Shown here: positions 1 through 28,574 of the stretch, piece after piece | Position numbering within the stretch: position 1 is the first letter of the stretch | How the letters are laid out: each line of letters begins with the position of its first letter | IMG/VR virus record: IMGVR_UViG_3300031227_000300 | Coordinates: 1-28,574 of that record | Strand: one strand, 5' to 3' | From: a virus | Length of the DNA stretch: 28,574 nt | Translations under genes and position numbers: made by a program | The notes under the pieces: model-generated | Database searches by the model: none | What the model was told of the DNA's origin: nothing | Seen by the model: the letters and a program-made list of their open reading frames with translations, nothing else

Positions 1-1308
1 ACAAAGTTTGTTCCTGGATTGTCTGATGCAACCATGGGCGTGATGAAAGAAAACATTAAGCTTAGTATTCAAAACACAGGTAATACGGAAGCGGCTACGC
101 TATCCAACAAGTTTTCTATGAAAGATTTTGGCACATCCATTTACTATCCTGAAGGTATGGTTGCTCAGAACAGACCTGAAAGCTTACCTATTTTTGGCGT
201 TGCTAACTCACTTCAAAATCAATTTGGTATATCTACCCAGTTACTTATTAACTCTAACGCTGACGTTCAAGCATCACTTGGGCCTGATGATGCACGCTTT
301 AAGATTGAATGGGTAAAGCCAGAGCAACAAAGCGTTAACGTAACTGATGAAACCACAGACGATGAAAGGGTATTCGGTAACATGAGCGGGATGCTCAAGA
401 CGTTACGGCAGCAATCAAGGGAGTCGACCGAACGAGACTTGCCAGGCATTGATGCTGCAACCGGTGAGAAGGATGCACCCGTAGCTCAAGGCAAGATACC
501 GGTTAAGATTAATGGATTTAATACAGAGATATATTGGCAGCCTACCAACGAATCAGAGTTAGGAAGTCGTTTGTCTTATGCTTTGTTTTACACTGACCAA
601 ACAGGACAGCCGCAAGCCGTGCCTGATGCTAGGCAGCCTGATAATGTAGCACGGTTCTCACCTGTTGGCCTTGATAGGTACGCGCCAGATATCTTTGAAA
701 GCAATCGTTCAGATGATATGAAGAAAATCGCTACGAAAGTTCAGCGTGAAAGTGCACTTAGTGAGCTTAAATTCCTTAAGGATTCCTTACCAAAAGAAAA
801 TATGCTTAGCAAATTATTTTCCAGGCAAGACGAGATGGGTGACATACTTAGGTTATCGCAGTCCAATCCTGAAAAAGCCAAAGAGCTTGCAGCTAAACTT
901 GATGGCAATGATATCGAAGGCGCGATTAAATTGTTACGCCAAAGGATTCAAGGCGCGCCAGAAGATGAGGCAGCTAAGTCTGACAACGTCGGGATAGCGG
1001 CAGACACGGGCGCTAAGCCTGAGGGAATAATTAGCGCTGGGAATATAGATTTATCTAATAGACCCCAGGTAAAAAATAAAGATGGAAGCATTAGCACGGT
1101 ACGGAGCATTACCGTTGAGATGGATGGCATGCATTTTGTTCTTCCTACCGTTACAGATGATGGTCGTATTGCATCAAATAAAGAAGCTATTCAGATTGCA
1201 AAGGATACAGGTAAAAACCTTGGGGTGTTTGAGACTGCAAAGCAGGCCAATAAGTTTGCGCAAGACCTTCATGAAAGCGAAGCTAAGAAGTTAAAGGGGC
1301 GTAACTAA
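1..1308 (+). CDS. internal virion protein, C-terminal part (5' end outside window)
   Basis: The reading frame is open from the first base, so this is the last 435 codons of a longer gene; an in-frame TTG at 19 is not a credible start. Most of the visible protein is hydrophilic and unrecognised. Its last ~90 residues form a module that recurs at the ends of phage internal or ejected proteins: an 'NRP-V-N-DGSISTVRS' segment, then 'LPTV-DDGRI', an 'EAI-IAK-TGK-LGVF' helix and a final 'A-KFAQ-LHE'. The stop overlaps the start of the next gene (TAATG), which is the large gp16-like ejection protein. Position and the module suggest a gp14/gp15-like ejection protein of the T7 type. This is inferred from context; no catalytic motif is visible in the part present. 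Confidence 0.65.
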   Translation, partial: TKFVPGLSDATMGVMKENIKLSIQNTGNTEAATLSNKFSMKDFGTSIYYPEGMVAQNRPESLPIFGVANSLQNQFGISTQLLINSNADVQASLGPDDARFKIEWVKPEQQSVNVTDETTDDERVFGNMSGMLKTLRQQSRESTERDLPGIDAATGEKDAPVAQGKIPVKINGFNTEIYWQPTNESELGSRLSYALFYTDQTGQPQAVPDARQPDNVARFSPVGLDRYAPDIFESNRSDDMKKIATKVQRESALSELKFLKDSLPKENMLSKLFSRQDEMGDILRLSQSNPEKAKELAAKLDGNDIEGAIKLLRQRIQGAPEDEAAKSDNVGIAADTGAKPEGIISAGNIDLSNRPQVKNKDGSISTVRSITVEMDGMHFVLPTVTDDGRIASNKEAIQIAKDTGKNLGVFETAKQANKFAQDLHESEAKKLKGRN

Positions 1309-4300
1309 TGGCTGATTTAATTAATGAAGACCTTGAGCCAACAGAAGAAGAGCGCGACACCAGCAGCTTAGATAAACAAAATGAACTGTACGCAAGCTTT
1401 GGTTCTAAACAAGAGCGCGGCTTTGTTCCTTTAGTATCTAATGCACCCGACCCACAGCTGAAGGGTTCTTTGTGGCAAGCAAACTTTGCAGAGACAACAG
1501 CTATCGGCGCGTTTATGAACTCAACGAGCGCCAAGGACTTAGAAGCAGGTAAGCCACTGCCTACGCTTGAACAGCAGATATCCCACATACCTTTGGCCAA
1601 TATTAATAATGCAGATGCGTACATAGGTAAGGACATTAAAGACTATCCCTTGGTTACTGAGTCGTTAAACAAAGAAGCTCAACGCAAACAGCTTATAGCC
1701 AACCGTCCCTTTTCATCCTTTGCCATTGGTATTGTTGAGCAGGGCGCGCTTGAGCCAATCAACTGGCTGCCATTTGGTGAAGCATTTAGCACGGCAAAAA
1801 AATCCTCAAGCTTGGCTCGGGCTATCGTAGGCTCAGGAGCCACAGGTATTGCCGCCGGCATTGCTCAAGAAGGAATCATTACACGTAATGAACTCAGTCG
1901 AACAGCTGAAGAGAGCGCTTACAATATCTTAACAAACGGAATTCTTGGTGCAACACTTGGTGGCATTGGTCAAGGCGTTACCACACGCGGGCGTGTTAAA
2001 AACATTGAGCAGCGCCAGGCTCGTATGGCTTTAGGTAAAGAGGTTAAAGATGTTTACATGGATACCTTTCAAGAGCTTACGCCAGAAGGTACATTGAAAG
2101 ATGATGCCATTGCAAAGCTAAATCCAACGCTACAAAAAGCCATGCTATCTACTAGCATGAATAGGTTGGTAAGAAGTGAGTACGGCTTTAGTAAATGGTT
2201 TTCAAGCCAGATGTACGACAACAATTATACGCTAAACAAAAATCTTAACGGTGAAATCAAAGACCAATCCGTAGAATTAAAAATAAGAACTGACCGCAGG
2301 AAGTTAGATAAGACTCTAATTGATTATGATAACACCTACTACGACAGTATTGGCATTAAGCCAGGGCCGTTTGTTGGTACTCGCGCCAAGATAGAAGGTA
2401 ACAACGCGGCAACTAAAGAGGCGTTCGACGCTGAGGTGTGGAAAGTATTATCAACAGATATTCCTAGTGAAAATTCACATGTAAATTCTAACGCCAAGCT
2501 GATGCGCGACAATGTGTTTGACCCGTTCAAGCAAAGACTGATTGACATTGGGCAGCTGCCAGAAGAGTTTAAATTGCGTAACGCTACTAACTATGTAATG
2601 TCTTTGTACAATAAAGATAAGATTATCGAGCAAGGTGGTCGCAGTGCACGCGGTGATAACACATTACCTGGCACCTTGCATCGTGGGTTCAAGGACGTAC
2701 AAAATCAAGTACGTATTTTTAAAGAGTCACCAGGATTTAAAGTAATTGAAGCGGGCATTAGTAATGCTAAGGAACGTCTTAAAGGCCCAACGTTTGAAGA
2801 ACGCAAAGCTATCGACAAAAGAATAACGCCCCTTAATAAAAAAATACGTGAGCTTGACAGAGCTAAAACAACTCGCCCGCAAGAAGACATTAAAAAAATT
2901 AATGAATCAGTTCGCGAAGCTCAAAGCGAAGGCCGACAAGCTAAGGCTGACACAAAGACAGTACAAAAAGAATTTGAAGCTGGGTTTACTAGCGAGATTA
3001 AATCTTTTAAAGATGAGCTTGTTTCTACTGAAAAGAAAATAGCGCCGATTACTTTAGACATAAAAAAAGTTGAGACCAAACGTCAAAAATTTCGTGAGCG
3101 AAAATTAGTCTTACAGGAAAGAATTAAGTCTAAAGGTGAGGCATCAAAAACTTACGCTGCAATTAAATCAGAGCTAGATAAAATTCCTTCTGTAATAGCT
3201 GAGTTAGATAAGAACATTGCCGGATTAAAATCAAAACGCGACGGTGTGCAACCAAGTATCTCAAGCATCAAGGCCGACATTAAGCGCATCCAAGGGCTTA
3301 AGAAGCAAGAAGCGCCTAGCATTCCTGGCTTAAAAGAAAAAATTATAGCTTCAGAAAAGAAAGTTAAAGAGCTAAACGAAAGCAAAAAGCCAACGCGCGA
3401 AGAAGCCAACGAGTTTATTAAGCGCATTAAAGATATTAAAGAAACCATTAAACGTCTTGAAGAAGATAAGTTGCTACCAAAAGAGCTTAAGGCTGAGCTT
3501 GAATCAACAATTGAAAACTTTGAGCAGGAATTAAAAGACACGACACCCCCACACCTTTTAGATTCTAAAGGTGAGTTCTGGCCTATGCTTGATGATGATG
3601 CTTTGTGGGGACGCGTTGAACAAACGATTGATAACATCTTAGGCGATACTGAGGGCAAGTTAGTTAATCCAATCCTGCAAAGAATTAAAAGCATTGGGGC
3701 CTCACCTCTCAAGCACAGAAAGATTGTGGTTGAACAGCTTAAACTTCAAGAGTGGCAATCAACAGACGTGCCTAAGATAGCAGAAGTTTATTTAAAAGCC
3801 GTGTCGCCACTGGTTCACATGAATGAATTCGCAATCAAGCATGGCGCTGAAGATATCAACGACTTTAAATCCATGTTGGAAAAAGGAATCACCGAAGAGT
3901 TTAATAAAAAATCTGAAGGCAAGACAGGCAAGGAAGCCCAGCGTTTGCGCACCATGAGGGACAGAGACTTTGCAGACATGACCGCAACGCTTGAGTTAAT
4001 CGAAGGCGTGTATGGTGACGGCCCTAATGTTTTAAATAACTCAGCTCGAACGTTCTGGGAAAATTGGCTCAAGTGGACATCAACCAGGATGCTAGGGTTT
4101 ATGACCATGAGTTCATTTCCCGATGCTGGGCTTCAAGTCTTTACGCATGGTTACTATAGGTTTATGCATGACGGGATTATGCGTGCAACTTCTGAAGCTC
4201 GAAGCATTGCTAAGCGCGACCTCCAGGGGATAGGCTACGCGGTCAATACTATTCTAGGCTCACGCCTTGCATCATACGCAGACACCGCAGGCTTGAGCGT

Positions 4301-5300
4301 TAACCCTGGCCCCTTCACTAAAGGTATGGATGTTCTTACACAGAAGTTTGGTAACTTGTCTTTGATGAATCCATGGAATGATATGATGGAAGCTATCGCA
4401 GGGCACATAGGTATCAACCGAACATTACAAACGGTCCACTCAGTTGTTAATGGTGAGCGTGTATCTCAAAAAGAAATCTTGAGGCTTAACAAGCTTGGGC
4501 TTGAGACAAAAAACTTTGACACCATCTATGAGTTTACAAAAGATAACCAAGATACAGATGGTGCTTTGTTTGCTGACTGGGGTAACTGGGATATTAAATC
4601 CAAAGACCAGGCCGAAGCATTGGCACAGTTCCAGCGTAGTGTAGCTAAAGAGATTGAAGAGATTGTTATTCTTCCAGGGCTTGGAGACAAACCGTTAGCA
4701 GCACACGCCCAGTTTGCAGGCGCACCACTTGGCAAGATGTTGTTTCAATTTAAAACATTTTTAATGGCAGCAACCAATAGAGTTATGGTGCCAGCAATTC
4801 AAAACCGTGGCGCAGCCGAAACTTACCAAGGAATTACGGTTATGCTTGCCTTAGGTTCACTTAGTTACATGTCCACGTCATTGGTTAAAGGTAAAGAGAT
4901 AGACTTTTCTTTTGATAAGATGGCTCATGAATCTATTGACCGTAGTGGACTACTTGGAATCTATGGTGAGATGCTTAATATAGGTTCTAAATTAACCGGC
5001 GTTGGAGTGCCGACACGGTATCAATCCCGTGATAAACTCGGAGCTATGTTAGGGCCATCCGCCGGTTCATTTAGTGAGATAGCTAACGTCCTACAAAACA
5101 TTGCTAGCGTAGCCACAGGGAAGAAAGAAGACGTAACAGAAAAAGACCTCGATAAATTCATGAGGCTTTTCCCGTTACAGAATCTTGCAACATCATTAGA
5201 GATACCTAAGAAACTTATCAAGGGTGGGCTTGCTAAGCTGGGCGGCATTGAAACTCCTGAGATGGATGAGGAATTAAAACGGCTGCACACATCAAAATAA
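1308..5300 (+). CDS. large internal virion protein, T7 gp16-like
   Basis: This 1330-residue protein is close in length to T7 gp16 (1318 residues), which leaves the capsid and helps form the DNA ejection channel across the host envelope. The start ATG overlaps the preceding stop, with AGGGG about 10 nt upstream. A small-residue-rich, potentially membrane-active stretch lies at about residues 168-225 and a hydrophobic segment at about 1175-1195. Residues ~480-745 are a long charged Lys/Glu coiled-coil region. The C-terminal ~200 residues ('QFKTFLMAA', 'FPLQN') have the style of gp16 tails. It sits just before the tail fibre gene, as in T7. No lytic transglycosylase motif was recognised at the N-terminus, unlike T7 gp16, so that activity may be in another protein or absent. 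Confidence 0.75.
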   Translation: MADLINEDLEPTEEERDTSSLDKQNELYASFGSKQERGFVPLVSNAPDPQLKGSLWQANFAETTAIGAFMNSTSAKDLEAGKPLPTLEQQISHIPLANINNADAYIGKDIKDYPLVTESLNKEAQRKQLIANRPFSSFAIGIVEQGALEPINWLPFGEAFSTAKKSSSLARAIVGSGATGIAAGIAQEGIITRNELSRTAEESAYNILTNGILGATLGGIGQGVTTRGRVKNIEQRQARMALGKEVKDVYMDTFQELTPEGTLKDDAIAKLNPTLQKAMLSTSMNRLVRSEYGFSKWFSSQMYDNNYTLNKNLNGEIKDQSVELKIRTDRRKLDKTLIDYDNTYYDSIGIKPGPFVGTRAKIEGNNAATKEAFDAEVWKVLSTDIPSENSHVNSNAKLMRDNVFDPFKQRLIDIGQLPEEFKLRNATNYVMSLYNKDKIIEQGGRSARGDNTLPGTLHRGFKDVQNQVRIFKESPGFKVIEAGISNAKERLKGPTFEERKAIDKRITPLNKKIRELDRAKTTRPQEDIKKINESVREAQSEGRQAKADTKTVQKEFEAGFTSEIKSFKDELVSTEKKIAPITLDIKKVETKRQKFRERKLVLQERIKSKGEASKTYAAIKSELDKIPSVIAELDKNIAGLKSKRDGVQPSISSIKADIKRIQGLKKQEAPSIPGLKEKIIASEKKVKELNESKKPTREEANEFIKRIKDIKETIKRLEEDKLLPKELKAELESTIENFEQELKDTTPPHLLDSKGEFWPMLDDDALWGRVEQTIDNILGDTEGKLVNPILQRIKSIGASPLKHRKIVVEQLKLQEWQSTDVPKIAEVYLKAVSPLVHMNEFAIKHGAEDINDFKSMLEKGITEEFNKKSEGKTGKEAQRLRTMRDRDFADMTATLELIEGVYGDGPNVLNNSARTFWENWLKWTSTRMLGFMTMSSFPDAGLQVFTHGYYRFMHDGIMRATSEARSIAKRDLQGIGYAVNTILGSRLASYADTAGLSVNPGPFTKGMDVLTQKFGNLSLMNPWNDMMEAIAGHIGINRTLQTVHSVVNGERVSQKEILRLNKLGLETKNFDTIYEFTKDNQDTDGALFADWGNWDIKSKDQAEALAQFQRSVAKEIEEIVILPGLGDKPLAAHAQFAGAPLGKMLFQFKTFLMAATNRVMVPAIQNRGAAETYQGITVMLALGSLSYMSTSLVKGKEIDFSFDKMAHESIDRSGLLGIYGEMLNIGSKLTGVGVPTRYQSRDKLGAMLGPSAGSFSEIANVLQNIASVATGKKEDVTEKDLDKFMRLFPLQNLATSLEIPKKLIKGGLAKLGGIETPEMDEELKRLHTSK

Positions 5301-5309
5301 GGATAAAAG

Positions 5310-6995
5310 ATGGCAAACATTAAGATTCAAGATGTAGCACAGCGCATACAGTACACGGCTACGGCTTCTCAAACTGAGTTCGCTATTCCTTTTCCTTTTT
5401 TTGAGAACTCAGACATTGTTTTCTATCAAGGCGAAACTCTTTTAGTGCAGGGAACTGGTACAGATGAGTACGCGGTTGCCGGTGCAAACACAGCCTCAGG
5501 TGGAACAGCGACGCTTGTTACTGGTGCAATCGCTAGTGATGTCATTACCATATCAGGCGCAACACCTATCGATAGAACGTCCATCTATTCAGCAACTATA
5601 TCTAATCTTACCGGCAGTGATTTAAACAATGACTTCAACCGTGACATTGTTATCAGCAAGCAGATAGAAACCACGCAAGAATTATTACAGATGCAGTACG
5701 CACCTTATACTGAGGTTTCACAAGACCCCACTGTTACCGTTGACCGATGGCTCCCTAAGCTTGGGGCCAATCAAGTGTGGGCTATGAATGCCGGTGTAAC
5801 TGAGATTGTTCCTTATGATTTATCCGCGACTGGTGGGCTTGTTAATACAGTAGTCGGCACAGCCAATCAGATTGATGTTGATAGCACGGATGGAACGAAC
5901 CCAGTCTTGAGTTTATCAAGTACGCTTATTGCGCCTGGAACTATTCAGTCTGGAAACATTAAAGTTAACGGCAACACAATCACAAGCGAAGATACTAATG
6001 GGGATGTGAACTTAACGCCCAATGGCACAGGTGATTTAGTCTTGGACTCTGTTAAGTGGCCGCAAGCAGATGGCACAGTTAATCAGGTTTTAACAACTGA
6101 TGGGGCGGGCAATACCTCATGGGTTGATACAGGAAGTGGTGGCGGTGGTGGTAACGTTGGTGACTTTGTTGATTTTGGTGGTACATCATTACCAGCAGGC
6201 TGCTTGCTTCGTGATGGCGCGGCGGTAAGTCGAACAACATACTCAGCTTTGTTTGCTGTTATTAGCACAACCTGGGGCGCAGGTGATGGCTCTACAACGT
6301 TCAACCTTCCCAACTCTGAACGCAGTGTGTCGGTTGGTTCAGGCGGAACAGGTACAGCGACATTAGGTAACTCTGTTGGTGATACTGGTGGCTCAGAAAC
6401 GCACACACTCACAACCGCAGAAATGCCAGCGCATATACATCCTAATGTAATTGCAGGCGTTGGCGGTGGAGATAGCTTAGTCAGTGGAAGCGGTACAGCA
6501 GTGGGCGGAAATACGGGTAGCACAGGTGGTGATACAGCACACACTATCATGCAGCCTTCACTTGTTATGCTTCCGTGCATTCGGTATGAAGCAGTAGCGG
6601 CGACTGTTGCAGTAGCAGCAACTCAAGCACAGATGGAATCAGCTTCAAGCTCAACTATATTTAGTGCGCCAGCAGTTCAGCAGTATCACCCAAGTGCAGC
6701 TAAAGGTTGGGTATATTATAACCAATTAACCGGCCCAAGTGTTGTTGCTTCGTATAACGTAACCAGCGTCACAGATAATGGTGTTGGAATCTACACCGTA
6801 AACTGGGCCACTGATTTTTCAGATGCAAATTATTCAGCCGTTGCAACATGTCCATCAGCCGGGGGAGGAAATAACCTCATCGGCGTGGGCAGCACAGCAA
6901 GAGCGGCAGGAACCTCTCAGTTTACTGTTATCCAGTTAACTAGCCAGATTGACCTTAACTCACACAGTGTCGTAGCTTACGGAGAGCAAGTATGA
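5310..6995 (+). CDS. tail fibre with T7 gp17-type anchor and phage collar domain
   Basis: 561 residues; AAGGA lies upstream of the ATG. Residues 1-~150 match the T7 gp17 N-terminal anchor family that attaches the fibre to the tail tube ('IQYTATASQTEFAIPFPFF', 'LNNDFNRDIVISKQIE', 'DRWLPK'). Residues ~180-275 are a beta-rich shaft of a type common in phage fibres ('NGNTITSEDTNGDVNLTPNG', 'ADGTVNQVLTTDGAGN'). A Gly run leads into a collar domain at about 281-345 ('GDFVDFGG--LPAGCLLRDG', 'YSALFAVI--TWGAGDGSTTFNLPN'), followed by an 'AEMPAHIHP' segment. The C-terminal ~90 residues are the likely receptor-facing tip. The last 4 nt overlap the next gene (ATGA). The role in adsorption is well supported by domain order; the receptor is unknown. 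Confidence 0.88.
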   Translation: MANIKIQDVAQRIQYTATASQTEFAIPFPFFENSDIVFYQGETLLVQGTGTDEYAVAGANTASGGTATLVTGAIASDVITISGATPIDRTSIYSATISNLTGSDLNNDFNRDIVISKQIETTQELLQMQYAPYTEVSQDPTVTVDRWLPKLGANQVWAMNAGVTEIVPYDLSATGGLVNTVVGTANQIDVDSTDGTNPVLSLSSTLIAPGTIQSGNIKVNGNTITSEDTNGDVNLTPNGTGDLVLDSVKWPQADGTVNQVLTTDGAGNTSWVDTGSGGGGGNVGDFVDFGGTSLPAGCLLRDGAAVSRTTYSALFAVISTTWGAGDGSTTFNLPNSERSVSVGSGGTGTATLGNSVGDTGGSETHTLTTAEMPAHIHPNVIAGVGGGDSLVSGSGTAVGGNTGSTGGDTAHTIMQPSLVMLPCIRYEAVAATVAVAATQAQMESASSSTIFSAPAVQQYHPSAAKGWVYYNQLTGPSVVASYNVTSVTDNGVGIYTVNWATDFSDANYSAVATCPSAGGGNNLIGVGSTARAAGTSQFTVIQLTSQIDLNSHSVVAYGEQV

Positions 6996-7438
6996 TTAAT
7001 ACTCGTATAGCTTACAGAGATTTAGAGGGAGGCGTATCAGTTCTAATGCCTACCCCTGAGTTTTGCGCTAACCCTGCTAACACGATTGATATGTTGATTA
7101 AAACACTACCGCTGGGTGTCCACTTTGAAATTCATCAATGCGAAGACATCCCCACCGACCGTTACTTCCGGAATGCGTGGAAATTAAACGCCGGGGTGTA
7201 TGTTGATATGGAATGTGCACGTGGAATTCATCTCGACTGCTTGCGTAAAGTGAGGAATGAAAAGCTTGCTGAGCTAGATGTTCCATTTCAACGTGCGCTA
7301 GAAGATAAAGATACAGTAATGCAGGACAATATTGCAGCTAAAAAAAATGCGCTTCGAGACATGCCGCAAGATATTGACATGAGTTTGTTGGATACACCAG
7401 ACAAAATAAAAGCATTCATGCCGGATGTTTTAGTTTAA
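6992..7438 (+). CDS. tail fibre accessory or assembly protein
   Basis: 148 residues. The ATG overlaps the tail fibre stop as ATGA, and GGAGAG sits 5 nt upstream. The central 'FRNAWKL' segment followed by a 'LRKVRNEKLAELDVPFQRALE' helix is typical of small proteins encoded right after phage tail fibre genes, where they act as fibre assembly or chaperone factors. No catalytic motif, signal peptide or membrane segment is visible. The role is inferred from position and general resemblance. Confidence 0.55.
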   Translation: MINTRIAYRDLEGGVSVLMPTPEFCANPANTIDMLIKTLPLGVHFEIHQCEDIPTDRYFRNAWKLNAGVYVDMECARGIHLDCLRKVRNEKLAELDVPFQRALEDKDTVMQDNIAAKKNALRDMPQDIDMSLLDTPDKIKAFMPDVLV

Positions 7439-7448
7439 GGGGAACAAA

Positions 7449-7631
7449 ATGATTCTAGAACTACAAGCAAATGGCACAGACATACCGCTTGACTCGTTGC
7501 AGCAAACGTTTACTTACAATGCTGGCTTTGTTGAAACGATTACAGTTGTTTATCAAGCTAAAACATACCGTCAAACATTTACTAATGACGGAACAAACAT
7601 AACTGTTATTAGCGCATGGGTGGTGGTCTAA
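7449..7631 (+). CDS. small protein between the two fibre genes
   Basis: 60 residues with a clear GGGGA ribosome binding site 7-8 nt before the ATG. The protein is short, beta-strand rich and soluble-looking ('QQTFTYNAGFVETITVVYQ'), without cysteines. Its stop overlaps the preferred start of the second fibre (TAATG), suggesting coupled translation. The family is not recognised. It could be a small structural or fibre-assembly component. Confidence 0.6.
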   Translation: MILELQANGTDIPLDSLQQTFTYNAGFVETITVVYQAKTYRQTFTNDGTNITVISAWVVV

Positions 7632-9415
7632 TGATTTCAGCAGCTGAGTTTTTAAAGTGGCTTGAGGTTTACAACGTCGCCTCAGGTGGTAACGCAGCAA
7701 GTGGAACGGTAGACGATGGCTTAATCAATGAGCTTGGTCTCTATGCTGCCTCAGGTGATACCGTTTCAGGGTTAGCAACAGCTAACAACGGACTGCTCGT
7801 AACATCTGCCGCTGGGGTTCCGAGTATTGGCAACGACATCCTTGCTGATATTACAGTTAATGGTCTAACGGTTGGTCGTGGTAATTTTGATAACTTATCA
7901 AATACAGCCCTAGGTAATCTGGCTTTGTCTTCAGCAAGTAGCGGTGGCACATGCGTCGCAATTGGCTCACTGGCTATGTCCTCTGCTCCCAGCCCGTCTA
8001 ACTCAATCGGCATTGGATACAGGGCACAAATTGGCGCATCAGGCGACCATAATGTAACGATGGGCCGAAGTGCAGGCGAGTCCTTGAGTGGTGATGGTAG
8101 CACTTTAATTGGTGGTAAAACTGGTTTTACCGGAGCAACTGGAGCAGTAGCGCTTGTCGCCGGAGGTAGCTGCTCAGTGTTTGGTTATCAAGCAGGTGTT
8201 GATTCTGCTACAGCGATTGGTTGCTTATCTCTTGGTCGGGACGCTGTTTCTCTTAAAGCCACCGGAGCTACCTCTGGCGATGCTGGCCCTGGGATTGCGA
8301 TTGGGAGCGCAGCGTTTCCAGTAGGGTTCCGTGGTGATGCCACAATCTACCCCGGTAACTTTGCTCGCGCTCGATGGAATGGAACGCACTACATGCTTCC
8401 GCTCCAGACCGACGGCGCGACATCTATTGCGGTGACTTCAGGTGGCACAGGCTTAGCCTCTACAACTACAAACCAATTACTTTACAGCTCAGCGACAAGC
8501 ACGATTGCTGGTTTAGCCACAGCTAATAGCGGCACACTCGTTACCTCCGCCGCTGGCGTTCCAAGCATTAGCTCAACGCTGCCCAGTACGGTGCAGAATA
8601 ATATTACTGAGCTAGGTGTTATTGCAACACTTACAGCGGGTGTCTACACATCCACAGCCGACCTTCAGTTGACGCCTAACGCAGGTAATGAATTAGATAT
8701 TAATTTATCCTCTCTTTCCCACATGGGTGTTCAAGTTAGAAGCGCAGAAGCAACAGGTAATCCTCGTCTTTTGTTTTACAGAGCAAATACCGTAAACTTA
8801 GGTGGGGTATACGCTGGTCAGAATGACACGCTTAGCGGCACAGGTGAGAATCTATTTATTAGGAATTCTCGGGCAACCGGTAAGATTATCCTAAGTGATG
8901 CCACAGGAAGTGCGGTGACGGTTAGCGGTGGCGATACAACATTGAGTGGCTCGCTTACCACCTCTCAAACCGCAGGCATAATCGGAACCACAACGAACAA
9001 TAACGCCGACGCGGGCAGTGTTGGGGAGTATGTAACAGCAACTAAAGCTACAGGGGTATCGGTTTCTTTAACAACAAACACAGCCGTTGATATCTTAACT
9101 ATTAGCTTAACCGCTGGCGACTGGGAAGTTTGGGGGAACGGTGCTTTCACACAAGCTGCAACCACTGAGATTGCTTATTTTTCTTGCTGGGTTAGTTCAT
9201 CATCTGCCTCGCTACCTGGTGCTGAGAATCTATCAAGAATATCCTATGATGTATCAGGAGGGCCAGCTCTGGGTGGGGCTGTATCCGGACTAGCTATCGC
9301 TTCAAAAAGATTTTCCTTGTCCTCTACGACTACTATTTACCTAAGTTCAAGAGTTGGGTTCACGGTAGATACAGCGAATGGTTACGGAAGCATGTACGCA
9401 CGACGTGTTCGATAA
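7631..9415 (+). CDS. second tail fibre or spike-like protein with YadA-type repeats
   Basis: 594 residues. I chose the ATG at 7631 over an in-frame ATG at 7616 because it overlaps the previous stop and has GGTGG just upstream; 7616 has no ribosome binding site. The protein is Gly/Ser/Thr/Ala rich. Residues ~85-145 contain head-type repeats of trimeric adhesins ('NTALGNLALSSAS', 'VAIGSLAMSSA', 'NSIGIGYRAQIGA', 'NVTMGRSAGE'). A 20-residue unit ('GLATAN-G-LVTSAAGVPSI') occurs twice, at about residues 47-66 and 294-313. The C-terminal ~140 residues form a separate beta-rich domain, probably the receptor-binding tip or a trimer cap. Its role as a virion fibre is inferred from composition and position; it lacks the gp17 anchor, so it may attach to the first fibre or to the small proteins encoded next to it. 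Confidence 0.75.
   Translation: MISAAEFLKWLEVYNVASGGNAASGTVDDGLINELGLYAASGDTVSGLATANNGLLVTSAAGVPSIGNDILADITVNGLTVGRGNFDNLSNTALGNLALSSASSGGTCVAIGSLAMSSAPSPSNSIGIGYRAQIGASGDHNVTMGRSAGESLSGDGSTLIGGKTGFTGATGAVALVAGGSCSVFGYQAGVDSATAIGCLSLGRDAVSLKATGATSGDAGPGIAIGSAAFPVGFRGDATIYPGNFARARWNGTHYMLPLQTDGATSIAVTSGGTGLASTTTNQLLYSSATSTIAGLATANSGTLVTSAAGVPSISSTLPSTVQNNITELGVIATLTAGVYTSTADLQLTPNAGNELDINLSSLSHMGVQVRSAEATGNPRLLFYRANTVNLGGVYAGQNDTLSGTGENLFIRNSRATGKIILSDATGSAVTVSGGDTTLSGSLTTSQTAGIIGTTTNNNADAGSVGEYVTATKATGVSVSLTTNTAVDILTISLTAGDWEVWGNGAFTQAATTEIAYFSCWVSSSSASLPGAENLSRISYDVSGGPALGGAVSGLAIASKRFSLSSTTTIYLSSRVGFTVDTANGYGSMYARRVR
7769..7828 (+). repeat. intragenic repeat, copy 1 of 2
   Basis: A 60-bp in-frame repeat in the second fibre gene encoding 'GLATANNGLLVTSAAGVPSI'. 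The second copy is at 8510-8569. The DNA copies differ at many third positions while the peptide is almost unchanged, so this is an old duplication kept by selection on the protein. Confidence 0.85.
8510..8569 (+). repeat. intragenic repeat, copy 2 of 2
   Basis: Second copy of the 60-bp unit, encoding 'GLATANSGTLVTSAAGVPSI'. It follows a 'SGGTGLASTTTNQLLYSSAT' linker of a kind common in phage fibre shafts. It marks the boundary between the YadA-like part and the C-terminal part of the fibre. Confidence 0.85.
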
Positions 9416-9427
9416 CAGGAGATTAAA

Positions 9428-9664
9428 ATGATTACAGAAGAAAAGTTACCGTTGTTAATTAAAAATATTGATTGCGGCACGGGCTGTGTTGAAGTTATTT
9501 ATCGCACAGTTATCAAGCGTGACGGCGAAGTGATTCATACAATCAATGACCATCAATATGTTAAGGTTGAGAACGCTGCCGCTGGCCTTGTTGAGATTGA
9601 AAAGGCTGTTTTAATAGCTATCGAAAATCGTGATGAACCAAAACTTGAGGAAGAAAATGTTTAA
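9428..9664 (+). CDS. hypothetical protein
   Basis: 78 residues. AGGAG precedes the ATG by 6 nt. The protein has a 'CGTGC' motif at about residues 16-20, a predicted beta-rich centre and an acidic C-terminal tail. No family is recognised. Its last 8 nt overlap the next gene, so it belongs to the fibre-lysis operon. No membrane segment is visible. Confidence 0.6.
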   Translation: MITEEKLPLLIKNIDCGTGCVEVIYRTVIKRDGEVIHTINDHQYVKVENAAAGLVEIEKAVLIAIENRDEPKLEEENV

Positions 9665-9830
9665 TATAAAAGATGATGATTTTAATGCTATAGCAAACTA
9701 TTTAGTTGAGCGCCCTTACAAAGAAGTTGCTGGCTTGATTGAAGCGCTTCGCAGGGCTGAACAAATTAGTGAGCCATTAGAAGAAGTTGAACCAGAGCCA
9801 GAACTTGAGGTAAATAACGATGCCGAATAA
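9657..9830 (+). CDS. hypothetical acidic small protein
   Basis: 57 residues from the ATG at 9657. This start is preferred over an upstream in-frame ATG at 9630 because GAGGAAG lies just before it. The N-terminal half looks helical ('FNAIANYLVERPYKEVAGLI') and the C-terminal ~20 residues are almost all acidic or proline. No family is recognised. It overlaps its neighbours by 8 and 11 nt, a tight translational-coupling arrangement that continues into the endolysin gene. Confidence 0.6.
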   Translation: MFNIKDDDFNAIANYLVERPYKEVAGLIEALRRAEQISEPLEEVEPEPELEVNNDAE

Positions 9831-9885
9831 AATGAAAGACAAAAAAGCTAAGCCTGCACCTGTAAAAAAAAGTGGTAAGAAATAA
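9820..9885 (+). CDS. tiny lysine-rich peptide
   Basis: A 21-residue frame with GAGG about 8 nt upstream of the ATG. It overlaps the preceding gene by 11 nt and its stop overlaps the endolysin ATG (TAATG). Nine of 21 residues are Lys, with no acidic residue after position 7. It may serve mainly to couple translation into the endolysin, or be a real basic peptide. The ribosome binding site and exact tiling support it; size keeps confidence moderate. Confidence 0.45.
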   Translation: MPNKMKDKKAKPAPVKKSGKK

Positions 9886-10274
9886 TGGATTGGAGTTTAT
9901 ATTCTAACTTTGTTTCTTCTGAGTTTGCATGTAAACATTGCGGCAAGGACGGGGTACGCCCTGAGCTTGTCGCAATGCTTCAGGAGATACGAACCAGGTT
10001 AGGCCAGCCAATGGCTATCTCAAGCGGTTATCGTTGCACTGAGCATCCAGTAGAAGCCAACAAGGATAAACCAGGCGAACACAATGACGGCATGGCAGCT
10101 GATATAATATGTCAGGGTCAGAAGGCATTGCAGGTTATACACCACGCGCTTGACCTAGGTGTGCGAAGGATTGGAGTTCATCAAAAGGGCGGCATCATGA
10201 GCGGTCGCTTTATTCATATTGGCATTGGTGACTTACTTGAGGCAAGATATCAAAAAGCTATCTGGACTTACTGA
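9885..10274 (+). CDS. M15-type peptidase endolysin
   Basis: 129 residues, consistent with a single-domain peptidase M15_3 endolysin that cuts peptide cross-links of peptidoglycan. Motifs seen are 'SSGYRC' (47-51), the zinc motif around H66 and D73 ('GEHNDGMAAD'), and 'RFIHIGIGD' with H111 as probable third zinc ligand. 'CKHCGKDGVRPEL' near the N-terminus also fits this family. There is no signal peptide, so release needs a holin; the next gene is a one-TM membrane protein. It overlaps the tiny peptide upstream by one base. Confidence 0.88.
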   Translation: MDWSLYSNFVSSEFACKHCGKDGVRPELVAMLQEIRTRLGQPMAISSGYRCTEHPVEANKDKPGEHNDGMAADIICQGQKALQVIHHALDLGVRRIGVHQKGGIMSGRFIHIGIGDLLEARYQKAIWTY

Positions 10275-10282
10275 GGTGCATT

Positions 10283-10519
10283 ATGAATTTCTTACTCAAA
10301 GCAAAGAAGTTATTTAGAGAGAAAGCCAGCGCAAAAACTGCAACAGCTGCTATTGTTATTTCAATATTGTTTGCCGCAGGTTACTCCGCCAAGTATGTGA
10401 CAAAGAAAAATGATAGTCAGATGGAACAGGTCGTAGAACAAGTGCTTGAGATGTACGCTATTGACTATGACTTTAGCCCTGACGAACCCGCCAAAGACGC
10501 ACCGGCTAAAGCTACATGA
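10283..10519 (+). CDS. single-TM membrane protein, holin candidate
   Basis: 78 residues with GAGG before the ATG. It has a basic N-terminus (residues 1-20), one hydrophobic segment at about 20-42 ('TATAAIVISILFAAGYSAKY'), then a mixed and finally acidic/Ala-Pro tail. Position directly after the endolysin suggests a holin or other lysis factor. It is too short and lacks the coiled coil of a typical inner-membrane spanin. The function is inferred from topology and context. Its stop overlaps the RusA start (ATGA). Confidence 0.6.
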   Translation: MNFLLKAKKLFREKASAKTATAAIVISILFAAGYSAKYVTKKNDSQMEQVVEQVLEMYAIDYDFSPDEPAKDAPAKAT

Positions 10520-10863
10520 TTTGTATTGAGATGCCATGGCCTCCAAGCATAAATAATTATTACACACGTACTAGTTCGGGAGTCATGCTTAACAAGCGCG
10601 GGCGAACTTACCGGCGCGAGATGCTTCCTTTGCTTCAGAAGTATAAGTTTGCATTCACTGAGTTTGAACGATTGCATATGAGTGTTGATTTACACGCCCC
10701 CGACAAGCGAAAGAGGGACATAGATAATCATTTGAAGGCGCTGCAAGATGTGCTAGAGCACGCTGAAGTCTTTCCCAATGATGAGCAAATAGATAAGTTA
10801 GTCGTGACTCGGTGCTGCAATATTGTAGGTGGTCTAGCCAAGGTATTTATTTCTGTATGCTAG
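10516..10863 (+). CDS. rusA: RusA-family Holliday junction resolvase
   Basis: 115 residues, close to E. coli RusA (120). The N-terminus has the family signature 'PWPPSINNYY'. The catalytic acidic residues are conserved in spacing: D68, D70 and D89 correspond to RusA D70, D72 and D91, and K74 to K76, within 'KRDIDNHLKALQDVL' and 'FPNDEQID'. The enzyme resolves branched DNA, here likely clearing junctions made by the RecE/Bet pathway before packaging. It overlaps the holin candidate by 4 nt. It sits among late genes rather than with the recombination genes at 17-19 kb. Confidence 0.9.
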   Translation: MICIEMPWPPSINNYYTRTSSGVMLNKRGRTYRREMLPLLQKYKFAFTEFERLHMSVDLHAPDKRKRDIDNHLKALQDVLEHAEVFPNDEQIDKLVVTRCCNIVGGLAKVFISVC

Positions 10864-10868
10864 AGACA

Positions 10869-10877
10869 TGATATAAT
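10869..10877 (+). promoter_or_regulatory. extended -10 promoter for the HNH endonuclease gene
   Basis: TGATATAAT matches the extended -10 consensus (TGnTATAAT) exactly. No good -35 is present, as is usual for this class. Transcription would start near 10884, about 58 nt before the preferred GTG start. This gives the inserted endonuclease gene its own expression. Confidence 0.6.
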
Positions 10878-10941
10878 GTATACCAGGCATGACCTTGACC
10901 CCATGCCCAGCAAATCAAATCAATCTATTAGGGAGAATGAA

Positions 10942-11544
10942 GTGACTAAGAACATCATAACAAAACTATATGCCGGTGATAAAGTAGGCAGGCTAACAAT
11001 CTTAGAAGTTATTCCAGGGTATCTTGTTCCAGGCCATCCACCGGTACGAAAAAAAGCTAGGTGTTTGTGTGATTGCGGGAATAAATACACCTCTCGCTAC
11101 GACTCTATTAGAAATCAACATACCAAATCATGTGGGTGCATAGTCTCAGTTATACATGGAGGCTCTTACACGCCAGAATATAATGTATGGAACACCATGC
11201 GAACCAGGTGCAACAACTCAAACAGTAGCAACTACAGCAGTTATGGTGGGCGTGGCATTAAAGTTTGTGAGCGCTGGTCTAATAGCTTTGTTAATTTTAT
11301 AACTGACATGGGGAAACGACCATCACCTAAGCACAGCATAGACAGGGTTAACAATGAATTGGGTTACTCTCCTAGCAATTGCAAATGGGTGTTGGCTAGA
11401 GAGCAGCAAGGAAACAAGAGAGACACTAACCCAAGCGTTAAAAAGAACTGCCTTTCTTGTGATAAAATATTTCATGTTATGTTTTCCAAGATAAATAAAA
11501 CAAAGTATTGCTCAATGACATGCAGGCGACTAGGGGGTAAGTAG
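10942..11544 (+). CDS. free-standing HNH homing-type endonuclease with zinc motifs
   Basis: 200 residues from the GTG at 10942, preferred because AGGGAG lies 6 nt upstream; an in-frame ATG at 10876 overlaps the promoter. Order of parts: a beta-rich 'GDKVGRLTIL' start, a CxC (41-43) and CxC (64-66) zinc-type pair, 'WNTMRTRCNN' and 'YGGRGIKVCERW', then the HNH core at H131 ('KHSIDRVNNELGY--SNCKW') and 'REQQGNKR'. A C-terminal treble-clef-like motif (CLSC, CSMTC) is an addition. This architecture is common among mobile phage HNH endonucleases. It lies directly against the large terminase gene (no gap), a frequent site for such elements. It may cleave terminase DNA of related phages lacking it, which is inference. 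Confidence 0.8.
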   Translation: MTKNIITKLYAGDKVGRLTILEVIPGYLVPGHPPVRKKARCLCDCGNKYTSRYDSIRNQHTKSCGCIVSVIHGGSYTPEYNVWNTMRTRCNNSNSSNYSSYGGRGIKVCERWSNSFVNFITDMGKRPSPKHSIDRVNNELGYSPSNCKWVLAREQQGNKRDTNPSVKKNCLSCDKIFHVMFSKINKTKYCSMTCRRLGGK

Positions 11545-12900
11545 GTGTTAGAAAAAAGAATTGATTTTTTTGAGGACATCTTTCCAGCCTACGAACATCA
11601 AAAGAAATTGTTCCAAGCTTTCTTTAGTGGAGATTACAATAGATATGTTTTAAATTGGCACAGAAGGTGTGGAAAAGATGCGTGTCTTTTCTCCCTCGCC
11701 TGGTTGAATGCCAGTATAAATAGGGGTAACTATATTTATCTGCTTCCTAAAATTCAACAAGCCAAGTCTGTTATATGGGAGGCTACTGACCTCCATGGAA
11801 AAAGGTGGATTGAATCCATACCCAAGCACTTGTTAGCCAAGCCCCCGAACAACACAGAGAGAAAGTTGTATTTTACTTCAGGCTCGATGTTGCATATTAC
11901 TGGTGCAGACAGCATCTTAGGTAGTCACTTAGGTAGTAACCTTAAGGGTATATTTTATTCTGAGTTTCAGCGTTGCGCACCACAGACATGGGATTACTTG
12001 AGGCCAATCGTTAAACGCTCCGATGGCTTTGCCTGTTTTAATTTTACAAGCCTTGGCAAGGGGCACGCGTATCAACTTATGAAAAAAAACCAAGACAATC
12101 CTAGCTGGTACACTGAGAAGTTAACAGTCGACCAAACGCGAGACGATAAAGGTAACTACATATTTAGCCCTGAGCAGATACAGGAGGAGCGTGATTCAGG
12201 AATGGATGAGGAGCTTATTCAGCAAGAATACTATTGTGATGATAGTGTCGCGGTTAAAGGAACATTTTTTTCTCAGCAACTTCAGTTAGCGCGCGAGCAA
12301 GGGAGGATTAAGCCTAGCTTATTAATCTATCCTAAGATTGCTGTGCACACTTCCTGGGATTTAGGATCACGCGACTCTAATTCCATTTGGTTCTTCCAGG
12401 TCTTAGGTAGACCAGGAGCTCAAGAGTTCCATTACTTCTATCACTACGACCATAACTACGGTGACATTGACCACTACGTTGCTTTGTTATACAGAATCAG
12501 AGAGGAGTACGGCTTCAGTGGGTACGGGAATCATTTTTTACCGCATGATGTATCACAAACTGAGTGGTCGAGCGGCAAGACAAGACTACAAAGTCTTATG
12601 GAAAAAGGTGTGAACATCAAGCCAGTGCCAAGACTCAAGGTCATTGAGCGTGTGCAGATAGCTCGCTCAGCTTTCCATAAGTGTTACTTTGCAGAAGATG
12701 CATGTAAGCAGGGGCTTGAGGCTTTATCAGTTGCTCGAGCAAAGTACGACTACAACCTCAAAGCCTTCACTGCAGACGAGGTGCATGATTGGTCGAGTCA
12801 TGCTAGTGCAGCCTTCCAGTACGGCCATGTCGGTTGGCTTGATAGCTACAACAAGCCTGAGATGATGCAGCAAAAAGAATACGCAAGAGTCAGGTATTAG
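11545..12900 (+). CDS. terminase large subunit (DNA packaging ATPase-nuclease)
   Basis: 451 residues from a GTG that follows the endonuclease stop directly; GGGGG sits about 7 nt upstream. The ATPase half has a terminase-type Walker A at 38-45 ('WHRRCGKD') and a Walker B-like 'GIFYSEFQRC' (135-144), where Ser139-Glu140 stands in for the usual Asp-Glu; Ser-Glu versions are known in terminases. The nuclease half has 'SWDLGSRDSNS' with D272 and a C-terminal 'HDWSSHASAAF' with D415, the expected metal ligands. It pumps DNA into the procapsid through the portal. The small subunit is not upstream; a convergent gene ending 2 nt away is the probable partner. Confidence 0.93.
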   Translation: MLEKRIDFFEDIFPAYEHQKKLFQAFFSGDYNRYVLNWHRRCGKDACLFSLAWLNASINRGNYIYLLPKIQQAKSVIWEATDLHGKRWIESIPKHLLAKPPNNTERKLYFTSGSMLHITGADSILGSHLGSNLKGIFYSEFQRCAPQTWDYLRPIVKRSDGFACFNFTSLGKGHAYQLMKKNQDNPSWYTEKLTVDQTRDDKGNYIFSPEQIQEERDSGMDEELIQQEYYCDDSVAVKGTFFSQQLQLAREQGRIKPSLLIYPKIAVHTSWDLGSRDSNSIWFFQVLGRPGAQEFHYFYHYDHNYGDIDHYVALLYRIREEYGFSGYGNHFLPHDVSQTEWSSGKTRLQSLMEKGVNIKPVPRLKVIERVQIARSAFHKCYFAEDACKQGLEALSVARAKYDYNLKAFTADEVHDWSSHASAAFQYGHVGWLDSYNKPEMMQQKEYARVRY

Positions 12901-12935
12901 AATCAAACCTCTTTGAATTCTGTATCGCTAATACC
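12893..12935. repeat. 8-bp inverted repeat across the terminase gene junction
   Basis: GGTATTAG (12893-12900, containing the large terminase stop) and CTAATACC (12928-12935, inside the 3' end of the opposing gene) are perfect inverse copies with a 27-nt loop. There is no T-run on either side, so a factor-independent terminator is doubtful. It is the only structure seen at the convergent junction. Confidence 0.4.
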
Positions 12936-13445
12936 CGAATCACTTGCAGCTTCAACAGCTTTGAGTCGGTCTTCGAACTCTGTATGCTCCTGGACTTTAA
13001 CCACAGTTTCAATCAAGCGTGACATCTGAGTAGCCTCCACAGATGTAAGCTCTCCCTTCTCAACTGCTTTAAGTATTGCATCGAGCTTATCATTAGCGCT
13101 CTTTGCTTCAGCCAGCTGGGCTATCTTGATGCGCCTCTGTTGCGGCAAGTTGAACCGAGTATTCATAGTTCGATTATACAAGCCAAGGTTTAAGCGAGCG
13201 CCTTCGTGCTCTTCGATCATGTATGTTCTGCCAAGCTTCAAGTAGTATGATTTAGCTTTCATTTTTGCAGCTTCATAAGCGGCGGCAAAGTCTGGCTTTG
13301 ATTCAATCCACTTAAAGAATGTTGTTTCTGATATATCATGGTCGGCACAAAACTCTTCCATTGTCTCGCCACTCTCGAAACGCCTGGGTAATTCTGCAAC
13401 CATAGACTGCTTGAAGGGGCTTTCATTCTTCCAACTAGTAGCCAT
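12903..13445 (-). CDS. probable terminase small subunit, on the opposite strand
   Basis: 180 residues from the ATG at 13445. Longer in-frame starts are less likely because the promoter candidate lies at 13480-13488. Residues 28-48 form a helix-turn-helix ('TMEEFCADHDISETTFFKWI') of the kind used by small terminases to bind packaging sites. It is followed by an 'AKSYYLKLGRTYM' segment, typical of this family, and a C-terminal helical part (~110-165) suited to oligomerisation. It converges on the large terminase gene with a 2-nt gap. This layout is unusual, since the two subunits normally lie head to tail. An alternative is a phage DNA-binding regulator that occupies this place. Confidence 0.72.
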   Translation of the reverse strand: MATSWKNESPFKQSMVAELPRRFESGETMEEFCADHDISETTFFKWIESKPDFAAAYEAAKMKAKSYYLKLGRTYMIEEHEGARLNLGLYNRTMNTRFNLPQQRRIKIAQLAEAKSANDKLDAILKAVEKGELTSVEATQMSRLIETVVKVQEHTEFEDRLKAVEAASDSGISDTEFKEV

Positions 13446-13479
13446 TGACACACCCCGTTCCTTAATATCTATACCAATA

Positions 13480-13488
13480 ATCATACCA
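13480..13488 (-). promoter_or_regulatory. extended -10 promoter for the leftward small terminase
   Basis: On the minus strand the sequence reads TGGTATGAT, an extended -10 with one mismatch in TATAAT. Transcription would begin near 13473, giving a leader of about 28 nt. The -35 is poor. It implies expression independent of the late rightward operon. Confidence 0.5.
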
Positions 13489-13551
13489 CACTTAGCTTTA
13501 ACTTTACATATACACATGAAACTTTAACTCAACAATAAATAAAATTACCCC

Positions 13552-13580
13552 TTGCTTTCTACTGAAACTTTCATTACAAT
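13552..13580 (+). promoter_or_regulatory. sigma70-type promoter for the J-domain operon
   Basis: TTGCTT, a 17-nt spacer and TACAAT (13575-13580) give a good sigma70-like promoter. Transcription would start near 13587, 36 nt before the first ATG. The region 13446-13622 thus holds divergent promoters for the small terminase and this operon. Confidence 0.6.
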
Positions 13581-13622
13581 GTCATTTCTTTACTGAGAAA
13601 CACAAAACAATTGGAGCAACAC

Positions 13623-13841
13623 ATGAGTAATTATAGGTTTGCAATACGAGATACAAGTGATGGCGCTATTCATACATCACGATTTACTTGCCTTGATGAT
13701 GCAATGAGTGCTTGCGAAGATATAGCTTATGCTATGGAGTTGGAGCCGTCAGAGCTTGAAGTTGTTGAGATGGTCGAGCGCGTTAATTCAAGCATAACCA
13801 CACAACACAACACAAACGGAAGGTACTACAATGAAAACTAA
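13623..13841 (+). CDS. hypothetical small acidic protein
   Basis: 72 residues from the ATG at 13623, with GGAG 8 nt upstream; a TTG at 13611 is rejected because it lies within that ribosome binding site. The sequence is acidic in the middle ('AMELEPSELEVVEMVE') and polar at the end. No family is recognised. It is first in the operon with the J-domain gene and overlaps it by 11 nt. The overlap crosses an ACACA-type short repeat. Confidence 0.6.
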   Translation: MSNYRFAIRDTSDGAIHTSRFTCLDDAMSACEDIAYAMELEPSELEVVEMVERVNSSITTQHNTNGRYYNEN

Positions 13842-14310
13842 TGACGCTTGCCAAATTCTAGGGCTCACCGGTGACATAACACCAGAGCTTACAAAAAAAG
13901 CTTACCGAAAAGCTTGTTCAATGTATCATCCAGACCGTAACCCGGCGGGGCTTGAGATGATGAAAGCAGTAAACGAAGCTTACGCAGCACTTAAAGACCA
14001 CACCGGCAGCGAGTCAGTAGGCATACAGTACGGCCATGAATTATTTGAGGCACTCACTGCTATCATTAACTTAGGTTTAGATGTTGAAGTGTGCGGCGCT
14101 TGGGTGTGGGTGTCCGGTGATACCAAACCTCACAAAGATGTATTAAAAGAAGCTGGATACAAGTGGGCTATGAAGAAAAAAATGTGGTTCTATCGTCCGA
14201 GTGATTACAAATCTTTTAGCCGTGGCAGCAAAAGCATGGATGATATCCGTGCCGTGTACGGTAGTGACAGGGCAAGCACTAAACAAAACAAACTCAAGAG
14301 GGCAGCGTGA
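13831..14310 (+). CDS. J-domain (DnaJ-like) co-chaperone
   Basis: 159 residues; GGAAGG lies before the ATG. Residues ~4-57 form a J domain with the diagnostic H33-P34-D35 in 'MYHPDRNP' and the following 'VNEAYAALK' helix. J domains stimulate the ATPase of Hsp70 (DnaK). Residues ~85-130 form a second module with several Trp ('WVWVSGDTKPHKDVLKEAGY', then 'MWFYRP'), seen in other J-domain-containing phage proteins and of unknown role. The zinc and Gly/Phe regions of full DnaJ are absent. It probably redirects host DnaK to a phage task such as replication complex remodelling (lambda needs DnaJ/DnaK at its origin) or virion folding; the target is inference. Confidence 0.85.
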   Translation: MKTNDACQILGLTGDITPELTKKAYRKACSMYHPDRNPAGLEMMKAVNEAYAALKDHTGSESVGIQYGHELFEALTAIINLGLDVEVCGAWVWVSGDTKPHKDVLKEAGYKWAMKKKMWFYRPSDYKSFSRGSKSMDDIRAVYGSDRASTKQNKLKRAA

Positions 14311-14396
14311 TGAATAGCAAGTGGCCGTTTATATTATTAGGTGTGATAGCAATATCATTCTTTGCAAGCCTGACTTGCATTTCAATCTGGGGGTAG
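14310..14396 (+). CDS. 28-residue single-TM peptide
   Basis: ATG overlaps the J-domain stop (TGATG). After 'MNSKWP' the peptide is nearly all hydrophobic ('FILLGVIAISFFASLTCISI') and ends in Trp-Gly. AAGAGGGCAGC lies upstream as ribosome binding site. Tight tiling between real genes supports expression. The function is unknown; it is probably in the inner membrane. Confidence 0.5.
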   Translation: MNSKWPFILLGVIAISFFASLTCISIWG

Positions 14397-14397
14397 C

Positions 14398-14490
14398 ATG
14401 AAAACACAAATAGCAATACTTCAAGTCGTGCTTATATCAGCGTTGATATGGGGTGCGTGTGAATTGGTCAGGAAATTTAAGGGTAAGTAA
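14398..14490 (+). CDS. 30-residue single-TM peptide
   Basis: GGGGG lies 4 nt before the ATG and the stop overlaps the next ATG (TAATG). A hydrophobic segment ('IAILQVVLISALIWGA') is followed by a basic tail ('RKFKGK'), predicting a short membrane peptide with a cytoplasmic C-terminus. It is adjacent to another one-TM peptide, so the two may act as a pair. Unknown family. Confidence 0.5.
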   Translation: MKTQIAILQVVLISALIWGACELVRKFKGK

Positions 14491-14681
14491 TGAACAATGA
14501 AGAACTACAAAACAAAATGAACACGGCCTCCTACCTACTTGGAGTAGCCACAACTATTATCCAAGGGCAGCGAGATTGTATTAAAGCGATTATACCAGAT
14601 ATAGGCCCTGAGAATGGCGAAGAGTGTGACCGCTTCATGAAAGGGGTTGAGCAGTTGGTGTATGGGGGCAGGGAGGTATGA
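14490..14681 (+). CDS. hypothetical protein
   Basis: 63 residues, mostly helical, with two Cys and no membrane segment. It is coupled to the upstream tiny gene (one-base overlap) and overlaps the next by 4 nt. Not recognised. It is a member of the J-domain operon. Confidence 0.55.
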   Translation: MNNEELQNKMNTASYLLGVATTIIQGQRDCIKAIIPDIGPENGEECDRFMKGVEQLVYGGREV

Positions 14682-14932
14682 AAGAGCACGTAACACTTCA
14701 TGACTTAATGGGTGAAGATTACTATGCATATGTGCGCAATAATCCTAAGTTCGGATTCGATGTGGGCTTTGTGTCTGATGAGGTAGACCAGGACATAATA
14801 ATGGAGGGGGTACACCCTGACGCAATGGATTCTTTTGCCGTTCTTTGCAAGCGATTCATCACAGCTTATAACCGCTGCAATGATAAAAAGCTATCCACAA
14901 ACGCTGTTGATAACACTGTTAGTAAGTTGTAA
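14678..14932 (+). CDS. hypothetical protein, last gene of the J-domain operon
   Basis: 84 residues. GGGGGCAGGGAGG just upstream makes a strong ribosome binding site, and ATG overlaps the previous stop. The protein is acidic at its centre ('DVGFVSDEVDQDIIME') with a helical C-terminal half. Unrecognised. Near its 3' end is CTATCCACA, one base from the DnaA box consensus, which may be chance. A long-loop hairpin follows. Confidence 0.55.
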   Translation: MKEHVTLHDLMGEDYYAYVRNNPKFGFDVGFVSDEVDQDIIMEGVHPDAMDSFAVLCKRFITAYNRCNDKKLSTNAVDNTVSKL

Positions 14933-14937
14933 AATGC

Positions 14938-14987
14938 TAGGCTGGATGCGGTGTGTCAAAGCCTGCTCACTTTAACCATCTAGCCTA
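14938..14987. repeat. inverted repeat between convergent genes, possible terminator
   Basis: TAGGCTGGATG (14938-14948) and CATCTAGCCTA (14977-14987) can pair over 11 bp with one G-U, around a 28-nt loop. It lies between the end of the rightward operon and the stop of the leftward gene at 15001. There is no clear U-run on the plus strand; on the minus strand GCATTTT follows. It may terminate one or both transcripts. Confidence 0.4.
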
Positions 14988-15000
14988 CATATTGTACAAC

Positions 15001-15414
15001 TTATACACCAGGTTCAGGGCTAACAGGCTCATGTATAGCGTTCTCACGCTGCTCCTTTATTGCTTCACTAATCCCGTACGAACTCACGAGCAAACCTTGG
15101 TAGATTAAATCAGCAACAATGACGGTATTACATAAATCGCTTTGCGTACAGCTACACTCATCATCTTTAAAAAGCATAGCAATCAGCACGCCGACATGTG
15201 CCGTACATATGCACGCCTGCATTGCTTGAACAACTCTTTCAGCAGGTCGTAAGTTATTAGTAAAGAAACTGTAAGCCGATGTTGATGCCTGCCCAATCTT
15301 GAAAGGAATAGCTGCTTGGATTGAAAAGGCTTTAACCGTGCTGGATAACACTTCAGTTGCTACGTTAGCACGCTGTGTAACCCTGTGTTTGTACGTTGAC
15401 GGGGGAAATGGCAT
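15001..15414 (-). CDS. unrecognised protein, possibly membrane-associated
   Basis: 137 residues; GAGG lies 8 nt before the ATG. Two moderately hydrophobic helices are likely at about residues 65-83 ('QACICTAHVGVLIAMLF') and 94-114 ('LCNTVIVADLIYQGLLV'). Between them lies a short acidic, Cys-containing loop ('FKDDECSCTQSD'); five Cys occur across residues 68-95. The ends are polar and the tail is rich in Pro/Glu. It is isolated, leftward, and faces the rightward J-domain operon. It may be an accessory (moron-type) gene. No family was recognised. A plus-strand frame (15299-15583) overlaps it antisense, lacks a ribosome binding site and is not favoured. Confidence 0.55.
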   Translation of the reverse strand: MPFPPSTYKHRVTQRANVATEVLSSTVKAFSIQAAIPFKIGQASTSAYSFFTNNLRPAERVVQAMQACICTAHVGVLIAMLFKDDECSCTQSDLCNTVIVADLIYQGLLVSSYGISEAIKEQRENAIHEPVSPEPGV

Positions 15415-15608
15415 TCGGGTGGCCTCGTTTAATTATCGCGGCGTAGTGAAGCTCTCAGCGTATTGCAACATGATTATGTTTCAATCATTAATCATGGGTT
15501 GGTATTATTTATTTAGTGTAGTATGTTGTTGGGATAAGGATAAGCCCACTAGAGTTGACGCTCATAATGTGGGCTCTATGTAACGCTTAATTACAGGGCT
15601 AGTATAAC
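15415..15608. other. intergenic control region without a convincing gene
   Basis: About 190 nt between the leftward gene and the origin-side genes. It holds an inverted repeat of CATGATT/AATCATG around 15469-15497, a possible rightward promoter TTGGTA-17 nt-TATGTT (15499-15527), and AGCCCAC (15543-15549) paired with GTGGGCT (15569-15575) around a 19-nt loop. None is strong alone. The cluster suggests regulation of the downstream winged-helix gene. Confidence 0.35.
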
Positions 15609-15740
15609 ATGAGTGCAAAGGTAACTAAAGTATTAACAGGAAATAAGGGATGTAAAGACAAAGCCGAACGGGTTGCCACCCATGTGTTCGGCTTTAAAAA
15701 CGTAGGACTTAACTACAGGAGTAGTATACCTAATGGCTAA
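15609..15740 (+). CDS. possible 43-residue leader ORF before the winged-helix gene
   Basis: An ATG frame that ends 8 nt inside the winged-helix gene, encoding a basic peptide ('SAKVTKVLTGNKGCKDKAER' start). The ribosome binding site is weak (AGGG 11 nt upstream). A strong hairpin (15660-15695) lies inside it. It may be a true small gene or a leader whose translation affects the hairpin; it may also be fortuitous. Confidence 0.3.
   Translation: MSAKVTKVLTGNKGCKDKAERVATHVFGFKNVGLNYRSSIPNG
15660..15695. other. strong RNA hairpin upstream of the winged-helix gene
   Basis: AAAGCCGAAC (15660-15669) and GTTCGGCTTT (15686-15695) form a perfect 10-bp stem. Inside it, GGGT-TGCC-ACCC (15670-15681) can form an apical 4-bp stem with tetraloop, leaving a 4-nt bulge. 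There is no good U-run after it on the plus strand. It lies about 38 nt before the winged-helix ATG. It could be a terminator-like attenuator, a processing site or a protein-binding RNA. Confidence 0.6.
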
Positions 15741-16035
15741 CAACAATTGCAACGCTGAGTATGATCAAATTCCACGCATAGTTACAGAGCACCCAAAACT
15801 AACCCTTGCCGACTGGGGTGTCATGATATGCATATACCGAGTCTTAAAAGATAAACCAATAATTATTTATTCTAACGAAGCGCTAGCAATTAAGTGTCAG
15901 GTTTCTATAAAAACAATAGAGAGACAGATGTGCAAGTTAAGAAAACTTGGCTTCTTAATATGCACTGGCCGTGGATACAATAGGCGTATTTTACTGGGCA
16001 GATTGTTCCACACAACCCTCACTGGTGAGGGATAG
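15733..16035 (+). CDS. winged-helix replication initiator-like protein
   Basis: 100 residues; ACAGGAG lies 11 nt before the ATG. Residues ~22-80 match the helix-turn-helix type found at the N-terminus of lambda O-like initiators: 'LTLADWGVMICIYRVL', 'YSNEALAIKCQVSIKTIERQ', 'LRKLGFLICTGRGYNRRILL'. The last residues (FHTTLTGEG) are encoded by the first copy of a palindromic DNA repeat. If the TAG is ignored, the same frame reads on for 22 codons and encodes a second copy (FHTTLTGEA), so the gene may once have been longer. Lambda O also carries its iterons inside its gene. A role in origin recognition is inferred; a small regulator is the alternative. Confidence 0.65.
   Translation: MANNNCNAEYDQIPRIVTEHPKLTLADWGVMICIYRVLKDKPIIIYSNEALAIKCQVSIKTIERQMCKLRKLGFLICTGRGYNRRILLGRLFHTTLTGEG
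16009..16031 (+). repeat. palindromic iteron-like repeat, copy 1
   Basis: A CACACAA lead followed by the perfect dyad CCCTCACTGGTGAGGG. It codes for the C-terminus of the winged-helix protein. Lambda O iterons are likewise short repeats with CCCTC...GAGGG dyad symmetry located inside the initiator gene. Confidence 0.8.
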
Positions 16036-16051
16036 AGAGCGTTTTATGTCC

Positions 16052-16065
16052 GTGAAACATTTCAC
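16052..16065. repeat. second dyad element between iteron copies
   Basis: GTGAAACATTTCAC is a perfect 6+2+6 dyad lying between copy 1 and copy 2. It shares the GTGA/TCAC arms of the iteron-like repeat in inverted order. It may be a related binding site or an IHF/regulator site. Confidence 0.45.
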
Positions 16066-16084
16066 ACAACCCTCACTGGTGAGG
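16063..16084 (+). repeat. palindromic iteron-like repeat, copy 2
   Basis: Identical to copy 1 over 22 nt and placed exactly 54 nt (18 codons) after it. It therefore stays in the reading frame of the winged-helix gene beyond its TAG. Its final G is replaced by the start of copy 3. Confidence 0.8.
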
Positions 16085-16107
16085 CACACAACCCTCACTG
16101 GTGAGGG
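16085..16107 (+). repeat. palindromic iteron-like repeat, copy 3
   Basis: Directly abuts copy 2 with no spacer and matches copy 1 over the full 23 nt. The 22-nt step places the dyads about two helical turns apart, on the same face of the DNA, as expected for an initiator array. Confidence 0.8.
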
Positions 16108-16318
16108 AGATACTAAGATCCTTTACTAAAGTACTGACGATTCGCTGGCGCTGGCCCACAAGTTCGACTCCAATAAATTACTAACCTCCCATCAATACCC
16201 TACCGCGCTTCGCTTGCTTCCTCGCCTTCACTTCGTTGCGGCCGAGGCTTATTTTATATAGAGACAACAAGCTAAAGCTTTTCTTGAAGTCAAAGTCAAC
16301 TTCAAAAGAAAGTGTTTA
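16108..16318. other. non-coding candidate origin flank between convergent winged-helix genes
   Basis: No gene is visible. It contains CTTTACTAAAG (16121-16131), a GC-rich stretch with CCTCG...CGAGG arms around 16220-16247, an A/T-rich block (TTATTTTATATAG, 16250-16262) that could be an unwinding element, and TTGAAGT/ACTTCAA arms around 16284-16305. With the three iteron-like repeats at its left edge, it resembles a replication origin. The function is inferred. Confidence 0.45.
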
Positions 16319-16597
16319 TTAGTGTCTCGGCTCTCTAGCACTGTACTGGTCGCTTACTTTTTTTCCTGTATTCTCGCAGTACTTTTTAGTGTACTTAATT
16401 ATTCCAAGATTTACTAAAATGCTTCTAGCCCTATAAAGCATTGCTAATGATACTCCTAGCGCACAACTTAAATCCTGGGCTGATATTGTTAGCTCACCAG
16501 AATCGCCAGTTGTTTCAATTATTCCAGTCAAGTACATGTACAAATACTTTGCTTTAATTTCTATTGTCTTATCTTTTAACACGCATGTTTCGTACAA
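16319..16597 (-). CDS. winged-helix DNA-binding protein
   Basis: 92 residues from TTG at 16597, which has GAGG 9 nt upstream; a GTG at 16606 adds 3 residues but overlaps that ribosome binding site, so the start is uncertain. Residues ~34-75 form a helix-turn-helix ('LTISAQDLSCALGVSLAMLY', 'RARSILVNLGIIKYTKK'). It resembles replication or transcription regulators of phages and plasmids. It is last in the leftward operon that begins with the Cro-like repressor, and it converges on the candidate origin. It may bind there or regulate early genes. Confidence 0.55.
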   Translation of the reverse strand: MYETCVLKDKTIEIKAKYLYMYLTGIIETTGDSGELTISAQDLSCALGVSLAMLYRARSILVNLGIIKYTKKYCENTGKKVSDQYSAREPRH

Positions 16598-16653
16598 TTT
16601 AATCACCCTCTTAGTTTTGTGCTACACTAACCAAGTCGTTTCTCCTGGGCGAC

Positions 16654-16689
16654 AGTGCCGCTTTAACCTTGATCGATTGTTGCGGCACT
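16654..16689. repeat. hairpin within the leftward operon
   Basis: AGTGCCGC (16654-16661) and GCGGCACT (16682-16689) form a perfect 8-bp stem around a 20-nt loop holding a TTGATCGATT near-palindrome. It lies between the 57-residue gene and the winged-helix gene, so it may be an attenuator or a processing site. No U-run follows in the leftward direction. Confidence 0.45.
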
Positions 16690-16693
16690 TCAA

Positions 16694-16867
16694 TTAATCT
16701 TTGTTGCTATCTAAAAAATCCTTGTCCAAACTTACGACTTTATCAACAATCTTTTTAGTGATATCTCCAATCGCATAGCAATCGAGTTGCTTACCTGAAT
16801 TTGATATCAGTTCATCAAGAATCATAACTCGTAAAGATATCTCTCGTTGTGTCATATCGTTAGTCAT
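16694..16867 (-). CDS. 57-residue hypothetical protein in the repressor operon
   Basis: AAGGG lies 7 nt before the ATG. The protein is helical and amphipathic ('TQREISLRVMILDELISNSG', then 'DITKKIVDKVVSLDKDF'), with one Cys and no membrane segment. It starts 13 nt after the stop of the Cro-like gene and is co-transcribed with it. No family is recognised; it may be a small regulator or antirepressor-type protein. Confidence 0.6.
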   Translation of the reverse strand: MTNDMTQREISLRVMILDELISNSGKQLDCYAIGDITKKIVDKVVSLDKDFLDSNKD

Positions 16868-16880
16868 AAGTATCCCTTTG

Positions 16881-17051
16881 TTAGCTATCAGATTTAAGTT
16901 TACCTTTGGTTATCTTATGTATATTACGTTGAGCTTTGATAGATATGTACCCCATCTTTACCCAGTGTTGATAGGTTGTTATGCCAAGGCCAAGGCTACG
17001 CATGGCATGCGCCCACGTTACATAATAATCTTTAACATCTTGCGGCTTCAT
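16881..17051 (-). CDS. Cro/YdaS-like repressor
   Basis: 56 residues; GGGGAAAG lies just before the ATG. The sequence has the layout of small Cro-type repressors: a helix-turn-helix at about residues 13-36 ('AHAMRSLGLGITTYQHWVKM') then 'ISIKAQRNIHKITKGKLK', which matches the usual 'P-RAQ-IE--T-GKLK' end of this family. It is transcribed leftward from a promoter that overlaps a 16-bp dyad. It probably represses itself and/or the divergent early rightward operon starting with the RecE-type gene. No CI-type partner gene is seen in the window. Confidence 0.72.
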   Translation of the reverse strand: MKPQDVKDYYVTWAHAMRSLGLGITTYQHWVKMGYISIKAQRNIHKITKGKLKSDS

Positions 17052-17082
17052 TCTTTCCCCTTTACTAAGTTTAACTTCATGT

Positions 17083-17111
17083 TTGACATACTACTAAAAT
17101 AATAGTAACAT
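17083..17111 (+). promoter_or_regulatory. early rightward promoter
   Basis: A perfect TTGACA (17083-17088), a 17-nt spacer and TAACAT (17106-17111). Transcription would start near 17118, 22 nt before the exonuclease ATG. It is the best -35 in the window and the likely driver of the recombination/CsrA operon. Confidence 0.7.
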
Positions 17112-17116
17112 AGCAA
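17088..17116 (-). promoter_or_regulatory. leftward promoter for the Cro-like repressor operon
   Basis: On the minus strand TTGCTA, a 17-nt spacer and TAGTAT. It almost completely overlaps the rightward promoter, so the two would exclude each other. Leader length is about 30-35 nt to the repressor ATG. Confidence 0.5.
17092..17107. promoter_or_regulatory. candidate Cro-like operator
   Basis: TACTAAAATAATAGTA has perfect TACTA/TAGTA half-sites with a 6-bp centre. It covers the spacer and -10 of the rightward promoter and the spacer and -10 edge of the leftward one. An extra TACTA half-site overlaps at 17089-17093. Size and place fit a Cro operator; binding is inferred. Confidence 0.55.
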
Positions 17117-17139
17117 ATGAAACTATTGGAGATTAAGAT

Positions 17140-18018
17140 ATGAAATTTGTATACAATAACGGAATTCACAGCATTAGTAACGAGTCTTATCATGCCAGCG
17201 AGGGTGTATCTCGCAGTCAATTGATGGACTTAAGCAGAACGCCAGCGCACTTTTATCACAAGCATTTGAACCCTAACTACGTCAAGCCAGCAACGCCCCC
17301 TGCTTTTTTACTGGGCAGCATGGTTCACACAATGACCCTTGAGCCTCACCTTTTCAATCATGAGTACATGATCAAGCCAGAGCTTGCACCTATGCCACCA
17401 GCACTCAGGCTTAAAGATGTCGGGCGCACACTGTTTGAAGTAAATAAATATGAGCGCGACACGATAGCTATAGCCAACGAAAAACTAATGGCAGACTTTC
17501 AATTGATGTCGGCTAACAAACAAGTCATTACCAACAGCATGTACGAGCAAGCATCTGCTATGCGTGATGCGGTATGGGGTGACAGCACAGCTCAGGAGCT
17601 TGTTAACAGCGGCCTGGTTGAGCGCTCTATATACTTTGAAGATAAGGCAACGGGTATACAAATGAAGGCCCGTCCGGACATCATGGTAGGCCCTATCGGT
17701 ATTGATTTAAAAACTACAGTTGACGGCAGCCCTCGCGCTTTCAGCCATAGCGCATCAAACTATGGTTACTATGAGCAAGCAGCGTTTTGTCATAAAGCCA
17801 TGGCATCAATTGGCGTAGAGATGGAAGGCTTTATCTTTGTGTGTGTTGAGAAGACTGAACCTTATTGCATTTCAATACATGAACTTGATGCCGAGGCTAT
17901 TGACTACGGAATAGAGCTAGTTGATGACCTGATGCTTAAACTTAAAGACTGCTTGAACTCTAACGCCTGGCCGTCATACCCTTTACAAGAACTCAGCGTA
18001 CCTGGATGGGCTAAATAA
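17140..18018 (+). CDS. RecE/exonuclease VIII-type PD-(D/E)XK nuclease
   Basis: 292 residues with GGAG before the ATG. It fits the phage exonuclease VIII-like family (DUF3799, PDDEXK fold). Seen are an N-terminal 'YHASEGVSRSQLMDLSRTPA', 'LLGSMVHTMTLEP' with H63, and the catalytic 'KARPDIM...GIDLKTT' (D180, D189-x-K191). 'YGYYEQAAFCHKAM' corresponds to the family's QxxxY-type region. It would resect double-strand ends to make 3' single strands for the Bet protein encoded 200 bp downstream. It is first in the early operon under the repressor-controlled promoter. Confidence 0.88.
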   Translation: MKFVYNNGIHSISNESYHASEGVSRSQLMDLSRTPAHFYHKHLNPNYVKPATPPAFLLGSMVHTMTLEPHLFNHEYMIKPELAPMPPALRLKDVGRTLFEVNKYERDTIAIANEKLMADFQLMSANKQVITNSMYEQASAMRDAVWGDSTAQELVNSGLVERSIYFEDKATGIQMKARPDIMVGPIGIDLKTTVDGSPRAFSHSASNYGYYEQAAFCHKAMASIGVEMEGFIFVCVEKTEPYCISIHELDAEAIDYGIELVDDLMLKLKDCLNSNAWPSYPLQELSVPGWAK

Positions 18019-18233
18019 TGAGTGAGTTACTTGGTATACAAAAGTGGTGTGAGCGTTACAAAGAAAAAACTGGGAAAGAAATTCATGCCGAAGATGTCCC
18101 ATTAGCTTTAGCTCTTGAGGATGTAATGCAGGGCATGATGGCATTAACGGCCAGCGTTGAGTACATGCTTACTTTACAAAGAGCTATTGATAGCAGGGTT
18201 ACTACATTGGAGAAGCAAAATAATGAGCACTGA
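18018..18233 (+). CDS. small protein between exonuclease and annealing protein
   Basis: 71 residues, starting on the last base of the exonuclease stop (TAATG) and overlapping the Bet gene by 11 nt. The N-terminal half is charged; the C-terminal half is a likely coiled coil ('ASVEYMLTLQRAIDSRVTTL'). Its location suggests a partner of the recombination pair, but no family is recognised. Confidence 0.6.
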   Translation: MSELLGIQKWCERYKEKTGKEIHAEDVPLALALEDVMQGMMALTASVEYMLTLQRAIDSRVTTLEKQNNEH

Positions 18234-19041
18234 TTTAATAATGTGGGAAGATAAAGAGAAGCTTGCAGAGATACGAAAGCTATTTGCACCTAAGTTATCC
18301 GATAGCGAGTTCCAATTCTTTGTTGGGCTAGGTAAGGCGGCACAACTTAACCCGTTCACCAGGGAAATTTGGAGCGTTAAGTACCAAGACAGTGCGCCAG
18401 CCCAGGTGTTCATTGGCCGTGATGGATATAGAAAAGCTAGCCAGCGTGACAAAGACTATGACTTTCACCAAGTTGATGCAGTGTACTCCAATGATGAGTT
18501 TCAATTTGACGTTCGCGAAGGCTACCCAATTCATAAATATAATATGAAAGACCGTGGAGAATTGATTGGGGCTTACTGTATCGCTAAGCGCAAAGGTTCT
18601 AACCGACCGACGTACACCTGGGTAAAGTTATCTGAGTATTCAACAGGTAAAAGTCTATGGAATCCTAACACCGGCAAGCCTGAGACAATGATTAAAAAGG
18701 TGGCTGAGTCTCAAGGGTTACGTGCAACCTTTCAAGATTTATTGGGCGGCACTTACGCTGAAGAAGAAGTTCCACAACGCATGGCACAAGCGCCAGCTAC
18801 TAAAGAATCCCTCATGGATAAAATCAAACAAGCCAAGGGTGTAGTGGTTGAAGCGGAGACCGGCGAACTTGCAGGCGATAAATCACTAGAAGACATTGAG
18901 TTTCTAATTGCCGTCAAAGACTTTGATGCGGATAGAACGAAGAAAGCGTTGGCTCACTATAAAGTTGATGCCATGGAGCAGCTTACACAAGTACAAGCAG
19001 ATAGTTTTATTAATGAACTGAAAAAACTAGAGGACGTGTAA
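18223..19041 (+). CDS. bet: phage recombination protein Bet (RecT superfamily annealase)
   Basis: 272 residues from the ATG at 18223; an upstream in-frame ATG at 18157 is rejected because it lies deep inside the previous gene, while GGAG precedes 18223. Residues ~10-190 match the lambda Bet family: 'EFQFFVGLGKAAQLNPFTRE', 'APAQVFIGRDGYRKASQRD', 'GAYCIAKRKGSNRPTYTWV', 'MIKKVAESQGLRATF'. Bet coats 3' overhangs and anneals complementary strands. With the RecE-type nuclease and RusA it forms a complete recombination set, useful for concatemer formation. The C-terminal ~80 residues are a more variable acidic helical tail that usually contacts SSB. Confidence 0.93.
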   Translation: MSTDLIMWEDKEKLAEIRKLFAPKLSDSEFQFFVGLGKAAQLNPFTREIWSVKYQDSAPAQVFIGRDGYRKASQRDKDYDFHQVDAVYSNDEFQFDVREGYPIHKYNMKDRGELIGAYCIAKRKGSNRPTYTWVKLSEYSTGKSLWNPNTGKPETMIKKVAESQGLRATFQDLLGGTYAEEEVPQRMAQAPATKESLMDKIKQAKGVVVEAETGELAGDKSLEDIEFLIAVKDFDADRTKKALAHYKVDAMEQLTQVQADSFINELKKLEDV

Positions 19042-19139
19042 TGGCTAAGAGCAAAGGGAAGCTTGCGGAACCGGACTGGAAAGAAAAACTTAGGAAGCTT
19101 ATCGAGCGACTTAAAAAAAACAAGGAAGCAACGGCATGA
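19041..19139 (+). CDS. 32-residue lysine-rich helical peptide
   Basis: ATG overlaps the Bet stop (TAATG); GAGGACG upstream serves as ribosome binding site. The peptide has eleven Lys and a helix of basic and Leu/Ile residues ('WKEKLRKLIERLKKNK'). It may bind nucleic acid or a Bet partner. The next gene overlaps by 4 nt. Tiling is the main support. Confidence 0.45.
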   Translation: MAKSKGKLAEPDWKEKLRKLIERLKKNKEATA

Positions 19140-19258
19140 TATGCATGGCCCATTGGCACTTGGCGTTTATAACAATCACGGGGATATTGTTTGGTATCTC
19201 CCTTGGTGCGTCGATTGCGGCTCACTATCAAATTAAAACCACCACAAGGATTAAGTAA
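19136..19258 (+). CDS. 40-residue single-TM peptide
   Basis: Starts within the previous stop (ATGA) and ends on the next ATG (TAATG). One hydrophobic segment at about residues 9-29 ('LAFITITGILFGISLGASIA') is followed by a basic tail. It sits just before a secreted peptide gene, forming an envelope-directed pair. AAGGAAG about 9 nt upstream can act as ribosome binding site. Confidence 0.5.
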   Translation: MICMAHWHLAFITITGILFGISLGASIAAHYQIKTTTRIK

Positions 19259-19386
19259 TGATGGCACGAATGATAGTACTGACAGCAATAGTATCTTTAA
19301 GCGCTCAAGTTTTTGCAGCAGATAACTGTCACTGGAAATGTAAAAGCACGCCCGTAGGCCAGCACTGCACGCGGGTGTGTAGCTAG
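19258..19386 (+). CDS. secreted cysteine-rich micropeptide
   Basis: 42 residues; AAGGA lies about 8 nt before the ATG. Residues 1-20 form a signal peptide (hydrophobic 'MIVLTAIVSLSA', cleavage after 'QVFA'). The mature ~22-residue part carries four Cys as two CX3C motifs spaced by eight residues ('CHWKC' and 'CTRVC'), the cysteine spacing of alpha-hairpinin-type disulfide peptides. It would be exported to the periplasm and oxidised. It is in the early operon just before CsrA, so it is made early rather than at lysis. Possible roles are superinfection exclusion or inhibition of an envelope enzyme; these are guesses. Confidence 0.6.
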   Translation: MMARMIVLTAIVSLSAQVFAADNCHWKCKSTPVGQHCTRVCS

Positions 19387-19387
19387 C

Positions 19388-19576
19388 ATGTTAATACTTA
19401 CAAGAAAAAAAGGTGAGCAGATTTTAATCGGCGATGACATTGTGATTACATTACTAGGCTCGGGTTCACACGGTGAGCACCGAGTTGGTATTGATGCGCC
19501 TAGAACAATTCCAGTTGTGAGAAAAGAGATTGCCTGGCAGTTTGACGATGATGGAAATAGGGTTAACGAAGAATGA
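19388..19576 (+). CDS. csrA: CsrA/RsmA-family RNA-binding regulator
   Basis: 62 residues, the same length as E. coli CsrA (61). It begins with the hallmark 'MLILTRKKGEQILIGDDI' and keeps 'VGIDAP' and 'VVRKEI'. R6 and R45 align with the RNA-contact residues R6 and R44 of CsrA (one residue is inserted near 25-30). CsrA dimers bind GGA-containing leaders and block or activate translation. A phage copy in the early operon could retune host metabolism or motility, or regulate phage mRNAs, most of which have GGA in their ribosome binding sites. The start is 2 nt after the preceding stop. Confidence 0.93.
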   Translation: MLILTRKKGEQILIGDDIVITLLGSGSHGEHRVGIDAPRTIPVVRKEIAWQFDDDGNRVNEE

Positions 19577-19809
19577 AGCACTACAACATAGGCGATATGG
19601 CTTGGTGGATTGATTACAAAAAAGGGGATTTATGTGTCAGGAGCGGGCGCGTATATAAACTTGAGTTAACATCAGTTTGGCTGCGGAAAAAAGTGTTTGT
19701 GTTTGTGTGGCCTTATGAATTTCAAGTTGATAAAGATTGCGTGTTTGACTCAAAGAGTGAAGCGATAAATCATGCGATAGTGAGACTGGAGATGTTAAGA
19801 CATGATTGA
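19573..19809 (+). CDS. hypothetical beta-rich protein
   Basis: 78 residues, overlapping the CsrA stop (ATGA). The layout suggests a small beta barrel ('YNIGDMAWWIDYKKGDL', 'VYKLELTSVWLRKKVFVFVW') with a C-terminal helix ('SKSEAINHAIVRLEML'). It resembles small phage proteins of unknown role. No catalytic motif is visible. It may partner CsrA, judged only from coupling. Confidence 0.55.
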   Translation: MKHYNIGDMAWWIDYKKGDLCVRSGRVYKLELTSVWLRKKVFVFVWPYEFQVDKDCVFDSKSEAINHAIVRLEMLRHD

Positions 19810-20107
19810 CATTGAGACAAAAGAAATACTAAGAAAGTTTGCTGGTATCGCCGAAAGATATGTGGTTATTCAAGAGAAACATTACAAACTCATTAGCGAT
19901 CCTGGGTTTGTTGCTAGCGAGCCCAAATCATCTTGCTGTTCAGTTCATGCCGGTACAAGTGAAGAATGCAAAGAAGAATGCGAGCATGAGAGTGAAGGCA
20001 AGTCGTACGTGAAATATGACAAAGAGTTTCGGCTTGAGACTTCAGGGCCGAACCCTGGTATTGAGCGAGCAAGTAAATGCAAAAAATGCGGGGAGTTTTA
20101 CAGATGA
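19802..20107 (+). CDS. cysteine-rich protein with C-terminal zinc knuckle, member A
   Basis: 101 residues, overlapping its neighbours by 8 and 4 nt. The middle has 'SSCCSVH' and 'ECKEECEH', and the end is 'CKKCGEFYR', a CxxCGE-type zinc half-site. The next gene ends in a very similar 'CAHCGELFK', so the two are probably diverged relatives. A role in nucleic-acid or protein binding is likely for such knuckles. No full family assignment is possible. Confidence 0.6.
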   Translation: MIDIETKEILRKFAGIAERYVVIQEKHYKLISDPGFVASEPKSSCCSVHAGTSEECKEECEHESEGKSYVKYDKEFRLETSGPNPGIERASKCKKCGEFYR

Positions 20108-20376
20108 AAGCAATGATATCTATTAACGAAGATTGTTTAAACGAATACATCGACAAACGACTTGAGATGTTTAACTTAATACCTAAGCCCGGTGGAGTAA
20201 AATGCAATCACGTATCGCAAACGCCTGATTCAAAATGTCGCATTCACATGTGTGTTAAATGCATGGAAGAATACGTTGTGGACTGCAAACACAAAGCATC
20301 CGCAGAGAATGTTGTGCATACATATCAAGGCTACATGATGTATACATGTGCTCATTGTGGCGAGTTGTTTAAGTGA
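20104..20376 (+). CDS. cysteine-rich protein with C-terminal zinc knuckle, member B
   Basis: 90 residues from the ATG at 20104 (ATGA overlap); an earlier in-frame ATG at 20077 lies within the previous gene and is less likely. Cys pairs include 'KCNHV', 'MCVKCMEEY', 'DCKHK' and the terminal 'CAHCGELF', enough for two zinc sites. The ending matches its upstream neighbour, suggesting duplication. The stop overlaps the lipoprotein GTG start. Confidence 0.6.
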   Translation: MKAMISINEDCLNEYIDKRLEMFNLIPKPGGVKCNHVSQTPDSKCRIHMCVKCMEEYVVDCKHKASAENVVHTYQGYMMYTCAHCGELFK

Positions 20377-20654
20377 GGCTATTAATCGCTGTTATTGTTA
20401 CTTGTTTAATTACCGGTTGCGACGGTGGTATGCCACCAGCCCCAGTTAAGGTTGTTGATGAGCAAGAAAGACAACAAAAAGATGACGGCGGCGGCATGAT
20501 GGAACACATGGCGGGCGCAGCGGTTGCAGGGGCAGCGGCAGGCACGGCGGGCGCAGTTGCGCATCGAGCCACTGACCATTTAATTAACAAGCATCAACAG
20601 CGCAAGGCACGTAGACAAACACGGCCACGTGTTTACAATGCACGAAGAAGATAA
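20373..20654 (+). CDS. lipoprotein with glycine-zipper segment
   Basis: 93 residues, starting with GTG that overlaps the previous stop (GTGA). Residues 1-16 are a lipoprotein signal ending in the lipobox 'ITGC' (C16). Asp at +2 would keep it in the inner membrane under the Lol rule of enteric bacteria. Residues ~46-65 are Gly/Ala zipper-like ('AGAAVAGAAAGTAGAVAH'), able to pack in a membrane, and the C-terminus is very basic. It is in the early operon, so superinfection exclusion is more likely than a spanin role; an o-spanin is the alternative, although it lies far from the endolysin gene. Confidence 0.7.
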   Translation: MRLLIAVIVTCLITGCDGGMPPAPVKVVDEQERQQKDDGGGMMEHMAGAAVAGAAAGTAGAVAHRATDHLINKHQQRKARRQTRPRVYNARRR

Positions 20655-20666
20655 CCAAGGATGATC

Positions 20667-20864
20667 ATGACAGAAACAAAAAAGAAAATTGCAGTGTCGG
20701 CTAGTTGTAGGGATGGCAAGCATAGATTCACAGTCACGCGCTGGAACACAGCAGGCATAAGACGGGAAGCCGTTGAGATGAGATGTCAGTACTGTTTGTA
20801 TCCTATCGATATGCAACAGCTGGCAATGAAAGAATTTAGAGAAGCTGAAGGCATGGATTCGTAG
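20667..20864 (+). CDS. hypothetical small protein with two cysteine sites
   Basis: 65 residues from the ATG at 20667, chosen because AAGGA is 5 nt upstream; the ATG at 20661 overlaps that site. The sequence has 'SASCRDGKH' and 'MRCQYCLYPI', which can form a CxxC-type zinc site with the earlier Cys/His. Unrecognised. It is the third consecutive Cys-bearing soluble protein or lipoprotein neighbour in this operon. Confidence 0.55.
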   Translation: MTETKKKIAVSASCRDGKHRFTVTRWNTAGIRREAVEMRCQYCLYPIDMQQLAMKEFREAEGMDS

Positions 20865-21019
20865 TGGCTAACTTGCGCGCTCGTATTGACAAGCTACATG
20901 ATGGATTGATTAGCAAAGTAACGAGCCGCTTGATCGTCACAAAAGACGATGAGGTTATTAAACAAAAAGTATTTGGTAACAACATGAACAAGGTGGTGAC
21001 AATTGTCGTTAGACTTTAG
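20864..21019 (+). CDS. 51-residue hypothetical protein
   Basis: GTG start overlapping the previous stop (TAGTG). The sequence is basic with alternating hydrophobic strands ('SKVTSRLIVTKDDEVIKQ' and 'KVVTIVVRL'). It overlaps the next gene by 17 nt. No family is seen. Coupling and the absence of an alternative gene here support it. Confidence 0.5.
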   Translation: MANLRARIDKLHDGLISKVTSRLIVTKDDEVIKQKVFGNNMNKVVTIVVRL

Positions 21020-21440
21020 GCCGGACAGGGATGTGTACGTTATTTTTCACGACGACACGCAGTACAGGTTTAGTAAATACATGACGGTGGGGTTCAAACA
21101 TGCATTTATTATTGAGCGAAGCGCACTAGGATGGATATGCTTTGATGCTTCACGTACAAATATTGCTGTTGATATATTACCAGCAGATTATTTTTCTGAG
21201 GTTATGCAGCATTTCCACGGCAAGCATAAAGGCGCAACTATTCTTCACCTCACAATTCAGCCAACGAATTCATCTAACTATCCTCGGCCTGGAATAATCA
21301 GTTGCGTTAGTTCTGTTCAATACTATCTGGGCATTTACTGGCCATGGATATTCACGCCGCACTCACTGTATACTAAGCTAAAGAATAAACCTCCAACACA
21401 TATCAAGGTGGACGATTATGTCGGGAAAATCAGCAGCTAG
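21003..21440 (+). CDS. conserved podophage-type protein upstream of the portal, possible papain-like fold
   Basis: 145 residues from TTG at 21003, which has AAGGTGG 6 nt upstream. The pattern 'KHAFIIERSALGWICFDASR' followed by 'GIISCVSSVQYYLGIYWPW' and 'FTPHSLYTKL' resembles small phage proteins often found before the portal gene. The His near residue 33 and the Cys in 'SCVSSVQ' could be the pair of a permuted NlpC/transglutaminase-like fold. This is a tentative reading. It overlaps the next gene by 23 nt and begins the virion module. Confidence 0.6.
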   Translation: MSLDFRPDRDVYVIFHDDTQYRFSKYMTVGFKHAFIIERSALGWICFDASRTNIAVDILPADYFSEVMQHFHGKHKGATILHLTIQPTNSSNYPRPGIISCVSSVQYYLGIYWPWIFTPHSLYTKLKNKPPTHIKVDDYVGKISS

Positions 21441-21684
21441 AAGACAGGCTAACGCAGCAGCGCAGCAAGCAAACCAGGCCGCTCAGCAAGCAAACGTCGT
21501 TACACAACAGCTCGCAAAAGAAACAGCAACGCTTAATGAACGTAAAGCCTTGGAGTCAAGTAAAGCTCAGCGTTTACTTATGCGCTCACTACGAGCGGGC
21601 AGCGGTAGCGGATTCTTTCTTAGTGACACAACCTCAGGCGCAGGCTCTTCCGGTGTCTTAGGTTCAACAGGGGTGCTAGGATAA
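21418..21684 (+). CDS. small virion protein, T7 gp7.3-like by position
   Basis: 88 residues; AAGGTGG is 8 nt before the ATG. The N-terminus is Ala/Gln-rich and helical ('ANAAAQQANQAAQQANVVTQ'), then comes a basic 'AQRLLMRSLRAGSGSGFF' and a Gly/Ser tail. T7 gp7.3 has the same size and a similar basic-to-Gly/Ser end, and also lies just before the connector gene. It is probably a tail or head-to-tail assembly factor. The assignment rests on position and composition. Confidence 0.5.
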   Translation: MSGKSAARRQANAAAQQANQAAQQANVVTQQLAKETATLNERKALESSKAQRLLMRSLRAGSGSGFFLSDTTSGAGSSGVLGSTGVLG

Positions 21685-23339
21685 TGGTTGACGTAAATAA
21701 ACTACTCAAGCGGAGAGATAACCGCCAGGTGTTTAAAGATATTAACGACGCAAGCCAGCCAGCTTTGGATGTGAACCGTTTGTGTCGCCGACGTAGCAAT
21801 GCTAAATCAGACCTGGACAAGTGGCGTTCATTACTTGAGACGGCTTATCATTACTCCATGCCTGACTACAATCCGTTCGAGAACTTTGGGCAAGGGGGCG
21901 CGGTTGCTCCTGGTCAACAATACAGTGCTGACACTTACGACTTAACTTTAGTGATTGCACACAAAAGACTGGCTGATAAAATGTTGATGGGGCTTGTACC
22001 TCAAGGCCAGCAGTGGATGAAATTCAAACCAGGCGATGCATTCGGTTCACCGACTGAAGACTTGTATATGCAAGCAGCTGAAGCAACACAAGAGATGACC
22101 GATCAGTTTTACAAAATCTTAGACCGCAGTAATTTTTATACAGCGGTTGGTGAAAGCTTGAATGATGTATTGATATCAACTGGCGCACTTGCAATCAACG
22201 AAGGTACACGCAAAGACCCGTTGAAGTTTGAAGCAGTGCCAGCCAGTCATATTATGTTTGAAGGTAATGCGCAGGGTGGTATCGATGCAGTGTTTCGCGA
22301 TTGGTATAACGTTCGCGTTGAAAACATTAAAGAGATGTGGCCTGGTGCTGATGCTCCAAAAGATAAAGACGCAGACCACAAGGTAACAATTTGGGAATGT
22401 GCGTATAGAGACAACGACGCTACGGACGATAAGAAATATAAGTACGTGGTGATGACCGACAGCAAAGAGATTTTGCTAGAGCAATCCAATCCGTCATGGC
22501 CATGGGTTGTGTATCGTATGCGTAAACTTGCCGGTGAAACACGTGGCCGTGGGCCATCAATGCAAGCGTATCCTACAGCCGCTACGATTAACGAAGCTAT
22601 GAAAGATGAGTTGATAGCCGCAGCGTTTAAAGCTAACCCGATGTACATGGCAGCTAGTGACTCAGCCTTTAACCAGCGAACCTTTACAGCTAAGCCAGGC
22701 GCAGTTGTACCCGTTCAGATGGTCATGGGGCAGTGGCCTATCCAGGGCTTCCCTGCTACCGGTGATATTAATTTCTCAGCATTGGTTATCAATGACCTAC
22801 GCCAGCAAATTAATGAGCTTATGTTTTCTTCACCACTAGGTAACATAGCTAACACCCCTGACCGTACTGCAACTGAGGTTTCAATTCGTAACGCTGAAAA
22901 CTTAGAAGCGTTTGCGGCCATGGTTCCAAGATTGCAAAGCGAGTTCTTTACGCCAGTGATTGAGCGCAGCATGTGGATTATTAACAAAGTGTTGCCAGAT
23001 ACATTCGGGCGCATTGACCCAGAAATTAAAAGTAAAATGTTGTCACTTGATGGCGAGTTACTTGACTTGAGATATGAAACACCTCTGATGACTGAGCGCG
23101 GCAAAATAAAAATCACCACTTTGATGGACTTCTATCAGTCAGTCTCATCTATGATTGGGCCAGAGGGTGCAACCGCAGTGCTTGACGTGCCGAACGTTGT
23201 TATTAACGCAGCCGAAGATATGGGTATTGATTTAAAAAACATCAAGTCTAAAGATGAGCTCGACCAACTCATGGCAGCAGCAGGTCAAGCAGCCGACCAG
23301 GTAGCAGAGCAGCAAGGGGTAGACATAAATGAACAGTGA
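21684..23339 (+). CDS. portal (head-to-tail connector) protein
   Basis: 551 residues, close to T7 gp8 (536). It matches the podovirus head-to-tail connector family: 'SLLETAYHYSMPDYNPFE', 'YDLTLVIAHKRLADKMLMGL', 'PQGQQWMKFKPGD', 'VPASHIMFEG', and a C-terminal helical barrel region ('PDRTATEVSIRNAENLEAFA'). Twelve copies form the ring through which the terminase loads DNA and to which gp11/gp12-like proteins attach. It starts on the stop of the gp7.3-like gene and overlaps the next gene by 11 nt. Confidence 0.94.
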   Translation: MVDVNKLLKRRDNRQVFKDINDASQPALDVNRLCRRRSNAKSDLDKWRSLLETAYHYSMPDYNPFENFGQGGAVAPGQQYSADTYDLTLVIAHKRLADKMLMGLVPQGQQWMKFKPGDAFGSPTEDLYMQAAEATQEMTDQFYKILDRSNFYTAVGESLNDVLISTGALAINEGTRKDPLKFEAVPASHIMFEGNAQGGIDAVFRDWYNVRVENIKEMWPGADAPKDKDADHKVTIWECAYRDNDATDDKKYKYVVMTDSKEILLEQSNPSWPWVVYRMRKLAGETRGRGPSMQAYPTAATINEAMKDELIAAAFKANPMYMAASDSAFNQRTFTAKPGAVVPVQMVMGQWPIQGFPATGDINFSALVINDLRQQINELMFSSPLGNIANTPDRTATEVSIRNAENLEAFAAMVPRLQSEFFTPVIERSMWIINKVLPDTFGRIDPEIKSKMLSLDGELLDLRYETPLMTERGKIKITTLMDFYQSVSSMIGPEGATAVLDVPNVVINAAEDMGIDLKNIKSKDELDQLMAAAGQAADQVAEQQGVDINEQ

Positions 23340-23565
23340 AGATGTAAGTTGGCATGATAAATTTGATGAACTTTGCTTTGCAGTGTTTTACAAAAACCCT
23401 CAGGGCAAAGAGTTGCTTGCTCACTTAGAAAAGAATTACTTTAGAAGCCCAGTAGCATACCCGAACAAAGAACCAAGTTGGGCGTACTTTAATGAAGGAA
23501 AGAATGAGCTCATACGTTCGTTCACCGTCGGTATTCAATCACACTTAAACGCAGGGAAAATTTAA
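23329..23565 (+). CDS. small structural protein, Bbp19-like
   Basis: 78 residues; AAGGGG lies before the ATG. The layout 'FDELCFAVFYKNPQGKELLAHL' followed by 'SWAYFNEGKNELIRSFTVGI' matches the small Bbp19-type phage protein family, often encoded between portal and scaffold. The role is unknown, but family members are thought to be structural. It is coupled to both neighbours. Confidence 0.6.
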   Translation: MNSEDVSWHDKFDELCFAVFYKNPQGKELLAHLEKNYFRSPVAYPNKEPSWAYFNEGKNELIRSFTVGIQSHLNAGKI

Positions 23566-24350
23566 TGACTGACGAATCAACAGAAGTTGTGCCAGAAGTT
23601 GCACAGGAAGTTGCAGCAGATACAACACCAACAGAGACACAGCCTGCAACAGAGACACAACCCGTTGAACCCGTAGCTGATGCAACACCTGAACCTGTAA
23701 CCGAAGAAGCTAAAGAAGAAGAAACGCCAGAATGGTTTATGAAAGACAAGTACAAATCAGTTGAGGAGCAAGCTAAATCCGCTTTCGAGCTGCAAAAAAA
23801 GATGGGGAAATACTGGGGTTCACCGTCCGACGACTACAGCCTGGAAGGCATAGAAGGTGTTGCAAAAGACGACCCTCTCTTAAGTAACCTTGTACCAGCT
23901 ATCAAAGAGCTAGGGCTTTCACAGGAAGGTTTAAACCATCTTGCTAAGCAATACATGGACGCTAACACCGCTATGGTCAAGACGTTCGAGGAAGCTTTAA
24001 AGAAAGAGTTGACCGTGGACAATGCTCAGTCTTACCGCGACAGTCAAAAGTGGATGGGCGAAAACTTAACGGCTGAAGAAACACAGCTAGTTCAAAACAA
24101 TTGGCTGATGACACCGGCAGACTTTAAGTTATTTAATAACTTGCGACTGATGGCAGCACCTAAAACAAATGTCCCTAGTGCTATGGGTTCAAGCGCAACT
24201 AAATTTGAATCATCCAAAGAAGTTGAGAACGATAAGATTACATATCGCAAAGAACTTAAAGAGAAAATACGTGTGGTTGATAGAAATCACGAGGACGATT
24301 TAGCCAGGCGTTTCCGTGAAGCTAGGACTCGAGAGACACGAAGTCTGTAA
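23565..24350 (+). CDS. scaffolding (capsid assembly) protein
   Basis: 261 residues, somewhat shorter than T7 gp9 (307). Residues 1-55 are acidic and rich in Pro/Thr/Glu. This is followed by 'PEWFMKDKYKSVEEQAKSAF', 'LQKKMGKYWGSP' and 'DPLLSNLVPAIKELGLSQEG', typical of podovirus scaffolds, and a basic helical C-terminus that would bind the capsid protein. It lies between portal and capsid as expected. It guides procapsid assembly and leaves before DNA filling. Confidence 0.88.
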   Translation: MTDESTEVVPEVAQEVAADTTPTETQPATETQPVEPVADATPEPVTEEAKEEETPEWFMKDKYKSVEEQAKSAFELQKKMGKYWGSPSDDYSLEGIEGVAKDDPLLSNLVPAIKELGLSQEGLNHLAKQYMDANTAMVKTFEEALKKELTVDNAQSYRDSQKWMGENLTAEETQLVQNNWLMTPADFKLFNNLRLMAAPKTNVPSAMGSSATKFESSKEVENDKITYRKELKEKIRVVDRNHEDDLARRFREARTRETRSL

Positions 24351-24354
24351 AAGA

Positions 24355-24383
24355 TTTTCAATTGTAGTCATTAGTGTTATAAT
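24355..24383 (+). promoter_or_regulatory. capsid gene promoter
   Basis: TTTTCA, a 17-nt spacer and a perfect TATAAT (24378-24383) preceded by TGT, making an extended -10. It lies in the only long gap of the head module (24351-24504). Transcription near 24390 gives a leader of about 115 nt with a short CTTGC/GCAAG hairpin. It would boost capsid mRNA over the rest of the operon. Confidence 0.68.
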
Positions 24384-24504
24384 TGTAAGTAGTTTAAGCA
24401 GGCCCGAAATAAGCTGGACACCTTGCAATGCATCGCAAGCCTGGCCGATAGTTGGATACCCTGGTTGTAAACACACGTTTGTTTATTTAATCAGGGGACA
24501 CACT

Positions 24505-25353
24505 ATGTCATTGAATCTTAGTCAAATCGAAATCGAACAATTTTTAAGCGATGCTCACGCAGAATTCCAATCCGAAGGTTTCTTGCTTGAGAATACCGTA
24601 CGCGTTAAGACCGGAACCAAGGGAACAAGCGTTCACTTCCCAGTTTTTGGCGATGGTATTGCTAATCAAAAAGCACCTCAAGATGATGTAACACCAATGA
24701 ACATTTCTAACCGTGACGTAGTTGTTACGATTGAAGATTGGTATGCGCCAGAGTACGCCGACCGTTCATTCCAAAACAAAATTGCCGTTAATGCAGTCGA
24801 AGAATATACCAAGATGTGTTCTTGGGCCATTGGTCGACGGTCAGATCAAATCTTAATTGACGCAATCGAAGCAGCTACATATGCAACCACGCCTACAGAT
24901 TTACAGGGTGCTCAGGTAGCTAATGGCGGCGGCACTGGATTTACGTTTGCTAAGTTTTTAGAAAGCCGGAAGTTCATGCGTCAACGTGCTTCTGCTCGTG
25001 GTAAAACAACTTTGTTAATCGACGCTGAAGCTGAAAGTGACTTGATGAATGAAGACAAGTTGACCAGCTCCGACTACGTTAACAACAAAGCTATCGCAGC
25101 TGATGGCTTAAACGGCATGACAATCATGGGCGTTGACTTCCTTGTTATTCCAGACATGAAAGAGAACGGCTTAACAGCTGGTCAAGCTTACATGTATAAC
25201 GAGATGGCAGTTGGCTATGCATCTTCAGAACGTTTAGGTGGTGATATTTCTTGGGAAAACGTCAAGACATCTTACTTGATCAACATGTGGTTAGAAGCCG
25301 GTTCAGCCGTCATTGACCCACGCGGTTTAGTTGAGATTCTTTACACCGTTTAA
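24505..25353 (+). CDS. major capsid protein
   Basis: 282 residues from the ATG at 24505, with AGGGGA 7 nt upstream. An open frame extends to 24316, but it crosses the promoter and scaffold end and is not coding. The sequence fits an HK97-fold podovirus capsid: 'FLSDAHAEFQSEGFLLENTV', 'YADRSFQNKIAVNAVEEYTK', 'AWAIGRRSDQ'-like helix region, 'GKTTLLIDAEAESDLMNEDK' and a C-terminal 'AGSAVIDPRGLVEILY'. It is smaller than T7 gp10A (344). It has its own promoter and follows the scaffold gene. Confidence 0.93.
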   Translation: MSLNLSQIEIEQFLSDAHAEFQSEGFLLENTVRVKTGTKGTSVHFPVFGDGIANQKAPQDDVTPMNISNRDVVVTIEDWYAPEYADRSFQNKIAVNAVEEYTKMCSWAIGRRSDQILIDAIEAATYATTPTDLQGAQVANGGGTGFTFAKFLESRKFMRQRASARGKTTLLIDAEAESDLMNEDKLTSSDYVNNKAIAADGLNGMTIMGVDFLVIPDMKENGLTAGQAYMYNEMAVGYASSERLGGDISWENVKTSYLINMWLEAGSAVIDPRGLVEILYTV

Positions 25354-25371
25354 TAACCAAGGGGATTTATC

Positions 25372-25893
25372 ATGGCTTTTGACAAAAATTATTTAGGTCG
25401 AGTAAACACTAGCGCTAACAACCAAGCTTTAAATGTTTGGTCGTACAACGCAACCGCTTCAGGCACGAACGAAACAGCGGCAACCGTTGCAGCAAGTGCT
25501 TACTTTAACTCGTTTCAACAAGTGCTAACCAGTGGTAGCGAAGTTGGCCCGTTGGTTGTTGGTGATGCTATCTACATTCATGGTAACGATACAAGTGCCA
25601 TCTATGTAGTATCAAGCATTACGACTAACGTTACCGTTGCTTCATTAAGCGGTGAAAGTGCTCGCGTAGTTTATTCAGGAAAAGAAAGTGATGGTGGCGG
25701 TAGCGCTACAGTTGCTATCACAGTTACAGGAGCTCTTTCTACTGACTTAGTGTTTGCTCAAGTAGAAGCAAGCACCAATGCAGTTGAAGTTCAGAAAGTA
25801 ACCCCGACAACCAATACTGTAACCGTGTTATTGTCTGGCGACCCTGGCGCTTCAACCGTAGTAACGTACCAAGTTCTAAGAGCAACAGCTTAA
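25372..25893 (+). CDS. structural protein after the capsid gene, possible decoration or fibre
   Basis: 173 residues with AAGGGGA before the ATG. Residues 1-20 ('AFDKNYLGRVNTSANNQALN') look like a capsid-binding arm. The remainder is beta-rich, with two likely beta domains, ending in 'GDPGASTVVTYQVLRATA', a type of ending frequent in phage structural proteins. It is probably a head decoration or minor capsid protein. Family uncertain. A strong hairpin follows its stop. Confidence 0.65.
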   Translation: MAFDKNYLGRVNTSANNQALNVWSYNATASGTNETAATVAASAYFNSFQQVLTSGSEVGPLVVGDAIYIHGNDTSAIYVVSSITTNVTVASLSGESARVVYSGKESDGGGSATVAITVTGALSTDLVFAQVEASTNAVEVQKVTPTTNTVTVLLSGDPGASTVVTYQVLRATA

Positions 25894-25901
25894 GTAATAC
25901 C

Positions 25902-25932
25902 TTGAGCCGGTAACATTTTGTCACCGGCTCAA
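25902..25932. terminator. hairpin after the capsid genes, likely terminator
   Basis: TTGAGCCGGT (25902-25911) and ACCGGCTCAA (25923-25932) form a perfect 10-bp GC-rich stem with an 11-nt loop. No U-run follows, so termination may be partial or the structure may protect capsid mRNA. T7 places its terminator in the same place, between gene 10 and gene 11. Confidence 0.6.
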
Positions 25933-25948
25933 ACTCCCAGGGGAAAAC

Positions 25949-26548
25949 ATGACTTTTTCACCGCCAACAACGACCATCGAAATTGTAAGCCAAGCGGCAG
26001 TAATTTGTGGCAAGCAAAGTTTTAACACGCTTACTAGTGGTGGTGCCTTTGCGCAAGATGGCGCGGCGTTACTGGACACACTTGTCTCGGCAGAGCTGGG
26101 TTCTAATCGATGGCGCTTCGCACAAGCCTCTCAACAAATGAGTGTTATTAATACCCTTACTCCTACGTTTGATGGCTGGGAATACTATTGGCAAATGCCA
26201 GCAGATGTTCTCATGTTCTTTTATGTGACACCTCAAGTTAACTATAGAGTTTTTGGTGATAGAGTCTTACTTAATACGAACCAAACAACACTTAATGCCG
26301 TATACTCAGAGAGCCTATCCGTTTCAAAATGGCCACCAGCTTTCAGCATGTACATGGTGTTTGAATTAGCATCCATGCTTGGTATGTCTGTTACCAACTC
26401 AGACAGAATGGTAGCTAGGATTGAAGCACAAAAAAATCTATGGCACTCAAGGGCTTTATTTGCTGACGGTCAAAATACACCAACAGAAAGCCTACGCTCA
26501 CAGCCTTGGGTTAACGTACGATACCAATACCGAACTAGACGAGGTTAA
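25949..26548 (+). CDS. tail tubular protein A (T7 gp11-like)
   Basis: 199 residues, against 196 for T7 gp11; AGGGG lies before the ATG. Matching features are the N-terminal 'EIVSQAAVICGKQSFNTL', 'RWRFAQASQQM' and 'YYWQMPADVLMFFYV', and the late 'ASMLGMSVTNSDRM'. Twelve copies form the ring joining portal and nozzle. The gp12-like gene starts 4 nt after the stop. Confidence 0.92.
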   Translation: MTFSPPTTTIEIVSQAAVICGKQSFNTLTSGGAFAQDGAALLDTLVSAELGSNRWRFAQASQQMSVINTLTPTFDGWEYYWQMPADVLMFFYVTPQVNYRVFGDRVLLNTNQTTLNAVYSESLSVSKWPPAFSMYMVFELASMLGMSVTNSDRMVARIEAQKNLWHSRALFADGQNTPTESLRSQPWVNVRYQYRTRRG

Positions 26549-26551
26549 GCT

Positions 26552-28574
26552 ATGCCCATGCGAACAGCAAACAATAGCTTCAGCAACGGCGAGTTAGACC
26601 CTACACTGTACGCACGTGTTGATGTTGATGTGTATACCAAAGGAGCTAGAAAGCTTCGTAACATGATTGGGCTTTGGACTGGCGCAGCTCGTATAGCGGC
26701 TGGCGCTGTTTACGTTGATGTCATGGTAGATAGAGAAAACTCAGACGCAGTAATTTCTAACGCCGACTATGTTAATGGCGTTGATTTATTGTTTGATGCA
26801 GCGAACGATGTGGTCTACACAATAATTCTTAGGCAGTCTAACGCCGTATCCGCAATTGATATTTATTATAATGACGTACTGCAAGCAACAGTTACCGGTG
26901 CAGGTTACACAAACGCACAAATCAGCAATGTAAATTATGTTGTTGGCAACGATAGAATATTATTACTTCATGAGTCAGTTGCCATTAAACAATTAGTGCG
27001 GACATCTGCACATTCAGGCTGGACACTATCAACACTCCCTTGGTTTGGTACAGCAACAACTGGACCGTACATGCCTACGTTTGATTTCACAACGCTAGGT
27101 GGAACGCAGTACCGGCTGAGCACGTTTACGTTTACACCCAATGCAACGAGTGCAACAACTATCACAGCCAATGGTGCTATTTATACAGCCGGACACGTTG
27201 GTGGAATTTTTCGCGGGAACGGTGGCGTAGCTAGAATAACCGCAGTTAACTCAGGCGGTACAATTGCAACAGTAACAACAATCACAGCTTTTAATGCAAC
27301 GTCTGCTATCTCGGGTTTGCTTTCATCGTTAAGTGAGCGAGTATGGGGCGACTCTACAGCAGGAACACCAGCAGGTTCAGATAGAGGATGGCCGACGCGA
27401 GGCACTTTCTTTATTAACCGTTTAATTTTGGGGCGCTCACCTGTTCTTAAGAATCTTGTGTGGTTTTCTGACGCAGGAATTTATGATAGCTTTGATGATT
27501 CAGAAGTTGATGCAATATCATCATTCAGTGCGTCATTTAATGGCCGTGGCGAGCAAGCGGTCGAGTCTATTATCGCTGATGATTCTATTATATTCGTAAC
27601 ATCTAATCGAGTCTTTGCGCAGAGCCCACTATTTGAAACAGCAATCACCGCGACTAACTTTTATTTCTCACCTCAGTGCCAGCAGCCAGCAAGTGAGATA
27701 CCAGCGGTCGCATTAGACAATCAAATATTTTATCCGTCAGGGAATAAAACCCAGGTAACGCAGCTTGTATTTAATACCGGTGACGCACGTTACGTTGGGT
27801 ATCCAGCGGGATTATTATCAAACCAATTATTCCAAACCATTACCTCTAACGGTACATGGGAGCCTGATAACATATCAGCTAAACTTTATCTGGCTACGCA
27901 AGCAGATGGAACAATGCTTATGTACAACACACTGCTTCAGCAAAAGATATCTGCATGGAGTCTTAGAACTACGCGCGGTAAGTACAAGCAGGTTATTGGT
28001 GATGGCAGAGAAGCCATGACAATTGTTGAGCGTCAAATAAATCTAGGCTTAACTACATTTGAAACGCCAATGGACTACGCTTACTCAAGCAATCCAGCTA
28101 TGACCGCATTTTATAATGTTCAAGTTGACTTGGAATCAGGCTCAGGTTCAACAGTTACGCTACTTGAAAACCAAGATGACTACATTGTTTTTGGTAATGA
28201 CGTTCCATTTACAGCAATTGATATTACGTTAGATACCGTGGCATCAAGCGATTGTGGTTTAGTCTTTGAGTACTTAGATATTAATGAATCATGGGAAACG
28301 TTTACGCCGACCGACAACACGACAGGGTTAACCGGAAGCGGTTCAATTACCTGGGCGTTTACTGACGTGTCAAACTGGGGCCCTGGAGATGTTAACTCCA
28401 TTGAAGATAAGTTCTGGATACGTATTCAACGAACCACAGCAGCAGTAACAACCTCGCCTATCTTTGAGCAAGTCGAAGTTAACACAGGCATTAGATTATT
28501 TCTTGAGCGGTTAGACTTTAACTCGTACATGGATTCACAAACTAACACCTCATCTGATGCAAGCGGTGATGTGA
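26552..28574 (+). CDS. tail tubular protein B (T7 gp12-like nozzle), 3' end outside window
   Basis: 674 codons are present without a stop; T7 gp12 has 794 residues. GAGG lies 8 nt upstream of the ATG. The N-terminus has the diagnostic 'FSNGELDPTLYARVDVDVY' and 'KGARKLRNMIGLWTGAA', followed by beta-propeller-type strands ('LLFDAANDVVYTIILR', 'DRGWPTRGTFFINRLILG', 'FFINRLILGRSPVLKNLVWF'). It forms the tail nozzle and binds the fibre N-termini. In the genome its missing end should lead to the internal virion proteins at the left edge of this window. Confidence 0.92.
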   Translation, partial: MPMRTANNSFSNGELDPTLYARVDVDVYTKGARKLRNMIGLWTGAARIAAGAVYVDVMVDRENSDAVISNADYVNGVDLLFDAANDVVYTIILRQSNAVSAIDIYYNDVLQATVTGAGYTNAQISNVNYVVGNDRILLLHESVAIKQLVRTSAHSGWTLSTLPWFGTATTGPYMPTFDFTTLGGTQYRLSTFTFTPNATSATTITANGAIYTAGHVGGIFRGNGGVARITAVNSGGTIATVTTITAFNATSAISGLLSSLSERVWGDSTAGTPAGSDRGWPTRGTFFINRLILGRSPVLKNLVWFSDAGIYDSFDDSEVDAISSFSASFNGRGEQAVESIIADDSIIFVTSNRVFAQSPLFETAITATNFYFSPQCQQPASEIPAVALDNQIFYPSGNKTQVTQLVFNTGDARYVGYPAGLLSNQLFQTITSNGTWEPDNISAKLYLATQADGTMLMYNTLLQQKISAWSLRTTRGKYKQVIGDGREAMTIVERQINLGLTTFETPMDYAYSSNPAMTAFYNVQVDLESGSGSTVTLLENQDDYIVFGNDVPFTAIDITLDTVASSDCGLVFEYLDINESWETFTPTDNTTGLTGSGSITWAFTDVSNWGPGDVNSIEDKFWIRIQRTTAAVTTSPIFEQVEVNTGIRLFLERLDFNSYMDSQTNTSSDASGDV

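Follow-up and report, generated by a model that had tools for sequence, protein, structure and literature searches.

The small and large terminase subunits (TerS and TerL) are usually depicted as a single cassette with both genes on one strand. In phage P2, the annotated large (P, leftward) and small (M, rightward) subunits nevertheless belong to opposite operons, and the proximity of TerS to TerL is not universal according to a TerS review, which cites Pseudomonas phage E217, where TerS is not next to TerL and lies about 58 kb off (PMC9611059). A broken terS–terL cassette, with 15 ORFs between the two genes, is described in Burkholderia phage CSP3 (PMC10269572). Closer to the locus described here, Alteromonas phage ZP6 carries a TerL that is 32% identical and a similar order of portal, capsid and tail genes, and Sf6 gp1 (PF20901) shares with the small subunit described below an N-terminal HTH and central helices, the two proteins matching in both sequence and fold from about residue 8 to 119. 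An adjacent convergent TerS/TerL pair was not found described in the open-licence literature, judged mostly from search listings, and the available parts of PMC8540360, PMC3185647, PMC8442406, PMC6854486, PMC5217972 and PMC4505115 describe none.

The window, that is, the whole stretch of DNA analysed, is a linear IMG/VR virus record of 28,574 bases. It is probably a fragment of a phage genome, since an ORF from ~26552 continues past the right end of the record. In gene content the phage resembles a T7-type podovirus equipped for RecE/RecT recombination: a head-tail adaptor (phrog_332), a capsid protein (phrog_3437) and a tail protein (phrog_394) are matched, and exonuclease VIII and RecT are encoded along with an internal virion protein. 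The features on which the analysis turns are as follows.

10876–11544 (+): HNH endonuclease (phrog_374, E 2e-50), abutting TerL
11545–12900 (+): TerL, terminase large subunit (phrog_2, E 2.3e-18), closing the rightward late block
12893–12935: 8-bp inverted repeat, GGTATTAG at 12893–12900 and CTAATACC at 12928–12935, spanning the junction
12901–12902: gap of 2 nt between the convergent stop codons
12903–13445 (−): TerS, terminase small subunit, 180 aa with the 13445 ATG as start (PF20901, phrog_1482, Sf6 TerS fold)
13480–13488 (−): putative extended −10 promoter of TerS, TGGTATGAT, inside a longer 204-aa ORF
21684–24350 (+): portal, small gene and protease/scaffold (phrog_332, phrog_458), a block whose end precedes the late-block breakpoint
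24375–24505 (+): promoter of the major capsid protein (MCP), TGTTATAAT at 24375, with a structured leader RNA at 24394–24467
24506–25353 (+): MCP (phrog_3437, E 2.4e-35 for the ORF 24316–25353)

Close to TerS, on the opposite strand, lies a gene for a DnaJ-domain protein (PF00226) at 13831–14310 (+), with relatives of 60–62% identity in L001 and L003.

Analysis of the leftward gene product bears out the small-terminase identity proposed for it by the sequence-only reading. Specifically, the score for Pfam Sf6_terminase (PF20901) is 33.2 bits, above the cut-off of 27, and the PHROG TerS family phrog_1482 is matched at E 1.8e-8 by the window protein and is matched by all 16 of the 16 TerS family members. 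The relatives are weaker on PF20901, with 3 of 50 records above the cut-off. A family profile searched against the PDB recovers Sf6 gp1 (E 0.006). The structure comparison that the same reading had put forward as a check rests on an AlphaFold2 model (mean pLDDT 74, pTM 0.41, with pLDDT 88–91 over residues 11–60) in which the HTH DNA-binding and central helical domains of Sf6-type TerS are present; its best solved-structure match is Sf6 TerS, and the fold is not an unrelated one. Foldseek with the whole model places Sf6 TerS at the top of the PDB, with a weak E of 0.31 and a probability of 0.99, and a named terminase small subunit second in BFVD (E 2.5e-4). VIA-align gives Sf6 TerS a Z of 9.2 (rmsd 6.2–6.9 over 108–109 residues), with the next unrelated row at 5.9; P22 TerS is listed at only Z 5.8 and is given no weight. 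The C-terminal part of the protein (about 120–180) has no match to Sf6 TerS.

The same comparisons bear on whether this gene encodes a TerS-like HTH regulator instead of a packaging TerS. HTH_Tnp_1 is also just over its Pfam cut-off in the window protein (24.9 vs 24.1), and the whole-model Foldseek E-values against the PDB, like the pTM, are weak; the passed Sf6_terminase cut-off, the TerS PHROG in every family member, the Z-score of Sf6 TerS in an output that lists P22 TerS too, and the lack of another TerS among the scanned window ORFs nevertheless make a regulator very improbable. A different small terminase appears neither in 23 further window ORFs, with E thresholds of 0.005 for PHROGs and 0.01 for Pfam, nor among the window ORFs scanned before those. 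From family profiles and a predicted model, 12903–13445 (−) is thus identified as encoding a genuine Sf6-type small terminase, for which ring formation, DNA binding and TerL stimulation are predicted. The product of 21003–21440 (+), which lies ahead of the portal gene and was considered as a rival TerS, carries no TerS signal; it has no Pfam hit and is kept before the portal in the mapped relatives that hold one.

The TerS frame extends in a longer ORF up to 13517, which would give a protein of 204 aa. Since the extended −10 element lies inside this longer ORF and sequence conservation of the family begins just past the ATG at 13445, the 180-aa protein from that ATG is the likelier product. 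The element itself, assigned to TerS from the window sequence at the outset, is located at 13488–13480 (−). An extended −10 pattern that we picked ourselves and somewhat loosened matches 8 of 16 TerS upstream regions, against a shuffle mean of 0.75 and a maximum of 3 in 300 shuffles. The promoter is absent from the output of a general promoter scan because that scan requires two hexamers.

Gene order upstream of TerS addresses a further explanation, which assigns TerS to an early or middle operon transcribed leftward and TerL to a late operon transcribed rightward, the two genes abutting where the transcription arms meet. TerS does end a leftward gene run in three relatives, in a run with RecE and RecT in G002, and closing a run of about ten genes in G012 and one of three in G009. 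In the window, G003, G004 and G017, however, TerS stands alone with a divergent upstream neighbour, and the extended −10 lies directly upstream of TerS in half of the relatives, so that meeting arms are quite unlikely to account for the layout.

The TerL stop ends at 12900 (+) and that of the leftward TerS gene at 12903 (−); these coordinates confirm a small terminase convergent with TerL, with 2 nt between the stops. TerS therefore adjoins TerL, as is typical of the tailed-phage terminase cassette, but the co-orientation that is usual, though not universal, in such cassettes is lacking, the two genes lying on opposite strands in the window and in 14 of 18 rows of its clade (window included). 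The inverted repeat described earlier across the junction is found, and is equalled or bettered in 1 of 60 dinucleotide shuffles of the window junction, rarer than chance. Terminator-like sites are detected at the window junction neither by a consensus scan nor by a second, separate scan, in keeping with the earlier remark that no obvious terminator separates the two genes.

Matches to TerL were obtained by tblastn in 311 phage records. Direct tblastn of TerS against phage records and a single-sequence TerS scan of IMG/VR returned no match, and TerS relatives were recovered with a profile built from relatives. In L001–L006, whose TerL is 60–69% identical to that of the window, a TerS homologue (35–42%) lies downstream on the opposite strand in six of six; L005 and L006 are identical in both TerL and TerS. 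From a broader profile search, 80 IMG/VR loci and 10 genome contigs were retained. The TerL tree comprises 81 rows, and in it the window belongs to a clade of 18 distinct TerLs with support of 100/100. Synteny in relatives, likewise suggested at the outset as a check, shows TerS convergent just 3′ of TerL in 14 of these 18 (window, L001–L005, L012, L018, L019, L021, L022, L025, L026 and L095); repeat contigs, repeat TerLs and near-identical rows were not counted apart (L006, L007, L009, L011, L013–L017, L023 and L087–L094). Because convergence recurs in independent relatives, it is not a product of chance or of an assembly slip. Elsewhere in the clade, L024 has a probable diverged TerS in this same convergent position, which lacks a TerS family hit and reaches a profile E of 0.0058, or 2.6e-5 in a smaller set; L020 has TerL near the right contig end and TerS on the opposite strand near the left, so that the contig would have to close for the pair to be convergent; and the last two, L008 and L010, have rearranged layouts. 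The L095 contig, from the same phage type, comes from a MAG that bears the name of an archaeon, Candidatus Nitrosotalea, and is probably a misbinned phage contig.

For more distant TerLs, 28 same-strand upstream ORFs, out of 56 distinct loci, were scanned against TerS PHROGs, with phrog_51 found in 8 and phrog_309 in 5, counts that may overlap. Ten upstream ORFs scanned singly comprise seven with TerS hits and three without (L030, L040 and L106); the truncated Vibrio phage gene of L106 matches only phrog_9747 by PHROG, yet reaches 3.6e-5 with the TerS profile. TerS lies upstream of TerL and co-oriented with it in the outgroups L031 and L035; a third arrangement is seen in L027. The direction of change depends on such outgroups, whose branch (22 rows) has a modest support of 86/84. 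Also at a convergence point, 26998–27531 (−) of Pelagibacter phage HTVC010P has no TerS profile hit.

The sequence-only reading had further suggested that the junction times or limits TerS synthesis, and this part finds no support across the relatives. A selected timer, in which read-through from TerL gives antisense RNA and polymerase collision so that TerS is made early and shut down at the late peak, could draw on the convergence kept in 14 of 18 TerL rows and on a window junction without a terminator. By analogy with E. coli antisense promoters, which repress in proportion to their own strength (PMC4731013), antisense interference at TerS would be physically plausible. An antisense regulatory pair would, however, be expected to show a conserved junction geometry without a terminator, whereas the TerL–TerS gap ranges from −4 to +947 nt, terminator-like hairpins occur in the gaps of L005 (bidirectional) and L021 (forward), and the 8-bp inverted repeat has no recurrence in the relatives. 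Moreover, the L010/L116/L129 lineage has abandoned the layout: TerS lies upstream of MCP, and all three of TerS, MCP and TerL share one strand. A selected timer is accordingly unlikely, and support for antisense timing is weak. In 4 of 18 members the TerL stop and that of a recognised TerS overlap or are 2 nt apart, and this tight packing could be selected. The layout is conserved and the junction is not, and an inherited modular layout is therefore favoured over an antisense timer.

The rearranged relatives define what moves. L116 and L010 are 99.98% identical over 5310 nt, and in both the protease/scaffold gene behind the portal faces TerL with a 4-nt overlap; L129, 99.95% identical to L116 over 6525 nt, carries TerS and then MCP on one strand. 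Combined, these layouts place the MCP-to-TerL segment in inverted orientation relative to the window, in an arrangement assembled from overlapping contigs rather than from one complete genome. In L123/L124, MCP-to-fibre is inverted against TerL, and TerL still faces a probable TerS. In L127/L128, which have a 127-nt end repeat, TerS leads the portal gene, TerL faces the end of the tail genes, and a fragment of TerS lies at the opposite contig end. The breakpoint ahead of MCP recurs among the rearranged relatives, and the MCP promoter and leader RNA travel with MCP, the first gene of the movable late block (start read at 24506). Inverted repeats above the level of shuffles are absent at the inversion breakpoints. 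Programmed inversion within one population was considered and found no evidence, the closest convergent and inverted TerLs being 79% identical.

TerL itself also appears mobile. The TerL tree pairs L010 with L012 and L008 with L025, while L008 and L010 have flanks that are 88–94% identical and TerLs that are about 72% identical; similar flanks around different, separately placed TerLs suggest that TerL has been replaced between the L008 and L010 backgrounds. An HNH gene lies against TerL in both the window and L008 (1651–2163), with 49% identity, which suggests homing-type co-conversion.

Since the late block is inverted in other lineages, the TerL/TerS junction is a module boundary. The explanation that we consider probable is an independently transcribed TerS in an inherited modular layout, with the late block inverted in other lineages and no selected antisense control. 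As inferred from its family, TerS would bind the packaging site and pass DNA to TerL as in other phages, and it would be expressed from its own extended −10 promoter, not from the late operon. TerL would have come to stand at the end of a late block complete in itself (promoter, leader RNA, MCP, tail, lysis and TerL), with TerS sitting past this block on the other strand and the convergence inherited through the clade. With the late block inverting against the rest of the genome, convergence would be a by-product of shuffled gene blocks, and read-through beyond TerL would yield RNA antisense to TerS. A stronger proposal, that the late block of this small-podophage clade flips repeatedly against the replication and portal block while TerS, left out of the flips and with a promoter of its own, switches between a head-on position to TerL and one at the front of the capsid operon, is conceivable but doubtful; if true, this switching tests whether packaging depends on coordinated terminase expression in any way.

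A clade with opposite-strand terminase genes, at some loci stop to stop, shows that shared transcription is not required to set dosage, and the convergent and TerS-first layouts offer a natural comparison for the timing of packaging initiation. An annotation rule that seeks TerS only upstream of TerL would miss it in 14 of 18 clade rows.

The structured leader RNA of the capsid gene may be more novel than the terminase layout. Directly after the MCP promoter, the window encodes a hairpin RNA (24394–24467, +) with two internal loops carrying AYAC. Across eight relatives, the window included, 95.1% of cells pair against 76.6% in shuffled alignments, and covariation is 0.60 against 0.23, a value reached by 0 of 500 shuffles; the structure was derived from the same eight sequences, and the covariation test is not independent. 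Beyond the sequences on which it was trained, a model of these eight finds one copy, ahead of MCP in L126 (E 7e-5); the 48 sources searched yield no other with an E of 1 or less. The leader has no match in Rfam 15. A CsrA-like protein is also encoded in the window at 19388–19576 (+) (PF02599, E 8.7e-19; position read from the ORF), with a similar ORF in L110 at 564–749; a link between this protein and the leader RNA would be speculation.

Compared with the systems described at the outset, the window differs from Sf6 gp1 in the unmatched C-terminal half of its TerS (about 120–180) and in having the gene on the strand opposite to TerL, and from ZP6, where TerS and TerL are annotated as co-oriented, with TerS upstream, at the front of the late genes. 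In P2 the two operons are divergent and capsid genes lie between them, whereas the window genes are adjacent and convergent. The subunit genes of E217 are distant, unlike the adjacent, convergent pair of the window, and those of CSP3 are separated by an insertion, not an inversion. Separated terminase subunits are already known, from the annotation of P2 and the review that cites E217, and the adjacent convergent layout is a variant of this arrangement.

Follow-up and report, generated by a model that had tools for sequence, protein, structure and literature searches.

Does a locus in which a short winged-helix gene runs into palindromic repeats constitute a replication origin of the lambda O type, as the preliminary description of this viral DNA had proposed? 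We addressed this question in the window (the whole stretch of 28,574 nucleotides) and in related phage loci (L004–L100), which were collected by searches with the portal, terminase and exonuclease. Our data make it fairly probable that the window carries here the DNA-binding half of an origin module of the lambda O type, consisting of a 100-aa winged-helix domain and three dyad iterons. This grading concerns the identity of the module; the gradings given below for rival readings divide the question of its present function, and these likelihoods do not sum to one.

Three iterons at the end of a winged-helix gene

The locus comprises the following elements:

15733–16035, plus strand: gene of a 100-aa winged-helix protein with homology to the DNA-binding N-terminus of the O-like initiator of L043 (BLASTP, AF2 model, fold and profile matches)
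16009–16030, plus strand: iteron 1, 22 bp, dyad at 16016–16031, encodes the C-terminus of the 100-aa protein
16063–16084, plus strand: iteron 2, dyad arms at 16071–16084, end base changed
16085–16106, plus strand: iteron 3, abuts iteron 2, dyad at 16092–16107

The 22-mer CACACAACCCTCACTGGTGAGG is present in three copies with zero mismatches among them, and copies 2 and 3 directly abut each other, both as previously described. Such a repeat structure is far beyond chance. The longest exact short-range repeat measured 24 nt compared with at most 14 nt in 60 Markov shuffles, and when the 16-mer was searched on both strands with up to three mismatches, we found six matches in the window against a mean of 0.13 in dinucleotide shuffles, none of which attained six. 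In copies 1 and 3, the sequence continues so as to complete the dyad CCCTCACTGGTGAGGG, which consists of 7-bp arms and an asymmetric TG centre. Its reverse complement differs at two positions and because of the TG centre the palindrome is near-perfect, not strictly perfect. Copy 2 ends with GGC instead of GGG since copy 3 starts at that point. Thus, the perfect dyad previously assigned to each copy holds only as a near-perfect one of 7 + 7 bp. The dyad centres are spaced by 54 and 22 bp, which corresponds to about 5.1 and 2.1 helical turns and thus to a rough helical phase. A further, separate dyad with 6-bp arms (GTGAAACATTTCAC, 16052–16065) occupies part of the gap behind iteron 1 and reaches into the first bases of iteron 2.

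The 100-aa gene is preceded by a plausible ribosome-binding site (AGGAG, 15717–15721) and its TAG follows directly after the first dyad. The last residues of the open reading frame (HTTLTGEG) are encoded by copy 1, which is in line with the preliminary description. Upstream of the gene there is a strong hairpin (AAAGCCGAAC...GTTCGGCTTT, 15660–15695), which is terminator-like on the minus strand (z −4.1). The AlphaFold (AF2) model of the protein is a winged helix (wHTH) with a mean pLDDT of 81. Among solved structures, both the family profile and the fold matched best to the N-terminal domain of staphylococcal pSK41 RepA (4pql, 4pta, 5kbj, 4pt7). Pfam scans of the protein gave no RepA_N match and the similarity is seen only by family profile and fold. 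Comparison with PHROG yielded weak matches (E 0.002 and worse), but most of the best ones were replication-initiation families including O-like proteins. Considerably stronger is the similarity to the 354-aa initiator of L043, with whose N-terminal part 97 residues align ungapped at 31% identity (BLASTP E 1e-14; phmmer E 6e-11). Among the relatives, simple searches detected homology to the window protein only for L043, and scans of viral and genome contigs returned no contig other than that of L043. When both small winged-helix proteins of the window (the second one is described below) and the L043 domain were used in tblastn, no match was found in 50,697 phage records. The 100-aa protein did not match the Phage_rep_O and phage_O_Nterm models, and alignment of lambda O with the family profile (hhalign) was not convincing (probability 1.2%, E 0.044), so that homology to lambda O is not detectable.

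It is highly improbable that the repeats have nothing to do with replication and are hairpins (in RNA or of a terminator), a repeat element of the host or a product of chance. The dyads can form RNA hairpins (z −4.1), as any palindrome can, but they have no T-run behind them and no terminator was called there. Rfam and tRNA searches of the region gave no match. The iteron itself was absent from other IMG/VR contigs and from 84,980 bacterial and archaeal genomes (exact search), and therefore it is not a known host repeat. Moreover, its position is the same as that of the dyads in the relatives' initiators (see below). Megablast of the region did not yield a match in the 50,697 phage records. 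A plus-strand terminator after the iterons was considered because of a pattern match at 16231, but folding gives no support for it.

Dyads inside the initiator genes of related phages

For comparison, a tandem-dyad scan was carried out on 88 sequences (86 related loci, lambda and the window); an earlier, looser scan had included a shuffle control. The tandem-dyad scan yielded 20 clusters: 14 belong to relatives' initiator genes, four lie elsewhere, and lambda O and the window account for one each. Recovery of the known lambda iterons by the same scan served as positive control. When L012 and L016 are added to this number and the near-identical L026, L027 and L066 are counted once, there are 14 distinct relatives with in-gene arrays (L043, L030, L005, L012, L016, L018, L026, L034, L036, L044, L049, L050, L051, L054); this count comprises those in which dyads were found, and not every initiator, for instance that of L064, was shown to have them. 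The initiators with dyads are winged-helix proteins of 253–399 aa, and relatives' initiators match O-like and replication-initiation families of PHROG with E-values down to about 1e-32. Their arrays begin at codons 105–142, just past the winged-helix domain, except for L051, in which the later position is probably due to a mis-set start. Examples are CGGACATTTTGTCCG (L005), GTGACACTGGTGTCAC (L030), GTGAGCCAGTACTGGCTCAC (L043) and GTATCGCCGTGGCGATAC (L044). It can be seen that the dyad sequence varies between lineages while its position is constant, a pattern that would fit co-evolution of the initiator with its cognate sites. The L043 array and the window iteron have a 9-nt core in common (CTCACTGGT; shuffle p 0.02), but this was one of 16 comparisons and is not significant once corrected for that number.

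The DNA downstream of the iterons behaves differently in the relatives and in the window. In 12 of the 14 relatives it is 63–92% AT, whereas the corresponding value for the window is 53%. Similarly, when the 60 bp on either side of the iterons are compared, the downstream side has the higher A/T content in lambda and in 13 of the 14 relatives but not in the window. The nearest relatives covering the region (L005, L012, L017, L018) carry a longer initiator (275–335 aa) on the minus strand before exonuclease VIII. In L005 and L012 there is also a loader resembling lambda P (Pfam PF06992, E about 1e-28), and in L043 the initiator gene is followed by a P-like loader gene.

Two of these loci have additional peculiarities. 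The initiator gene of L054 involves repeats of G and C runs (1372–1427, TTGGGGGGGGTACTCCCCCCAA), which is an unusual composition for an origin. In L016 (12714–18593), the minus strand carries the genes of RecT and exonuclease, and the plus strand carries that of a 335-aa initiator with in-gene CCGGAAAAACCGGA repeats beside an integrase-like gene; the replication module has thus been rearranged within the group.

Taken together, these data suggest that origins inside initiator genes are widespread among uncultured phages of a broad group. Since iteron sequences differ by lineage and their position is fixed, candidate origins in such genomes can be picked out by a simple scan for tandem dyads. 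For the window, the proposal of a lambda O-like origin stands in part. Tandem dyads follow the winged-helix domain in the relatives as they do in lambda O, and the window has a winged-helix domain homologous to O-like initiators (via L043) with tandem dyads beside this DNA-binding domain (iteron 1 in the gene, iterons 2 and 3 just past its stop). What it does not have is a complete lambda-type origin.

Missing parts and present function of the locus

Two further elements have to be considered downstream of the iterons:

16249–16288, no strand: nearest A/T-rich block, 75% AT, 99th percentile, 141 bp past the last iteron and thus not adjacent as in lambda
16319–16606, minus strand: convergent gene of a 95-aa winged-helix protein with weak DnaD-like and replication-initiation matches and a homolog in L064

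The reading frame of the initiator-like protein stops at 16035 and a C-terminal domain is absent. Every plus-strand frame contains a stop by 16129 and nothing coding-like was found between this position and the convergent gene (end at 16319), which rules out a sequencing error as the reason for the truncation. The distance between the last iteron and the convergent gene is 212 bp. We considered a 137-aa minus-strand open reading frame (15001–15414) as displaced C-terminal domain, but it matched no family. A P-like loader was not found in the window at E < 10 with a P HMM that gives 16 strong matches in the relatives' loci. The contig is a fragment and, by comparison with L006, about 2 kb are probably absent (the last part of the tail-tube gene, a gene of 165 aa and the first part of the internal virion gene). 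Since gene order points to structural genes in the absent piece, the loader gene is probably not hidden there. Finally, the A/T-rich block previously placed directly after the iterons is not found at this position: The following 60 bp are 53% AT compared with 56% for the window overall, and the block at 16249–16288 is the sole one of the 99th percentile near the iterons. GC skew was also inspected, but there is only a local maximum near 16.0 kb, which is explained by gene direction and is not a genome-wide extremum.

With the C-terminal domain, a P-type loader and an adjacent A/T-rich region all lacking, the locus does not represent a complete working lambda-type origin. Because these three defining features are missing and homology to lambda O is undetectable, we consider it a reduced variant resembling the DNA-binding half and not a full member of the class. 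What is left could represent a pared-down origin, a relic or a DNA-binding module put to another use; the locus may also be a metagenomic chimera.

The preliminary description had further stated that there is no other replication gene between terminase and portal. However, this interval harbours the DNA-metabolism genes for exonuclease VIII (17140–18018) and RecT (open reading frame ending at 19041) as well as the second winged-helix gene. The L064 homolog of the 95-aa protein (4840–5124) is encoded directly upstream of a full-length 348-aa initiator gene, and this gene position suggests that the 95-aa protein might be a conserved small partner or regulator. A J-domain (DnaJ-like) protein is encoded at 13831–14310 on the plus strand (Pfam PF00226, E 8e-11). 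Copies with about 60% identity are present in L015 and L017/L010, and none was found in the P-bearing loci L005 and L012. In lambda, host DnaJ and DnaK act on the O-P-DnaB complex, and a J-protein encoded by the phage itself close to the initiator may therefore be worth noting.

How might the locus work? The 100-aa protein would bind the individual dyads, probably in dimeric form. With spacings of 54 and 22 bp, these sites are roughly in helical phase, which might allow the protein to build an array resembling the O-some. In the relatives, the gene runs on through the iterons and usually an A/T-rich stretch into the C-terminal domain, and everything beyond the iterons is gone here. Without a helicase-recruiting part and a neighbouring unwinding element, lambda-style initiation would not be completed by the protein alone. 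Either the loader may be supplied in trans (by the host, a phage protein or a co-resident phage) or the protein may be a shortened remnant that only binds its own sites. It is possible, though less than probable, that selection keeps a free-standing initiator DNA-binding domain together with its own iterons, either as a minimal origin whose helicase is loaded by a protein recruited in trans or as an interference module by which the origin of iteron-sharing phages is occupied or titrated.

A compact working origin, in which the 100-aa protein sits on the iterons, the block at 16249–16288 unwinds and the helicase arrives via a host protein or a phage partner (e.g. the 95-aa winged-helix protein or the J-domain protein), is possible but falls short of probable. 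In its favour are the intact reading frame with its plausible ribosome-binding site, three identical 22-bp sites in rough helical phase and an A/T-rich block at the 99th percentile, and no other initiator candidate was seen in about 93% of the genome. The missing C-terminal domain and loader and the non-adjacent position of the A/T-rich block argue against it. Moreover, lambda O amber mutants cut to 160 or 205 residues are O-defective (PMC6022878), so that independent initiation by a protein of 100 residues should not be taken for granted.

Somewhat less likely is a decaying relic, in which the C-terminal half of a full-length initiator was lost by recombination and the phage replicates otherwise. 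Three features kept by the relatives are lost here, the gene is inverted relative to L005, L012, L017 and L018, and exonuclease VIII and RecT could support recombination-dependent replication. On the other hand, the remaining reading frame is uninterrupted, its residues are conserved and the iterons are identical over 22 bp, which is unlike the outcome of long drift.

It is unlikely that the locus is a regulatory or replication-interference module, with the DNA-binding domain acting on its own operators (autoregulation) or, together with the iterons, disturbing the origin of an iteron-sharing phage. There are precedents for such effects: Iterons devoid of the A/T-rich tract inhibit lambda replication under oop transcription (PMC3349717), lambda is arrested by ectopic origins (PMC4488673) and in ICP1 Odn the DNA-binding domain of an initiator is reused against a satellite origin (PMC8263062). 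Antisense transcription might come from the convergent minus-strand operon. However, no other phage with this iteron was found and the position of the iterons is that of the gene end and not of a promoter.

Comparison with known systems

Origins within initiator genes are known from lambda, its relatives and some plasmids. Among plasmid initiators, pSK41 RepA (RepA_N) has a moderate fold likeness to the window protein (TM 0.70, rmsd 3.5–6, identity about 20%). Four Rep boxes sit centrally within its rep gene (PMC5703833). However, pSK41 Rep comprises 319 aa with further domains, whereas the window protein has 100 aa and no RepA_N Pfam match. The PLE RepA/origin system resembles the window in combining an initiator DNA-binding domain with three semi-palindromic iterons (PMC8263062), but there the iterons are intergenic and RepA retains its C-terminal domain. 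ICP1 Odn is a precedent for reuse of the domain apart from initiation and, unlike the window protein, involves a nuclease domain (PMC8263062).

The lambda origin in gene O (NC_001416, iterons 1–4 at 39034–39118) shares with the window an N-terminal winged-helix domain and dyads of the same CCCTC...GAGGG type, which in lambda begin at about codon 116 with a spacing of 20–24 bp. Lambda O uses its N-terminal part to bind each iteron as a dimer and the C-terminal part to contact P (PMC6022878), and the minimal unwinding unit consists of two iterons plus the A/T-rich tract (PMC7466680). Lambda O comprises 299 aa including the P-binding C-terminal part, and both an A/T-rich tract next to the iterons and gene P are present, whereas the window has 100 aa and neither an adjacent tract nor a P-like gene. 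The truncated form in the window would permit a direct test of the DNA-binding half of an O-type initiator on its own. The O-like initiators of the uncultured relatives are all longer than that of the window, most are followed by A/T-rich DNA past the iterons and several by a P-like gene, but as in the window their dyads lie directly after the winged-helix domain, and the nearest ones share the same genome neighbourhood.

What the first reader, a model, noticed from the sequence alone, without database searches (positions are those of the whole stretch)
19258..19386. Early secreted micropeptide with paired CX3C motifs
A clear signal peptide precedes a ~22-residue mature part with four Cys as CX3C-8-CX3C, the spacing of disulfide helical hairpins. 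Secreted disulfide peptides are unusual in early phage operons. It could block an envelope target, such as a receptor, a periplasmic enzyme or a competing phage's entry.
Basis: partly seen in the sequence, partly recalled or inferred. Interest (0 to 1): 0.7.

Follow-up and report, generated by a model that had tools for sequence, protein, structure and literature searches.

The report
Phage secreted disulfide hairpin micropeptide
A phage carries a tiny gene for a 22-residue peptide that is probably exported from the bacterial cytoplasm and clamped by two disulfide bonds; a related phage carries a diverged version in the same place, which suggests a small envelope-acting tool of still untested function.

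Summary
Window 19258-19386 (+) encodes 42 aa: a signal-peptide-like start (cleavage expected after A20) and a 22-residue mature part with C24-x3-C28-x8-C37-x3-C41. The ORF is packed between a 40-aa membrane-peptide gene (1-nt overlap) and a phage csrA gene (1-nt gap), with an AAGGA ribosome site. Family libraries and sequence searches found no homologue. Synteny did: a related phage contig (L238:4269-4412) has, in the matching accessory island, a coupled 47-aa ORF with a signal peptide and CX3C-x9-CX3C. Two such ORFs occur among 4594 short ORFs; shuffles give 0.034 per set. Best reading: an exported, two-disulfide beta-hairpin accessory peptide that binds an envelope protein, most likely for superinfection exclusion. 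Function is inferred. A CsrA-type site (ACAAGGAU) overlaps its ribosome site, so CsrA may control it.

The parts
19258..19386 (+). 42-aa ORF of the exported four-cysteine peptide (alternative start ATG at 19261)
19258..19317 (+). signal peptide, residues 1-20, expected cleavage after A20
   Evidence: inspection and home-made score; no SignalP
19318..19383 (+). mature part, 22 residues, C24-x3-C28-x8-C37-x3-C41; predicted strands 24-31 and 34-41
19244..19251 (+). ACAAGGAT: ribosome site of the peptide gene and match to the core of the CsrA SELEX consensus
   Evidence: consensus from PMC7652899
19120..19126 (+). ACAAGGA at the ribosome site of the 40-aa gene
19041..19139 (+). 32-aa basic peptide ORF, first gene of the accessory island
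19136..19258 (+). 40-aa hydrophobic (single-membrane-span-like) ORF, overlaps the peptide gene by 1 nt
19346..19380 (+). predicted RNA stem-loop whose 3' arm covers the only ribosome-site-like element (GGTG, 19374-19377) of csrA
   Evidence: (-22.5 kcal/mol for 19340-19420; 17 of 200 shuffles fold as well)
19388..19576 (+). phage csrA gene, 62 aa, starts 1 nt after the peptide stop codon
   Evidence: Pfam CsrA E 8.7e-19; PDB CsrA/RsmE chains
19573..20376 (+). rest of the accessory island: 78-aa, 101-aa (CCSVHAG protein shared with L035) and 90-aa Cys-rich genes
20373..20654 (+). 93-aa lipoprotein-like gene (LITGC lipobox), last gene of the island
   Evidence: lipobox by inspection
17140..18018 (+). 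PDDEXK exonuclease (exonuclease VIII-like), start of the recombination operon
18223..19041 (+). RecT-like annealing protein, left border of the island
20661..20864 (+). 67-aa conserved gene, right border of the island in the relatives
21003..21440 (+). 145-aa conserved gene used to find L238
21684..23339 (+). portal / head-tail adaptor of a short-tailed phage
   Evidence: PHROG 332 E 1.5e-64

Best explanation
An accessory ('moron') gene in the recombination operon of a short-tailed phage makes a 42-aa precursor. The Sec pathway exports it, signal peptidase cuts after A20, and the periplasmic Dsb system oxidises the four cysteines to C24-C41 and C28-C37, giving a rigid 22-residue beta-hairpin. 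The hairpin binds an envelope protein of the infected cell, most likely to close the cell to further phages (superinfection exclusion) by acting on a receptor or entry factor from the periplasmic side. Shown directly: the ORF, its spacing and tight packing, and a second, diverged copy of the same design in a related phage. Inferred, with my probabilities: real translated gene 0.85; exported and oxidised 0.75; beta-hairpin rather than helical hairpin 0.65; binds an envelope target 0.5; that function is superinfection exclusion 0.35. Side inference: phage or host CsrA represses the gene at ACAAGGAU and, by translational coupling, csrA itself (0.3).
For: ORF, signal peptide and cysteines. Gene packing and ribosome site. 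Diverged copy in L238, a relative found through the 145-aa gene: 12 identical alignment columns, four Cys (the third one column off because of x8 against x9), last Cys one residue from the end, 4-nt overlap with the upstream gene. Rarity: 2 of 4594 real ORFs against 7 of 1,245,229 shuffled ORFs (206 sets). Hairpin: residues 13-42 model, strands 24-31 and 34-41, block pLDDT 91 and 90; in L238 the D35-K36-D37-G38 turn sits at the centre of the Cys pairs (28+46 = 32+42 = 74), a sequence favoured in type I plus G1-bulge hairpins (recalled). Precedents for small periplasmic phage exclusion proteins: Spackle, Llp and the Cor family, Rtp45, which forms a beta-sheet with LptD. The endolysin lies elsewhere (9885), which argues against a lysis part. 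The CsrA arrangement parallels iraD/ORF27 (PMC5574718, abstract and section 10 read).
Against: No functional evidence of any kind. No lipobox, unlike Llp, Cor and Rtp45. The full-length AlphaFold model is helix 4-30 plus 37-40 at pLDDT 69, in conflict with the truncated model; both are single-sequence models, and no scrambled control could be run. Codon usage is not gene-like. Only one relative; a sequence search with P0001 alone did not find it (0 of 12 records), so homology with L238 rests on position and cysteine pattern, and convergence is possible. Fold searches with the hairpin gave nothing significant. Mature charge differs (about +2 here, about -4 in L238, counted by hand), so a shared target is not obvious. 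Host and receptor are unknown.
Confidence: 0.35

Rival explanations
1. Same exported two-disulfide hairpin, but its job is to inhibit a periplasmic enzyme or envelope-assembly factor of the host (a protease, a peptidoglycan enzyme, or Lpt/Bam parts by strand addition) rather than to exclude other phages.
For: Spackle works by enzyme inhibition; Rtp45 forms a beta-sheet with LptD; thanatin, a beta-hairpin peptide, blocks LptA (abstract of PMC11573584 in the listing).
Against: No target identified; nothing in the sequence points to one.
Confidence: 0.25
2. The ORF is mainly a translational coupler or leader for csrA: CsrA binds the ACAAGGAU ribosome site, stops translation of the short ORF and thereby of csrA, whose own ribosome site is weak and lies in a stem; the peptide is secondary.
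For: Coupled arrangement, weak csrA ribosome site in the arm of a predicted stem, ACAAGGAT at the peptide's ribosome site, ACANGGA at csrA's own start in 6 of 11 csrA-bearing relatives, four of them near-identical; published case iraD/ORF27.
Against: L238 keeps the signal peptide and the four cysteines with no csrA next to it; ACANGGA is not enriched in the window (13 sites, 12.5 expected); the stem is not unusually stable (17 of 200 shuffles). A coupler needs no signal peptide or cysteines, so this can be an added layer but not the whole story.
Confidence: 0.12
3. Antimicrobial-type hairpin released at lysis that harms competing cells.
For: Two-disulfide beta-hairpins of 17-22 residues are a known antimicrobial class (PMC13001179, passages).
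Against: The relative's mature part is clearly acidic, so cationic membrane activity is not a shared feature; the gene sits with recombination genes, not lysis genes; the producing cell would expose its own membrane.
Confidence: 0.08
4. Cystine-stapled helical hairpin, with the same envelope-blocking role.
For: CX3C-x8-CX3C fits the alpha-hairpinin motif; the full-length model has helix through residue 30 and at 37-40.
Against: Truncated model is a beta-hairpin at much higher confidence; turn and beta-branched residues of the relative.
Confidence: 0.1
5. Chance ORF, not translated.
For: Codon usage not gene-like; gap-filling by chance 5.7%; no close homologue.
Against: Signal peptide plus paired CX3C together were never seen in 298,681 shuffled ORFs; the relative in the same island.
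Confidence: 0.1

Closest known systems
T4 Spackle (gp61.3), PMC7677548
   Same: early phage product, exported with cleaved signal, disulfide-bonded, acts in the periplasm in superinfection exclusion
   Different: 75 residues, helical bundle, one disulfide, inhibits the tail lysozyme; no sequence match seen
T5 Llp and the Cor family, PMC9586334
   Same: small periplasmic phage exclusion proteins with an internal disulfide
   Different: lipoproteins about three times larger; no lipobox here
Rtp45 of phage Rtp, PMC12685063
   Same: small exported phage protein that binds an outer-membrane complex from the periplasm, with a beta-sheet shared with LptD
   Different: lipid-anchored, about 6 kDa; here about 2.5 kDa (estimated from 22 residues), no anchor
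Two-disulfide beta-hairpin antimicrobial peptides (tachyplesin class), PMC13001179
   Same: short secreted hairpin with two disulfides; that tachyplesin also has CX3C pairs is recalled, not tested
   Different: animal peptides; strong positive charge not shared by the relative
Plant alpha-hairpinins, PMC11591084
   Same: CX3C-X4-20-CX3C and signal peptide
   Different: plant origin, helical; predicted fold here is a beta-hairpin

Membership tests
alpha-hairpinins | CX3C-X4-20-CX3C without CC next to it, plus signal peptide | tested here: met
   x8 here, x9 in L238; signal peptide by inspection
alpha-hairpinins | helix-loop-helix fold | tested here: inconclusive
   beta-hairpin (pLDDT about 90) against helix (pLDDT 69)
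beta-hairpin antimicrobial peptides | single beta-hairpin closed by disulfides | tested here: inconclusive
   predicted only; disulfides not testable here
beta-hairpin antimicrobial peptides | cationic mature peptide in the family | tested here: not met
   about +2 here, about -4 in L238, counted by hand
beta-hairpin antimicrobial peptides | kills microbes | not testable with these tools
   needs an assay
Llp/Cor/Rtp45 exclusion lipoproteins | lipobox and lipidated N-terminal cysteine | tested here: not met
   cleavage site AQVFA|AD, first Cys at mature position 4
Llp/Cor/Rtp45 exclusion lipoproteins | sequence relation to solved members | tested here: not met
   0 PDB chains at E up to 10 with P0001; two-row profile gave only weak, unrelated chains, best E 0.14
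Llp/Cor/Rtp45 exclusion lipoproteins | blocks adsorption of related phages | not testable with these tools
   needs an infection assay
Spackle | helical-bundle lysozyme inhibitor of about 75 residues | tested here: not met
   mature part 22 residues; no PHROG or PDB match
CsrA-regulated coupled short ORF (iraD/ORF27 type) | CsrA site over the short ORF's ribosome site, and coupling to a gene with a masked ribosome site | tested here: inconclusive
   sequence arrangement fits; site not enriched; binding and coupling not testable

The most novel reading that the evidence does not exclude
A new, fast-diverging class of phage microproteins: Sec-exported, unanchored, 22-26-residue two-disulfide beta-hairpins that reach their target by strand addition to an envelope machine such as LptA/LptD or an outer-membrane receptor, and that in this phage are held off by a phage-encoded CsrA acting on the peptide's own ribosome site.
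Probability: 0.12. Interest if true: 0.75.

Novelty: new variant of a known kind. Interest (0 to 1): 0.48.

Why it matters
If true, phages make genetically encoded disulfide hairpins of a size usually linked with host-defence peptides, and aim them at envelope proteins of their own host. Such hairpins would be very small natural leads to envelope targets, and the four-cysteine pattern plus position gives a way to find more of them, which plain sequence search misses (one search missed the relative that one search found).

Tried and rejected
Sequence homologues: none in phages, plasmids (two weak hits, E 3 and 7, under annotated larger genes), PDB, Pfam, PHROGs, PADLOC or NCBIfam (ExtJ E 0.096, far under its cut-off). 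Whole records of 44 relatives: one match with three stop codons inside, rejected. Profile-pattern scans of viral and genome contigs: 107 and 40 stretches matched a pattern, none confirmed; the patterns used fell mostly in the signal peptide, so these are weak tests. 369 genomes of the class of the Shewanella record: one match, antisense to a large gene. Two-row profile: 4 of 369 genomes at E up to 0.01, about what chance gives; two looked at (L250, L252) and rejected, L251 and L253 not looked at; 0 of 385 genomes of the class of the Bradyrhizobium record. P0002 from L238: one chance hit in phages under a tape-measure gene, none in plasmids. RecT in the 369 genomes: none at 1e-30, so the host stays unknown. 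Two more searches with island genes found nothing. Fold searches with the hairpin model: nothing significant in PDB or viral models. Lysis role considered and set aside because the endolysin lies at 9885. Literature: searches (1 paper, a conjugation review seen only in the listing; 15 and 0 papers; listing only) showed no phage-encoded exported hairpin micropeptide; nothing wider is claimed.

Full report
What is there. The window is the whole of a 28,574-base virus record of a short-tailed phage: portal or head-tail adaptor, major head protein, terminase, tail genes and endolysin. At 17140-19041 lie an exonuclease VIII-like nuclease and a RecT-like protein. From 19041 to 20654 follows a run of eight small genes, and from 20661 a block of genes shared with relatives leads to the portal. 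The finding's ORF, 19258-19386, is the third of the eight.

Is it a gene? For: its ATG overlaps the upstream stop by one base, its stop is one base from the csrA start, and AAGGA lies 7 nt before the ATG. The precursor has a short basic start, a hydrophobic core and an AQVFA|AD cleavage site; it is the only one of 236 ORFs of 30-110 aa in the window to reach the score threshold, and none of 298,681 shuffled ORFs combines such a start with paired CX3C (the threshold was set on this ORF's own score). Against: an equally good gap-filling ORF appears in 1138 of 20,000 shuffles, and codon usage is not gene-like.

Relatives. Family libraries and direct sequence searches found nothing. I then followed the neighbours. 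RecT, portal and csrA brought 44 loci. In these the stretch between the recombinase and the conserved 60-77-aa gene is a variable island: absent in L025 and L032, filled with other small genes in L002 and L030. A profile of the conserved 145-aa gene brought 18 more loci. One of them, L238, has at 4269-4412 a 47-aa ORF that starts inside the stop of the upstream gene and reads MMRYILLVLVICLVVMNVLYA|DDEYDDCTTKCHYDKDGNYICQVRCV (the cleavage mark is mine): signal peptide, CX3C-x9-CX3C, last Cys one residue from the end. It lies in the same kind of island, with one 59-aa gene between it and the conserved gene, and has no csrA next to it. Across 63 loci (some overlap or repeat each other), 4594 ORFs of 30-90 aa contain 3 with a C-terminal CX3C pair and 2 of these with a hydrophobic start, the window and L238; 206 shuffled sets gave 7 in 1,245,229 ORFs, 0.034 per set. 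The alignment has 12 identical columns, with the third cysteine one column off because of x8 against x9. The window peptide alone does not find L238 (0 of 12 records), so I call it a probable diverged homologue, with convergence possible; it also shows that the negative sequence searches above are weak evidence of absence.

Structure. AlphaFold on the whole precursor continues the signal helix to residue 30 (pLDDT 69). On residues 13-42 it gives strands 24-31 and 34-41 with block pLDDT 91 and 90. In that register C24 faces C41 and C28 faces C37. In L238 the centre of the cysteine pairs falls on D37 of D35-K36-D37-G38, a turn sequence favoured in beta-hairpins (recalled), with Y34 opposite Y40. 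Foldseek and VIA-align found nothing significant, as expected for so simple a shape.

How it probably works. The cell would export, cut and oxidise the peptide (established Sec, signal peptidase and Dsb pathways; inferred here). A rigid hairpin without an anchor acts by binding. Known phage proteins of this general kind in the periplasm serve superinfection exclusion: Spackle blocks the incoming tail lysozyme, Llp acts on FhuA and has an internal disulfide, like Cor, Rtp45 binds LptD partly by a shared beta-sheet. I put exclusion first (0.35) and inhibition of another envelope protein second (0.25). The acidic relative argues against a general membrane-active antimicrobial. The endolysin lies elsewhere.

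Link with CsrA. The downstream gene is a CsrA whose alignment to solved CsrA/RsmE chains keeps the N-terminal MLILTR and the arginine at position 45 (that such residues bind RNA is recalled). The SELEX consensus of CsrA is RUACARGGAUGU (PMC7652899, passages). The ribosome site of the peptide gene reads ACAAGGAU, that of the 40-aa gene ACAAGGA. Of 32 listed starts in the window, 3 have AAGGA within 20 nt, and the 2 preceded by AC are these two. In 6 of 11 csrA-bearing relatives (four near-identical) ACANGGA lies 14-15 nt before csrA itself; 5 have none within 300 nt. The window's csrA has only a weak GGTG in the arm of a predicted stem. This resembles iraD, which CsrA represses through a coupled 27-aa ORF (abstract and section 10 of PMC5574718). 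Against: ACANGGA is not enriched in the window (13, expected 12.5) and the stem is ordinary (17 of 200 shuffles). I give 0.3.

Known or new. Defining features of alpha-hairpinins, antimicrobial hairpins, Llp/Cor/Rtp45 and Spackle are each met only in part (see table), so it is not filed in any. It works most like a tiny, unanchored exclusion protein: a new variant of a known kind. Paper searches showed no phage-encoded exported two-disulfide hairpin micropeptide; only listings were read, and one search listed nothing.

Noticed in passing
window 19388-19576: Phage-encoded CsrA in a recombination operon; csrA also occurs in related phage contigs (L035, L038, L040-L042, L045 and others) and L232 has a CsrA-like ORF (564-749, by eye) near the same island.
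   Followed up: partly
window 19802-20107 and L035:408-728: Two phages share an otherwise unmatched protein with SCCSVHAG..EEC.EECEH and a C-terminal CKKCGEFYR (49% over 69 residues).
   Followed up: partly
L013:3285-4432 and L015:7599-8773: After RecT and an SSB-like gene (by eye), two phages carry a pair of larger ORFs with signal-peptide-like starts and no Pfam match.
   Followed up: partly
L021:8222-8719: Phage ORF with signal-like start and a CAP (cysteine-rich secretory) domain, E 3.4e-14, in the RecT region.
   Followed up: no
L018:2305-2703: 132-aa ORF with signal-like start and several cysteines downstream of a RecT relative; no Pfam match.
   Followed up: no
window 15733-16035 and 16319-16606: Two short ORFs on opposite strands both weakly resemble replication-initiation or helicase-loader proteins; perhaps remains of a replication module.
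   Followed up: no
window 20373-20654: 93-aa lipoprotein-like ORF with an Ala/Gly-rich stretch and a very basic C-terminus; another envelope candidate in the same island.
   Followed up: no
window 12903-13517 (-): Small-terminase-like gene on the strand opposite to the large terminase, directly behind it.
   Followed up: no
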